The notes under the pieces: generated by a model
What the model saw: the letters and a program-made list of their open reading frames with translations, nothing else
Told to the model about the DNA's origin: nothing
Database searches by the model: none
Shown: one piece after another, positions 1 through 49,289 of the stretch
Layout of the letters: each line of letters starts with the position of its first letter
Position numbering within the stretch: position 1 is the first letter of the stretch
Position numbers and translations under genes: made by a program
Assembly (NCBI GenBank): GCA_012523545.1
Contig: JAAYIH010000054.1
Span: 1-49,289, forward strand
Reading direction: 5' to 3'
Length of the DNA stretch: 49,289 nucleotides
Origin: Bacillota bacterium
GTDB taxonomy: Bacteria; Bacillota; Proteinivoracia; UBA4975

Positions 1-2
1 CT

Positions 3-179
3 GCGCTGGTGCAAGACGTCGCGACCAGGCATGAAGAATGCGGCGCAATAGTGGAATTGCTCGCAGTCGTGCTCATCCTTTTTGGCGGTGCCGCTGCCTT
101 CTGCGTCGCCGTCTGCGGTATTGGCAAGGTGCAGTCCTGTGATGTAGGCTGGCTGCACGTCACCGCTGTCTGCAAGTAG
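3..179 (+). CDS. 3' end of a small Cys-rich hydrophobic peptide, candidate secreted peptide precursor (partial)
   Basis: One frame is open from the left edge to a TAG at 177-179, giving at least 58 residues; the start lies outside the window. Numbered from the first full codon, it has a hydrophobic stretch (about residues 16-38) containing a Gly-Gly pair (28-29). Five cysteines sit at 13, 34, 38, 46 and 57, four of them in the last 25 residues, and the peptide ends in Lys. The other two forward frames stop within the first 50 bases. A peptide-binding/protease gene, an ABC exporter and disulfide enzymes follow on the same strand, so I infer a precursor whose C-terminal core forms disulfides. 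It could instead be the tail of an unrelated small membrane protein. No family was recognised. Confidence 0.45.
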   Translation, partial: ALVQDVATRHEECGAIVELLAVVLILFGGAAAFCVAVCGIGKVQSCDVGWLHVTAVCK

Positions 180-197
180 GCGGCAGGCAACCTGGGG

Positions 198-237
198 CCA
201 AAGTAGAGAAAGCCGCTCCCGGCTTTCTCTACTTTGG
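198..237 (+). promoter_or_regulatory. perfect 18-bp hairpin between peptide gene and maturation genes
   Basis: Positions 198-215 pair perfectly with 220-237 around a four-base CTCC loop. No T-run follows on the + strand, so it is not a standard full terminator. Hairpins between a peptide gene and its processing genes often stabilise the short upstream message or let only part of transcription through. That role is inferred here. Confidence 0.7.
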
Positions 238-267
238 AAACTTACCGAGATAAGGAGTGGCATAGCA

Positions 268-1146
268 ATGTACATCGGCGCCAACACTGTGGTGTCGCTG
301 CCCTGCGGGGTGGCCGTCGACGGCGACGGCCTCTTCGACGCGGCGGTAAACCACAACTACAAGCTCAACGAAACCGGCAACGCCGTCGTCCGACAGTTGC
401 TGGAAGGGGCTACAGTGGGCGAAGTATGCCGGCGCATTGCCGCACAATACGGCTGTTCTGCGGACACTGTATTCAGGGACATCCGTGCCCTTTTGCACCA
501 GCTCAACCAGAGGGCGTTGATTCACGTACATACACCCGGAGAATTTTGGGCCCGCATCCGCGCCCTGGTGCGGCAACCGGCTCAAATCTTCTTACATATA
601 CTTAAGTTTGTGCAGACCGGACCGGAGTACAAAATACACCGGTACCCCGCCAGCCTGCAGGGCATTTGGGCTGGCCTCAGGCCCTTTGCCTCCTTCATGA
701 TGTACGGAGTGCTGTTTGTTGCGGCGGCAATTTTCCTGTCGGCGCTGCTGTCTGCAGGGGCGGTGGATATTACCGAGACGGCATTGCTGTCGGCTGCCCC
801 GGTGCTGGGGGCGCTGCTCTTCCTGCTCAGCCTGGTGGTCCATGAATACGGTCACCTGTGGAGCCTGCGCCGGTACGGCGCCGGCGAGCAGAGTATTATA
901 ATCCGGCGCGGTTTTTCCATCAACGTTGCGCACCCCCAATTGCCGCGCAAAGCCGGCGTCATTGTGGCTCTTTCGGGGCCGCTGCCGGCCATGCTGGCGG
1001 GGCTGGCGGCGACGGGTATCCTGTCGCTGCTGGGGGCCCCCCGGCTGTATACATTGCTGGCGCTGTTGATCAGCATTTCCCACCTGTATACCCTGACCCC
1101 CTGGAACAAGGACGGCCGCGTGCTGTGGAAGGGAGCCGGTAAATGA
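268..1146 (+). CDS. PqqD-like domain fused to M50 (site-2-type) membrane metalloprotease
   Basis: The 292-residue protein has two parts. Residues 1 to about 95 resemble PqqD/RiPP recognition elements: a 'LNETG' turn, a helix ending in a two-helix 'TVGEVCRRIAAQYG' type pattern, then an 'L..L..RALI' end. Such domains bind leader peptides of ribosomally made peptides. From about residue 130 it is a multi-pass membrane protein with the zinc motif HEYGH (His192, Glu193, His196) and a second M50 motif NKDGR with Asp282, so both halves of the active site are present. An AAGGAG SD at 252-257 supports this ATG. Its stop overlaps the next start (ATGA). By comparison with M50 proteins of peptide operons such as yydH, it probably cuts or handles the peptide encoded just upstream. 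That substrate is inferred. Confidence 0.8.
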   Translation: MYIGANTVVSLPCGVAVDGDGLFDAAVNHNYKLNETGNAVVRQLLEGATVGEVCRRIAAQYGCSADTVFRDIRALLHQLNQRALIHVHTPGEFWARIRALVRQPAQIFLHILKFVQTGPEYKIHRYPASLQGIWAGLRPFASFMMYGVLFVAAAIFLSALLSAGAVDITETALLSAAPVLGALLFLLSLVVHEYGHLWSLRRYGAGEQSIIIRRGFSINVAHPQLPRKAGVIVALSGPLPAMLAGLAATGILSLLGAPRLYTLLALLISISHLYTLTPWNKDGRVLWKGAGK

Positions 1147-1919
1147 TGCAGGTAAGCCAGGAAAAGCCGGAGCTGAAAAAACAGGCGCTGACCCTCGCCG
1201 GGGCAGTCGCCGTCCGGGGCCGCTTTCAATTGGGCCCCCTGGAAGCCTCCCTTCCCTTTGGCCAGATTACGGTGGTGGTCGGGCCCAACGGAGCGGGCAA
1301 GACCACCCTGACCCGGGTGTTGCTGGGGCAAATCCCGCTTAAAAAGGGGCACATCCGCTTGCAGGAGCGGGAGATTCATACCGCCCGGGCCGAGTGGCGC
1401 GCGCGGCTGGGTTTTTTGTCCGACGACCCCAATGAACTGCTGATTGAGTGCAGTGCCGAAGAGCTGTGGCGGTTCTGCATCGGCGTCAATGTCCTGCGAT
1501 TTCCGAAGGATATCCGGTCCCAAATGCGGGCCGCGATGCTCAGGCGCGCCCGGGCGTTGGCGGACATGCTGCATTTTCTGCCGCCGGCGCGGCAGCCCAT
1601 TGCCGAGTACAGCCTGGGCATGCGCAAGAAAACCCAGCTCATTGCCGCCCTGTGTACTGATCCGGACATAATAATCCTGGATGAGCCCAGGAACGGGCTG
1701 GATCCCATCGGCATCGATCAGATGCACCGCCTGCTGCGCGCCCTGGTGGCGGAAGGCAAGTTGGTGCTTATCGCCACCCACGACCTGGCCTGGGCTTTGG
1801 CCCATGCCCATAATTTCCTCGTCCTGCGGGCAGGCAGGATGGTGCTGGCGGCAACCGCCGATGAGGTAAAGCGCAAGGGGGGTGAGGCGTATTTGCTGGA
1901 CCGGCTTGCGCAGGACTGA
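1143..1919 (+). CDS. ABC transporter ATP-binding protein (peptide export or immunity)
   Basis: This 258-residue ABC ATPase has Walker A GPNGAGKTT at residues 47-55, a variant signature YSLGMRKK, Walker B ending DEP at about 180-182, and an H-loop ATHD. The 'SLGM' signature is typical of BcrA/SkfE/YydI-like exporters that work with a separate permease. The start ATG overlaps the stop of the protease gene by four bases, so translation is probably coupled. The adjacent permease and the peptide context point to export of, or self-protection from, the peptide made here. The substrate is inferred. Confidence 0.88.
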   Translation: MMQVSQEKPELKKQALTLAGAVAVRGRFQLGPLEASLPFGQITVVVGPNGAGKTTLTRVLLGQIPLKKGHIRLQEREIHTARAEWRARLGFLSDDPNELLIECSAEELWRFCIGVNVLRFPKDIRSQMRAAMLRRARALADMLHFLPPARQPIAEYSLGMRKKTQLIAALCTDPDIIILDEPRNGLDPIGIDQMHRLLRALVAEGKLVLIATHDLAWALAHAHNFLVLRAGRMVLAATADEVKRKGGEAYLLDRLAQD

Positions 1920-3438
1920 GGGCAAAGATTTTCTTGCGGTGACGGCCAGTCTCATTGAGGTGACCCTCAACTCGATTATCCGCAAGTTGCCCTTTGCCCT
2001 GCCCTCGGTGCCCGTGACCGTTGGGGGGGCGCTGTTGCTGGCCCTGGGGCTGGGCTTTGCCTGGGCGGCGCCGCTGCAGCGGGCACTGGCGGCAATGCTG
2101 GACATCACCCCCGGGCATTTTCGGTTTACGGTGTTTTACGCCCTGTTTGCCCTGTGGTTTTACCTGCCGGTGTCCATGATGTTTCCCACCATTGCGCCCG
2201 CCGAAGGGCGGCTGCGCTTTTTGGCCCGGCTGCCTTTGCCGCCGCGGATGCTGGGCATTTGCCTGATGTCCCCGGTGCTCCTGGTGCTGGTGCTGTTGGT
2301 GCTGATGGTGCTGCCGGCATATCTGGGGGCAGCGGCAGCGGCGCTGGGGCTGTCTTATCTCAATGCGCTGCTGATGCTGGTGGCCCTGGCGGCGGTATGC
2401 GCCACCCACGCCCAGGCCACCTACGCCCTCGGTGCCAACCTGGCGGTGCGCTGGAATGCTCTGGGGTTAAGCGCAACGGCGACCAACCAAATCCTGGCCT
2501 TTGGCTATGCAGCGCTGCTGGTCTTTGCCGTGCGCCAGAGTTTTCTGGGGGTGTACAGCTCTTACGGGCAACTGGTCAAGTACATACTGGTGCTGTTAAA
2601 ATGGCCGTTGCTGCTGGCGCCGGCCGGCAGCGGCAGCCCCTGGTTGCCGGCGGCGGCGGGGGCGGTGTTGCTGGCGGCGGGGGCATTGGGCACGGCCTTG
2701 TTGCCCGCTGTCCTCGCCCCGCGGGTCAACGAAGGGTTTGGGCGGGCAAGGTTTGGCTCCCGCCTGCTGCTCCGCTTTCCCCGGCTGGAGCTGTTTGTGC
2801 GCTTTGCCCGGTCGCCCCGCATGCGCGAACACATCAACGTGTATACCCTGGCGCTGATTATCATCACGGCGCTGATCAAAATAAGCGAGCAGGTCTTTCA
2901 ACGGGCGCTGAGCACCCAGCTGGTCTTTTTGCTCGCCGCCATAGCCGGCAACCTGGCGGCGCTGTGCAGCGCAGTGACCACCGCGCCCGCAGAATTTTAC
3001 CAGTTCCAGGTCGGCCTGTCGGTGCATAAAATGCGGGCACTGGCCTTTGCCTTCGGAATTGTTTTTTCCTTGGGGTTTGGGCTGGCGGCTGGGGCGGCGG
3101 CCCTGGCTGTTTTAAACCAGCCCTGGCGCCTGTTGTACAGGTTGCTTACGCTGTCCGCCGTCAGCAGCCTCGTTGGCTATGCCTACGGGGCACTGGCCCT
3201 GTCCCGGTCTTACTACCGCACGCCCGTCGACGGCCTGGCCCTGATTGCCTGCAGCATCTTCCTCCTGGCCATCGGGGCCGTCGCTGCCAGGCTGGGGTTC
3301 CCGCTGGACACGGCCCGGGGCGGAGCGGCGGCGGGCGTGGCCCTGGCGGCGGCGCTGGCGGCTGTGTTTGCCCTTCAGTACCGGCGGGCCAAGGCCGGCA
3401 AGGCCTTTGGGGACAGACAAGGGGAGGTGAAGTTTTGA
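1882..3438 (+). CDS. ABC-type permease, large multi-pass membrane protein
   Basis: Up to 518 residues, strongly hydrophobic, with roughly a dozen membrane segments and short Arg-rich cytoplasmic loops. No soluble domain or enzyme motif is seen. It directly follows the ATPase gene and is very probably its membrane partner, comparable in position and size class to SkfF-type permeases. The start is uncertain. GTG at 1882 overlaps the ATPase gene by 38 bases, while GTG at 1939 (499 residues) lies just past its stop; neither has a well-placed SD. Low sequence identity to textbook ABC-2 permeases would be expected, so the family call rests on topology and context. Confidence 0.75.
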   Translation: MRRICWTGLRRTEGKDFLAVTASLIEVTLNSIIRKLPFALPSVPVTVGGALLLALGLGFAWAAPLQRALAAMLDITPGHFRFTVFYALFALWFYLPVSMMFPTIAPAEGRLRFLARLPLPPRMLGICLMSPVLLVLVLLVLMVLPAYLGAAAAALGLSYLNALLMLVALAAVCATHAQATYALGANLAVRWNALGLSATATNQILAFGYAALLVFAVRQSFLGVYSSYGQLVKYILVLLKWPLLLAPAGSGSPWLPAAAGAVLLAAGALGTALLPAVLAPRVNEGFGRARFGSRLLLRFPRLELFVRFARSPRMREHINVYTLALIIITALIKISEQVFQRALSTQLVFLLAAIAGNLAALCSAVTTAPAEFYQFQVGLSVHKMRALAFAFGIVFSLGFGLAAGAAALAVLNQPWRLLYRLLTLSAVSSLVGYAYGALALSRSYYRTPVDGLALIACSIFLLAIGAVAARLGFPLDTARGGAAAGVALAAALAAVFALQYRRAKAGKAFGDRQGEVKF

Positions 3439-3740
3439 AAAGCGTCATCAGAGTGCTGACGGCGGGGGTATTTATCGGTTTGCTGATTTGCGTCGCCCTG
3501 TTTATCGCTGTAGGCATAAAGTCTTCCGGGGCGACGGGTACGGTGACCCAGGAATTCCTGGGCGTTCCCGTCCTGGAAAGCACCAAAACCGCTTTGGCGG
3601 CAGGCGGCTTTTCGGCGCAACTGCGGCCGCTGCCGGGCCTGTTGCTGCCCCTGCTGGGCCCGGCGCTGGTCCTGCTGGCGGCGCATATAATAATCAAGCC
3701 CCTGGCAACCCGCGGCAAGGGGCGGGTTGCCGAAGAATAA
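3435..3740 (+). CDS. small two-helix membrane protein of the peptide cluster
   Basis: This 101-residue protein starts with TTG, placed six bases after a strong GGGGAGGTG SD (3421-3429), and its start overlaps the stop of the permease gene. It has an N-terminal membrane helix (about residues 7-28), a loop of some 30 residues and a second helix (about 66-88), then a basic tail. There are no recognisable motifs and only one Cys, within the first helix. Its place between the permease and the redox genes suggests an accessory transporter subunit or an immunity protein. I do not recognise the family. Confidence 0.7.
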   Translation: MKSVIRVLTAGVFIGLLICVALFIAVGIKSSGATGTVTQEFLGVPVLESTKTALAAGGFSAQLRPLPGLLLPLLGPALVLLAAHIIIKPLATRGKGRVAEE

Positions 3741-3756
3741 GCGGGGAGGAGTGGCC

Positions 3757-4410
3757 ATGTCCAGACAGGTAAAGATGTTGCTGCTGTTCTTCCTGTTGGC
3801 GGGCAGCGTGTTCAGCATTGCCCGGTTCGCCGGGTCCGGCCTGCTGGCGCAGCCCCAGCCGGCGGGCAAGACGGTGAGCCCGGCGGATTTGCCAGTGCGG
3901 GAGTACAACCACCGGACGGGGAGCGGCGGCGCTGTGACGGTGCTGGTATTTTCCGATTTCCAGTGTTCGTCATGCCGCACCGCTGCCCAGGCCCTGGACA
4001 GGCTGGCTGAGGAATTTGCCCGGGAAATAACCCTGGTGTACAAGCATTATCCCCTGCCCCGCTTTGCAAACTCCTTTGCCGCTGCCCTGGCGGCGGAGGC
4101 GGCGGGGGCGCAGGGCAAGTTTTGGGACATGCACGATTTGCTGTATGAAAGGCAGTCTGAGTGGACAGACGCAGCAGAGCCCGTTGCGGTTTTTGGCCAA
4201 TGGGCCGCACAACTGGGACTGGATGTGGAACAGTTCCGGCGGGATGTCGCCAGCGAGGAAGTGGCGGAGAGGGTGCGCCAGGACATCGCCGACGGGCAGC
4301 AGCTGGAGATCATCGGGACGCCGACCATCTACGTCAACGGCACGCCGTTGCCCGTTAAACCCACTTACAGGAATCTGAAAAGGGCAATTGAACTGGCTCT
4401 GGAGCCCTGA
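3757..4410 (+). CDS. membrane-anchored DsbA-like thioredoxin-fold oxidoreductase
   Basis: The 217-residue protein has an N-terminal hydrophobic anchor (about residues 5-22) and an extracytoplasmic thioredoxin fold of the DsbA/Thioredoxin_4 type. The active site is Cys70-Ser-Ser-Cys73 and the cis-proline loop is GTPT, with Pro189. A GGGGAGGA SD at 743-750 of the fourth kilobase (3743-3750) supports ATG 3757 over an upstream TTG at 3727. Family members oxidise or isomerise disulfides in exported proteins; BdbA and SkfH play such parts in Bacillus peptide operons. Here it is likely to form disulfides in the Cys-rich peptide encoded at the left edge. Confidence 0.85.
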   Translation: MSRQVKMLLLFFLLAGSVFSIARFAGSGLLAQPQPAGKTVSPADLPVREYNHRTGSGGAVTVLVFSDFQCSSCRTAAQALDRLAEEFAREITLVYKHYPLPRFANSFAAALAAEAAGAQGKFWDMHDLLYERQSEWTDAAEPVAVFGQWAAQLGLDVEQFRRDVASEEVAERVRQDIADGQQLEIIGTPTIYVNGTPLPVKPTYRNLKRAIELALEP

Positions 4411-4446
4411 GAGGCGATTGGGTCCTTGAACGAGGGAGGGAAAAAA

Positions 4447-4839
4447 ATGACGGACAAGCGCGCCGGCATCCTTGCCCTGCTGGCCGCCATCAACGTCCTG
4501 GTGTTGGGGGCGGTCTTCTGGCTGGAGAATTCCGGGCCGGGCTGCGACTGGCTGTGTCAGGAGCAGGCGGGTGTGCTGGACAGCGGCACCGCTGCTGGTT
4601 TAGGCATATTGGCTTCAGTGGGCCTGGGTTGGGCGGGCCGTGCGGCCCGGAGAGCGGATAGGTTTCGGTATGCCGCCGCCGCTCTGGCAGCAGCGGCGAC
4701 GGGGTTGGCGGCCCTGCGCCTGTTTCAGCCCGCCGGCCTGGCGGCGCTGTTTGCGCTGCGCCTGCTGGCTGTAGGCATTTTTGGCCTGATGGGCGCTCTG
4801 CTGCTTTACGCACCGGCGGCCCGCCAGGCGCCGGAGTGA
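4447..4839 (+). CDS. small four-helix membrane protein with Cys33/Cys37, possible quinone-linked redox partner
   Basis: This is a 130-residue membrane protein with about four predicted helices. After the first helix a short loop carries Cys33-Asp-Trp-Leu-Cys37, followed by 'VLDSG' and a Gly-rich helix. That pattern faintly recalls the loop Cys pair and 'S.yg..fG' region of VKOR/DsbB-type proteins. No second CxxC is visible, so a full VKOR active site is not supported. The start is ATG 4447 after GAGGGAGGG (4432-4440). Lying between a DsbA-like and a thioredoxin-CcdA protein, it may re-oxidise the former. Function is inferred; it may equally be a structural subunit. Confidence 0.6.
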   Translation: MTDKRAGILALLAAINVLVLGAVFWLENSGPGCDWLCQEQAGVLDSGTAAGLGILASVGLGWAGRAARRADRFRYAAAALAAAATGLAALRLFQPAGLAALFALRLLAVGIFGLMGALLLYAPAARQAPE

Positions 4840-4869
4840 AGCGGCGGAAAAACGGAAGGAGGGGTTGCG

Positions 4870-6009
4870 GTGGCTGACGGTATTTGCAGGCGGGCGGCGG
4901 TCTTTCTCCTGCTTGCCATAGTCCTGAGTTTTGTTTCCCCGGCTGCAGCCGTCCCGGAGGGCGGGGAGGCTGAGCTCTGGTATTTCTGGGGGGAGGGGTG
5001 CAGGAAGTGCGCCTCGGCCCGTGCCTGGCTGGAGGACCTCAAGGGCAAGTACCCGGCGCTGACGGTGCATGAGGCCGAAGTGTGGAAGGACCCCCAGGGG
5101 CAGCGGCAGTATGTGGAAAAGCTGAAGGCCATGGGGGCAGAGGCGTCGGTGGTGCCGGCCTTTGTGGCGGGGCAAAGGGTGTGGCTGGGTTTCAACAGCG
5201 CCTACGCCGCGGAAATTGAAGAGGAGATAAGGCTGGCCCTGGCTGCAGAGGGCGGCGGGGAGGGCGCTGCCCTGGCCCGTAATATCCTGGACCTGGGGCC
5301 GCTGGGGAGCATTTACCTGGCCGGCCAGCCGCTGTTGCTTCTTACGGCGTTAATTGCCTTTGCGGACGGATTCAACCCCTGTTCACTGTGGGTGCTGACG
5401 GTGCTGCTGGCCATGATTTTAAGTTCCGGTTCCCGCTCCCGGGTTATGGCAGTGGGCATTACCTTTTTGCTGGTCACCGGCCTGGTGTACGGGCTGTTCA
5501 TTTCCGGTTTTTTTGGCATACTGAGCATCGTCAATCATTTGTACTGGCTGCGGGTAGCCATTGTGGCACTGGCCCTGGTCTTCGCCGTCATCAACATCAA
5601 GGACTTTTTCTTTTTCAAAAAGGGGGTTTCCCTGACCATCCCCGAGGCCATGAAAAAGAATATCTACCGGGGCGGCCGGGAAATAAGAAAGGAGCGTTCG
5701 CTGCCGGCCATGCTGATGTTGACGGCGACGCTGGCGGCAGGGACAGCCCTGGTTGAACTGCCGTGTACGGCGGGATTGCCCATGCTGTGGGCCAGCCTGC
5801 TGTCCAATGCCGCGGTTTCCGGCGGCGCCTTTTTCTTGCTGTTGCTGGTGTACCTGGCGGTGTTCCTGAGCATTGCCATTGCAATTCTCATTGCGGCGGT
5901 GGCGACGATGCGCACCAGGCGCCTGCAGGAAGTGCACGGGCGCACCCTGAAGCTCATCGGCGGAATCATCATGGCCATAATGGGCGTGGGGATGGCGCTC
6001 AACTTGTAG
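4870..6009 (+). CDS. secreted thioredoxin-like domain fused to a CcdA/DsbD-type transmembrane domain
   Basis: The 379-residue protein starts at GTG 4870 after AAGGAGGGG. A signal sequence (about residues 7-28) is followed by a thioredoxin/glutaredoxin-like domain with Cys44-Arg-Lys-Cys47 and a downstream 'VVPAF' cis-Pro loop. From about residue 155 come six or so membrane helices of the CcdA/DsbD class, with the paired cysteines in 'NPC' (Cys171) and 'LPC' (Cys299). Such proteins carry electrons from cytoplasmic thioredoxin to extracytoplasmic disulfides, so this one would reduce or isomerise disulfides opposite the DsbA-like protein. It is the last gene before a terminator. Confidence 0.85.
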   Translation: MADGICRRAAVFLLLAIVLSFVSPAAAVPEGGEAELWYFWGEGCRKCASARAWLEDLKGKYPALTVHEAEVWKDPQGQRQYVEKLKAMGAEASVVPAFVAGQRVWLGFNSAYAAEIEEEIRLALAAEGGGEGAALARNILDLGPLGSIYLAGQPLLLLTALIAFADGFNPCSLWVLTVLLAMILSSGSRSRVMAVGITFLLVTGLVYGLFISGFFGILSIVNHLYWLRVAIVALALVFAVINIKDFFFFKKGVSLTIPEAMKKNIYRGGREIRKERSLPAMLMLTATLAAGTALVELPCTAGLPMLWASLLSNAAVSGGAFFLLLLVYLAVFLSIAIAILIAAVATMRTRRLQEVHGRTLKLIGGIIMAIMGVGMALNL

Positions 6010-6037
6010 TCCGGCGCCGGGCAATTGATATACCGGT

Positions 6038-6065
6038 AACAGGCCCCGTTGCGGGGCCTGTTTGT
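6038..6065 (+). terminator. intrinsic terminator of the peptide cluster
   Basis: A 10-bp perfect stem (6038-6047 with 6053-6062) has a five-base loop and runs into a T-rich stretch. It lies 28 bases after the CcdA-fusion stop and marks the right end of the cluster. Confidence 0.75.
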
Positions 6066-6186
6066 TCATTGAGGCGCAGTATTTCCGGAAAAAATTAGTT
6101 TCGGGCGCAGTTTGGCCTTTAAATATTTGCCCGATGATGATAAGATTTTTTTAACTGATTGTGCAGCGCGTTAGGGGGGATGGACA

Positions 6187-7203
6187 ATGGCGGGTCGAAG
6201 CGGCGGAGGCCGCATGGGGGGCGGAAGGAGTTTCGGCGGCGGCAGCGGCCGCGGCTTTGGCGGCAGAAGCAGCTTTGGCGGCCGGAGCAGTATAGGGGGC
6301 AGAAGCGGCTTCGGCGGCCGGGTTGGCGGATCCTTTGCCCGGGGCCCGCAGCCCCCGCGGCAAACCTGGCCTGTGCGCCCCGTCATCCGCCCGGTGATCA
6401 GGCCGTACCGCCGCACCGTTTGGGTAGGCGGCGCGCCGGGCTGCGGAGGCGGCTGCCTGTTGCCGGTGGTGATTTTGCTGATTATCATCCTGCTGGCCGC
6501 CATCTTTGCCTGGCAAGGGTCGGGCCGGGACGGCGACATCACCAAATCCACGGTGAGGCGGGAGCCGCTGCCTAAGGGCAGCGTGGTGGAAACGTCTTAC
6601 TATACCGATGAGTTGGGGTGGATTGGCAATCCCACCAAGCTCACAGCGGGGATGAAGAATTTCTACCGGCGGACCGGGGTGCAGCCCCATGTGTTCATCA
6701 CCGACAACATAAACGGTTATCATTATCCCGATGCTGATGTCGTGGAGGAATTTGCCTTTGCCCTGTATGACGATTTGTTCAGGGATGAAGCCCACCTCTT
6801 GCTGATTCTGTTGGAGTACCAGGGCGAATTTTCCGCCTGGTATGTCACCGGCGCCCAGGCCAAAGCGGTCCTGGACCAGGAGGCCATGGACATCCTCCTG
6901 GACTACATTTTCCTGTATTACAATTACACCAACCTCAGCAATGAAGAGTTCCTGAGCACCGCCTTTGACAAGGCCGGCAAGCGCATTATGTCGGTGACGG
7001 TTTCACCGTGGGTTTACGTTTTCATTGTGCTGGGTGTCCTGTTGATTCTGTTGCTCCTCTTCCTGTGGTGGCGCAAGGCCAAGCAGCAAAAGAATCTGGA
7101 GGCGGAACAGACCGAGAAAATGCTCAACATTCCTCTGGAGACTTTTGGGGACAGCGAGTTGGAGGAGCTGGCAGATAAGTATAAAGACGACGAAGACGAA
7201 TAA
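6187..7203 (+). CDS. Gly/Arg/Ser-rich membrane protein with TPM-like domain
   Basis: The 338-residue protein begins with about 50 residues of low-complexity Gly-Arg-Ser-Phe repeats. A Pro/Arg-rich linker and a membrane helix follow (about residues 97-113). The extracytoplasmic region (about 130-270) resembles the TPM fold, with 'RTGVQPHVFITD' and a later '..AWYVTG' strand. A second membrane helix (about 278-296) and an acidic tail (EEL.DKYKDDEDE) complete it. A Gly-rich TPM protein beside PspA is also found in Bacillus (ydjH near ydjF), where the set responds to envelope stress. The SD is AGGGGGGA at about 6173 before ATG 6187. The pspA start is 18 bases downstream, so this is one operon. Confidence 0.75.
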   Translation: MAGRSGGGRMGGGRSFGGGSGRGFGGRSSFGGRSSIGGRSGFGGRVGGSFARGPQPPRQTWPVRPVIRPVIRPYRRTVWVGGAPGCGGGCLLPVVILLIIILLAAIFAWQGSGRDGDITKSTVRREPLPKGSVVETSYYTDELGWIGNPTKLTAGMKNFYRRTGVQPHVFITDNINGYHYPDADVVEEFAFALYDDLFRDEAHLLLILLEYQGEFSAWYVTGAQAKAVLDQEAMDILLDYIFLYYNYTNLSNEEFLSTAFDKAGKRIMSVTVSPWVYVFIVLGVLLILLLLFLWWRKAKQQKNLEAEQTEKMLNIPLETFGDSELEELADKYKDDEDE

Positions 7204-7221
7204 AGACAAGGAGGTAGCGGA

Positions 7222-7908
7222 ATGGGAATTTTATCCAGGTTTGGGGAGATCATTTCGGCGAATATCAATGCCTTGCTGGACAAGGCGGAAGACCCGGCCA
7301 AGATGGTAGACCAGTACCTGCGCAAGCTCACCGAGGACCTGGCCCAGGTCAAGCGGGAAACAGCAGGAGTAATGGCCGAGGAGAGCCGGACCAAGCGCTT
7401 GGTGGAAGAGAATGAAAAAGAGGTGGCCAAGTACACCGAACTGGCCAAGAAGGCCCTGTTGGCCGGCAACGAAGACGACGCCCGGGTGTTTTTGGCCAAG
7501 AAGCAGGAAATCGAGGAAGCCGGGGTCAGCCTGCAGACTGCGTACGCCGCTGCCCACGAGAACGCAGTCAAGATGCGCCAGCTGCACGACAAACTGGTGC
7601 GGGACATCAACGCCCTGAACCGGCGCCGGCAGGCCATCAAGGCCAAAGTGGCGGTGGCCCGGACCCAGGAGCGGATCAACAAACTGGGCGATGTGGCGGA
7701 AAAAACCCAGGGCAGCATCAGCGCCTTTGAGCGCATGGAGGAAAAAGCCGACCGCATGCTGGATGTGGCCAACGCCATGGCGGAACTGGACAGCCAGCCC
7801 GTCGATGAGGCCCAGGCTTTGGAAGAAAAATACAAGCAGGCCGACGTCAACGCTTCGGTGGAAGACGAGTTGGCGGCCCTCAAGAAACAGCTGGGGCTGG
7901 ACAAATAA
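7222..7908 (+). CDS. pspA: PspA/IM30 family membrane-protecting coiled-coil protein
   Basis: At 228 residues this matches the usual PspA/IM30 length. The N-terminal 'GILSRFGEIISANINALLDKAEDP' region is the amphipathic helix and first hairpin characteristic of the family. It is followed by long charged helices with heptad character over about residues 25-210. PspA proteins polymerise on the inner membrane face and preserve the permeability barrier. An AAGGAGGTAG SD precedes ATG 7222. The upstream TPM-like gene is probably its membrane partner. A strong terminator follows directly. Confidence 0.93.
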   Translation: MGILSRFGEIISANINALLDKAEDPAKMVDQYLRKLTEDLAQVKRETAGVMAEESRTKRLVEENEKEVAKYTELAKKALLAGNEDDARVFLAKKQEIEEAGVSLQTAYAAAHENAVKMRQLHDKLVRDINALNRRRQAIKAKVAVARTQERINKLGDVAEKTQGSISAFERMEEKADRMLDVANAMAELDSQPVDEAQALEEKYKQADVNASVEDELAALKKQLGLDK

Positions 7909-7916
7909 AAACAAAA

Positions 7917-7946
7917 GAACCCTGGTCGGGAACCAGGGTTCTTTTT
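7917..7946. terminator. bidirectional intrinsic terminator after pspA
   Basis: A 10-bp perfect stem (7917-7926 with 7932-7941) is followed by TTTTT on the + strand. A-rich sequence on the other side provides U-rich RNA for the converging - strand gene that ends at 7955. Confidence 0.88.
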
Positions 7947-7954
7947 GCTGTGGT

Positions 7955-8889
7955 TTAAATTTCTGCCGTTTGCCCGGCTTTTTTTATGCGCTTGAGCAGG
8001 ATGGCGGCCACAATGGCGACCAGGGCGCCGCCCCAGTAGATCAGCGCGATGTTGCGGGGGATGGTCAGCATATTGGCCATGAAGGCAGAGGCTGCTTTTG
8101 CAGCGCTGTGGTCGACGTTTTCCGGAAGTGCCGGCATAAAGAACCCGCTGCCGCCAAAGAGCAGGAACAGGAAGCCGCCGGAGACGATCAGGGCGACGGC
8201 GGTGGCGATGAGGCCCGGTCTGAGCCGGATGAGCAGCATCAGTGCGATGAGGAACAGGCAGATGCCGATGGCGATGAAAAACGCCGGGCCGATAAGGCGG
8301 ACTGACCTGGAGAACCTGGCCAGGTTGTCGGCCAATTCGGGGTTGTCTTTGGTAATTTCCGCGAGGAGGTCGACTTCCACTGTCTTAAGGTTCAGCTGGG
8401 CTTTGAGTTGAGAGACGGCCTCCTCCTGGGCCTGTCTCAGTTCGGCGTCGGGAAGCTTCAGCAGCCTCTCGTGCTCTGCGGGATTCAGGGTTTTGGCGCG
8501 GTTCAGGAAGAATTCCCTGTCATTAAGAGCGCTTCAATCTGGGTGGCAATCGGGGTCAGGTCCAGGCTGAGCATCATGTGCTCTGTTTGCCCGGACAAAA
8601 AGGCAAAGATGGTGGAGGAAGCAGTCTTGCTTAAATCCACCAGGACCTTGTTCAGATCCAGGCGGGGCAGGACGGTCTCGATAAATTCCTGCTGGCCGGG
8701 AGACAGTTCGGCCTCCTGGGCAAGGTACTCATGCAGGAGCTGCTGCAGGTCGGCTGCCATGATGATCTCTTCAAGGGTTCTGACGATGAAAGGTTCGGAC
8801 ATGATGGTGCGGACTGCGCCCAGGACTCCGGTTATAATCAGGGCGGGGATTAAAAAAAGCGTAATTAAAAAGACAAGAAAAGCGCGCAT
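7955..8889 (-). pseudogene. frameshifted membrane protein gene (single-base loss near 8520)
   Basis: Two reading frames join into one protein of about 310 residues. The 5' part runs from ATG 8889 (SD AAGGAGGA) with an N-terminal membrane helix and an extracytoplasmic helical region, and stops at 8503. The 3' part is open from before 8520 down to 7955. It continues the helical region (...NDREFFLNRAKTLNPAE...) and ends in three membrane helices and a basic tail. Adding one base at the 'ctcttaatgac' site on the - strand, about 8520-8526, restores the frame. Coding character is kept on both sides, so the break is recent or a sequencing error. The family is not recognised; helix, large loop and C-terminal helices suggest an envelope protein. 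Confidence 0.75.
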
Positions 8890-8958
8890 GTCATTCCTCC
8901 TTCTGCGCGGTAAATTCCACCAGGGAAGGCAATTTTCCTGCATGCGCGCCGTAAAAAA

Positions 8959-10836
8959 TCATTTTTCTTGCTCAACTGCCAGCCGGAGCCTGCGCAACAG
9001 CCCTTTGGAAGGCACGCCGGCGGGTGTCCAGCCCCGGAGACGGTAGTACTTTTTCAGCATTTTCTCCAGCCTGACCGGGGTGGCACCTTCCTCCAGCAGA
9101 CGCCGGGGCAGGGTATCGTCTCCGGGCTGCAGGCCCTGGCGCAGGTTGATGAGGCGTTCCAGGGTAAAGCCCCGCTCGCCGATGCGCAGAAACTTGCCCA
9201 GGGGCATTTTGAAGCCGGTGGCCAGCTGGATGGCCAGGGTATGGGGGAGCAGCGCTTTGAGATGTATCGGCATCAGCCGGGGCCGGCGGTGGAGCAGGCC
9301 GACAATGCCGCCGGCGGCGGGCGCCAGCTTGTTGACCAATCGGGCGGCAATGCCACCGGGTTTATTGAGCAGGAGGGCGGGCAAGACAGCGTAGGTGGTG
9401 AAGAGGCAGGTGCCTCCCGCCGATACCGCTTCCATCAAGTCCTGGAAGAATACGGCAAAGGCGGCCTTGCCCATGGTGGCGGCGCCGCTGACGTCCAGGC
9501 CCAGCCCTTCCAGCACCACTGTATAACCGCCGTTGAGATGGCAGCCGCCGCGGTTGGCGGTGGCGTAGCCCAGGCCCATTCCCTGGGCGGCGCGGGGTTC
9601 GTAGGCGGCCAGCTCCAGGCCCTTGACGTGCATGGCAAATTCCTGGCCGCCGTACTTTTGGGACAGGCGCCGGGTGCCTTCTGCCAGATCTGCGCCGATT
9701 CCCTTCCGGTACGCCACCAGCTCCACCAGCTCTGCCAACGGGCCGGCATCGCCGAATTGCAGGCCGTTGTTCCACAAGCCCCTTTCATTGAGCTCCATGG
9801 CCAGCCCGACAGTGCTGCCGAAGGAAATGGTGTCGATGCCGTACTCGTCGCAGAGGTGGTTGACCCGGATGATGCTTTCCAAATCGTTGTTGAGGAGGTT
9901 GCTGCCCAAAAGGCAGATGGTCTCCAGTTCCGGGCCCTTGACGGCCTTGCCGTCCACCATAACTACCCGCCCGCACTGGATGGGGCAGGTGGGGCAGCCC
10001 CGGTTGGTTACCAGGTATTTTTCCCGCAGGGTTTCGCCGCTGATGAGGTCGTGGTCCTGGTAGGTGCCCCGGGCGTAATTCCTGGTGGCCAAGAGCTGGC
10101 GTCGGTGCATCGGGCGCACCAGGTTGGCGGTGCCCAGTTGGGGCAGACGGTGTCCGGTGATGGGGTGGGCGCGCAGCTGCTTTACCCACCGGCGGTTGAG
10201 GGCGCGGAACTCCTGGGGGCGGTACAGGGCAACGGTGTGTGTGCCCCGGGCCACCAACCCCTTGAGGTTCTTGGCGCCAAAGACGGCGCCGGCGCCGCCC
10301 CGGCCGGCCGCCCTTTCCTGGCTGACCAGGGAGGCGTAGCGCACCATGTTTTCGCCGCCGGGCCCGATAACCAGCTTGCCCCCGGGACCCAGGAGTTCCT
10401 GGGTTTGCGATGTGGTCTTGCCCCACAAGCCGGTTGCATCCTTGCAGGCGATGCCGTCGGGGGAGATGTCCAGGTAGACCTTGTCCGGGCTCTTGCCGGT
10501 TATGATGAGGCCGTCGTAGCCGGCGCGCTTTAAGGACAAGCCGAAATTGCCGCCGCAATTGGATGAGACCAGCAGGCCGGTCAGGGGCGAGATGGTGGAT
10601 ACATTGAACCGCGAGGAGCAGGGGGCGGCAGTGCCCGTCAGGGGCGAAGTGGTTATGACGACGGCGTTTTCCGGGGAATAGGGGTCAGTTTTACGGGGCA
10701 GGAGATCGTAAATGATTTTGGCGGCCATGATCTTTCCGCCCAGGTACAGCTCCCGCTCCCGGGCAGAAAAAGGATAATCGGTTACTTTGCCCGTACTCAG
10801 GTCGACATGGGCGATTTTGCCGGTGTAAGCGTACAT
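8959..10836 (-). CDS. aor: aldehyde:ferredoxin oxidoreductase (tungsten pterin enzyme)
   Basis: The 625-residue protein is of normal AOR length and is collinear with the family. The N-terminal domain carries 'GGKIMAAKIIYDLLP' and the pterin-binding 'GxGGENxVRYASLVSQERAAGRGG' region. The 4Fe-4S ligands are Cys281-x2-Cys284-x3-Cys288, with Cys477 as the fourth. A C-terminal 'GDDTLPRR' motif is present. AORs interconvert aldehydes and carboxylic acids using ferredoxin, with a tungsten bis-pterin cofactor in the cytoplasm. The AAGGAGTAG SD lies six bases after the alcohol dehydrogenase stop, so the two genes form one operon. Together they can link acids, aldehydes and alcohols. Confidence 0.95.
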   Translation of the reverse strand: MYAYTGKIAHVDLSTGKVTDYPFSARERELYLGGKIMAAKIIYDLLPRKTDPYSPENAVVITTSPLTGTAAPCSSRFNVSTISPLTGLLVSSNCGGNFGLSLKRAGYDGLIITGKSPDKVYLDISPDGIACKDATGLWGKTTSQTQELLGPGGKLVIGPGGENMVRYASLVSQERAAGRGGAGAVFGAKNLKGLVARGTHTVALYRPQEFRALNRRWVKQLRAHPITGHRLPQLGTANLVRPMHRRQLLATRNYARGTYQDHDLISGETLREKYLVTNRGCPTCPIQCGRVVMVDGKAVKGPELETICLLGSNLLNNDLESIIRVNHLCDEYGIDTISFGSTVGLAMELNERGLWNNGLQFGDAGPLAELVELVAYRKGIGADLAEGTRRLSQKYGGQEFAMHVKGLELAAYEPRAAQGMGLGYATANRGGCHLNGGYTVVLEGLGLDVSGAATMGKAAFAVFFQDLMEAVSAGGTCLFTTYAVLPALLLNKPGGIAARLVNKLAPAAGGIVGLLHRRPRLMPIHLKALLPHTLAIQLATGFKMPLGKFLRIGERGFTLERLINLRQGLQPGDDTLPRRLLEEGATPVRLEKMLKKYYRLRGWTPAGVPSKGLLRRLRLAVEQEK

Positions 10837-10842
10837 GGCACT

Positions 10843-12036
10843 CTACTCCTTGATTTTGTAGTAGATTTTGGTCATCTCGTCCCTGGACATGAACTTGGGC
10901 ACGGGGTAGAGGGGATGGGCTTCCCGCAGGGCGCGTTCCACCATCAGGGGGATGTCGGCCTCGACAATGCCCTTGATCTTGGCGGGGATATTCATCTTGC
11001 GGTTCAGGTCCTTAATGGCGGCGATAAACATTTCCGCTCCCCGGGCCGGGGTGTCGGCGGGGCCGAAGACCAGGCCGGACAGTTCGGCCAGTGGTTTGTG
11101 GATGGAAGCGCCGAAAAATTCCAGGACGTGGGGAAGAATGACGGCATTGGCCAGGCCGTGGGGCACCGAGTAAAAGCCGCCCAGGGTGTGGGCAATGGCG
11201 TGGACGTAGCCCACATAGGCCCGGGTAAAGGCGGCGCCCGCCAGGAAAGCCGCTTTTTGCATGTTGGCCCGGGCGGTGAGGTTGGAGCCGTCGGTATAAG
11301 CCTGGTAGATGTTGGCGAAAATCAACTGCACGGCCTGCCGGGCGTCCCTCTTGGTCTGGGCGGTGTTGCTGCGCCCGATGTAAGCTTCCACTGCATGGGT
11401 GAGGGCATCCATGCCGGTGGTGGCGGTTAGGTGGGGCGGCATGCCCACCGTCAGCAACGGGTCGAGGACGGCAAAGTGGGGGATGAGGACTGTATCGTTG
11501 ATGGCGTATTTTTCATGGGTTCTGCTGTCGGTGAGCACCGCAGCCAGAGTCGTTTCACTGCCGGTGCCGGCGGTGGTGGGGATTGCCACCAGGGGCGGCG
11601 TTTTCCGCAACACCTTGAGCTGTCCCCGCAGCTGGGGGATGGTTTTGTCGGGCCGGGCCAGCCGCGCCGCCACTCCCTTGGCGCAATCCATGGGCGAGCC
11701 GCCGCCAAAGGCGACTATGCCCTTGCAGCCGCTGGCTTTATAGAGCGCCAAAGCTTCTTCAACGTTGTCTATGGTGGGATTGGGCACGGTTTTGTCGTAG
11801 ATGGCGTAGTCAATGCCGACCCGGCTTAATCCTGCCTGCAAGTCGTCCAGCAGGCCCAGGGCGGCCAGTCCGGCGTCGGTGACAATGAGGACGTTGTCCA
11901 GGCCCTGGTCTCTGAGCAATTCCGGCAGTTGGCCCAGGCTGCCCGGACCTTCCAGCAGCCGGGGGCGGCGCCAGGGCAGAAAATAGGCGGCGAGCCGGAA
12001 AACTCCTTGGTACGCGCGACAATACAGTTTGTACAC
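10843..12036 (-). CDS. iron-dependent alcohol dehydrogenase
   Basis: This is a 397-residue group III (Fe-type) alcohol dehydrogenase. It has the Rossmann-like 'GGGSPMDCAKG' NAD(P)-binding loop and the 'TTAGTGSE' signature. The metal ligands lie in 'DALTHAVEAYIG' and in 'HAIAHTLGGFYSVPHG'. I chose GTG 12036 because AAAGGAGGG lies five bases upstream on the - strand; a longer frame to 12087 has no SD. It probably reduces aldehydes to alcohols, or the reverse, with NAD(P)H. The AOR gene follows six bases later. An N-terminal stretch of about 30 hydrophobic/basic residues precedes the usual domain start. Confidence 0.93.
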   Translation of the reverse strand: MYKLYCRAYQGVFRLAAYFLPWRRPRLLEGPGSLGQLPELLRDQGLDNVLIVTDAGLAALGLLDDLQAGLSRVGIDYAIYDKTVPNPTIDNVEEALALYKASGCKGIVAFGGGSPMDCAKGVAARLARPDKTIPQLRGQLKVLRKTPPLVAIPTTAGTGSETTLAAVLTDSRTHEKYAINDTVLIPHFAVLDPLLTVGMPPHLTATTGMDALTHAVEAYIGRSNTAQTKRDARQAVQLIFANIYQAYTDGSNLTARANMQKAAFLAGAAFTRAYVGYVHAIAHTLGGFYSVPHGLANAVILPHVLEFFGASIHKPLAELSGLVFGPADTPARGAEMFIAAIKDLNRKMNIPAKIKGIVEADIPLMVERALREAHPLYPVPKFMSRDEMTKIYYKIKE

Positions 12037-12111
12037 CGAATCCCTCCTTTGGCGTATGTTAGGGAGTAATTCTACGGCCCGGCTCAATCTTCCTTTAATT
12101 TCCGGGCAATG

Positions 12112-12135
12112 AAAAACCCGCCCCAGCGGGGCGGG
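12112..12135 (-). terminator. intrinsic terminator of hsp20
   Basis: An 8-bp all-GC stem (12117-12124 with 12128-12135) with an AGC loop is followed on the - strand by five Ts. It sits just after the Hsp20 stop and before the alcohol dehydrogenase gene. Confidence 0.88.
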
Positions 12136-12153
12136 CGAAGCGGAGGGATGGAA

Positions 12154-12570
12154 CTACCTGATCTTGATTTCCCTGGCTTGCGGCAGCAGCTTTTCCGGTT
12201 TGGGCATCGTCAGCCGCAGCACACCGTTTTCAAACTTGGCTTCAATTTTATCGGGATCCAGGTCTTCGATGATGAAGGTCCTGCAGGCATGGTTGAAGCT
12301 GCGTTCACGGCGAATGTAGTTTTCGGATTTTTCCTCTTTGGCCTGACGACGCTCGGCGGAAATGGTCAGCTGATTGTCGCTGACATGAACCTTGACTTCA
12401 TCCTTGTCGAAGCCGGGCAGTTCGGCCTCGATAATCAGTTTGCCGTCCTTCTCATAGATGTCGGCCTTGATGGAGGACAGGCCGGGGAAAAAGAAGTCGT
12501 CGCTGAAGAAGTCTCTCAGGAAAGAGCGCGGAAACCAGCGGTTGCCGAAGAATGGAGCCGGTTTGAACAT
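12154..12570 (-). CDS. Hsp20 family small heat-shock protein
   Basis: The 138-residue protein has an N-terminal Phe/Trp/Arg-rich arm (residues 1-35). An alpha-crystallin domain follows, with 'DIYEKDGKLIIEAELPGF', 'ERRQAKEEKSENYIRRER' and the closing 'FENGVLRLTMPK', then a C-terminal 'REIKIR' tail carrying the I-x-I motif used for oligomer contacts. It holds unfolding proteins in the cytoplasm. ATG 12570 is preferred because GGAGGTG precedes it; upstream in-frame Met codons would place the promoter inside the gene. It is expressed alone from a strong promoter with repeated AGGTC elements. Confidence 0.95.
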   Translation of the reverse strand: MFKPAPFFGNRWFPRSFLRDFFSDDFFFPGLSSIKADIYEKDGKLIIEAELPGFDKDEVKVHVSDNQLTISAERRQAKEEKSENYIRRERSFNHACRTFIIEDLDPDKIEAKFENGVLRLTMPKPEKLLPQAREIKIR

Positions 12571-12609
12571 ACAGCCACACCTCCCGGTTTGTTGGTTGTG
12601 TATATTTCC

Positions 12610-12681
12610 ACAGGTCCCTGACCTGTTGTTTGTCTTCATTATAAGCTGAAGGTCAAAGAAGGTCAAAGTCAAATAAGGTCA
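12610..12681 (-). promoter_or_regulatory. hsp20 promoter with clustered AGGTC elements and a perfect palindrome
   Basis: On the - strand TTGACC (12661-12666) and TATAAT (12638-12643) are separated by exactly 17 bases. AGGTC occurs at 12612, 12650, 12660 and 12676, and its complement at 12620. The pair at 12610-12626 forms ACAGGTC-N3-GACCTGT just downstream of the predicted start of transcription. Two others overlap or flank the -35 box. This looks like an operator set. It is not CIRCE, the known HrcA site. Confidence 0.75.
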
Positions 12682-12844
12682 GAAAAGGGCCTTTTTCGGC
12701 AGAACTCGGCCAGAATTTGACATTTGCCTTGCTCCTGCGCACGCCGGCGCCCGCATGCTCAGGCTGGCAGCGATCCCGGGCTGCCGGGGGCTGGCGGCGG
12801 CCAGGCTGTTGGGATACAATAGCAGAGGATGGGAGGGCTTAGAG

Positions 12845-13753
12845 ATGTGGCTGATAATCATTCCCCTGGCGGGGGGATACATATTGGCTGCCAGCCGGCC
12901 GGGACTTGTGGCCCGCTGGCCGGTGGTGGCCCTGACCAACGCCAGTTTGGTGCTGCTTCTCATGGTCATGGGGGCGCGCATTGGCGCCGATCCGGATATC
13001 ATCGGCCAGCTGGGCAGCCTGGGCCTGACGGCCTTTGTGCTGGCCGGGACGACGACGCTGGGCAGCATATTGGCGTTGTGCCTGGTCCAGGCGGTATTGC
13101 CCGGGACGGCGGGGTTCATGGCGCAGGGGGACGGCCCGCAGGGCGGCGGGCGCAGCCTGACCCTGTTGCTCCTGGCGTCGGTGCTGGCCGGGCTGGCCCT
13201 GGGGGTGCTGGCGCTGCCCCCCGGCGCCCAGTCCGTTCTGGGTGTGCTGACGCCGTGGCTGCTGGGGTTGCTTCTGTTCGGTATCGGCCTGGATTTGGGC
13301 GGTTCCGGCAGGGCCTTAGTCCGGCTCCGCCAGTTGGGCCCGGGCGTGTTATTGGTCCCGGCGGCGGTCATTGCCGGCAGCCTGTTGGGTGCACTGGTAG
13401 TGTTGATCTGGCCGGTGCTGGCCTGGCCGGCAGCGGCGGCGGTGGCGTCGGGCTTCGGCTGGTACAGCTTGTCCTCGGTGTTGATTTCGCCGCTGGACCC
13501 CGCCCTGGGCGCTTTGGCCTTCATGGCCAATGTTTTTCGCGAGCTAATTGCCGTGGTCATCACCCCGGCGGTGGCCAGGGCCTTGGGTCCTGTTCCTGCT
13601 CTGGGCCCTGCCGGGGCCACGGCCATGGATGTCCTGCTGCCGGTAATTGCCAAAGGGGCGGGGCGGGAGTACGTGCCGCTGGCCTTCTTTACCGGGGCGG
13701 TTTTGTCTTTGTCGGTGCCGGTTTTTGTCAATTTGTTTATGTCTATGCTGTGA
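12845..13753 (+). CDS. lysO: LysO-type (DUF340) lysine exporter
   Basis: The 302-residue protein is almost entirely membrane helices. It has the DUF340/LysO features 'GARIG' in the N-terminal repeat and, in the second half, 'GFGWYSLSSVLIS' followed by 'FMANVFRELIAVVITP'. Family members export lysine and toxic analogues such as thialysine. ATG 12845 has GGGAGGG at 12831-12837; upstream in-frame starts lack an SD. It stands alone, between the Hsp20 gene and the converging histidine kinase. No lysine riboswitch is evident in the 200 bases upstream. Confidence 0.87.
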   Translation: MWLIIIPLAGGYILAASRPGLVARWPVVALTNASLVLLLMVMGARIGADPDIIGQLGSLGLTAFVLAGTTTLGSILALCLVQAVLPGTAGFMAQGDGPQGGGRSLTLLLLASVLAGLALGVLALPPGAQSVLGVLTPWLLGLLLFGIGLDLGGSGRALVRLRQLGPGVLLVPAAVIAGSLLGALVVLIWPVLAWPAAAAVASGFGWYSLSSVLISPLDPALGALAFMANVFRELIAVVITPAVARALGPVPALGPAGATAMDVLLPVIAKGAGREYVPLAFFTGAVLSLSVPVFVNLFMSML

Positions 13754-13778
13754 CAAGGGGGCCGCTGAGGCCCCCTTG
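13754..13778. terminator. hairpin between converging lysO and histidine kinase genes
   Basis: A perfect 10-bp stem (13754-13763 with 13769-13778) with a five-base loop lies in the short gap between two converging genes. Neither side has a clear T-run, so termination may be partial. Confidence 0.6.
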
Positions 13779-13781
13779 CTG

Positions 13782-15395
13782 CTAGTACGGATCCGGAGAG
13801 AGGGCGGCGGCTGTTTCCGCCGCGGCCTGCTGCTGAGGTGCGGTCAGTGCGGGCAGGTAGAGGGCAAAGGTGGTTCCCTGGCCAGGTGTTGAGTCCACGG
13901 TTATATGGCCGCCGTGCTTTTTGATGATGGAAAAGCTGGTGGGCAGGCCCAGGCCGCTGCCGTTGGCTTTGGTGGTAAAAAAGGGCATAAAGATTTTTTC
14001 CAGATCCTCCGGGGGGATGCCTGTGCCGTGGTCCCGGAAGGCGATCCGGATGTAGTTGCCGGCTTCCAGGGGGAGATCTGCTCTGGATTCTACCCATTCC
14101 CGGCTCATTTCAATGTGCAGAAAACCGCCCTGGGGCATGGCCTGGATGGCGTTGAGGACGATGTTGTTGACCACCTGGCCGATCTGGGCGGTATCAACTT
14201 CGGCCAGGAGGGGGGTGTCGGGAAGGGAAAAAGAGCAGCGGATCCTGGCGCCGCTGGCAGCCAGCAGGGCTGTCTCCCTGACCAGCCGGACCAGGTCTGC
14301 CTGCTCCTTGCTCAGCCCGTTGTTCCGGGCATAGTCCAACAGGCGATTGGCCAGCTCGGCGCCCTGCCGGGCAGCATTGGCGATGTTGACGAGATTTTTG
14401 CGGACCTTTTCTTCACGGCTGTGCATATGGGCCAGGCTGGCGTTGCCCAGGATGATGGTCAGGGTGTTTTTAAAGTCATGGGCCAGACTGCAGGCAGCCG
14501 TGGAAATGGAGACCAGCCGGGACAGCCGGCTCATTTCCTGTTCATGGCGCCGGCGCCGGTCTTCTTCCTGCAGGCGCGCCATTTCCCGGGCCATGGCTGC
14601 ATTGGTTTTCTGCAACTGCAGATAGGGCAGGTGCAGGCTGGCGCTGACCAGGGCCTGGTGGATAGTGATGTAAGCAACCAGTTTCAGGAAATGCCCGGCG
14701 ACGCTGAAAAAGTCGTAGGTATTGATGTGCCGGACAAACATGAGCTCGGCGGCAAGGGCGGCGCCGTACGCCGCCAGGACTTGGGTGTACACAGCCGGGC
14801 TGGCGAAATGCTCTTTGCTGCGCAGGACGTTGACCAGGCCAGCGCCAAACAGCAGGGCAATTATGTGCTCGCATATTGTTGTAAACGGGGTCGCTGCACC
14901 GGCTGTGAAACATGGGGGGAAGTTGCGCCAGCGGAAGATGGACAGCAGAGCCCCGGCGAACAGGATCAGGTACAGGGCAAAGACGCCTTTGGCGCTGACC
15001 GGCCTGGCGATGAAGCAGGTGGCGGCAAAGAAGGTGAGCCCTTCCGTAATGCGCGCCGCCAGCCACAGCTGCCAGGTGGCGGGGCCCGGCTGGGCGGCTC
15101 CGCCGGCAAAGGTCAGGACGTGGAGAAAGTCCAGGCCGGCGATGAACAGGCAGGCCAGGCCGACAAACAGGAAATAGCCGGTGCGGGCATAACTGCGGGT
15201 GCTGAAGGCGGTGACAAATACCGACCAGGCCACGGCAACGCTGAGGAACTTAACTGCGGTATGAAAAAGCCGGCAATCGAGCTGGTTGAGGCGGCAGGCC
15301 AGGAACAGGAGGCCGCCGCCGGCCGTCAGATACAGCAGCGGCCTGACAAGGCCGATTTTTCCTGTACCCAAGTTCATTCCCCCTCTTCCCATCAT
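13782..15395 (-). CDS. MASE3-type membrane sensor histidine kinase (orphan)
   Basis: The 537-residue kinase has seven or so N-terminal membrane helices resembling MASE3 ('[12 protein letters not shown]', later '[12 protein letters not shown]'). A coiled coil follows (about residues 260-295), then the phosphoacceptor box 'LAHDFKN' with His306, an N box ([11 protein letters not shown]), G1 'DHGTGIP', F box 'FMPFFTTK' and G2 'GSGLGL'. It therefore looks active. No response regulator gene lies in the window, so its partner is elsewhere. The start could be ATG 15395 or 15392 (weak AAGG), or 15377, which has a GA/G-rich stretch close by. The signal is unknown; MASE3 sensors often perceive membrane-associated cues. 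Confidence 0.88.
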
Positions 15396-15563
15396 TTGGA
15401 ACCTTGGCGATTGCGGGCTTATTTCTACATTTTAACGCGTTAATCCTTTTTCAGAGAACAGGATGTTTTTCTGGCAATGGCGCCGTTGCCAAAAACTGTA
15501 GATGGTACAAATAACCCCGGCGGACAATACTAATACAGAACCATCAGCGACAGATAGGAGGAG

Positions 15564-18014
15564 ATGCTTATCCGCGGGGTAATAATGGCCGGCGGCAATG
15601 GCACGCGCTTGCGGCCTCTCACTTGTGATGTGCCCAAACCCATGGTGCCCATTGTCAACAGGCCGGTGATGAGCTATACAGTGGATTTGCTGAAGAAGCA
15701 CGGAATCCGGGACATCGCTGTAACTCTGGCGTACTTGCCCGGGAAAATCCGGGATTACTACGGCACCGGGGCGGATTTTGCGGTCAACTTTGAGTACTTT
15801 GTGGAGGAGTCTCCCCTGGGCACGGCGGGGAGCGTCAAAAATGCCGAAGCTTTTCTCCGGGATACCTTCATTGTCATCAGCGGTGATGCCCTCACCGATT
15901 TAAATATTCAGGAGGCCGTTGCCTTTCACCGGGAACGGAAAGCCTGTGCAACCCTGGTTTTGCACCGCCAGCCGGTGCCCCTGGAGTACGGCGTCGTCAT
16001 TACCGATGAAGACGGCCGGATAACGCGGTTTTTGGAAAAACCCAGTTGGGGGGAAGTGTTCAGCGACACCGTCAACACCGGCATATACATCCTGGAACCG
16101 GCCGTTTTGGAATACATTCCGGCCGGGCAGCCCTTTGATTTCAGCAAGGACCTTTTCCCCCGCCTTTTGGCCGACGGCCTGCCCTTGTACGGGTACATCT
16201 GGCCGGGGTATTGGTGCGACATAGGGGATTTGCGTTCCTATCGGCAGGCCAATTTTGATGTCCTTGCAGGACGGGTGCAGGTACAAATTGCCGCCGGGGA
16301 AATGGCCCCGGGCATTTGGGTGGAAGCCGGCGCCCGCATCGACGACGGCGCCGACATCCGGCCGCCGGTGTACATCGGCCGGGGTTGCAAAATAGGGCCG
16401 GGAGCCTGTCTGGGCCAGTATACCGTGCTGGGCGATAATTGCACCGTAGAGGCGGGCACATCGCTCAAGCGGACGGTGGTCTGGAAAAATACCCGCTGGG
16501 GCCGGCATTGCGAAGGCCGGGGCGCTACAGTATGCGACAGGGTCAGCATCGCCGACGGCGCCAGGCTGTTTGAAGATGCGGTGGTGGGCAGCGCCAGCAT
16601 ACTGGAGGAGGGGGTGACCCTGCGCCCCGGGGTCAAGGTGTGGCCCGGCAAGACCATTGCCCAGGAGACGGAAGTATCGGGCCACCTGGTCTGGGCCGAC
16701 CGCAAGAGCAGGAGCCTCTTTGGCCGTCGGGATGTCAGCGGCCTGTTCAATGTGGAGGTGACCCCTGAGTTTGCGTCCCGGCTGGGTTCGGCCTTTGCCG
16801 CATTGGCGGGTGAGAAGGAGAGCTTTGTGGTCGGCGCAGATAATACTGAAGCGGCTGCGCTCATCGCCGACTCCCTCATTGCCGGGATTCTGGCCTGCGG
16901 CTGCCGGGTCATCCGGGCCTCGGGACTGGTGGCGCCCATAACACGTTTTGGGGTTACCCATTACGATGCCTGGGGCGGGATTCACGTGCGCCTGGACGCC
17001 CAGGACAATAACAGGGTGCGCCTGGAGTTCTTCGACGCCCGGGGCGTTTGCCTGCCGCGTTCGCTGGAACGCAAGCTGGAAGCGGCTTTCAACAGCGACG
17101 ATTTCCAGCGGGTGGAGGCCCAGGATGTGGAATTGGCGGAGCGGAGCACCGATTTGCTGCGGGTCTATTTTGCCCGGGCCGCCGCGGGGCTGGAGGTATT
17201 GGGCCGGGGCAAGGCCGGACCCCGGGTGGCGGCGGGGGCGGAAACCGAACTGATGCATTTTTTGGGTTCCAGTTTTCTGGCCCGGGCCGGCTGCCGGGTG
17301 GTGCACGGCGGCAACACCGCTGCCGCCGTAAGCCAGGCCGTGGTGGACAATGCCGCCGATCTGGGGGTGTTTTTCCGGGCCGACGGCGAGGAGATCATCC
17401 TGTTCGACGCCCGGGGTATTCCCGTTCCCGAAGAGAACTACCAGGTCCTGGCCACCTGGATTGCCCTGCAGTTTGAAGGCAAGCACATAGTGGTGCCCCA
17501 CAACGCCAGCCAGGCAGTCCGGGATATGGCTCGGGGGGCGGGGGTGGTGCCGGTTAAATCCGCTCCCGGCGAGATGATGGCCGCCATGCAGGAATACGGC
17601 AGGGAGGACCGGCGGGTGGCGCTGCAGTTTCTCCTGAACTTTGACGGCATTCAGGCCGCAGCCAGGATCATCGACTACCTGGCCGCCCGCGGCGTCGACC
17701 TCGACCAGCTCCTGGCCGAAATTCCCCGCTTGCATTTCCGCAAGGTGACCGTCCCCTGCCAGTGGGGGGACAAGGGCCGTGTGTTGCGGGAGCTGATTGC
17801 GCGGCACCGCCAGGGACAAATCCAGCTGGAAGAAGGGGTTAAGGTGCTGGGGGACAAAGGCTGGGCCCTGGTGTTGCCCGACAGCGAAAAGCCCCAGTTC
17901 AACGTCTATGCCCAGGGCTACAGCGAGGAATATGCCGAGGAACTGGCGGCAGAGTTTACCGATAACATCCTTTCCCTGCTCAGGCGCAGCGGCGAAAAAA
18001 CGCTCAGGGGATGA
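15564..18014 (+). CDS. nucleotidyltransferase - left-handed beta-helix - degenerate phosphohexomutase fusion
   Basis: The 816 residues divide into three parts. Residues 1 to about 235 are a sugar-1-phosphate nucleotidyltransferase (MAGGNGTRLRPLT, KPMVPI, 'LGTAGSV'), seemingly intact and of the mannose-1-phosphate guanylyltransferase type. Residues 245-370 are hexapeptide repeats. Residues 385-816 have the phosphomannomutase fold. In this last part the catalytic Ser loop (TASHNP) is replaced by a run without Ser (about 471-487). The Mg loop DGDADR has become 'FRADGEEI' (about 604), and the phosphate-binding RPSGTEP has become 'LPDSEKP' (about 772). AGGAGG lies only two bases from ATG 15564. 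The stop overlaps the glucan synthase start, so the protein probably supplies or senses sugar nucleotides for that enzyme. The sugar itself is not certain. Confidence 0.85.
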   Translation: MLIRGVIMAGGNGTRLRPLTCDVPKPMVPIVNRPVMSYTVDLLKKHGIRDIAVTLAYLPGKIRDYYGTGADFAVNFEYFVEESPLGTAGSVKNAEAFLRDTFIVISGDALTDLNIQEAVAFHRERKACATLVLHRQPVPLEYGVVITDEDGRITRFLEKPSWGEVFSDTVNTGIYILEPAVLEYIPAGQPFDFSKDLFPRLLADGLPLYGYIWPGYWCDIGDLRSYRQANFDVLAGRVQVQIAAGEMAPGIWVEAGARIDDGADIRPPVYIGRGCKIGPGACLGQYTVLGDNCTVEAGTSLKRTVVWKNTRWGRHCEGRGATVCDRVSIADGARLFEDAVVGSASILEEGVTLRPGVKVWPGKTIAQETEVSGHLVWADRKSRSLFGRRDVSGLFNVEVTPEFASRLGSAFAALAGEKESFVVGADNTEAAALIADSLIAGILACGCRVIRASGLVAPITRFGVTHYDAWGGIHVRLDAQDNNRVRLEFFDARGVCLPRSLERKLEAAFNSDDFQRVEAQDVELAERSTDLLRVYFARAAAGLEVLGRGKAGPRVAAGAETELMHFLGSSFLARAGCRVVHGGNTAAAVSQAVVDNAADLGVFFRADGEEIILFDARGIPVPEENYQVLATWIALQFEGKHIVVPHNASQAVRDMARGAGVVPVKSAPGEMMAAMQEYGREDRRVALQFLLNFDGIQAAARIIDYLAARGVDLDQLLAEIPRLHFRKVTVPCQWGDKGRVLRELIARHRQGQIQLEEGVKVLGDKGWALVLPDSEKPQFNVYAQGYSEEYAEELAAEFTDNILSLLRRSGEKTLRG

Positions 18015-21000
18015 TGGCAGTGGAATTGGTATTACTGGCTGCAGTGCTGGCTGTGCTGGTCCTGGCCATGTCCGGGCGGTGGCGCAAGCCGGCCATCTGG
18101 TTTGACGGGGCTATCCTGCCTCCCGAAGAACTCAAGGCCCATGCGGCCAAGCTGGGCAGGTTGTATCGCGTGGCACCCCGCCGGCGCGGCTGCGCTCTGA
18201 CCCTGCGTCGCCTCAAACAGAATTTCAGCCGCATTACCCAGGCGTACACCTGCACCGCCGAAGATCTGAGCCGGGAGCTGGAGGTGGCCCCGGCGGGCGA
18301 GTGGCTGTTGGACAACTACTACGTGGTGGAAGAGCATGTGCGCGAGATGCTCCTTTCCGTCAGGGGCAAGAGGTTCCGGGAACTGCCGGTGCTGGCCAAC
18401 GGGACGTACCGGGGCCACCCCCGCATTTACGCCCTGGCCCTGGAATTGGTGGCCCACACCGACGGCAACCTGGACCGGGACGTGCTGGTTAACTTTTTCA
18501 ACGCCTTCCAGGAGGAGCAGCCGCTGACCATCGCCGAAATATGGTCTCTTTCCCTGATGCTGCGCGTCGCCCTGGTGGAGAAGATCCGCGATGTGTGCCG
18601 CGGCCTGCTGGCCACCCACCGCAACTGGCGCCTGGCCGAGGAAATGCTGCGCCGGCCCGAGCAAGGGGCGGAACGGCTCAGGGCCATGGCCTGCCCCGAG
18701 CCGGCCCTGGTGGAACGCCTGCTGGAGGTCATGCGCCAAAGCGATGCCGACAACCAGGCCCTGCGGGATGCCATCGGCGCCAGGCTGCTGGACGTGGACT
18801 GCAACATCGAGGAGTTGGTGCAAAGGTCGCACAGGGCCGAAGCCGCCCGGGCCACGTCCCTGGGCAACGCCGTCACCAGCCTGAAAAACATCGCGGCCTG
18901 GAACTGGAACGCGCTGTTTGAAGCCCTTTGTCCTGTGGACAAAGTGTTCCAAAAAGACGAGATTTACCGGCTCATGGACTTTGAATCCCGCAATTACTAC
19001 CGCCTCCAGGTGCAGCGCCTGGCCCGGCGCGCGAGGGTAAGCGAAGTGAGGGTAGCCAAGCTGGCCATGGCCTGTGCCGAGCAGGGCGGCCGGGGCCTGG
19101 AAGGGCATTGCGGCTACTATCTCCTGGATGCAGGCAGAAACATATTGTTGCAAAAGCTGGGCAAAAAAGGGCGCCGGCTGTCCTTAACGCCTGGGGCATA
19201 CATACTGGCCGTCGTCCTCCTCACCCTGACCCTGGCCGGGGGCGCCGGCATGTACGGGGGGCGGTGGTCGTGGGCGGCGGCAGCTTTCAGCGCAATTCCC
19301 GCCAGCCAGGTAGCCGTCAGCCTGCTCAGGTCGGTGCTGGTGCGCCTGCGCAAGCCCGCTTTTTTGCCCAAATTGGAATACGCCGACGGCATTCCCCCCG
19401 AAGCCGCCACCCTGGTGGTGGTGCCGACCCTGCTCACCGGCGTCGACCAGGCCCGGGAAATGGTCCGGCGCCTGGAAGTGCACTGCCTGGCCAACCCCCA
19501 CGACAACCTGTACTTCGCCTTGCTGGGAGATTTCCGGGATGCTCCCCAGCAAAACCTGCCCGAGGACGAGGAGATTGCCGCGGCGGTCAGGGATGGGGTT
19601 GCGGCTCTCAATGCCCGGATGGGGGAAGAGCGCTTCTTTGCCCTGCTGCGCCGGCGCAGCTATTCCCAAACCCAGGGTAAGTGGATGGGCTGGGAGCGCA
19701 AGCGGGGCGCGTTGATGGAACTCAATGCGCTCCTCATGGGCGAGGAGGGCGGCAGTTTTTTGGGGCGGCCCCGGTTACCCCGGGTCAAGTACGTTCTCAC
19801 CGTCGATGCCGATACCCGCCTGCCCATTGACATGGTGAAAAAACTGGTGGGCGCCATTTCCCACCCCATCAACCGGGTGCACCTGGATGAGCGCGGCAAT
19901 GTGGCGCGGGGCTACGGCCTCATCCAGCCCCGCATCGGGGTCAGTGTCGAGAGCACCAACCGCAGCAAATTTGCGCGCATCATGGCCGGTCCCGCTGGCC
20001 TGGATACGTATACCACCGCCGTGAGCGATGTATACCAGGACTGGTTTGCCCAGGGAGTATTCACCGGCAAGGGCATCTATGACGTGGCCGCCGCCCGGCA
20101 GCGGCTGGCCGTAATCCCCGAAAACAGCGTGCTCAGCCACGACCTCCTGGAAGGGAGCCTGCTGCGCACGGGGCTGGCCACCGACCTGGAACTGGTAGAC
20201 GACTTCCCCACCACGTACCGCGCCTTTGTCCAGCGCCACCATCGCTGGACCCGGGGCGACTGGCAGCTGGTGGTGTGGCTGGGGCGCAAGTCGCCCCTGG
20301 GACTGCTCAACCGCTGGCAGATCCTGGACAATCTGCGCCGCAGCCTGGTGCCTCCGGCGCTGCTGGCGTTGCTGGCGGCGGGGCTGACGGTGCTGCCGGG
20401 CAGCCCGCTGTTTTGGGCCGGGCTGTTTCTGACAGTGCAGCTGGCGCCGGGCATACTGGGGTTGCTGGACTTTAACTGGGCGGGTTACATCGACAACATC
20501 GCCGCCGGGGGCGGCGCAGGCAGGCCCTGGGGGCCCCACCTGGCTCTGGCGCAGCTGGGGGTTGACCTGGCCGTGCTGCCCCACACCGCCTGGATAAACC
20601 TCGATGCCATCGTGCGCACCTGCTGGCGGGTCTTTGTTTCCCGGAAAAACCTGTTGGAGTGGACCACGGCGGCCCAGGCCGAGCAGGAGAAGGGGGGCGT
20701 TCCCATGGTGCGCCCTGCACTGGCCCTGGTGTTGTTGCTGGCAGTGGCCATTGCCATGCTGCGCCCCCAAAACCTGGCCGTCTACGCTCCGTTTTTGGCG
20801 CTGTGGCTGTGGGCGCCCCGGCTGGTGCAGCGCCTCAGCCGCCGGGAAGATGCCGCTGCGCCTGCTCCCGGCCGGGAGGAAGCCCGGACGCTGAGGCAGC
20901 TGGCCCGCAAGACCTGGTACTATTACCAGGACCTGGTGGGTCCCCAGTCCAGCCATCTCCCGCCGGACAATTACCAGGTGGACCCGCCCAACGGCATTGA

Positions 21001-24000
21001 TACCAGGACTTCGCCCACCAATATCGGGTTTTACCTGCTGGCGGTGCTGGCGGCCCGGGACTTCGGTTTTATCTCCACTCTGGAGCTGGTGCGCCGCCTG
21101 GATGCCACCCTGGATTCGGTGGAGAAAATGCGGCGCTGGAAGGGCCATCTCTTCAACTGGTATGACACCAGGGATTTGGAGCTGTTGCGCCCGTGGTTTG
21201 TCTCTACCGTGGACAGCGGCAACTTCGTCACCATGCTGGTGGTGCTGGCCCGGGGATTGCGGGAGTACCTGGACCGGCCGGTCATCGACGCCGGCGCCTT
21301 TCAGGGACTGATGGACACTTTGGAAGCCGAGGTGCCTGTTCCCAAGGAGCTGGACATTGTCCAGTGGTCCGCCCTCATTGCCGACCTGGAGAAGGAGGGG
21401 CGCGGCGGCAGGGCGGGACAGCTGCTGTCCTGGCTGCGGGAAGAAGTCGACGCCCTTTTCCCCCGCCAGGACCTCATGGCCAGTCCGCCCCGGTTTCTGG
21501 GCAAAGAGGCGTACCGCCCCCTGGCCCGGGTTGTGGAGGAAGTGCAGAAAATTCCTTCCCTCGGCAATTTGGTCCGCTGTTACGACCGGGGCCTGGCCGC
21601 CGTTGAAAGCTGCCTGCCCGCGGCCAGGAAGGAGGAACAGGGCTACCTTTTGGCGCTGAGGGACGAAATGCAGCGGTGCCGGGCGGCGGCCGGGCTGCTG
21701 GCGGACGCCCTGGAGAATCTGGCCCAAAGGGCGGAAAAGATAGTTGCCGAAACAGATTTTTCCGCCCTGTACAACCGGGAAAGGGATCTGTTCTCCATCG
21801 GCTACAGCGTCGACGAAGAAAAGCTGCTGGATTCCTACTACGACCTCCTGGCTTCCGAGGCGCGCATTGCCAGCTTTCTGGCTGTAGTTTGCCGGTGGGT
21901 TCCCGTCAGGCACTGGCTTAAACCGGGGCGGGCGGCGACCCGCATTGGCGGCAAACGCGCCCTGGTGTCCTGGGCCGGGACGATGTTCGAGTACCTGATG
22001 CCGGCGCTGTTCCACCGCACCTACCCCAATACCCTCCTGGCAGAAACGGTGGAGACGGTTATTGACGCCCAGCAGCGGTATGCCCGCAAGCGCAACCGGC
22101 CCTGGGGCGTTTCGGAATCGGGTTACTACGCCTTTGATTACCGCCTCAACTACCAGTACAAGGCCTTTGGCATTCCCGACCTGGGGCTGAAACGGGGACT
22201 GGCCGAAGACATGGTGGTTTCCAGCTACTCCACATTCCTGGCCCTGCCCTTTGCCCCCCGGGCCGCTGCAGACAACCTGGCTGCCCTGCGTGAGCAGGGG
22301 CTGGAGGGGGAGTACGGTCTCTATGAGGCCGTAGACTACACCCCCGCCCGCACCGGCGGCCACGACAGGCGCATTGTCAAGAGCTACATGGCCCACCATC
22401 AGGGCATGAGCCTGGTCGCCCTGGCCAATTACCTGCTGGATTTCGCCATGGTGCGCCGTTTTCACGCCGACCCGCGGGTGGAAGCGGGCAAGCTGCTCCT
22501 CCAGGAGCGCATCCCCCTGCAACCGGTGCTGACCAAGAAAATCCGGGAGCCGGTGCTGCCCCTCAAACACAATTTTGACAAGGACCCCGAAGTGGTACGC
22601 AGCTTCGGCGTGCCCCGGTCGCCGCTGCCCAACTGTCACCTGCTGTCCAACGGCAGCTACACCGTGCTGCTCACCGACAGCGGCAGCGGTTTCAGCAAGC
22701 GCGAGCATATTCAGGTCAGCCGCTGGCGGGCAGAGCGCCACTTCCGCCACGGTACCTTTATCTTTATCAAGAGCCTCAACAACGACCGGGTGTGGTCGGC
22801 CACCTATGCGCCGCTGGGGCAGGAGCCCGACTTCTACCGGGTGCGCTTTAAGCAGGACCGGGCCAGCTATTTCCGCGAAGACCGTTACATCGATACCCGC
22901 ACCGACGTCATCGTGTCGGGAGAGGACAACGCCGAAATCCGCCAGGTGGTGCTGACCAACCACAGCAACCGGACGGTGGAACTGGAGGTCACCAGCTACC
23001 TGGAGGTCGCGCTGTCTCACCAGGCCGCCGACGTGGCCCACCCCGCCTTCAACAAGCTGTTTGTGCAGACCGAGCTGCTGGCGGAACACAACTGCCTCAT
23101 CGCTTCCCGGCGGCCCCGCGCTCACGGGGAGGAGTGGCTGTATGCCATGCACCAGGCGGTGGTGGAGGGGGAAAGCATCGGTACGCTGCAGTACGAAACG
23201 GACAGGGCAAGGTTTTTGGGCCGCGGCCGGGATATAACGCGCCCCGTCGCCCTGCATCAGCCCCTGTCCAATTCCGCGGGCGCGGTGTTGGATCCCATTT
23301 TCAGCCTGCGCCGGCAGATCAGGCTGGGACCGGGACAGACCGGCGTCGTTACCTTTATCACCGCCCAGGGCACCCGGACGGAAATACTGAAGCTGGCTGA
23401 AAAATACCGGGATGCCGGCGCCGTCAAGCGGGCCTTCGACCTGGCCTATACCAGGAGCCTGGTGGAAACCCGTTTCCTCAACATCGGCTCGGAGTTGCTC
23501 AGGGCCAGCCTGCAGGCCTTGGGGCACCTGCTCTTTCCCAGTCCCCTGCGGCGGCGGTATGCCTCGGCCATCGCCCATAACACGTTGTCCCAGCGGGCTT
23601 TGTGGGCCCAGGGGATTTCCGGCGACAACCCCATCGTCCTGGTGGAGGCCGCCGGCACCCAGGACCTGGACATGGTGGAGGAAGCCCTGCGCGCCCACGA
23701 ATACTGGCGCTTCAAGGGGCTGATGGTGGACCTGGTCATCCTGACCAGCGGCGGCGGGTATTTTGAGCCGGTGCGGGACGCCGTCCGGCAGATGGCGGAG
23801 CTGAGCCAGATCGCCGAGCTGGACCGGCCCGGGGGCGTGTATATCCGCAATGTTCACCAGTTGACAGAGGCCGAGCGCCTTCTGTTCAGGGCTGCGGCGC
23901 GCCTGGTTCTCAAGGGCGGGCGTTCCCTGGCCCGGCAGTTGGAAGGCGAACTGCCGCAGTGGCCCGGGGATAAAGTATTTTCCGGCACAGGGGAATACAC

Positions 24001-26413
24001 CGGGCCGTCCCTGCAACCTCCCGAAGACTTGCTGTTTTTCAATGGCATCGGCGGCTTCAGCCGCGACGGCAGCGAATACGTTATCTGGCTGCGCCAGCGC
24101 CCGACCCCGGCGCCCTGGATCAATATTCTGGCCAACCCCCGCTTCGGCTGTACGGTGTCGGAGCAGGGCGGCGGCTATACCTTTGCCGAAAACAGCCGGG
24201 AAAACAAACTCACCCCCTGGTCCAATGACCCCGTATCAGATCCCCCGGGCGAAGTCCTGTATTTGCGCGACGAAGAAACGGGGGCGGTGTGGACCGTCAC
24301 CCCCGCGCCGCTGGGGGAAAAGGAAGGAACCCTTGTCGTGCACGGCAAGGGGTATACCAGGTTCTGCAGCAGCAGTCACGGCCTCAGTCACGAAATGACG
24401 GTTTTCGTGGCCAGGGACGACCCTGTCAAGCTCACATTGCTGCGCTTGAAGAACCACTCGGCGCAAAAGCGCACTTTGTCGCTGACGTACTATGTGCGTC
24501 CTGTGCTGGGCGTCAGCGAGCAGGCCGGCTGCGCGCATATCGTCTCGGCCATGGAGGGAGACATTTTTACGCTGCGTAACCCGTACAACGGCGATTTCCC
24601 CGGGCGCATAGCGTGGCTGAAAATGTCGCTGCCTGTTTCCGGATACACCGGGGACGACGCCGAGTTTTTGGGGGTGCCGGGAGACCTGTCCCGGCCGGCG
24701 GCGATGCGGCGGGAGGGATTGTCCAACACCGCCGGCGCCGGGCTGGACCCCTGTGCAGCCCTCCAGGGCCACGTCACCCTGGCGCCGGGGGAAGAGCGGG
24801 AAATCCTGCTCCAGCTGGGGCAGGGAACTGACATGGACGCCGTCCGGGAGATATCCGGCCGCTATACCCTCTCCGCAGCCCGCGCCGAGCTTGAGGCTGT
24901 GCAAGATTTCTGGCGCAGCCTTACCGAAAAGGTAAGCGCCCGCACGCCGGATCCCGCTTTGGACGTGCTGCTGGGCTGGCTGGTCTACCAGACCGTGGCC
25001 TGCCGCCTGTGGGCCAGGACTGGGTTTTACCAGTGCGGCGGCGCCTACGGATTCAGGGATCAGTTGCAGGATGCAGTGAACATGGCCCTGCTGGCGCCCC
25101 GGCTGACGCGCCGGCAAATCCTGCTTCACGCCGCCCACCAGTTTAAGGAAGGAGATGTGCAGCACTGGTGGCATCCCGGCACCAACAACCGCGGCGTGCG
25201 CACGCGCTTTTCCGACGACCTGCTCTGGCTTCCCTATGCAGTGGCCGAATACATTGAATTGACCGGCGACGCGGCCATCCTGGACGAAGAAATCCCCTTC
25301 CTAGAGGCGGCTCCTTTGGCGGAAGGGGAAGACGAGCGGTACGGTGAAGCCGAGGCGGGCGGGGAAACGGCCAGTTTGTATGAGCATTGCCGGCGGGCCA
25401 TTCAGCGCGCTTTGCGTTTTGGCCGCCACGGCATCCCCCTGATGGGGTCCGGAGACTGGAATGATGGCATGAGCACCGTGGGCAACCGCGGACAGGGGGA
25501 AAGCGTATGGCTGGGTTGGTTCCTGATTTACATCCTGCGGCGCTTCGCTCCCCTGTGCCGGGCCCGGGGCGACGCTGCCCTGGCAGAGCACTGGCTGGCC
25601 CAGGCGCAAAACATTGCCCGGGCCTTGGAGGAGAAAGGCTGGGACGGGCGCTGGTACCGGCGGGCGTACTTCGACGACGGCACGCCGCTGGGTTCCGCCG
25701 AAAACCCGGAATGCTCCATCGACTCCATCGCCCAGTCCTGGGCGGTCATTGCCGGCGGCGATCGCCGGGACCGCCAGGAGGAAGCCATGGCGGAGGTGCT
25801 GGCGCGGCTGGTCAATGAAGAGCAAGGCCTGATAATGTTGCTGGCGCCGCCCTTTGACAAGAGCGACCTTAATCCCGGTTACATCAAGGGCTACCCGCCG
25901 GGGGTGAGGGAAAACGGCGGCCAGTATACCCATGCCGCCTGTTGGGTCATTCAGGCCATGGCCCTTTTGGGCCGCGGCGACGCCGCCGGCAATTTGCTGC
26001 AGCTCATTAACCCCGTCAACCACAGCCGCACCCACAAGGAATGCTTTACCTACAAAACCGAACCCTATGTGCTGGCTGCCGATGTCTATACGGTTGCGCC
26101 CCACACCGGCCGGGGGGGGTGGACATGGTACACCGGCGCCGCCGGCTGGCTGTTCAGGGTGTGCGTGCAAAACATTTTAGGCCTGCGGCGCCGCGGAGAG
26201 ATGCTGGTCATCGAGCCCTGCATACCCCGGGAATGGCGGGAATACACCCTTCAGTACCGCTGGGGAACGGCTCTCTACCTCATTCATGTCCGCAATCCCC
26301 ACGGCGTTTGCACCGGGGTGCGGGAACTGCGCCTGGACGGCCGCAGTGTGGAGTGCGTTCCCTTGCAGGACGACGGCAAAGAGCACAGGGTGGAAGTCAT
26401 TCTCGGCCGGTAA
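18011..26413 (+). CDS. cyclic beta-1,2-glucan synthase (NdvB/ChvB/Cgs type)
   Basis: At 2800 residues this is the length of the proteobacterial cyclic glucan synthases. An N-terminal helix and cytoplasmic region lead to a GT84 glycosyltransferase flanked by membrane helices (about 395-425 and 780-940), with Asp599-Ala-Asp601 and QRHHRW (741-746). A glycoamylase-like domain follows (about 975-1500, with 'GVSESGYYAFDYRLNY' near 1365 and 'AHHQGMS'). Two GH94-type regions complete it, the second with the phosphorylase catalytic motif GDWNDGM (Asp2482, Asp2485). Such enzymes build beta-1,2-glucan from UDP-glucose on themselves, trim it and close the ring. ATG 18011 overlaps the preceding stop. The product would be an envelope or secreted glucan; no dedicated exporter is adjacent. 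Confidence 0.93.
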   Translation: MMAVELVLLAAVLAVLVLAMSGRWRKPAIWFDGAILPPEELKAHAAKLGRLYRVAPRRRGCALTLRRLKQNFSRITQAYTCTAEDLSRELEVAPAGEWLLDNYYVVEEHVREMLLSVRGKRFRELPVLANGTYRGHPRIYALALELVAHTDGNLDRDVLVNFFNAFQEEQPLTIAEIWSLSLMLRVALVEKIRDVCRGLLATHRNWRLAEEMLRRPEQGAERLRAMACPEPALVERLLEVMRQSDADNQALRDAIGARLLDVDCNIEELVQRSHRAEAARATSLGNAVTSLKNIAAWNWNALFEALCPVDKVFQKDEIYRLMDFESRNYYRLQVQRLARRARVSEVRVAKLAMACAEQGGRGLEGHCGYYLLDAGRNILLQKLGKKGRRLSLTPGAYILAVVLLTLTLAGGAGMYGGRWSWAAAAFSAIPASQVAVSLLRSVLVRLRKPAFLPKLEYADGIPPEAATLVVVPTLLTGVDQAREMVRRLEVHCLANPHDNLYFALLGDFRDAPQQNLPEDEEIAAAVRDGVAALNARMGEERFFALLRRRSYSQTQGKWMGWERKRGALMELNALLMGEEGGSFLGRPRLPRVKYVLTVDADTRLPIDMVKKLVGAISHPINRVHLDERGNVARGYGLIQPRIGVSVESTNRSKFARIMAGPAGLDTYTTAVSDVYQDWFAQGVFTGKGIYDVAAARQRLAVIPENSVLSHDLLEGSLLRTGLATDLELVDDFPTTYRAFVQRHHRWTRGDWQLVVWLGRKSPLGLLNRWQILDNLRRSLVPPALLALLAAGLTVLPGSPLFWAGLFLTVQLAPGILGLLDFNWAGYIDNIAAGGGAGRPWGPHLALAQLGVDLAVLPHTAWINLDAIVRTCWRVFVSRKNLLEWTTAAQAEQEKGGVPMVRPALALVLLLAVAIAMLRPQNLAVYAPFLALWLWAPRLVQRLSRREDAAAPAPGREEARTLRQLARKTWYYYQDLVGPQSSHLPPDNYQVDPPNGIDTRTSPTNIGFYLLAVLAARDFGFISTLELVRRLDATLDSVEKMRRWKGHLFNWYDTRDLELLRPWFVSTVDSGNFVTMLVVLARGLREYLDRPVIDAGAFQGLMDTLEAEVPVPKELDIVQWSALIADLEKEGRGGRAGQLLSWLREEVDALFPRQDLMASPPRFLGKEAYRPLARVVEEVQKIPSLGNLVRCYDRGLAAVESCLPAARKEEQGYLLALRDEMQRCRAAAGLLADALENLAQRAEKIVAETDFSALYNRERDLFSIGYSVDEEKLLDSYYDLLASEARIASFLAVVCRWVPVRHWLKPGRAATRIGGKRALVSWAGTMFEYLMPALFHRTYPNTLLAETVETVIDAQQRYARKRNRPWGVSESGYYAFDYRLNYQYKAFGIPDLGLKRGLAEDMVVSSYSTFLALPFAPRAAADNLAALREQGLEGEYGLYEAVDYTPARTGGHDRRIVKSYMAHHQGMSLVALANYLLDFAMVRRFHADPRVEAGKLLLQERIPLQPVLTKKIREPVLPLKHNFDKDPEVVRSFGVPRSPLPNCHLLSNGSYTVLLTDSGSGFSKREHIQVSRWRAERHFRHGTFIFIKSLNNDRVWSATYAPLGQEPDFYRVRFKQDRASYFREDRYIDTRTDVIVSGEDNAEIRQVVLTNHSNRTVELEVTSYLEVALSHQAADVAHPAFNKLFVQTELLAEHNCLIASRRPRAHGEEWLYAMHQAVVEGESIGTLQYETDRARFLGRGRDITRPVALHQPLSNSAGAVLDPIFSLRRQIRLGPGQTGVVTFITAQGTRTEILKLAEKYRDAGAVKRAFDLAYTRSLVETRFLNIGSELLRASLQALGHLLFPSPLRRRYASAIAHNTLSQRALWAQGISGDNPIVLVEAAGTQDLDMVEEALRAHEYWRFKGLMVDLVILTSGGGYFEPVRDAVRQMAELSQIAELDRPGGVYIRNVHQLTEAERLLFRAAARLVLKGGRSLARQLEGELPQWPGDKVFSGTGEYTGPSLQPPEDLLFFNGIGGFSRDGSEYVIWLRQRPTPAPWINILANPRFGCTVSEQGGGYTFAENSRENKLTPWSNDPVSDPPGEVLYLRDEETGAVWTVTPAPLGEKEGTLVVHGKGYTRFCSSSHGLSHEMTVFVARDDPVKLTLLRLKNHSAQKRTLSLTYYVRPVLGVSEQAGCAHIVSAMEGDIFTLRNPYNGDFPGRIAWLKMSLPVSGYTGDDAEFLGVPGDLSRPAAMRREGLSNTAGAGLDPCAALQGHVTLAPGEEREILLQLGQGTDMDAVREISGRYTLSAARAELEAVQDFWRSLTEKVSARTPDPALDVLLGWLVYQTVACRLWARTGFYQCGGAYGFRDQLQDAVNMALLAPRLTRRQILLHAAHQFKEGDVQHWWHPGTNNRGVRTRFSDDLLWLPYAVAEYIELTGDAAILDEEIPFLEAAPLAEGEDERYGEAEAGGETASLYEHCRRAIQRALRFGRHGIPLMGSGDWNDGMSTVGNRGQGESVWLGWFLIYILRRFAPLCRARGDAALAEHWLAQAQNIARALEEKGWDGRWYRRAYFDDGTPLGSAENPECSIDSIAQSWAVIAGGDRRDRQEEAMAEVLARLVNEEQGLIMLLAPPFDKSDLNPGYIKGYPPGVRENGGQYTHAACWVIQAMALLGRGDAAGNLLQLINPVNHSRTHKECFTYKTEPYVLAADVYTVAPHTGRGGWTWYTGAAGWLFRVCVQNILGLRRRGEMLVIEPCIPREWREYTLQYRWGTALYLIHVRNPHGVCTGVRELRLDGRSVECVPLQDDGKEHRVEVILGR

Positions 26414-26441
26414 AAAAAGCAGCCTCGGGGGCTGCTTTTTT
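26412..26441. terminator. bidirectional terminator after glucan synthase
   Basis: GCAGCC (26419-26424) pairs with GGCTGC (26430-26435), extended by A/T pairs, with T-runs on both strands. It serves the + strand glucan synthase and the converging - strand gene, whose TAA stop lies inside it. Confidence 0.9.
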
Positions 26442-27333
26442 ATTCGCCTGCTGCGGCGGCCTCATCAGCCAGGGGGAAGGGCTGCTTTTTCAGCATTTTT
26501 CTAAGGTGTTTTTGGTTCCACAAGTATATGTTCATGCGTTCGGCAGCCTTGGCAATGGGGCGGCCGAAACGGCCGGCGGTAATGAGGATGGCTTTGTTGC
26601 AATGGTGGGACTGGGCAAAGCTGCGCAACTCGTCCAGGGAATTGACGGTTACCTTCTTTTTCCAATCCTTGACCTGGACATAGGCGCGGATTCCGCCCCG
26701 GACAGCAATGAAATCTCCGCCGAATATACCCTGGTAAACCACCTGTTCTATGCGGAAATTTTGGCTGTTGAAAAACTCCAGGACGTCATTGGCCAGCTTG
26801 GAAGACAGGTAGGGCAGGGGAGAAGTTTGCTGGATGCCGCCGGGGAGCCCGGAGTCGGCGTCCTCCACCGGCTGCGGCTCGGGATCCAGCACCGGCTCCC
26901 GGGAGGGCAGCGGTTCGGGAGCGGGGACGGCGGCAACAAATTCCTCTGGGATCTGGGCGGGATGGGGCTCGGGGTCCGGCTCTGTTTCCTCCTGCTCTTC
27001 TTCGTGGCGGCGATAGACGATTACGGGTTCGTCGCCCACTTCCACAGACTCAGTTTCCCGGGCCTGCTTTTTCCGGGCTTTTTTGGGTTTCTTGGCTTTC
27101 TTGGGTTGTTCGATATCTTCCTCATCCTCATCGACATCCCGGCGGCCATAAACAATGACGGGCTCGGGCCCAACTTCGACAAATTCATTGTCTCCGCGGC
27201 GCTTTCTCCTGGCCAACATCAAGATGAGGAGCAGGAACAAAGCGCCGGAGCCGGCAATGAGGAGCATGTAATCCTGGATATATACCGAAAGCTCATCGTA
27301 TAGCGAGGTGATGATGTCCAATATTTCTTCCAT
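26440..27333 (-). CDS. membrane-anchored Mrr-like PD-(D/E)XK nuclease-fold protein
   Basis: The 297-residue protein has one membrane helix (about residues 24-42). A long acidic, Lys- and Pro-rich linker follows (45-160), and a C-terminal Mrr/type IV restriction-like domain (175-285). Asp207 in 'FGGDF' and Gln220-Val-Lys222 match the catalytic core, and 'KAILITAGRFGRPI' is the usual downstream segment. The linker holds two copies of 'EVGxEPVIVYxRR'. ATG 27333 is chosen because GGAGG lies nine bases upstream; the earlier ATG at 27342 is too close to it. Membrane-tethered Mrr-like proteins occur in Firmicutes, but their role is poorly known; they may act on incoming or damaged DNA. There is no methylase nearby. 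Confidence 0.8.
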   Translation of the reverse strand: MEEILDIITSLYDELSVYIQDYMLLIAGSGALFLLLILMLARRKRRGDNEFVEVGPEPVIVYGRRDVDEDEEDIEQPKKAKKPKKARKKQARETESVEVGDEPVIVYRRHEEEQEETEPDPEPHPAQIPEEFVAAVPAPEPLPSREPVLDPEPQPVEDADSGLPGGIQQTSPLPYLSSKLANDVLEFFNSQNFRIEQVVYQGIFGGDFIAVRGGIRAYVQVKDWKKKVTVNSLDELRSFAQSHHCNKAILITAGRFGRPIAKAAERMNIYLWNQKHLRKMLKKQPFPLADEAAAAGE

Positions 27334-27450
27334 AGCACACATCCTCCCAGGTATATTGCCACAAAATTACTTTCTAATTTCCATATTCGCCGCAGGTTTG
27401 GATTTTCCTGCCTGTGCCGGCGGAAGCGGGTTTCCGGGCTGGGGCAAAGC

Positions 27451-27472
27451 AAAAAGGGACCTTGCGGTCCCT
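27451..27472 (-). terminator. terminator of D,D-carboxypeptidase gene
   Basis: A 7-bp stem (27455-27461 with 27466-27472) with a TTGC loop is followed by five Ts on the - strand. The TAG stop overlaps the stem. Confidence 0.87.
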
Positions 27473-28826
27473 ACATGCCGAAACGTTTTTTGCGCGTCTT
27501 GAAAATACTGCGCCGCCTCTTGCGCCGGCGGCCTGCCCGGAAGGCAGCTGCAGCAGAAGCGCCAAGGCTGAGAAAGACCAGGCCGGGCCGGAGCACCGGG
27601 CGCCACCAGGGCATGGCGGCCACCGGTTCGGTGACCACCAGGGGGGTTTTAAACAGCTCCTGGTCGTCCAGGGAGAAGACCAGCTCCCCCACCACCTGGT
27701 CTTTGTCCAGGGGGGCGGCCAGAGTCGGCTTTTCAGCGGCGGAAAGACGGGAAGCGACAGCGCCTGCCACAGCCTCCGGGAGCAGGCGCACCGAGCTGCA
27801 GATGCGGGAAACATCCCGGCGGGGGAAGACGGCTGCAAAGCCCCGGGCGGCGGCAATGTCCACCCGGTCGGGCTGGCCGACATCCTGACCGGCAACGGTC
27901 GCCCTTTGCACGATTTCGTTGGCTTCCACCAGTTGCAGCCATACGTAGTTGGCAAACCCGTACTCCAGCAGCCCAACAGAATCCAGCCAGCGCCCGTCTT
28001 TGGAGGTGTTGAGGACAACGGCAATAAGTTCCAGGTCATCCCGGGCCGCCGAGGCCACTATGCAAAAGCCGGCGGGGCCGGTGTACCCGGTCTTGATGCC
28101 GGTGGCGTGTTCGTAGGAAAATTGGTAGGGCCTGATGAGAAGATTGGTGTTGCCCCAGGGGCGGACGTATTCCCCTGTCCAGGTTTGGGGAGTGAAATGG
28201 CCGGTGGCAACCACTTCCCGCAACAGAGGGTGTGCCATGGCCGCCCGGGCAATCAGGGCCAGGTCGCGGGCGGTGGTATAGTGCTCGTCGTCGTGATAGC
28301 CGTCGGGCGCGGTGAAATTGGAGTGCATCGCCCCCAGTTCCCGGGCGCGCCGGTTCATCCTTTCCACAAAGACATCCAGGGCTGCGCCGATGGGCAAATC
28401 CGGGTTGCCGGCAATTTTGCGCCCGATGTGCACGGCAATGGTGTAGGCGGCATCGTTGCCGGAGGGCAACATCAGGCCGTAAAGCAATTCGCGCAGGGTC
28501 AGCCGGTCTTCTGCCATGAGGCCGGCTTTGCTGCTGTCCCAGGGGATCCACAGCACCTCGTTGCCCACGGTGACCATCTCGTCCACATCGCCTTCTTCCA
28601 CTGCGATGAGGGCGGTGAGGATTTTGGTAGTACTGGCGGGAAACATCTGCTTGTCCGCATTTTTTGCGTAAAGAACGGCGCCGGTTTTCTGCTCCACGAG
28701 GATGGCGGCTTCGGCGGCCGTTTCCGGATAATCTGCCTGGGCGGCATAGATTGTGGCTACGCTGCCGGTGAGTACCATTAGTGTAATTGCGGCAAAGACA
28801 AGTACAAAAACAGTAGCTCGTTTCAT
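27471..28826 (-). CDS. dac: D-alanyl-D-alanine carboxypeptidase (peptidase S11, DacA/DacF type)
   Basis: The 451-residue protein has a signal sequence ending near residue 31. The penicillin-binding catalytic motifs are Ser65-Thr-Thr-Lys68, an SGN motif around 127 and Lys245-Thr-Gly. A PBP5-like C-terminal beta domain (about 290-390) and a membrane anchor with a very basic Arg/Lys tail complete it. It trims the terminal D-Ala from peptidoglycan stem peptides outside the membrane. ATG 28826 has GAGGGG eight bases upstream on the - strand; a GTG six bases earlier is too close to that SD. Its gene is transcribed alone. Confidence 0.94.
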   Translation of the reverse strand: MKRATVFVLVFAAITLMVLTGSVATIYAAQADYPETAAEAAILVEQKTGAVLYAKNADKQMFPASTTKILTALIAVEEGDVDEMVTVGNEVLWIPWDSSKAGLMAEDRLTLRELLYGLMLPSGNDAAYTIAVHIGRKIAGNPDLPIGAALDVFVERMNRRARELGAMHSNFTAPDGYHDDEHYTTARDLALIARAAMAHPLLREVVATGHFTPQTWTGEYVRPWGNTNLLIRPYQFSYEHATGIKTGYTGPAGFCIVASAARDDLELIAVVLNTSKDGRWLDSVGLLEYGFANYVWLQLVEANEIVQRATVAGQDVGQPDRVDIAAARGFAAVFPRRDVSRICSSVRLLPEAVAGAVASRLSAAEKPTLAAPLDKDQVVGELVFSLDDQELFKTPLVVTEPVAAMPWWRPVLRPGLVFLSLGASAAAAFRAGRRRKRRRSIFKTRKKRFGM

Positions 28827-28893
28827 TATCACTGCCCCTCACTATGCTGCTATGTTAAATTGTAAAGCAACGGGCGGACAAATCCAACCCGAA

Positions 28894-28921
28894 CTTATAG
28901 TCTGTATAAAATTACCAGCAA
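28894..28921 (-). promoter_or_regulatory. candidate promoter of the carboxypeptidase gene
   Basis: On the - strand TTGCTG (28916-28921) and TATAAG (28894-28899) are 16 bases apart, about 70 bases before ATG 28826. The rest of the 28827-29025 gap shows no gene or strong hairpin. Confidence 0.5.
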
Positions 28922-29025
28922 TATTCATTTTTTGGCAGCGAGGACAGGTAACCGTTTGCGTCTGGCCCTGCCAGGCATACCCAAGCATCAGGCCCCGGCA
29001 CTAGCCTTTACCCCGCGATGCCCAA

Positions 29026-30132
29026 TTATTTGGGGGATTTAGCGCTGTGCAGAAGGGATTGCAGCTGCCTCTGGCAGCGGGCCAGATTATGCCCCCGCAG
29101 GATTTCGGTGAGCAGCCGCGCTCCCTCGTCCCGGGGAAAGAGCTCCATTTCCACGCCGTGTTCCAGGCAATAGACCAGGTCGGGTCCCCGGGCGGGGGAA
29201 GCCAGGATGGAAGCAATTTCCCGGGTAATCTGCTGTCGGAAAGCCTCGGCCTCCCGGTACACCAGGGCGGTGAGTTCCTTTTCCAGGGCCGGGTCGAGTT
29301 TGAGGTGGAGGGCGGCGCAGTTTTCCTCCAGGTGGCGCCGGTCGGCAGGGCCGGTGAGGGCGCCCGCTACCCCCGGCTGGGCCAGCACCCAGGCTATGGC
29401 GATTTGTGCCGGCGTGGCGCCGCTGTCCCGGGCCATTTCTTGCAGTTTGGCGGCAATGCGCAGACCTGATGCCAGTTTGTTGCGCCGGAACAGGGGATCG
29501 ATGCTGCGCAGGCCGGCGTCGGCCGGCTGAGAAGCCTCTCCCGCCAGCAATCCGCGCCCGGTGACGCTGAAAGCGATGATGCCGAAGGAGTATTTTTGCT
29601 GCAGGGAGCGCAGTTTTTGGTACTGGCCCGGCATGGCGCAGTGCATTTCCGCCATAACCAGGCGTGGATTGCCCTGTTCCAGATAAGCGGCAGTGCGGCT
29701 TGCCGGGAGGTGTCCCAGGCCGTAAGCGCGAATTTTGCCCTGGTCCTGCAGCTTTTCCAGAGTTTCCAATACTTCGTCGACAGCGGTAGCGTCGTCGTCA
29801 TAATGGACCAGGTACAGATCCAGGCAGTCGGTGCCGAGGCGGCGCAGGCTGGCATGGCAACTGGCCGTGATATGTTCCCGGCTCAGTCTTTCCGCGCCGG
29901 GATATGCGCCCACCTTGGTGGCAATGGTCACCTGGTCCCGGTGCCGGGCCAGGGCTTCGCCCAGGATTTCCTCGGTGTGGTAAAGAGGGGCTGTGTCAAA
30001 ATAGCGGATGCCCAGGTCATAGGCCAGGCGGATGAGCTGCACGGCTTCTGCCCGGCTCAATTTTTTGCCGTAGGCCCCGCCCAGGGCGTAACAGCCGTAC
30101 CCCAGCCGCGACTTGAGAAGGGCGCTATTCAT
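29026..30132 (-). CDS. aldo/keto reductase with C-terminal extension
   Basis: The 368-residue protein has the AKR barrel with catalytic Asp and Tyr in 'YFDTAPLYHTEE', Lys in 'IATKVG' and His in 'LVHYDD'. The barrel is complete by about residue 285. The remaining 80 residues form a helical extension with two Cys (in 'YCLEHG' and 'RCQRQL') not needed for the fold. It probably reduces aldehydes or ketones with NADPH. The ATG at 30132 overlaps the end of the MerR gene by eight bases, so it is translationally coupled to its likely regulator. A GGGGGG stretch serves as a weak SD. Confidence 0.88.
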   Translation of the reverse strand: MNSALLKSRLGYGCYALGGAYGKKLSRAEAVQLIRLAYDLGIRYFDTAPLYHTEEILGEALARHRDQVTIATKVGAYPGAERLSREHITASCHASLRRLGTDCLDLYLVHYDDDATAVDEVLETLEKLQDQGKIRAYGLGHLPASRTAAYLEQGNPRLVMAEMHCAMPGQYQKLRSLQQKYSFGIIAFSVTGRGLLAGEASQPADAGLRSIDPLFRRNKLASGLRIAAKLQEMARDSGATPAQIAIAWVLAQPGVAGALTGPADRRHLEENCAALHLKLDPALEKELTALVYREAEAFRQQITREIASILASPARGPDLVYCLEHGVEMELFPRDEGARLLTEILRGHNLARCQRQLQSLLHSAKSPK

Positions 30133-30520
30133 GCCGGTTCCCCCCGCCCAGGGCACGGTCAATTTTGGCCAGCAACGCACCCAGTTCGGCTTTGACGGCC
30201 CGCAGGCTTTTCTCCAGGTCTTCCACTTTGTCCAGCTGGGCAGACACCTGTTCCCGCAGGGCCAGGATGGCCCCGGCCGCCGGCCTCCCCGCCGCCAGGT
30301 CCTGGTCCACCTGCCGGTCTATGGCCAGGATGGTGCGGATTTCCGCCAGCGAAAACATCAGTTGCTTCATCTGCAGGATTGTCCGGATGCGGTTGAGGTC
30401 TTCGGCCCGGTAACGGCGCACCCGGCCATGGCGGGGAGGGGAGACCAGTCCGATGCGGTCGTAGTAGCGCAGGGTTTCCACGGAAATGTTCAGCTGTCTT
30501 GCAGCTTCGCCAATCAACAT
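30125..30520 (-). CDS. MerR-family transcriptional regulator
   Basis: The 131-residue protein has an N-terminal winged helix of the MerR type ('IGEAARQLNISVETLRYYDRIGL', then 'RYRAEDL'). A long coiled coil for dimerisation follows (about 80-120). No conserved Cys pair for metals is present in the C-terminal part, so the ligand is probably organic or redox. ATG 30520 follows GAGGTGG. The gene sits directly behind a promoter with the 19-bp spacer that MerR proteins activate, so it probably regulates itself and the coupled aldo/keto reductase. Confidence 0.92.
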   Translation of the reverse strand: MLIGEAARQLNISVETLRYYDRIGLVSPPRHGRVRRYRAEDLNRIRTILQMKQLMFSLAEIRTILAIDRQVDQDLAAGRPAAGAILALREQVSAQLDKVEDLEKSLRAVKAELGALLAKIDRALGGGNRHE

Positions 30521-30537
30521 AAAACCACCTCGCCTCC

Positions 30538-30568
30538 AGCATACCACCTGGACTTGACTCCAGGTCAA
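30538..30568 (-). promoter_or_regulatory. MerR-type promoter with 19-bp spacer and operator
   Basis: On the - strand TTGACC (30563-30568) and TATGCT (30538-30543) are separated by 19 bases instead of 17. The spacer holds a dyad, CCTGGA-N6-TCCAGG. This is the hallmark of promoters untwisted by MerR regulators. The predicted leader to ATG 30520 is only about 11 bases. Confidence 0.85.
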
Positions 30569-30669
30569 GGGTAAATGGGCATTTTTGCGCCATACGGGGG
30601 CAGGGCTGAACAGGAGTTCTGAAACCTGCTACCGAAATGATATAAATACCACGGGAAGGAGGAATGGCC

Positions 30670-32631
30670 ATGCACAGAACGGAAAGGCTTTTGCGCCAGG
30701 AGATTTCCGGCCGGCAAGCCTGGCGCTATGCCGAGGCAATAGCCCAGTACAACCGCATTCAGGCGTCGCCGGGCTACCGGGAAGCGGCCCGGAAAGTTGC
30801 CGGCCTGTTGGCCCGGGAAGGAGTGGAGGTCGGCATCCGGGAATTCCCCGCCCGGGAAGGAGTGCGGTTTTTGGCGCGCCCGTCCTTCAGGGAATGGCGC
30901 TGCAACGGGGGAGAATTGTGGTTGCTGGGCCAGGACGGGAGCAGGCGGCGCCTGGCCCGGTACCAGGAGGAAGAGGTTTCCCTGGTGCAGCGTTCGGCGG
31001 CCACGCCGCCGGAGGGGGTGGAGGCGGAACTGGTGTGGGTGCCCGATGCTGAAAACCCTGACAGTTACCGCGGTTTGGACCTGCGGGGCAAATTTGCCCT
31101 GGTGCGGGGCAATGCCATGGCGGTGCACAGCCTGGCGGTGGAAGAACACGGTGCCGCCGGCCTGGTCTTTGACAATCTCAACAGCTATCCGCCGCTGCGC
31201 ACCCGGGAGGACATGCCCGATGCCATCCAGTACACTTCCTTCTGGTGGACGGGTCGCGAAAAACCGGCCTTTGGTTTTTGCGTACCGCCCCGGGTGGGTG
31301 ACGAACTCCGGGCTTTGCTGGCCAGGGGGCCGGTGCGGTTGTTTGCCCGGGTGGATGCATACCTGACGGACGGCGCTTTGGAAAACGTGGAGTACTTTAT
31401 CCCCGGCAAGCAGCAACAAGAGGTGCTTCTCGTCGCCCATCTCTGCCACCCGTACCCCGGCGCCCAGGATAACGCCTCCGGCCCGGCTGTGCTCATGGAG
31501 GTCATGCGCGTCCTGCACCGCCTGCTGGACCGGGGGGAGCTGGAGCCGCCCCAATTGGGTATCAGGTTTTTGCTGGTGCCGGAAATGACCGGGACCTTTG
31601 CCTGGCTGGACCGCTATCCGCACCAGGCCCAGGCCACGGTGGCGGCCCTGAACCTGGACATGGTGGGGGCCGGGCAGGACATGGGCGGCGGGCCGTTGTG
31701 CATCGAAAAACCGCCGCTGGCGACGCCCACTTTTCTGCACGAGTATGCCTTTGGCATCCTGTCTGCCATCAGCCGGGAAGCCACCAGTACCACCGGTTCT
31801 TTTGCGTACAGCACATGCCATTTCCTGGCCGCTCCCTTCTCTGGCGGCAGCGACCACTATGTGCTGTCGGATCCCACCATTGGCATTCCCTGTCCCATGG
31901 TCATCCAGTGGCCGGACAGGCATTACCACACCTCGCTGGACCGTCCCCGCAACCTGGACCCGGGGATGCTAAAGCGGGTGGCTTTCCTGGCGGCGCTGTA
32001 TGCCTGGGGCCTGGCCGCCGGCAGCGAAGAGAGCTGGGTGGAATTTGCCTATACTTATGCCGCCCAGGCCGGAGCCAGGGTGGTCAAAGCCCTGCAGGGG
32101 GCGCTGCAAAACGCCGGCCTCCGCAGCCAGTGGCCGCAGGTGCTGGACTTTTTCCTGGATTACGAGGCCAGGGCCCTGGAGCAACTGGGGGCGTACGCCG
32201 CGGTGCGGGAGTTTCCCCGGTTGGCCGATGCTGCAACCTGGGCGCAGATATTCCTGGCCGACAGCGGCGCATTGGTGCGGCAATGGGCTTCCCGCGCTGC
32301 CGGCGGCCGCGACGAAGTGCCTCTCCGGGAGGCTTTGGACCCCCGGAGGGGGGCGCAGGTCTACGCTCGGGTGTACAAGGGCCCCGTCGATCTCAACGCC
32401 GAACTGACCCGGCTGCCCCGGCAAAAGCAGCGGGAATGGAGGGCCTTTGCCAAAGCACAGGCGCCGGGCGTTGGCTATGACACGTTGCTGTTGTACTGGC
32501 TGGACGGCAGGCGTTCGGTGGCTGAGGCTCTGGAGCGGGTGTATTTTGAGTCAGGGGTCTGGCATCCCAATTACGCCCTGCGGTTTTTGGATCTCCTGGC
32601 CGAACTGGAACTGGTCCGCCTGGTGAAATAA
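30670..32631 (+). CDS. M28-like zinc aminopeptidase with winged-helix tail (DUF4910 type)
   Basis: The 653-residue protein starts at ATG 30670, seven bases after AAGGAGG; another ATG at 30664 is too close. A PA-like inserted region (about 100-235) precedes the M28 catalytic core. The likely metal and catalytic residues lie in 'AHLCHP', 'AQDNASG', 'PEMTG', 'NLDMVG' and 'HTSLDRP'. The last 55 residues form a winged-helix-like module ('YWLDGRRSVAEALERV...'). There is no signal peptide, so it is cytoplasmic. The substrate is unknown; relatives occur beside polysaccharide or peptide-modification genes. It diverges from the MerR operon. Confidence 0.82.
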   Translation: MHRTERLLRQEISGRQAWRYAEAIAQYNRIQASPGYREAARKVAGLLAREGVEVGIREFPAREGVRFLARPSFREWRCNGGELWLLGQDGSRRRLARYQEEEVSLVQRSAATPPEGVEAELVWVPDAENPDSYRGLDLRGKFALVRGNAMAVHSLAVEEHGAAGLVFDNLNSYPPLRTREDMPDAIQYTSFWWTGREKPAFGFCVPPRVGDELRALLARGPVRLFARVDAYLTDGALENVEYFIPGKQQQEVLLVAHLCHPYPGAQDNASGPAVLMEVMRVLHRLLDRGELEPPQLGIRFLLVPEMTGTFAWLDRYPHQAQATVAALNLDMVGAGQDMGGGPLCIEKPPLATPTFLHEYAFGILSAISREATSTTGSFAYSTCHFLAAPFSGGSDHYVLSDPTIGIPCPMVIQWPDRHYHTSLDRPRNLDPGMLKRVAFLAALYAWGLAAGSEESWVEFAYTYAAQAGARVVKALQGALQNAGLRSQWPQVLDFFLDYEARALEQLGAYAAVREFPRLADAATWAQIFLADSGALVRQWASRAAGGRDEVPLREALDPRRGAQVYARVYKGPVDLNAELTRLPRQKQREWRAFAKAQAPGVGYDTLLLYWLDGRRSVAEALERVYFESGVWHPNYALRFLDLLAELELVRLVK

Positions 32632-32634
32632 TGG

Positions 32635-32669
32635 AAAACGGGCTGTCCGCGCCGGACAGCCCGTTTTTT
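32635..32669. terminator. bidirectional terminator between M28-like and DUF4097 genes
   Basis: A 14-bp stem (32635-32648 with 32654-32667) with a five-base loop has A- and T-runs on its two flanks. It fits both converging genes. Confidence 0.92.
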
Positions 32670-33612
32670 ATTCAGTTTCCTTCAGGGTGATGCTGCCGTT
32701 GACGGTGGAGCACTCCAGGCTGAGTTTGCGGGCGGCCTGCTCCCAGTTAACCGACCGGGCTTCCACAAATTTGTTGCCGAAACCGCTTAGCGAGCGCTTG
32801 CCCAGCTGCCAATGTTCAACGGCAATGCGGCCGGTGACGGTGGAGGCGGACAGGGCCAGGGCGGTGTCCTGTCCGCCCGGCCAGAAGACCTTGATGCTGC
32901 CGTTGACGGTCTTTAAACTTACGTCGCCGTCCAGGGCGGCGGCATGGAGAGTGATGCTGCCGTTGGTTGTGCCGGCTTCCATCTGGCTGAGGCTGCCCGC
33001 GGCCTTGATGCTGCCGTTGACGGTGTTGGCCGTCAGCGGGCCGCCGTGCAGGTGCTCAGCGATTATCGAGCCATTGCTGGTGCGCACCCTGAGGCCGTGG
33101 TTTTCCAGGCCGGTCAAAGTGACGCTGCCGTTGGCGGCTTCGATGGCGCCGGAAACGGCATGGCCCCGGGGCAGCTGCAACAGCAGGGAGACGGCGCAAA
33201 TCCTGCGGGGCCGGGCCTGGTCAGGCACCCGGGCGCGGATTACATTGTCCCGGATGTCGGCAATTTTGTACTGCCGGGCAATGTCTTCGGCCTCCTGCTG
33301 GTCGGCAGCCCGCACCCTTTTCTTAATCAGCAGGCGGTACTGGGGCGAGTCCCAGGTTTCTATGCGGATGCTGCCGTTGACGGTGAGGAGATCCAATTCC
33401 ACCGGCCCCGGCTCCAACTGGCCGCAAATTTCCTCTTCCAGGGCAATGCGGTTGCCCAGCTCCAGGCAAATATCCAGATTGTCCAGGCAGGAGCGGATGG
33501 AGTGCAGCAAGCCGGTCTTGCCTTCCAGCCGGCGCAGTTCCTCCTCGGCCTGCCCCACGTCGATTGCTCCCGCGCTGAGACGCTCCAGAATTTCCCGTCT
33601 TCTGTCCGACAT
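32668..33612 (-). CDS. DUF4097-type beta-repeat protein
   Basis: The 314-residue protein starts at ATG 33612 after AGGAGG. Residues 1-40 form a helical, SHOCT-like module ('ILERLSAGAIDVGQAEEEL'). The rest is at least seven beta repeats of about 20-25 residues centred on 'NGSI' (LTVNGSI, AANGSV, TSNGSI, TVNGSI, TTNGSI, TVNGSI, TVNGSI), typical of DUF4097 and predicted to stack as a beta-solenoid. There is no signal peptide or membrane helix. Bacillus YvlB-like proteins of this build belong to cell-envelope stress operons. Here it stands alone behind a strong promoter. Function is unknown. Confidence 0.85.
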   Translation of the reverse strand: MSDRRREILERLSAGAIDVGQAEEELRRLEGKTGLLHSIRSCLDNLDICLELGNRIALEEEICGQLEPGPVELDLLTVNGSIRIETWDSPQYRLLIKKRVRAADQQEAEDIARQYKIADIRDNVIRARVPDQARPRRICAVSLLLQLPRGHAVSGAIEAANGSVTLTGLENHGLRVRTSNGSIIAEHLHGGPLTANTVNGSIKAAGSLSQMEAGTTNGSITLHAAALDGDVSLKTVNGSIKVFWPGGQDTALALSASTVTGRIAVEHWQLGKRSLSGFGNKFVEARSVNWEQAARKLSLECSTVNGSITLKETE

Positions 33613-33655
33613 GGTATACCTCCTCGGCTTGGGGCGAAGCCCCGTAGTTACCCCC

Positions 33656-33684
33656 ATTATATACGCCAAAAATTAACTTGTAAA
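33656..33684 (-). promoter_or_regulatory. strong sigma-A-type promoter of the DUF4097 gene
   Basis: On the - strand TTTACA (33679-33684) and a perfect TATAAT (33656-33661) are separated by 17 bases, 44 bases before the start codon. The leader contains a small GGGGC-TTC-GCCCC hairpin (about 33630-33643). The remaining 33685-33825 stretch is A+T-rich with no gene. Confidence 0.8.
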
Positions 33685-33826
33685 CCCCTATAGTTAAAAA
33701 TATAAAGCATAGGTATAAAAAATTGTATAAAAAGGGTATGTATATTATGCCACCGATTTTCTGCCGGGCTTGCCATGGCCGCCGGCAGGATTTTGGCAGG
33801 GGAATGGAGAATTAAACGCTTTACTG

Positions 33827-33835
33827 TGATACAAT
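33827..33835 (+). promoter_or_regulatory. extended -10 promoter of plsC
   Basis: TGA-TACAAT at 33827-33835 is an extended -10 element 22 bases before the start codon. No good -35 box is seen. Confidence 0.5.
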
Positions 33836-33857
33836 ATGAGCATAGTTAAAGTAGGCG

Positions 33858-34607
33858 GTGTTGAGCTTGATCAAAAAGGTTTTGAAATCAATCATATGGG
33901 TATTCTATACTTTGGGCACGCTGTTGGTGGCAGGACTGTACATCCCCTATTTGCTGTACTTGGAATGGCGGGGGTTGCGCCGGCGCCGGGAAGAGGTGGC
34001 CTGGAGCTTTGCCCGCTGGTGGGGCAGGGCGGTTTTGGCCGCCACCGGCAGCCGGGTGACGGTGCGGGGCAAGGAGAATGTCCCGCCGGGTCCGGTGGTG
34101 GTAATGGGCAATCACCAGAGTTGCTTTGACATCATGCTGGTCCTGGGTTACATCGACAAGCCCCTGGCGTTTATCGCCAAGAAAGAGCTGGCCAGGTTGC
34201 CCCTGATCAGCCAGTGGATGAAATTTCTCGGGTGCCTGTTTTTGGACCGCCGCGATGTGCGCCAGGCCGCCCAGGTGTTTCAGCGGGCCGTGGAGGCGGT
34301 GCGCAACGGCTGGTCCATGGTGATATTCCCCGAAGGCACCCGCAGCCGCAGCGCAGAAATGCGGGAGTTTAAGAAAGGCAGTATGAAACTTCCCGTGCGG
34401 GCCAATGTGCCCATCGTGCCCATCAGCATTGACGGTACTTACAAAGTTTACGAAGGCAACGGTTCCATGATTGGGTCTGCCGACATAACGCTGACTATTT
34501 CCCCGCCCATTTTGCCCAAGGACTACGCGGGGATGGGCACCGCCCAGCTGGCGCAAATGGTGCAGCAAAAGGTGGCAGGCAAGTTAACGGCTCCCGTCAA
34601 GGTGTGA
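33858..34607 (+). CDS. plsC: 1-acyl-sn-glycerol-3-phosphate acyltransferase
   Basis: The 249-residue protein has an N-terminal membrane helix (about 9-30). The PlsC catalytic motif is 'NHQSCFD' (His and Asp four apart), with 'FLDRRD', the phosphate-binding 'FPEGTRSR' and 'VPIVPISIDG'. It adds the second acyl chain to make phosphatidic acid at the membrane. The start is GTG 33858 or the adjacent TTG 33861; both have only a weak SD (taggcgg). No other lipid gene is adjacent. Confidence 0.93.
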   Translation: MLSLIKKVLKSIIWVFYTLGTLLVAGLYIPYLLYLEWRGLRRRREEVAWSFARWWGRAVLAATGSRVTVRGKENVPPGPVVVMGNHQSCFDIMLVLGYIDKPLAFIAKKELARLPLISQWMKFLGCLFLDRRDVRQAAQVFQRAVEAVRNGWSMVIFPEGTRSRSAEMREFKKGSMKLPVRANVPIVPISIDGTYKVYEGNGSMIGSADITLTISPPILPKDYAGMGTAQLAQMVQQKVAGKLTAPVKV

Positions 34608-34617
34608 ACTGCCTAGT

Positions 34618-34646
34618 TTGCCTCGGTCGGGCAAAAATGCTATTTT
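34618..34646 (+). promoter_or_regulatory. candidate promoter of the 34668 gene
   Basis: TTGCCT (34618-34623) and TATTTT (34641-34646) are 17 bases apart, just before the AAGGAGG SD of the next gene. The -10 match is weak. Confidence 0.4.
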
Positions 34647-34667
34647 AATATGGCAAGGAGGGAGCAT

Positions 34668-35096
34668 ATGGCGACATCCAATCAGCCCCGTGACAAGCAG
34701 AAGATGCTTTTTATTACCACGGGAGCAGTGACCCTGGTTCTGGCCCTCATTGTCGTGTACGCTGCCCTGACCCCCCAGCCGCCCGAAATGGTCGTTTCCG
34801 GGATGCTGGACAGCCTGGCCCAGCAGGACTACGGCGCTGCGGAGAAATACGTGGCGGGCCCGGCCCGGGAGCAGCTGCAGGCGGCAGCAGAATCGGTAAG
34901 CAATTCGCGCTGGAATCTGTTTTGGGATGAAGGGGCGGAATTATTTGCCCAATACAGGATTGGCGAAGTCCAGGTTACGGGCGATGAGGCGGAGGTCCTG
35001 GTTTACTATGGTCCCGGCCTCATCCAGGAAGAAATATTTCACCTGCGCAAAGTGGACGGGCGCTGGAAAGTCACGGATTACGTCATGGACAAATAG
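34668..35096 (+). CDS. small membrane-anchored extracytoplasmic protein (DUF4878/NTF2-like)
   Basis: The 142-residue protein starts at ATG 34668, eight bases after AAGGAGG. A membrane helix (about 15-37) is followed by an extracytoplasmic domain of about 100 residues with the pattern 'V..ML.SLAQQDYGAAEKYV...' and ending 'FHLRKVDGRWKVTDYVM'. This resembles the NTF2-like folds of DUF4878-type lipoproteins. No Cys and no catalytic residues stand out. A binding or structural envelope role is likely but not shown. A strong terminator follows. Confidence 0.72.
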   Translation: MATSNQPRDKQKMLFITTGAVTLVLALIVVYAALTPQPPEMVVSGMLDSLAQQDYGAAEKYVAGPAREQLQAAAESVSNSRWNLFWDEGAELFAQYRIGEVQVTGDEAEVLVYYGPGLIQEEIFHLRKVDGRWKVTDYVMDK

Positions 35097-35138
35097 AACA
35101 GGGGCTGTCGCACAGTGTAAGTGCGGCAGCCCCTGTTT
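35097..35138 (+). terminator. intrinsic terminator
   Basis: A 16-bp stem with one G-T pair (35097-35112 with 35122-35137) and a nine-base loop runs into TTTCTG. It lies right after the stop at 35096. Confidence 0.85.
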
Positions 35139-35203
35139 CTGTGGGACAGGTCAATTCACACAGTTCACCGAATTGGGTACTATCGAAACTTGCCAGCGGT
35201 TTC

Positions 35204-35231
35204 TTGACAGCCCCGCCGGTTTTGGTAAAAT
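35204..35231 (+). promoter_or_regulatory. sigma-A-type promoter of the beta-propeller gene
   Basis: A perfect TTGACA (35204-35209) and TAAAAT (35226-35231) are 16 bases apart, 27 bases before ATG 35258. Confidence 0.72.
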
Positions 35232-35257
35232 TTACATCACCGGAAGGGGGTGGGAAT

Positions 35258-36313
35258 ATGGCAACGGTTGTTAAACGCCTTTTGGGCGCATTCTTAAGCG
35301 GAAAAGGACATATTTTTCTGTTTATCCTTGTCCTGGCCGCTGCGGCGGTATTTCGCTTTGTCTGGCTGGTTCCCCGGGGCATTCCCATGGAACAGCTCAG
35401 CTTTTCCAGCGCACCGGGGGATGAATGGGGAAAAATACTTTTCAGCGATGTCAACAAAAACCGGTTTTTGATTGCCCGCGGGGACAGCTTGTACTGGCGC
35501 CACGGCGATGAACTGCGCCCGGTGGCCCATAACCTGGTCAATGTGCTGTACAGCCAGGGCCGGTTCTGGCTCAAGACGCAACGGGAAGTATCTGAACTGA
35601 TTTTCAACAACGGCGCCGTGCTGACCCAGTTGACCAGTGCCGGCAGCGGGAGCATTTCCTTTGTCCACTCCCGCTTGGTGGGGGTAAAGGGCGGCTGCTT
35701 TTTCCTTAATTCCGGACCGGTGGTCGAGGGCCTGTCTATCCAGGGGCAGGCTGAAGGGCCTTATTATCTGGAGGGATACCGCATGGCCAGGCTGCTGGAA
35801 GGGGATTGGCAACGGGGGGTGGCCCTGGTTAAAGACAACGCCTGGACGGTGTTCGTCAACTTCATGGAACGGGAACGGGTGGTCCTGAGTTACGAGCAGG
35901 GCAGGCTGTGCCAGGCAGAACTGTCCGCCTCCGGGGACCAGGTGATTTACGCAGTGCAAAAGGGCAACGAAGTCCAGGTGTGGCACGCCAAAAGCAACGG
36001 CGAGCGCAGCACACTGCTCTACAGCGAGGAGATGAACTTCAGCAGCATGGAAGCAGTGTGGGCTCCCGACGGCAGCTATGTGGCTGTTTTCGTTTTGGGC
36101 TTTGAGGGCGCCGCGGGGGTGGAAGACACATTCCACAGCGCCACCTTTCTGTACCAGCCCGGCAAGGGCAAGGCCATGTTGCACAAGTCCCGGGACGTTG
36201 AGATCAGGGGGCTGGTCCCCACGGCCTGGGACGTCAGCGAATCCTCAATCTGGTTTTACTGGCTCCACGAAGAGGAACCGGTTCCCGTCAAGTACACCTT
36301 GTTTCGCCACTGA
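35258..36313 (+). CDS. membrane-anchored beta-propeller-like (TolB/WD-like) protein
   Basis: The 351-residue protein starts at ATG 35258 after AAGGGGG. One membrane helix (about 18-36) is followed by an extracytoplasmic all-beta domain with repeats such as 'LYWRHGDELRPV', 'QVIYAVQKGNEVQVWHAKSNG' and 'AVWAPDGSYVAVFV'. The last resembles WD40-like/TolB blades ('WSPDG..IAF'). No enzyme motif is visible. It probably binds a protein or polymer outside the membrane. The family is assigned by repeat pattern only. Confidence 0.68.
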   Translation: MATVVKRLLGAFLSGKGHIFLFILVLAAAAVFRFVWLVPRGIPMEQLSFSSAPGDEWGKILFSDVNKNRFLIARGDSLYWRHGDELRPVAHNLVNVLYSQGRFWLKTQREVSELIFNNGAVLTQLTSAGSGSISFVHSRLVGVKGGCFFLNSGPVVEGLSIQGQAEGPYYLEGYRMARLLEGDWQRGVALVKDNAWTVFVNFMERERVVLSYEQGRLCQAELSASGDQVIYAVQKGNEVQVWHAKSNGERSTLLYSEEMNFSSMEAVWAPDGSYVAVFVLGFEGAAGVEDTFHSATFLYQPGKGKAMLHKSRDVEIRGLVPTAWDVSESSIWFYWLHEEEPVPVKYTLFRH

Positions 36314-36320
36314 GCGGGTA

Positions 36321-36349
36321 TTGTTGCCCTGAACTGGAAATGATATAAT
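36321..36349 (+). promoter_or_regulatory. promoter of the tyrS T-box transcript
   Basis: TTGTTG (36321-36326) and TATAAT (36344-36349) are 17 bases apart, with a TGA just upstream of the -10 giving an extended -10 element. Confidence 0.75.
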
Positions 36350-36365
36350 GAGGAAAATATTGATA

Positions 36366-36600
36366 TGGCAAAGACGATGAAGGGGAGAGCCGTTTTCCGG
36401 TGCTGGCAGAGAGCCGGTGGGTGGTGCAAACCGGCAGCGAGGATTGCGGCGTACACCCCGGAGAACCGCACCGAAAGGCTGCGCTCAGTAGGCTGCGGCG
36501 CCTGACCCCCGTTACGGGTCCCAACGAGGGGGCTGTATCTGCAGCCAATTTGGGTGGTACCGCGGGCAATCCCGTCCCATTGGGGACGGGTTATTTTTTT
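36366..36600 (+). promoter_or_regulatory. T-box riboswitch of tyrS (tyrosine specifier)
   Basis: The T-box sequence TGGGTGGTACCGCGG is at 36551-36565. It is followed by a terminator stem (36571-36578 with 36583-36590) and TTATTTTTTT. Upstream, AGAGAG and GGTGG stretches mark the distal part of stem I, and a TAC codon at 36452-36454 is the likely specifier for tRNA-Tyr. Uncharged tRNA-Tyr would stabilise the antiterminator and switch on tyrS. The left boundary is approximate. Confidence 0.93.
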
Positions 36601-36616
36601 ACGAGGAGGAATTGCC

Positions 36617-37843
36617 ATGGACAATGTCATCAGGGTTTTGGAAGAGCGGGGTCTGGTCAAGCAAATAACGCACCCCGAGCCCCTGGCCAAACAACTGCAA
36701 CAACCCACCGCCTTTTACATCGGTTTTGACGCCACCGCCGACAGCCTGCATGTGGGGCACCTGCTGCCCATCATGGTCATGGCCCATTTGCGCCGGGCCG
36801 GCCACCGGCCCATTGCCCTGGTGGGGGGAGGCACAGCCATGATCGGTGATCCCAGCGGCAAGACGGAAATGCGCAAAATGCTGGCTGCCGAGGCCATCGC
36901 CGCCTACGCCGACGCCATCAGGGCCCAGATCGCGGACCTGATGGCAGGGCTGCCCGGACCTGCCGTGGAGATGGTCAACAACGCCGACTGGCTGCTCCGG
37001 CTCAACTATATCGACTTGCTGCGGGAAGTGGGAGTGCATTTTTCCGTCAACCGCATGCTGACCTATGAATGCTTTAAATCCCGCATGGAGCGGGGGCTGT
37101 CCTTTATCGAGTTTAACTACATGATCCTTCAGGCTTACGATTTCCTTACCCTGTTCCGCAAATACGGCTGTCGCCTGCAGATCGGGGGAGATGACCAGTG
37201 GTCCAATATCATAGCCGGCATCGACCTGATTCGGCGCATGGAACAGGAGGAGGTCTACGGCTTGACCATTCCCCTGCTGGAGACTGCCGACGGCAAGAAA
37301 ATGGGCAAGACCGAGGCCGGCACGGTGTGGCTCAGTCCGGTGCACACCAGCCCCTACGAGTTCTTCCAGTACTGGCGCAATGTCCGGGACGAGGATGTGC
37401 AGCGGTTCCTCAAATTGTACACCTTCCTGCCGCTGGCGGAAATTGCAGAGCTGACGGAGGGGACGGGAGAGGAGCTCAACGCCGCCAAAGAGCGCCTGGC
37501 CTTTGAAGTGACCAAGTTTGTGCACGGCGAGTCCGAAGCCGTCCAGGCCCTGCAGGCAGCCCGGGCCCTCTTTGCCGGGGCGGCCGAAGAGGGGGCCATC
37601 CCCACCACCGAGCTGGACAGGGAAGAGCTGGCGGCAGGGGTGGACATTGTCGATCTGCTGCTGGCCTGCCAGCTGGTGGCCAGCAAGAGTGAAGCCCGCC
37701 GCCTCATTCAGCAGGGGGGCTTGTACGTCAACGGCCGGCGCATCCGGGATTTCGAGCTCAAGGTGGACGAAAGCTGGCTGGAGGAGGGCCGGATTGCCAT
37801 CCGCAAGGGCAAGAAGGTTCACCACCGGGTGGTGCCCAGGTAG
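36617..37843 (+). CDS. tyrS: tyrosyl-tRNA synthetase
   Basis: The 408-residue class I synthetase has the HIGH-type motif HVGH (45-48) and the KMSKS-type motif KMGKT (228-232). The tyrosine/tRNA binding region includes 'FIEFNYMILQAYDFL' and 'GGDDQWSNI', and a C-terminal S4 RNA-binding domain lies at about 345-408. It charges tRNA-Tyr in the cytoplasm. ATG 36617 follows GAGGAGGA, 16 bases after the T-box terminator. Regulation is by the T-box leader. Confidence 0.97.
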   Translation: MDNVIRVLEERGLVKQITHPEPLAKQLQQPTAFYIGFDATADSLHVGHLLPIMVMAHLRRAGHRPIALVGGGTAMIGDPSGKTEMRKMLAAEAIAAYADAIRAQIADLMAGLPGPAVEMVNNADWLLRLNYIDLLREVGVHFSVNRMLTYECFKSRMERGLSFIEFNYMILQAYDFLTLFRKYGCRLQIGGDDQWSNIIAGIDLIRRMEQEEVYGLTIPLLETADGKKMGKTEAGTVWLSPVHTSPYEFFQYWRNVRDEDVQRFLKLYTFLPLAEIAELTEGTGEELNAAKERLAFEVTKFVHGESEAVQALQAARALFAGAAEEGAIPTTELDREELAAGVDIVDLLLACQLVASKSEARRLIQQGGLYVNGRRIRDFELKVDESWLEEGRIAIRKGKKVHHRVVPR

Positions 37844-37849
37844 CAGGTT

Positions 37850-37875
37850 CCCGGGCAGGGTATTCTCTGCCCGGG
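37850..37875 (+). repeat. hairpin between tyrS and pepF
   Basis: A perfect 9-bp stem (37850-37858 with 37867-37875) has an eight-base loop and no T-run. It could be a weak terminator or an RNA processing site between the two genes. Confidence 0.5.
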
Positions 37876-37916
37876 GTGAATAAATATTTCAGTAAAGAAG
37901 TGAACGGAGGGATAGC

Positions 37917-39719
37917 ATGACGGAAAACAGCAAGGGCAGAGTGCCGCTGCGGGAAGAGATTGACCAGAAGTATAAATGGGATGTGGAGTCGGTCTATGCC
38001 GACGACGTCGCCTGGGAAAAGGACTTCCACCGGGCCGGGCAACTGGCGGAGGAAATTCAGCAGTTTGCCGGAAAACTGGGCCAGGATGCCAGGACACTGC
38101 TGGAATGCCTCAAGCTCAGAGATGAGTTGTCGGTGCTGGCCGGCAAGGTCATCGTCTACTCCTACCTGCGGCAGGACGAAGACACCGCCAACACCAAGCA
38201 TCAGGGCATGGCCGACCGGGCCAGATCACTGCGGATTCAGTTGATGACGGCTTTGGCCTTTATCGAGCCGGAATTGCTGAGCTTGGCAGAGGGCGTGGTG
38301 GAAAGCTTTTTGGAACAGGAACCGGGTTTGGCCGAGTACCGCCATTACCTGGACAATGTCCTGCGCCGCAAGCCCCACACCCTGTCGCCGCAGGAGGAGA
38401 AGCTGCTCTCCATGGCCGGTGAGCTGGACGCCGCTCCCTACAACATCTTTACCATGCTTAACAACGCCGACATGGCCTTTCCCGAAATAATCGACGAAGA
38501 CGGGGAGCGGGTGGAACTGTCCCACGGCCGCTTCATCAAGTTCATGCAGTCCAAAGACCGCCGGGTGCGGCGGGAGGCGTACGAGGCCATGTACACCACG
38601 TACGGCAAGTACAGGAACACCTTTGCCGCCAGCCTCAACAGCAAGATCAAAGGCGGGATATTCTTTGCCAGGGCAAGGAATTTCAACAACGCCCTGGAGG
38701 CTTCCCTCTTTGAGGACAACATCCCGGTGGCGGTGTACGACAATGTGGTCAATACCATCAACGCCAACCTGGAGCCCCTGCACCGCTACGTTCGCTTAAA
38801 GAAGCGGGTGCTGGGCCTGGACGAAATTGCCATGTACGACATCTACGCTCCCCTGGTGCCTGAGGTCAAAATAGAGATGTCCTTTGAAGAGGCCCGGGAC
38901 CTGATTCTCACTGCCCTGGCGCCCCTGGGGGAAGATTATGTCAGCAACGCAAGCCAGGGATTCCGGGAGCGGTGGATGGACGTCTTTGAGAACAAGGGCA
39001 AGCGCAGCGGCGCTTACTCGTCGGGCAGTTACGGCACCAAGCCCTTCATCCTTCTCAATTACGACAACACCCTGAACTCGGTCTTTACCGTAGCCCATGA
39101 GCTGGGGCATTCCATGCACACCTATTACAGCAACAAGTTCCAGCCGCCCTCCAGTGCCAGCTATCCCATCTTCCTGGCCGAAGTGGCCTCGACCCTCAAC
39201 GAGGCCCTGCTCAACGCCCACCTGCTGAAAATTACCCAGGACAAGCAGAAGCGCCTGTTTATCATCAACGAGTACCTGGAGACCATCCGGGGCACGGTGT
39301 ACCGCCAGACCATGTTTGCGGAATTTGAGCGGGAGATCTATGCCCGCACCGAAGCCGGTCAGCCTCTGACCAACGAGGACTTCAGCCGGTTGTGGCGGGA
39401 ACTGAACCAGAAATACTACGGCCCCGAAATGCAGGTGGATGAGCTCATCGGCATGGAGTGGGCGAGGATTCCCCACTTTTACTACGATTTCTACGTCTAC
39501 AAGTACGTCACCGGTTTTGCCGCCGCCACCTGTCTGGCCCAGCGGGTGTTGGCGGGGCAGGAAGTGGACAGTTACCTGGAGTTCCTCAAGAGCGGCGGCA
39601 GCGATTACCCGCTGCAAACCCTGAAAAAGGCCGGGGTGGACATGACTACGGCCGAACCGCTGGAGACCACTTTGGCCGTCTTTGCGCAGCTGTTGACTGA
39701 ACTGGAGCAGCTGCTGTAA
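37917..39719 (+). CDS. pepF: oligoendopeptidase F (M3B)
   Basis: The 600-residue protein is collinear with PepF. The thimet-type zinc motif is HELGH (His394, Glu395, His398), followed by 'EVASTLNEALL', which supplies the third ligand. The N-terminal helical region and the C-terminal 'FYYDFYVYKYVTGFAAA' are typical. It degrades oligopeptides in the cytoplasm. ATG 37917 has CGGAGGG seven bases upstream. It may be co-transcribed with tyrS, since only a T-less hairpin separates them. Confidence 0.96.
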   Translation: MTENSKGRVPLREEIDQKYKWDVESVYADDVAWEKDFHRAGQLAEEIQQFAGKLGQDARTLLECLKLRDELSVLAGKVIVYSYLRQDEDTANTKHQGMADRARSLRIQLMTALAFIEPELLSLAEGVVESFLEQEPGLAEYRHYLDNVLRRKPHTLSPQEEKLLSMAGELDAAPYNIFTMLNNADMAFPEIIDEDGERVELSHGRFIKFMQSKDRRVRREAYEAMYTTYGKYRNTFAASLNSKIKGGIFFARARNFNNALEASLFEDNIPVAVYDNVVNTINANLEPLHRYVRLKKRVLGLDEIAMYDIYAPLVPEVKIEMSFEEARDLILTALAPLGEDYVSNASQGFRERWMDVFENKGKRSGAYSSGSYGTKPFILLNYDNTLNSVFTVAHELGHSMHTYYSNKFQPPSSASYPIFLAEVASTLNEALLNAHLLKITQDKQKRLFIINEYLETIRGTVYRQTMFAEFEREIYARTEAGQPLTNEDFSRLWRELNQKYYGPEMQVDELIGMEWARIPHFYYDFYVYKYVTGFAAATCLAQRVLAGQEVDSYLEFLKSGGSDYPLQTLKKAGVDMTTAEPLETTLAVFAQLLTELEQLL

Positions 39720-39726
39720 CCTGGAA

Positions 39727-39792
39727 TTTTTTTCCCGGCGCCGGCATAGTATGGGATAAACAAGACGGGCCCGGTGCCACGCCGGGAAAAAA
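39727..39792. repeat. 13-bp inverted repeat with a 39-base loop
   Basis: TTTTTTCCCGGCG (39728-39740) is the exact complement of CGCCGGGAAAAAA (39780-39792). It spans the gap between pepF and the next gene. The left arm's T-run precedes the stem on the + strand, so it is not a normal + strand terminator; on the - strand the same holds. Confidence 0.7.
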
Positions 39793-39808
39793 GACGGGAG
39801 GGGTGTCC

Positions 39809-40300
39809 GTGACGCTGGTTCAGAGTGTGCTGGCAGATTTCTTTGCGTACACTGCGCGCTACTGGACAATCCTCCTGGTCCTGGTTGCCCTCCACCTCTT
39901 TTTGCAGGCGTCGGGCAACAAAAGGGGGGCGCCGCCGGACACTAATCCCGGAGTACTGGAATCGTTTTTCCGTAAGGGCTTTGCCCTGGAAGACGACATT
40001 TTTCAGGGCCGCTCCCGGGCGGAATTTGTGCTGAGCAAGACGGGAGAGGCCATTTGCGTCCATGTCCACTGGCGCAACAAGCCCCTGGGCGCCGCCCAGG
40101 TGGAGGAAATAGCCCTGGCTCGCAGGAAGTTGTACTGCCGTTACGCCATTATCATCAGCCGGGGCGGGTTTACCCTGGGCGCACGCCGGCAGGCTGCCGC
40201 CCTGGAAGTGGCGCTGTGGGATATGCACCTGTTGGAGCGGCATTTGCACCGCTTTTCTGCCAGCCTGGCCGAAGCTGCGGCGGCCAGGTACGGGTATTGA
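39809..40300 (+). CDS. small membrane-anchored Mrr-like protein with eroded active site
   Basis: The 163-residue protein has one membrane helix (about residues 18-34) and a domain matching the Mrr nuclease fold in layout ('GRSRAEFVLSKTGEAICVHVHW...RYAIIISRGGFTLGARRQA'). Where active Mrr proteins have Gln-x-Lys it has His-Val-His, and no clear Asp precedes it. It is therefore probably not a nuclease. GTG 39809 is placed seven bases after GGGAGG; GTG 39803 is too close. Compare the intact, also membrane-anchored relative at 26440-27333. Function is unknown; nucleic-acid binding without cutting is possible. Confidence 0.65.
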   Translation: MTLVQSVLADFFAYTARYWTILLVLVALHLFLQASGNKRGAPPDTNPGVLESFFRKGFALEDDIFQGRSRAEFVLSKTGEAICVHVHWRNKPLGAAQVEEIALARRKLYCRYAIIISRGGFTLGARRQAAALEVALWDMHLLERHLHRFSASLAEAAAARYGY

Positions 40301-40303
40301 CCG

Positions 40304-40334
40304 ACCGCGGGCGACCGGCGCCCGCGGTTTTGTT
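40304..40334 (+). terminator. intrinsic terminator
   Basis: A 10-bp GC-rich stem (40304-40313 with 40319-40328) with a five-base loop is followed by TTTTGTTGTT. It separates the Mrr-like gene from the repair operon. Confidence 0.87.
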
Positions 40335-40355
40335 GTTCCCCGCGGCCGATGGCAA

Positions 40356-40364
40356 TGGTATAAT
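40356..40364 (+). promoter_or_regulatory. extended -10 promoter of the helicase-nuclease operon
   Basis: TGG-TATAAT at 40356-40364 is a perfect extended -10 element 20 bases before ATG 40385. No good -35 box is seen. Confidence 0.65.
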
Positions 40365-40384
40365 GGCGGGGGGAGGAGATTGGC

Positions 40385-42364
40385 ATGGACAAGATTTTGT
40401 ACGTAGGACCCGGGTCTGCAGGGAAGACCGAGCGCCTGTGGCAGCGCTACCTGCGCCTGGCCGGCCAAGACAATACCAATTCCATCCTTGTCCTGCTGTG
40501 GAATGCCCGGGATGTTCGGGACTGGCGCGAGCGGGTGGATTTGCCCTGGGCCGGTCCCCTTCATGTATATACATATTTTGGCTGGGTGCAGCGGGAGATC
40601 CGCGCCCAGTGGCCCAAACTGCGGGGGCTTTTGGGGGGCAACTGGCTGGAGCCGGAGTTCCTGACGGTGGAAACGGCTCAGTATGCCATGTTACGGCATC
40701 TCCGGCCTTACCGGGACAAGTTTGCTTCTGTGGTGACCAGCTGGGAGCGCCTGGCCATCCAGTTAAGCAGTTGCCTGGTGTTGGCCGCCCTTAACGGCAT
40801 CCCCCGCAACGAAATCGGCCGGCGCCTGGCCGCTGCCATGCCCGGCAAAGATCCCGGCATTTTTCAGGCCGCCCAGGAAGTGATGGACAAATACAGGGCC
40901 GAACTGGAGCGGGCCGGCGTCCTGGATTATGCCTTTGCCGTGGAGCTGTACAGGCGGCTGTTGCAGGATGACGAATACAGGGCGGGCTTGCAGCGGTTCC
41001 GCCACCTGCTGGTGGATGACGCTGACGAACAGCCCCCCGCCGCTTTGGACCTGGCTGAGGCCCTGCTGGACAGCGTCGAGACCTGGGCTATGGCCTTTGC
41101 CAGCGACGGAGGGCATGCCGGCTTTTTCGGCGCCGATTTCCCCCGGTCGTGGCAGCGTTTTGCCGGGCGGGGCCGGGTGGAGCTGGTGCGGCCTGCCGGC
41201 CGGCGCTGGCTGGGCCTGTCGGGGGCGCTGTACCGCAGCCTCCGTACCGGCGCCGCCCCGGCGGCGTCCTGGCGGGGACCCAGGGTGGAAGTGCTCCACT
41301 GCGATTTGCGCAGCGAACTGCTGGACAAGGTGGGGGAAAGGGTGCAGCGCTTTGTGGAGGCGGGGGTGCCGCCGGCGGAAATTGCCGTCATCGCTCCCCT
41401 GGCTGACAAGGTCTTGGAACACACCCTGATGCTGCGCTTAAACAACATCGGCGTTCCCCTCAACGTGCTGATAAAGAACCGGCGCCTCATCGACGAGCCC
41501 TATGTGCGGGCCATGATGACTCTGGCCCTGCTGGCCCATCCCCACTGGCAACTGGAGTGGGGGATTCCCGACCTGGCCCAGTCGCTGCAGCTGTTGCTGA
41601 AAATCGATCCCGTGCGGGCCTGGCTGCTGGGCCGCCAGGTGCGGGACGGCAAGCTGCTGCCCCTGGAAGTGTGGCAACGGGAACGGGTGGGTTTTGCCGC
41701 CGCCCGGGGCTACGACCTGTTGCGGCAATGGCTGGAGGAATACCGGCGCGGCCCCGAACAGCCCATCGATTTGTTCTTCCAGCGGGTTTTCGGCGAACTG
41801 CTTTCCCGCCTGCCCCCGGCCCGGGACGATTTGGTGGTGTGCCGGCAGCTGATAGTATCGGCCCGGAAGTTTCTCGCCACCGCCCGGCGCCTGGCCCTGG
41901 AAGGCCCTGCGGGTGCGGAATTTATCAACATGCTGTCGGCGGGGACGGTGGCTGCCGACAGCCTGCTGGAGCCGGCGACGCGGGAAAAGGCGGTGATCCT
42001 GGCCACTCCCTATGCGTATCTGGCTGGGCACCACTGCACCCGGGTGCAGGTTTGGCTGGATTGCACCAGCCGCCGCTGGTTTCAGCAGGACGTCCGGGAA
42101 ATCATCAATCCTCACGTACTCAAGTCCGACTGGCGGGAGGACGAGATTTGGGATGATGCCCGCAACGAAAGCCTGATCCGGCAAAACGGCGCCCGCCTGG
42201 CCAGGGCGTTGTTGCGGCGCTGCACCGACACCCTGGTGGCGGCGGCGGCCAACATAGACAGCCAGGGCTTTGAACAGAGCGGCGACCTGCTGGAGGCGCT
42301 GCTGGCCACTGTGGAGGGGAGGGCAGAGAATGCGGTTCCGTCCCGGTCAGAAAGAAGTAGCTGA
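40385..42364 (+). CDS. AddB/RecC-like SF1 helicase-fold ATPase lacking a nuclease domain
   Basis: The 659-residue protein begins with a P-loop, GPGSAGKT (residues 8-15). Its body has AddB/RecB-like features: 'LLVDDADEQPPAALDL' as a Walker B-like segment near 210, 'EIAVIAPLADKVLEHTLMLRLNNIGVPLNV' as the motif IV-type region, and 'AVILATPYAYLAGHHCTRVQVWLD' as a motif V-like region. AddB of Bacillus is about 1150 residues and ends in an Fe-S nuclease; this protein stops before that part. The first gene of the operon, it overlaps the next start by 35 bases. It probably forms the recognition or motor subunit of a DNA-end-processing machine. Confidence 0.78.
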   Translation: MDKILYVGPGSAGKTERLWQRYLRLAGQDNTNSILVLLWNARDVRDWRERVDLPWAGPLHVYTYFGWVQREIRAQWPKLRGLLGGNWLEPEFLTVETAQYAMLRHLRPYRDKFASVVTSWERLAIQLSSCLVLAALNGIPRNEIGRRLAAAMPGKDPGIFQAAQEVMDKYRAELERAGVLDYAFAVELYRRLLQDDEYRAGLQRFRHLLVDDADEQPPAALDLAEALLDSVETWAMAFASDGGHAGFFGADFPRSWQRFAGRGRVELVRPAGRRWLGLSGALYRSLRTGAAPAASWRGPRVEVLHCDLRSELLDKVGERVQRFVEAGVPPAEIAVIAPLADKVLEHTLMLRLNNIGVPLNVLIKNRRLIDEPYVRAMMTLALLAHPHWQLEWGIPDLAQSLQLLLKIDPVRAWLLGRQVRDGKLLPLEVWQRERVGFAAARGYDLLRQWLEEYRRGPEQPIDLFFQRVFGELLSRLPPARDDLVVCRQLIVSARKFLATARRLALEGPAGAEFINMLSAGTVAADSLLEPATREKAVILATPYAYLAGHHCTRVQVWLDCTSRRWFQQDVREIINPHVLKSDWREDEIWDDARNESLIRQNGARLARALLRRCTDTLVAAAANIDSQGFEQSGDLLEALLATVEGRAENAVPSRSERSS

Positions 42365-44468
42365 ATACAAAGGCGGATTTCTGGCTGTTCCCGCCGTTCC
42401 CGGCGCCGGCAAGACGACGGTGCTTTCCTGGCTGGCCGCCCGCCTCATCAGCGAGGGCCTGCCCCGGGGCGGCAAAGTCCTGGTGGTGACGGTGATGAAT
42501 GCGGCGGTGGCCAACTTTGTGCGCAAAATCGGGGATTGGCTGGAGGAGCGCAACCTGCCGCGGGGGGTGGGCTTTGAAGTGCGGACGCTGCATTCCCTGG
42601 CGCTGCAGATTTTGCGCCAGCGCCCCGACGCCGCCCTGTTGCGGGACGACTTTTCCATTCTCGACGGCGGCTACCGGGAGCGGCTGGTGGAGGAAATCGT
42701 GTTGCGCTGGATTGACCGCAATCTGGAGCGCTGGCAGTCGGTGCTGAAAATCGACGAATCCCATTACAGCTACCAGCAGGCCCTGGAGTCGTGGCGGCGG
42801 CGTACCGTAGAACTGGGACAAGCCATGATCAGCCATTTCAAAAGTGAAGGACTCACTCCCGAGCAGGTGGACGCCCGGGTGGAAGGAGACGGCTTCCTGG
42901 CCTGGTGCGCCGAGTATTTCCGCGCGTACCAGCAGCGCCTGGAGCAACTGGGGATGCTGGATTTTGACGACCTCCTCCTCAGGGCCTGCGCCCTGCTGGA
43001 AGGGGATGACGAACTGCGGTCCCGCCTGGCCCGGGGGTGGCCCTATATCTTTGAGGATGAGGCCCAGGATTCCAACCCCTTGCAACAGCGCCTGCTCCTG
43101 GCCCTGGCGGCGGAGCACGGCAACCTGGTGCGGGTGGGGGATTCCAACCAGGCCATTTTGGGCACCTTTACCAACTCAGACCCCCGGTTGTTTCGGGATT
43201 TTGCCGCCCGGGAAGACGTCCGGGCGCTGCCCATGTTGCAGTCCAACCGCAGCAGCCGGGATATCATAGATCTGGCCAACGGCCTGGTGCGATGGTGTCA
43301 GGACCATCCGGTGCCGGCCTGCCGCCGCGCCCTGGAACCCAACTACATCGAACCGGTGGCTCCCGACGATCCCCATCCCAACCCCGTTGCCCCCGGCTAC
43401 ACCCTGGGCATTCGCGCATACAAGGACCTGGAAGAAGAGGTGCGCGAGGTGAGCAAGCACGCCGCCGGTTATGTCAGGCGCAATCCCGACAAGACGGTGG
43501 CCATCCTGGCGCCCACCAACTGGCTGGTGGGCCAGTTCCGGGACGTCCTGGCGGAACTGGATGCCCCCTTTTACGAAATCAGCACCTATCCCGCCCAGCG
43601 GCGCAAAACCATCGACGATCTCCAGGCCATCCTCAGTTTTCTGGCCCAGCCCGGCGACAACGGTTTGCTGACGGCGGCCCTGATCCGCCTCGTTCCCGAT
43701 TTGGCCGATGTCCCGGCCATCACCGGCTATCTTGAAGTGGTGCCGGTGGAACAACTGCTTTACGGGGACATCAGCTGGCCCGAGAGCCTGACAGAGTATG
43801 ACCTGTGGCTGGATGTGCGGCGGGGCCTGGAGCAGCTCCGGTCGTGGCTGGAGGCCATGCACCTGCCCGCCGACATGCTGGTCCTGGAGATTGCCCACGA
43901 CCTGGGCCTGCAGGAGCAGGAGCTGGCCATTGCGCAAAAGCTGGCGGTGGACATCAAGCACCGCCTGCATATATTCCCCAACTGGCGCCTGCCCCGGGTG
44001 GCGGAAGAAGTGAGGCTGATGACCAACAGCCTGCTGGGCGCCGCCAACGTTTTCTTTGACCGGGCGGGCTACAAGCCTCAGCCGGGGGTTATAAATTTGG
44101 TCACCGCCCACCGGGCCAAGGGTCTGGAATGGGATACGGTGTACATCGTTTCGGTAACCAGTTCCGAGTACCCCGGCATGCCGGGGGACAAGATTCGCGC
44201 CGAGTACGGGTGGCTGCCCGAAGATCTTGTCAATCCCGTGGCGGCGGCCCAGGCCGAGCTGCAGGGCGCCGACAAGGCGACGGCCATCCGGCTGGCCCGG
44301 GAAGAGCTGCTGTGCGAGCGTTTGCGCTTGCTCTACGTGGCCATTACCCGGGCCCGGGTCAATCTGCTCTTGACCTGGCACCGGCGCACGCGGTTTGGCC
44401 GGACCAAGCCGGCACTGGCCTTGCGCCAACTGGAAAAGATCATGGAGGCGGGCAAAAATGCAAAGTAA
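42330..44468 (+). CDS. UvrD/AddA-like SF1A DNA helicase
   Basis: The 712-residue helicase has Gln7 (Q motif) and Walker A VPGAGKTT at about 23-30. Further motifs are Ia 'TVMNAAVANF', II 'YIFEDEAQDSNPLQ', III 'GDSNQAI', IV-V 'VTAHRAKGLEWDTVYIV' and VI 'LLYVAITRAR'. It is a 3'-5' motor of the UvrD/Rep/AddA group. AddA is normally about 1230 residues with a nuclease domain, which is absent here. ATG 42330 has GGAGGGG upstream and lies inside the previous gene in another frame. Its end overlaps the nuclease gene by 11 bases, so the three proteins are translated together. Confidence 0.93.
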   Translation: MRFRPGQKEVAEYKGGFLAVPAVPGAGKTTVLSWLAARLISEGLPRGGKVLVVTVMNAAVANFVRKIGDWLEERNLPRGVGFEVRTLHSLALQILRQRPDAALLRDDFSILDGGYRERLVEEIVLRWIDRNLERWQSVLKIDESHYSYQQALESWRRRTVELGQAMISHFKSEGLTPEQVDARVEGDGFLAWCAEYFRAYQQRLEQLGMLDFDDLLLRACALLEGDDELRSRLARGWPYIFEDEAQDSNPLQQRLLLALAAEHGNLVRVGDSNQAILGTFTNSDPRLFRDFAAREDVRALPMLQSNRSSRDIIDLANGLVRWCQDHPVPACRRALEPNYIEPVAPDDPHPNPVAPGYTLGIRAYKDLEEEVREVSKHAAGYVRRNPDKTVAILAPTNWLVGQFRDVLAELDAPFYEISTYPAQRRKTIDDLQAILSFLAQPGDNGLLTAALIRLVPDLADVPAITGYLEVVPVEQLLYGDISWPESLTEYDLWLDVRRGLEQLRSWLEAMHLPADMLVLEIAHDLGLQEQELAIAQKLAVDIKHRLHIFPNWRLPRVAEEVRLMTNSLLGAANVFFDRAGYKPQPGVINLVTAHRAKGLEWDTVYIVSVTSSEYPGMPGDKIRAEYGWLPEDLVNPVAAAQAELQGADKATAIRLAREELLCERLRLLYVAITRARVNLLLTWHRRTRFGRTKPALALRQLEKIMEAGKNAK

Positions 44469-45240
44469 CCTGGATACCCTGTGGTTTAGCCAGGCTTCGC
44501 TGTCGGCGTGGCTGACCTGTCCACTGAAATTCAAATACCGGTATATCGACGGGCTCTACTGGCCCATGGCCGCCGGCAGCGAGGCCGGCCAGCACATCGA
44601 ACAGGGGCGCAAGTTTCACCTGCTGGCCCAGTATTATTTCGGGTCCGGCAACACCCAGGCGCCCGACGATGAGCCCCTATTGCGCCAGTGGCTGCAGCGC
44701 CTGGCGGAATTCCTGCCTCTTACCGGGGCGCGGCAATTCCTGCCTGAGTACGAGCTGCGCTCGGTGCGGGACGGCATTCGGCTGCTGGCCAAATTTGACT
44801 TGCTGGCCTGCGACGAACGGGCAATCACCGTTTACGACTGGAAGACCGATGCCAAGCCCCCGGCGCCTGCTTTGGCAGGTGCTGTGCAGACCAGGGTGTA
44901 CTTGTACCTCCTCAGCCAGGCCGGGCACTTTGCGCGCCGTCCCGAGGATTTGCAGATGGTGTACTGGAATCCCCGCTTCCCCGACCAGCCCCTGGCGGTG
45001 GGATATTCCCGCGAAAAACAGCAGGCCGACTGGGCCTGGCTCAGGGAGCTTATTGCCCAGATCCGCTCTGCCTCGGCCTTTCCCGCCACCAGCGACGAGA
45101 TGAACTGCCGGCACTGCGAATACCGGCCGGTTTGCCACGGCCAGAGCCTGGAAGAGGCGGCGCCCAACGGCCTGGACTGGGAAGAAGTGAACTGGGATGA
45201 AATTGAGGAAATCGCCCTGCAGGGGGTGAATATGCCGTGA
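44458..45240 (+). CDS. stand-alone Fe-S PD-(D/E)XK nuclease (AddB/Cas4-like)
   Basis: The 260-residue protein has Cys21 near the N-terminus and Cys217-x2-Cys220-x5-Cys226 near the C-terminus. This is the same four-cysteine arrangement that holds the 4Fe-4S cluster in the nuclease domain of AddB. Catalytic residues fit Asp114 and Asp127-Trp-Lys129, with an upstream His in 'EQGRKFH'. 'VQTRVYLYLL' supplies the downstream QxxxY-like helix. ATG 44458 is preceded by GGAGGCGG. It overlaps both neighbours (11 and 4 bases), so it likely provides the single cutting activity of the complex with the two helicase-like proteins. Confidence 0.88.
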   Translation: MQSNLDTLWFSQASLSAWLTCPLKFKYRYIDGLYWPMAAGSEAGQHIEQGRKFHLLAQYYFGSGNTQAPDDEPLLRQWLQRLAEFLPLTGARQFLPEYELRSVRDGIRLLAKFDLLACDERAITVYDWKTDAKPPAPALAGAVQTRVYLYLLSQAGHFARRPEDLQMVYWNPRFPDQPLAVGYSREKQQADWAWLRELIAQIRSASAFPATSDEMNCRHCEYRPVCHGQSLEEAAPNGLDWEEVNWDEIEEIALQGVNMP

Positions 45241-47471
45241 GGGGTAGCGTGCTGCTGCCCGGACAGCAACAGTTGAATCCCGAAATGGTGGTGTGGACGG
45301 GAGGCAGCCGGCGCCTGGCCATGATCCTGCAGGGGCGGGGTATTACCAGTCGGGAGGAAGTGGAGCAGATTCTCAATCCCCTGGCCCGGCCCCAGCCAGA
45401 CCTGTCGGGATACCGGCCGCTGGCGGCGGCAACAGAGCGCATAGAGGCCGCCCTGGCACAGGGGGAAAAGATCGCGGTGTACGGGGATTACGATGTCGAC
45501 GGCATCACTGCCACCGCGTTGCTGGTTACCGCCCTGGGGCGCCTGGGGGCGGACGTCATCTGGCACATACCCAACCGCTTCAGCGAAGGTTACGGGCTGG
45601 AGGCCCGGCGCATACAGGCCCTGGCCCGGGAAGGGGTCGGGCTGGTGGTGACCTGCGACTGCGGGATCAGCAACCATGCCGAGGTGGAACTGGCCAATGC
45701 CCTGGGCATGGATGTGGTGATTACCGATCACCACACCCCGCCCCCGGAACTGCCGCCCGCCCACAGCATCGTCAATTTCAAGCTGTTGCCTCCTGACCAT
45801 CCTTCCCGGGACCTGCCCGGGGTGGGCGTCGCCTACGTGCTGGCGAAGCAACTGCTGGCGCGGCACGGCAAAGAGGACGACGACCTGCTGGACCTGGTGG
45901 CCCTGGGTATTATTGCCGATGTGGTTCCCCTGCGGGGGCACAACCGCCAGCTCTACGCCCTGGGCCTGCCCCTGTTGCAGGAGGCCAGGCGCCCGGGACT
46001 GGCTGCGCTGTTTGCCGTGGCGGGGATAAACCCCGAGCTGGTGGATGAAGATAAGCTGGCCTACCAAATTGCGCCGCGGATTAACGCTGCCGGGCGCCTG
46101 GGCGACGGGTCAACGGCAGTGCGGCTGTTGCTGTCCCGGGAGCAGGAAGAAACTGCCGCCCTGGCCAGGGAACTGGACCAGCTTAACAGCCTGCGCAAGG
46201 AAATGAGTAAAAAGATATTGGACGAGGTCAGTCCCGAGCCGGGCCGGGCGCTGGTGGCCTACAACCCCGACTGGCACCAGGGGGTTATCGGGATTGCGGC
46301 GGGGCAGATCTGCTCCGGCAACGGCACGCCGGCAGTTTTAATGACCCGCGCGCACCAGGAGGACAGCATCGTCGGCTCGGCCCGGTCGGTGGAAGGCATC
46401 GACATTTATGAGATCCTGCACCAGTGTTCCCGCTTCCTGGACAAGTTTGGCGGGCACCCGGCGGCGGCCGGCTTTTCCCTGCGGCCGCAAAACCTGGAAC
46501 CCTTTGTCAGGGCAGTACAGGAGCTGCTGGATGCAATTACCGCCCGGTGGACGCCGCCGCCCCTGCGGGCCGATCTGGTGGTGCAACCCTGGGAAATAGA
46601 TTTGCAGTTGGCAGAAGAACTGAACCGGCTGTCGCCCTGCGGCGAGGGCAACCCCCGGCCGCTGCTGTTCTGCCAGGATTTGGCGGTGAAAAGCGTGCGG
46701 GCTGCCGGCACCGGTCACATCCTCACCCTGGGCGACCGCTGGCGCAGTTTCGCGGCGGGGCTGTGGAACAGCGGGGCGGCGCCCCAACCGGGAGGCAGCG
46801 TGGGCGCGGTTTTCACCGTCAGCCGTGACATGTACAGGGGAGAACCTTCGGTGTGGGCGACCCTGGAGGCATGGTGGCCGGGGGAAGCCAGGGTGGAGAT
46901 TGGCGGCAAAAAAAGGGAATACCGGGATGCCCGGGGGGTGTCCTGGAAGCGCCTGTTGCGGCAGTATCCCGAGGCCGAGTTTTACCGGGAGGGTGTGCAG
47001 TGGCAGGATTTCCCCGGCAATATGCGCTTCAACCTCCAGCCCGCTCCCGTCCTGGTAATGCTTTCGCCGCCGCCGTCGGCGGGGGTGTTGCGGCAGATTC
47101 TGGCCACGGTGGACCCCGACCTGGTGGTGCTGGGGTTTGCCTGGCAGCAACGGGATTTTATGGCCGACTTCCTTGGCGCGTTGAAGTACCTCTGGAGTCA
47201 GGGGACGGGCGAGGTGGCCCTGGGCGGCCTTGCCGCGGCCCTGGGGCATAACGAAGACACCATTTTGGCGGCCCTGAGGCTGTTGGCCGTTTCCGGGATA
47301 GTGGATTTTACTCTGACCCGGGGCAAGCTGACGGTGGAAAAGGGAAGGGGCGCCAAAATAAAAGCGGGGCCGGAAAAACAAAAATTGCTGGCCATGTTGC
47401 AGGAAACTGTTTCCTTTCAAAAATGGCTGCAGCAGGCCGACATAGACGAGATTCAGCAGATTCGGCCCTGA
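45237..47471 (+). CDS. recJ: single-stranded-DNA-specific exonuclease RecJ
   Basis: The 744-residue protein has the DHH phosphoesterase core 'YGDYDVDGITAT', 'VTCDCGISNHAEV', 'VITDHHTPP', 'ALGIIADVVPL' and the DHHA1 region ending 'SARSVEGIDIYEIL' and 'KFGGHPAAAGFSL'. An OB-like region and a C-terminal helical extension (about 620-744) follow. RecJ degrades single strands 5'-3' in recombinational and mismatch repair. The GTG start at 45237 overlaps the nuclease stop by four bases, making it the fourth coupled gene of the operon. Confidence 0.95.
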   Translation: MRGSVLLPGQQQLNPEMVVWTGGSRRLAMILQGRGITSREEVEQILNPLARPQPDLSGYRPLAAATERIEAALAQGEKIAVYGDYDVDGITATALLVTALGRLGADVIWHIPNRFSEGYGLEARRIQALAREGVGLVVTCDCGISNHAEVELANALGMDVVITDHHTPPPELPPAHSIVNFKLLPPDHPSRDLPGVGVAYVLAKQLLARHGKEDDDLLDLVALGIIADVVPLRGHNRQLYALGLPLLQEARRPGLAALFAVAGINPELVDEDKLAYQIAPRINAAGRLGDGSTAVRLLLSREQEETAALARELDQLNSLRKEMSKKILDEVSPEPGRALVAYNPDWHQGVIGIAAGQICSGNGTPAVLMTRAHQEDSIVGSARSVEGIDIYEILHQCSRFLDKFGGHPAAAGFSLRPQNLEPFVRAVQELLDAITARWTPPPLRADLVVQPWEIDLQLAEELNRLSPCGEGNPRPLLFCQDLAVKSVRAAGTGHILTLGDRWRSFAAGLWNSGAAPQPGGSVGAVFTVSRDMYRGEPSVWATLEAWWPGEARVEIGGKKREYRDARGVSWKRLLRQYPEAEFYREGVQWQDFPGNMRFNLQPAPVLVMLSPPPSAGVLRQILATVDPDLVVLGFAWQQRDFMADFLGALKYLWSQGTGEVALGGLAAALGHNEDTILAALRLLAVSGIVDFTLTRGKLTVEKGRGAKIKAGPEKQKLLAMLQETVSFQKWLQQADIDEIQQIRP

Positions 47472-47534
47472 ACTTTCCCTTGACTGTGGTTGAGGGTGAT
47501 GATAGTGTTATACCATGCCCGGGGAGGTGAAAAC

Positions 47535-48188
47535 GTGCAAAAATACGCATTGCTTTTTGCGGCATTGGCTGTATTGCTGGTTGGCGCATGCCGGGCGAAC
47601 AGTCCCGATACTCCTGACATCGTGGCCAGAGTCAACGGCATGGAAATTGCCCGGTCAGAATTTGAAACGGAACTTGCTTTTGAAATATCCGTTTTTACCA
47701 GGCAGGGTATGGAACTCAGCGCTCAGGACAGGGAAACGCTGAAAAAGCTGGTGGTGGAGCGGTTAATCAACAACCGGCTGTTGCTGGATGCAGCCCAGGC
47801 TGCCGGCATCACCCCGGATACCGTAGATGTCGAAGCCTCGGTGCTGGCCATCGTCCGGCTATACGGGGATGAGGATGCCCTGGCGCAGGAGCTGGAGGTC
47901 AGCGGCCTGACCATGGACAGGTTTCGCATGCTGGTTACAGAAGCCCTGATGATTGAGGAATTGTTTGAAGCGAAGTTGCAGCTCAGCGCTGTGCAGGTTA
48001 CGGAAGAGGAGATTGCTGCGGAAGTGGAAAAGTTTTTGGCTGCAGTGGGCGACGTGGAAGAGCTGGAAGACGACCTGGTGTGGGAGTATGTGGCCAATGA
48101 GCTGGCGAGGCAAAAGGCTGAAGACCTTAAGTACCAGTTTATCAAGCAGCTCAGGGACAACAGTGAAATAGAGTATTTTGGTTATTAG
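47535..48188 (+). CDS. SurA/PrsA-like lipoprotein without a PPIase domain
   Basis: The 217-residue protein starts at GTG 47535, six bases after GGGGAGGTG. Its lipoprotein-like signal ends 'LLVGAC' (Cys17). The rest is mostly helical and matches SurA N-terminal domains: 'ARVNGMEIARSEFETEL', 'LKKLVVERLINNRLLL' and 'EEEIAAEVEKFL'. The parvulin PPIase domain of PrsA is missing, so it is a holding chaperone rather than an isomerase. It would act on exported proteins at the outer face of the membrane. A TTGACT at 47480 and a TG-T-TATACC at 47506-47514 upstream are possible promoter parts with poor spacing. Confidence 0.78.
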   Translation: MQKYALLFAALAVLLVGACRANSPDTPDIVARVNGMEIARSEFETELAFEISVFTRQGMELSAQDRETLKKLVVERLINNRLLLDAAQAAGITPDTVDVEASVLAIVRLYGDEDALAQELEVSGLTMDRFRMLVTEALMIEELFEAKLQLSAVQVTEEEIAAEVEKFLAAVGDVEELEDDLVWEYVANELARQKAEDLKYQFIKQLRDNSEIEYFGY

Positions 48189-48221
48189 AGCCCGCAGGGT
48201 TGCGGAGAAACGGGTGATGGC

Positions 48222-48770
48222 ATGAAAAAAATCGCAACCTGGGAGACAGTGGCCAGTGCCTATATTCACAAGCATCCCTTTTTGAGCCTGCGCCGGGACA
48301 CGCGGCAGGCGCCGGAATTTGGCCGGCACGATTTCTTTATTTTGGAGTTCCCCGATTGGGTCAATGTGGTGGCCCTCACCGAGGATAACCGGGTCATTCT
48401 GGTGCGGCAATACCGCCATGGTCTGGAAGAGGTCAACCTGGAAATCCCCGGCGGGGTGGTGGACCCCGGCGAAGAGGCCGCTGCCGCCGCCGTACGGGAG
48501 CTGAGGGAAGAGACGGGCTATGCGCCGGCCCGGGTCGAGGCGTTGGCCTCTGTCAGCGTTAATCCCGCCATTCAAAACAACTGGTGTCACCTGTTTTTGG
48601 CCACCGGCTGCCGCCGGGCGGGCGCACAGAATCTCGACGGCACCGAGTCCATTGCCGTGGAACTGGTGTCCCTGGCCCGGCTGAGGGCCTTGGTGGAGAC
48701 AAGGCAGATTCACCATTCTTTGAACTGTTTGGCCATTACTTTGGCCCTGAACAAAATTTCCGCCCGTTAG
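48222..48770 (+). CDS. nudF: NUDIX hydrolase, ADP-ribose pyrophosphatase type
   Basis: The 182-residue protein has a complete Nudix box, starting GGVVDPGEEA and ending RELREETGY, at about residues 82-104. It also has the ADPRase features 'VRQYRHGLEEVNLEIPGG' before it and 'HLFLAT' after it. It hydrolyses ADP-ribose, or a similar nucleoside diphosphate sugar, to AMP and sugar phosphate. The SD before ATG 48222 is weak. It is probably co-transcribed with the lipoprotein gene 33 bases upstream and is closed by a terminator. Confidence 0.92.
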   Translation: MKKIATWETVASAYIHKHPFLSLRRDTRQAPEFGRHDFFILEFPDWVNVVALTEDNRVILVRQYRHGLEEVNLEIPGGVVDPGEEAAAAAVRELREETGYAPARVEALASVSVNPAIQNNWCHLFLATGCRRAGAQNLDGTESIAVELVSLARLRALVETRQIHHSLNCLAITLALNKISAR

Positions 48771-48781
48771 GCGGTTTTTTT
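48760..48781 (+). terminator. intrinsic terminator after the NUDIX gene
   Basis: A 5-bp stem CCGCC/GGCGG (48760-48764 with 48770-48774) is followed by seven Ts and preceded by A-rich sequence that extends the pairing. The TAG stop lies in the loop. Confidence 0.85.
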
Positions 48782-48858
48782 ATGCATATTGCCCAGGCAC
48801 TGCCCTAGGGCATTTTACATAGGTTGGTATAGAACAGCATAACGAGGAGGACAGGATC

Positions 48859-49289
48859 ATGGCTGAAGATAAATTTGTCCAACACGTTGCCCGCAAGGGA
48901 GAAAGCCTGTACCCGATTGCCCGGGCCCGCGGCATCAGCGTCAAAGAGCTGGCCATGGCCAACCCGGAAATAAAGGACCCCGCAGCCAACATCGAGGGCC
49001 AGACGGTGCAAATACCCCTGTCCGGTCTGTGTCCCAATGGTTTTCTGTACACCATCCAGCCCGGGGACACCTTCTTCCTGCTGGCCCAGCGCTTCGGCAC
49101 CACGGTGCAGGCCATCCAGCAGGCTAACCCCGCCGCAGACCCCAATAACCTCCGCATCGGCCAGGTCATCTGCATCCCCACGGCGCCTGCCCCGCCCCAG
49201 TGCCCCAACGGCTTCCTGTACACCATCCAGCCCGGGGACACCTTCTTCCTGCTGGCCCAGCGCTTCGGCACCACGGTGCAGGCCATCCA
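48859..49289 (+). CDS. LysM repeat protein (partial, runs off the right edge)
   Basis: ATG 48859 follows ACGAGGAGG. The frame stays open for 143 codons to the end of the window. Three LysM modules are visible: residues about 5-55, 57-112 and 114 onward. The second and third begin 'CPNGFLYTIQPGDTFFLLAQ' and are separated by a short Pro/Ala linker. There is no signal peptide, which is common for LysM proteins placed on spores or released by other routes. LysM binds peptidoglycan or chitin-like glycans. Any catalytic domain would lie beyond the edge. The second and third modules are nearly identical in DNA. Confidence 0.9.
   Translation, partial: MAEDKFVQHVARKGESLYPIARARGISVKELAMANPEIKDPAANIEGQTVQIPLSGLCPNGFLYTIQPGDTFFLLAQRFGTTVQAIQQANPAADPNNLRIGQVICIPTAPAPPQCPNGFLYTIQPGDTFFLLAQRFGTTVQAI
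49030..49289 (+). repeat. tandem LysM-coding repeat, period 171 bases
   Basis: The segment starting at 49030 recurs at 49201. After four silent differences in the first 15 or so bases, the next 68 bases are identical up to the window edge. This suggests recent duplication or gene conversion. Confidence 0.88.

Follow-up and report, generated by a model that had tools for sequence, protein, structure and literature searches.

TMcins are antibacterial pore peptides that were published in 2025-26 (PMC12328743, PMC13252029). TMcin-G1905 is encoded on plasmid pCT545 of Staphylococcus aureus G1905 (Dickey et al. 2025, PMC12328743; biosynthesis preprint PMC13252029). For the staphylococcal TMcin, cleavage, escort, disulfide formation, export and pores have been shown (PMC12328743, PMC13252029), and it kills other Gram-positive bacteria via pores (PMC12328743). 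The class is characterised by a single transmembrane helix that is kept in the mature peptide, and by a single-chain TmcBC permease of about 12 membrane segments. Two Cys, at the helix end and at the C-terminus, are universally conserved in TMcins, and the Trp flanking the helix are highly, though not universally, conserved (PMC12328743). The DsbA-like oxidoreductase TmcD occurs most often in staphylococcal clusters. An RRE or PqqD domain is mentioned in neither TMcin paper (PMC12328743, PMC13252029).

We compared these systems with a gene cluster at the left end of contig JAAYIH010000054.1 (49,289 nucleotides; Bacillota bacterium), the whole of which is called the window here (C44 among our contigs). 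A second contig of the same bin, C7, completes the cluster on its left side. The following features were identified:

1..179, + strand: 3' part of a tmcA-like precursor gene, the 5' part being C7 7914-8056
198..237, + strand: intercistronic stem-loop in the precursor/protease interval, with an 18-bp stem and without a U-run (-32.9 kcal/mol, z=-5.45)
268..1146, + strand: tmcP-like protein, an N-terminal RRE (PqqD-type) plus a site-2 (M50) intramembrane protease (Pfam, HMM)
1143..1919, + strand: tmcB-like ABC ATPase (PF00005, E=2e-23; family HMM, E=1e-38, a model on which unrelated ABC ATPases score equally well)
1939..3438 (alternative start 1882), + strand: putative tmcC-like permease of about 500 aa (position, length, segment number)
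3435..3740, + strand: putative tmcE-like (escort) small protein of 101 aa with two membrane segments (position, length, segment number)
3757..4410, + strand: tmcD-like DsbA-family oxidoreductase with a CSSC motif (PF13462, Thioredoxin_4, E=3.3e-21)
4447..4839, + strand: 130-aa membrane protein with a CxxxC loop (sequence, membrane prediction)
4870..6009, + strand: 379-aa thioredoxin-like (CRKC) plus CcdA-like membrane protein (weak glutaredoxin-like match, motifs)
6038..6062, + strand: terminator-like stem-loop at the operon end

The elements listed in a first-pass annotation of the window are each present on the + strand, in the order A-P-B-C-E-D followed by the CxxxC and thioredoxin-CcdA genes. 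The seven genes after the precursor are spaced by -4, 19, -4, 16, 36 and 30 bp. That annotation, which had overlooked the hairpin at 198-237, described a disulfide-peptide cluster of RiPP-like type that has an oxidant of its own and a protease to which leader recognition is fused, a description that our results support. It also called the class uncharacterised; the class is that of the TMcins (PMC12328743, PMC13252029), and we consider it likely that the window cluster is a divergent TMcin-type bacteriocin operon. This case is carried by the protease match (E=3.7e-26), the operon layout and the DsbA. In this uncultured bacterium, the gene set most likely serves to produce a small antibacterial peptide that punctures membranes, to cleave it, to form its disulfides and to export it. 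The gene order, with the protease gene ahead of the ATPase gene, differs from the published one and counts against this assignment.

The peptide frame (3-179) is open at the window's left edge. This left truncation is an assembly break: the last 127 bp of C7 are the same as window positions 1-127, an exact end overlap that no other contig of the bin has. The leftward extension suggested in the first-pass annotation thus found the precursor start on C7. Joining C7 and the window gives a ribosome-binding site, a GTG start and a peptide of 64 aa, MTYVAPALVQDVATRHEECGAIVELLAVVLILFGGAAAFCVAVCGIGKVQSCDVGWLHVTAVCK, so that the frame is a short complete peptide gene and not, as had been allowed for, the tail of a large protein. 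The join is based on the 127-bp overlap in a draft genome. The precursor begins MTYVAP, ends CK, has one predicted hydrophobic segment (25-43) within a membrane helix at about residues 22-43, and contains five Cys (19, 40, 44, 52 and 63), among which Cys40 and Cys63 align with the two invariant Cys of TMcin-type precursors and C44 and C52 are additional. The helix-flanking Trp are absent: the first site is A/I, where relatives L123-L125 have W, and the second is F39, where they have W or Y. With an 8-member HMM, the precursor is the top non-training ORF among 7223 (13.1 bits, E=0.025), a rank that corresponds to about 3e-6 for one pre-named ORF; HMMs from two other sets of members gave E-values between 0.48 and 0.68 (0.68 for a 10-member HMM). 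By sequence alone the match at E 0.025 is weak, and the permease and two-membrane-segment assignments are especially so. Foldseek with the precursor model returned nothing usable, and the AF2 model of one Bacillus relative's precursor shows a helix (14-46) followed by a beta-hairpin.

The window protease contains a PqqD domain (PF05402, E=7.8e-12, residues 28-85) and, further along, HExxH in the form HEYGH, with the distal D in KDG. An HMM of relatives matches it over its full length at the E-value given above, and staphylococcal TmcP is matched by that HMM with E=1.1e-12. The AF2 model (mean pLDDT 61) is good only for the RRE part (about 85); the best Foldseek matches were lasso RREs, PqqD and SpoIVFB, all at E>0.005. 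The protease is only about 20% identical to those of the Bacillus pumilus and B. licheniformis groups, and it sits on a long, weakly supported branch of the protease tree. A [YF]xxP leader motif occurs in 10/10 RRE clusters and in 0/3 RRE-less clusters, and the window leader is of the YxxP type (MTYVAP). We infer that the leader is captured by the RRE of the protease.

The window permease, with 11 predicted hydrophobic segments, matches relatives in position, length and segment number, with no significant sequence match to them (hhalign E=0.55, a co-linear 76-residue stretch). Its hydropathy-profile correlation of 0.14 is uninformative, since many circular shifts score higher. The tmcE-like protein (segments 10-28 and 69-87) likewise matches relatives in position, length and its two segments, and has no significant sequence match to them.

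Relatives were reached by a PqqD family search, screening of the frames for HExxH, and then profile searches. Direct searches of phylum genomes, genome contigs, viral contigs and plasmids with the window protease or permease gave no true relative, and an 8-row protease alignment was too variable throughout to yield a pattern for scanning. Three weak phylum matches were rejected as ordinary M50 frames or spurious, and no close relative of the window cluster was found in about 400 phylum genomes or in genome contigs. An RRE-protease with a two-Cys precursor also occurs in the B. pumilus group, the B. licheniformis group, other Bacillales and Paraclostridium plasmids. The gene set recurs in Bacillus, other Bacillales and Paraclostridium, each time together with a precursor that has the two invariant Cys. 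A two-Cys precursor is present in every one of the 26 relative loci examined, and 25 of these loci have a PqqD-M50 fusion, which is contrary to the outcome that the first-pass annotation had named as damaging, namely such fusions without a short Cys-rich gene. A two-membrane-segment gene followed by a DsbA gene is also present in G422, G446 and Paraclostridium. A staphylococcal plasmid cluster has the published layout, with a 297-bp tmcA and the order B-C-E-P-A; Bacillus HMMs match it for A (1.5e-17), P (1.1e-12), E (2.1e-9) and C (8.7e-15), and on these profile scores it is homologous to the RRE-protease clusters of the relatives.

The clusters of the B. pumilus and B. licheniformis groups (L128-L142) resemble the window in the RRE-protease fusion, an MTYxxP leader, two conserved Cys, an ABC pair, a two-membrane-segment protein and a hairpin after the precursor gene. 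Most Bacillus relatives have a comparable hairpin in the same place, unrelated in sequence, with 2 compensated pairs. Unlike the window, L128-L142 have the order A-B-C-P-E, their operons showed neither a DsbA gene nor another redox gene, and a single disulfide is possible. We take NC_006270.3 to be a B. licheniformis chromosome. PMC12328743 names this record as that of a homologous system.

TMcin-G1905 and the window share a precursor with a membrane helix and a C-terminal part that a conserved pair of Cys closes, a site-2 metalloprotease (TmcP) and a DsbA-like TmcD; the window also has an ABC ATPase with a putative permease in the place of TmcBC, and a putative counterpart of TmcE with two membrane segments. 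The window, whose sequence is very divergent, differs in the N-terminal RRE of its protease, the YxxP of its leader, four rather than two core Cys, the order A-P-B-C-E-D, and a LuxR regulator where TMcin-G1905 has a small HTH operon. Its DsbA gene lies in the same operon, and genes for the CxxxC membrane protein and the thioredoxin-CcdA protein are added.

The window DsbA matches an HMM of cluster DsbAs (E=8.2e-7) and is the only PF13462 protein found in its own genome. The CxxxC membrane protein, which has no Pfam, NCBIfam or PDB match and no counterpart in 12 relatives of the TMcin class, is a possible quinone-linked re-oxidant of this DsbA. The 379-aa protein has a weakly glutaredoxin-like N-terminus and two NPC/PCT-type membrane Cys; Pfam returned no CcdA match and the CcdA reading comes from motifs. 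It is possibly an electron-importing reductive arm. A relative 50% identical to it occurs in the same-order G007 and others occur in unrelated contexts, for which reason we dropped it as a cluster marker. Of the proposal in the first-pass annotation that disulfide formation has an oxidising and a reducing arm, the dedicated oxidant stands; the two-arm scheme is an inference, as thioredoxin-CcdA proteins also occur elsewhere without such a peptide. We take seriously, while not favouring it, a reading in which the core is a TMcin-type operon and the last two genes are downstream general envelope redox genes with no role for the peptide. Thioredoxin-CcdA relatives in G349, G191, G007 and G135 adjoin a branched-chain amino acid ABC transporter or other unrelated genes, and both genes are absent from every other TMcin-type cluster examined. 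However, they lie on the same strand with gaps of 30-36 bp and no convincing terminator before 6038, the precursor has two additional core Cys, the thioredoxin-CcdA gene is single-copy in its own genome, and relatives of the class lack the CxxxC protein.

In Bacillus, the epipeptide (yyd/epe) and skf operons likewise combine a small peptide with a membrane protease and an ABC pair. In epipeptide systems the protease is of the M50 type (PMC10885120). The kinship with skf and yyd that had first been proposed reduces to analogy: no radical SAM enzyme was found (in the 8 kb upstream and in 15 kb of the window, no ORF of 80 aa or more has CxxxCxxC), the window protease is an RRE fusion, and the product would be disulfide-bonded, not epimerised or thioether-linked. 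The upstream genes on C7 encode a LuxR-type response regulator and a MATE protein. That the peptide is a signal or a self-directed killing factor (yyd/skf/SDP-like logic), and not a bacteriocin against others, could be suggested by the stand-alone LuxR regulator 168 bp upstream and by the Agr-type genes that adjoin the G446 cluster; the killing of other Gram-positives through pores by the related TMcin (PMC12328743) and the lack of a nearby radical SAM gene make this unlikely.

Daptides share with the window an N-terminal RRE on a site-2 protease, a hydrophobic precursor, a leader motif ending ...AP (...MEAP) and ABC transporters, and are further characterised by an invariant C-terminal Thr and by genes for an oxidative decarboxylase, an aminotransferase, a methyltransferase and a DUF-RRE protein (PMC10036551). 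The pumilus-group protease fits the daptide model over its length, at E=5.2e-8 and far under the model's cut-off. Membership of this or another RRE plus site-2-protease RiPP class with C-terminal chemistry is nevertheless very improbable, given that the single window precursor ends in Cys-Lys, not Thr, and that none of these four genes, nor an alcohol dehydrogenase or second RRE protein, was found in the operon or the flanking genes examined. A chance ORF or wrong contig join, which the draft genome, the GC step at the join (C7 0.53, C44 0.62) and the weak HMM score might suggest, is similarly improbable, since the join supplies a ribosome-binding site, start codon and family leader motif, both conserved Cys are on C44, the ORF ranks first as described, and its coarse features recur in only about 8 of 5541 short non-family ORFs.

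Returning to the TMcin-type reading, the gene set, precursor, RRE-protease homology and Cys pattern observed in the window cluster are consistent with the following route. The precursor would insert into the membrane so that its MTYVAP leader stays in the cytosol and the Cys-rich C-terminus faces outward, and the leader would be captured via YxxP by the RRE of the fused protease. The site-2 protease would then cut near the inner face with help from the escort, the protein with two membrane segments. DsbA would join C40 to C63 in the conserved disulfide and probably C44 to C52 in another, and the Cys-pair membrane protein may serve to re-oxidise it; the thioredoxin-CcdA protein may feed electrons outward so that wrong Cys pairs are repaired. 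Finally, the ABC pair would extract the mature peptide from the membrane, and the peptide would oligomerise into pores in Gram-positive targets. In its fullest form, the proposal is a two-disulfide TMcin subclass in which the YxxP leader is read by the protease-fused RRE, and a membrane-spanning pore peptide has its disulfides both formed and proof-read by a dedicated envelope redox circuit (DsbA, membrane re-oxidant, CcdA-fed thioredoxin isomerase), in a host without another DsbA of that family, the RRE-leader pairing being the original TMcin state, lost in the staphylococcal type. We regard this combination as speculative and rather unlikely to hold in full.

Three features are new relative to the TMcin papers: the RRE fusion, co-occurring with the [YF]xxP leader motif; DsbA genes in non-staphylococcal clusters, at odds with the published claim that only staphylococci have tmcD; and, in the window itself, two extra core Cys and a possible reductive arm. 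The window cluster would extend the TMcins to a distant lineage. Many TMcin-type proteases carry an RRE, probably a leader-reading one, that goes with a matching leader motif, which links them to RRE-guided RiPPs such as daptides and makes TMcin-type clusters findable by RRE mining. The window cluster would also be a natural system for asking whether pore peptides with several disulfides depend on a reductive arm that proof-reads them.

The first frame of the window loses its left end to the contig edge of a 1.73 Mb draft genome. The first 127 bases of this contig (C44) are identical to the terminus of another contig, C7, with the exact overlap ending at 127, and none of the bin's remaining contigs matched these bases. 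The C7-C44 join, a computed contig overlap, reads AGGTGAGGAGGTGACATC-GTG, then a predicted 64-aa peptide, MTYVAPALVQDVATRHEECGAIVELLAVVLILFGGAAAFCVAVCGIGKVQSCDVGWLHVTAVCK, with a single hydrophobic segment; the leftward extension proposed in the first-pass annotation to find the precursor start thus recovered that start on C7 and a complete frame. On C7, a LuxR-type response regulator lies 168 bp 5' of the precursor start; the upstream side also has a MATE gene, as well as unrelated genes, and the radical-SAM motif CxxxCxxC was absent from this upstream region. The seven genes 3' of the precursor are all on one strand, with gaps of -4 to 36 bp:

1-179 (+), precursor, continued from C7
268-1146 (+), RRE-protease
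1143-1919 (+), ATPase
1939-3438 (+), permease
3435-3740 (+), 2-TM protein
3757-4410 (+), DsbA
4447-4839 (+), 130-aa CxxxC protein
4870-6009 (+), 379-aa thioredoxin-CcdA protein
6038-6062, terminator-like stem, 3' end of the operon
36368-36582, T-box leader (Rfam RF00230), elsewhere in the window

A PspA/IM30 gene (7222-7908) lies 1.2 kb past the operon. Proteins of the PspA type guard leaky membranes, so a tie between this gene and self-protection is conceivable, though speculative.

In the 292-aa protease, a PqqD/RRE domain (PF05402, E=7.8e-12) precedes the HEYGH-bearing membrane protease part. In its AlphaFold2 model the RRE part has a pLDDT of about 85, and the best Foldseek matches were leader-bound lasso-peptide RREs, PqqD and the site-2 protease SpoIVFB, each weak (E 0.006 and up). 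DsbA is a clear family match (PF13462, E=3.3e-21). The 379-aa protein combines a thioredoxin-like CRKC with two CcdA-type membrane Cys (weak glutaredoxin match plus motifs), and neither the 130-aa CxxxC protein nor the 101-aa protein had a family match.

Direct searches found no near relatives of the window proteins. A PF05402 search of 398 genomes followed by an HExxH filter yielded two PqqD-M50 fusions from the same genus, both in clusters with a short MTYA-starting precursor, an ABC ATPase, a ~495-aa permease and a 93-aa 2-TM protein. Within the same taxonomic order, a profile search then turned up five further full-length fusions together with one protease that lacks the RRE. Another 15 loci, from Bacillus, came out of a genome scan (one of them, L129, is the contig already recorded as L086), and plasmid searches added three Paraclostridium bifermentans plasmids. 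The precursor was recovered by precursor HMM in 26/26 relative loci; in locus L127 it is present as two identical 88-aa genes in tandem (8544-9125), 3' of the RRE-less protease.

A literature search on RRE plus site-2 protease led to the TMcins, antibacterial pore peptides. TMcin-G1905 comprises tmcA (297 bp, with a membrane helix and two universal Cys), the ABC pair tmcBC, the protease tmcP, the 2-membrane-segment escort tmcE and the DsbA-like tmcD (PMC12328743, PMC13252029). A Staphylococcus epidermidis plasmid has the same layout, with a last gene of 297 bp, and its genes match the Bacillus HMMs (A 1.5e-17, P 1.1e-12, E 2.1e-9, C 8.7e-15); the Bacillus clusters are therefore TMcin-type. The window protease matches, over its full length, a protease HMM trained with the window left out (E=3.7e-26). 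With one HMM the window precursor ranked first among non-training ORFs, out of 7223 (13.1 bits, E=0.025), and with two others it scored E 0.48-0.68, so the case for its homology also draws on its pattern and position and on the protease that the clusters share. The permease and 2-TM protein agree with the relatives in size, topology and place only. The window has the RRE-protease, ATPase, DsbA and Cys pattern, and its precursor is without the helix-flanking Trp of TMcins. The window cluster is most likely a divergent relative of TMcin-type clusters.

Neither TMcin paper mentions an RRE or PqqD (PMC12328743, PMC13252029), and the fused RRE in TMcin-type proteases is new relative to them. It occurs in ten distinct clusters; Pfam detected PqqD in 9/9 clusters scanned, three of them (L122, L124, L125) under the curated cut-off. 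A [YF]xxP motif close to the precursor N-terminus is present in 10/10 RRE clusters and 0/3 RRE-less ones (L127, S. epidermidis, Roseburia), a co-occurrence for which Fisher p=0.0035 is descriptive only, since the choice of motif was made with the sequences already in view and the clusters are related to one another. In the protease tree the RRE-less proteases form one group nested inside the RRE-bearing ones, with moderate support, which is compatible with loss of RRE and leader motif together in a single event.

Both the window and the majority of the Bacillus relatives examined have a strong hairpin, without a U-run, 3' of the precursor gene. The pumilus and licheniformis groups and genomes G422 and G446 show it clearly, L123-L125 and Paraclostridium only weakly or not at all; in the Bacillus alignment two of its pairs are compensated. 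Such hairpins often stabilise precursor message or limit read-through.

Although tmcD is said to be missing outside staphylococci (PMC13252029), the window has a DsbA gene 3' of the 2-TM gene, as do G422, G446 and the Paraclostridium plasmids, and DsbA in non-staphylococcal clusters is new relative to that preprint. The window DsbA is the sole PF13462 protein found in its genome, and no relatives of it were found among 12 class relatives. The window precursor has two additional core Cys (C44 and C52) and the operon two additional redox genes, both new relative to the TMcin papers. Relatives of the thioredoxin-CcdA protein occur elsewhere, without such peptides. The closest (50% identity over part), in same-order genome G007, is split across two contig ends (L041 2995-3722 and L042 1-890) and adjoins SUMF1-like and RDD-like genes, not a peptide cluster. 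In L127, genes for DsbB and a thioredoxin are located on the other strand, upstream of the cluster by 1-2 kb.

Directly 5' of the G446 cluster is a set of Agr-type genes encoding a GHKL kinase, AgrB and a LytTR regulator (L122 2974-5740); a 40-aa frame among them, containing SCFWFL...EPELP, could be an AgrD. This arrangement suggests quorum control. In the Paraclostridium clusters a second zincin gene (DUF3267; L143 9718-10350) after the DsbA gene possibly has an immunity role. On a Roseburia plasmid (L159 5226-7897), genes for a TMcin-type precursor, a 2-TM protein and a DUF3267 protease adjoin a gene resembling cysteine desulfurase and another for a large hypothetical membrane protein. Locus L007 (2687-3493) encodes a fusion in which the N-terminus resembles a Phd/YefM antitoxin and is joined to a Uma2-type nuclease domain.

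Pore formation by TMcin was demonstrated in 2025 (PMC12328743), experiments assigning cleavage, escort, disulfide formation and export to its genes are reported in the preprint (PMC13252029), and the roles of P, E, D and BC were established by others in S. aureus (PMC12328743, PMC13252029). The present analysis adds the sequence anatomy and homology of the window cluster, for which the best account is a TMcin pathway in which the fused RRE would capture the leader and the disulfide system would be richer. From this one case we infer that a putative second disulfide may be proof-read by the thioredoxin-CcdA protein as a reductive arm. On this account the window member would, like TMcin, form pores.
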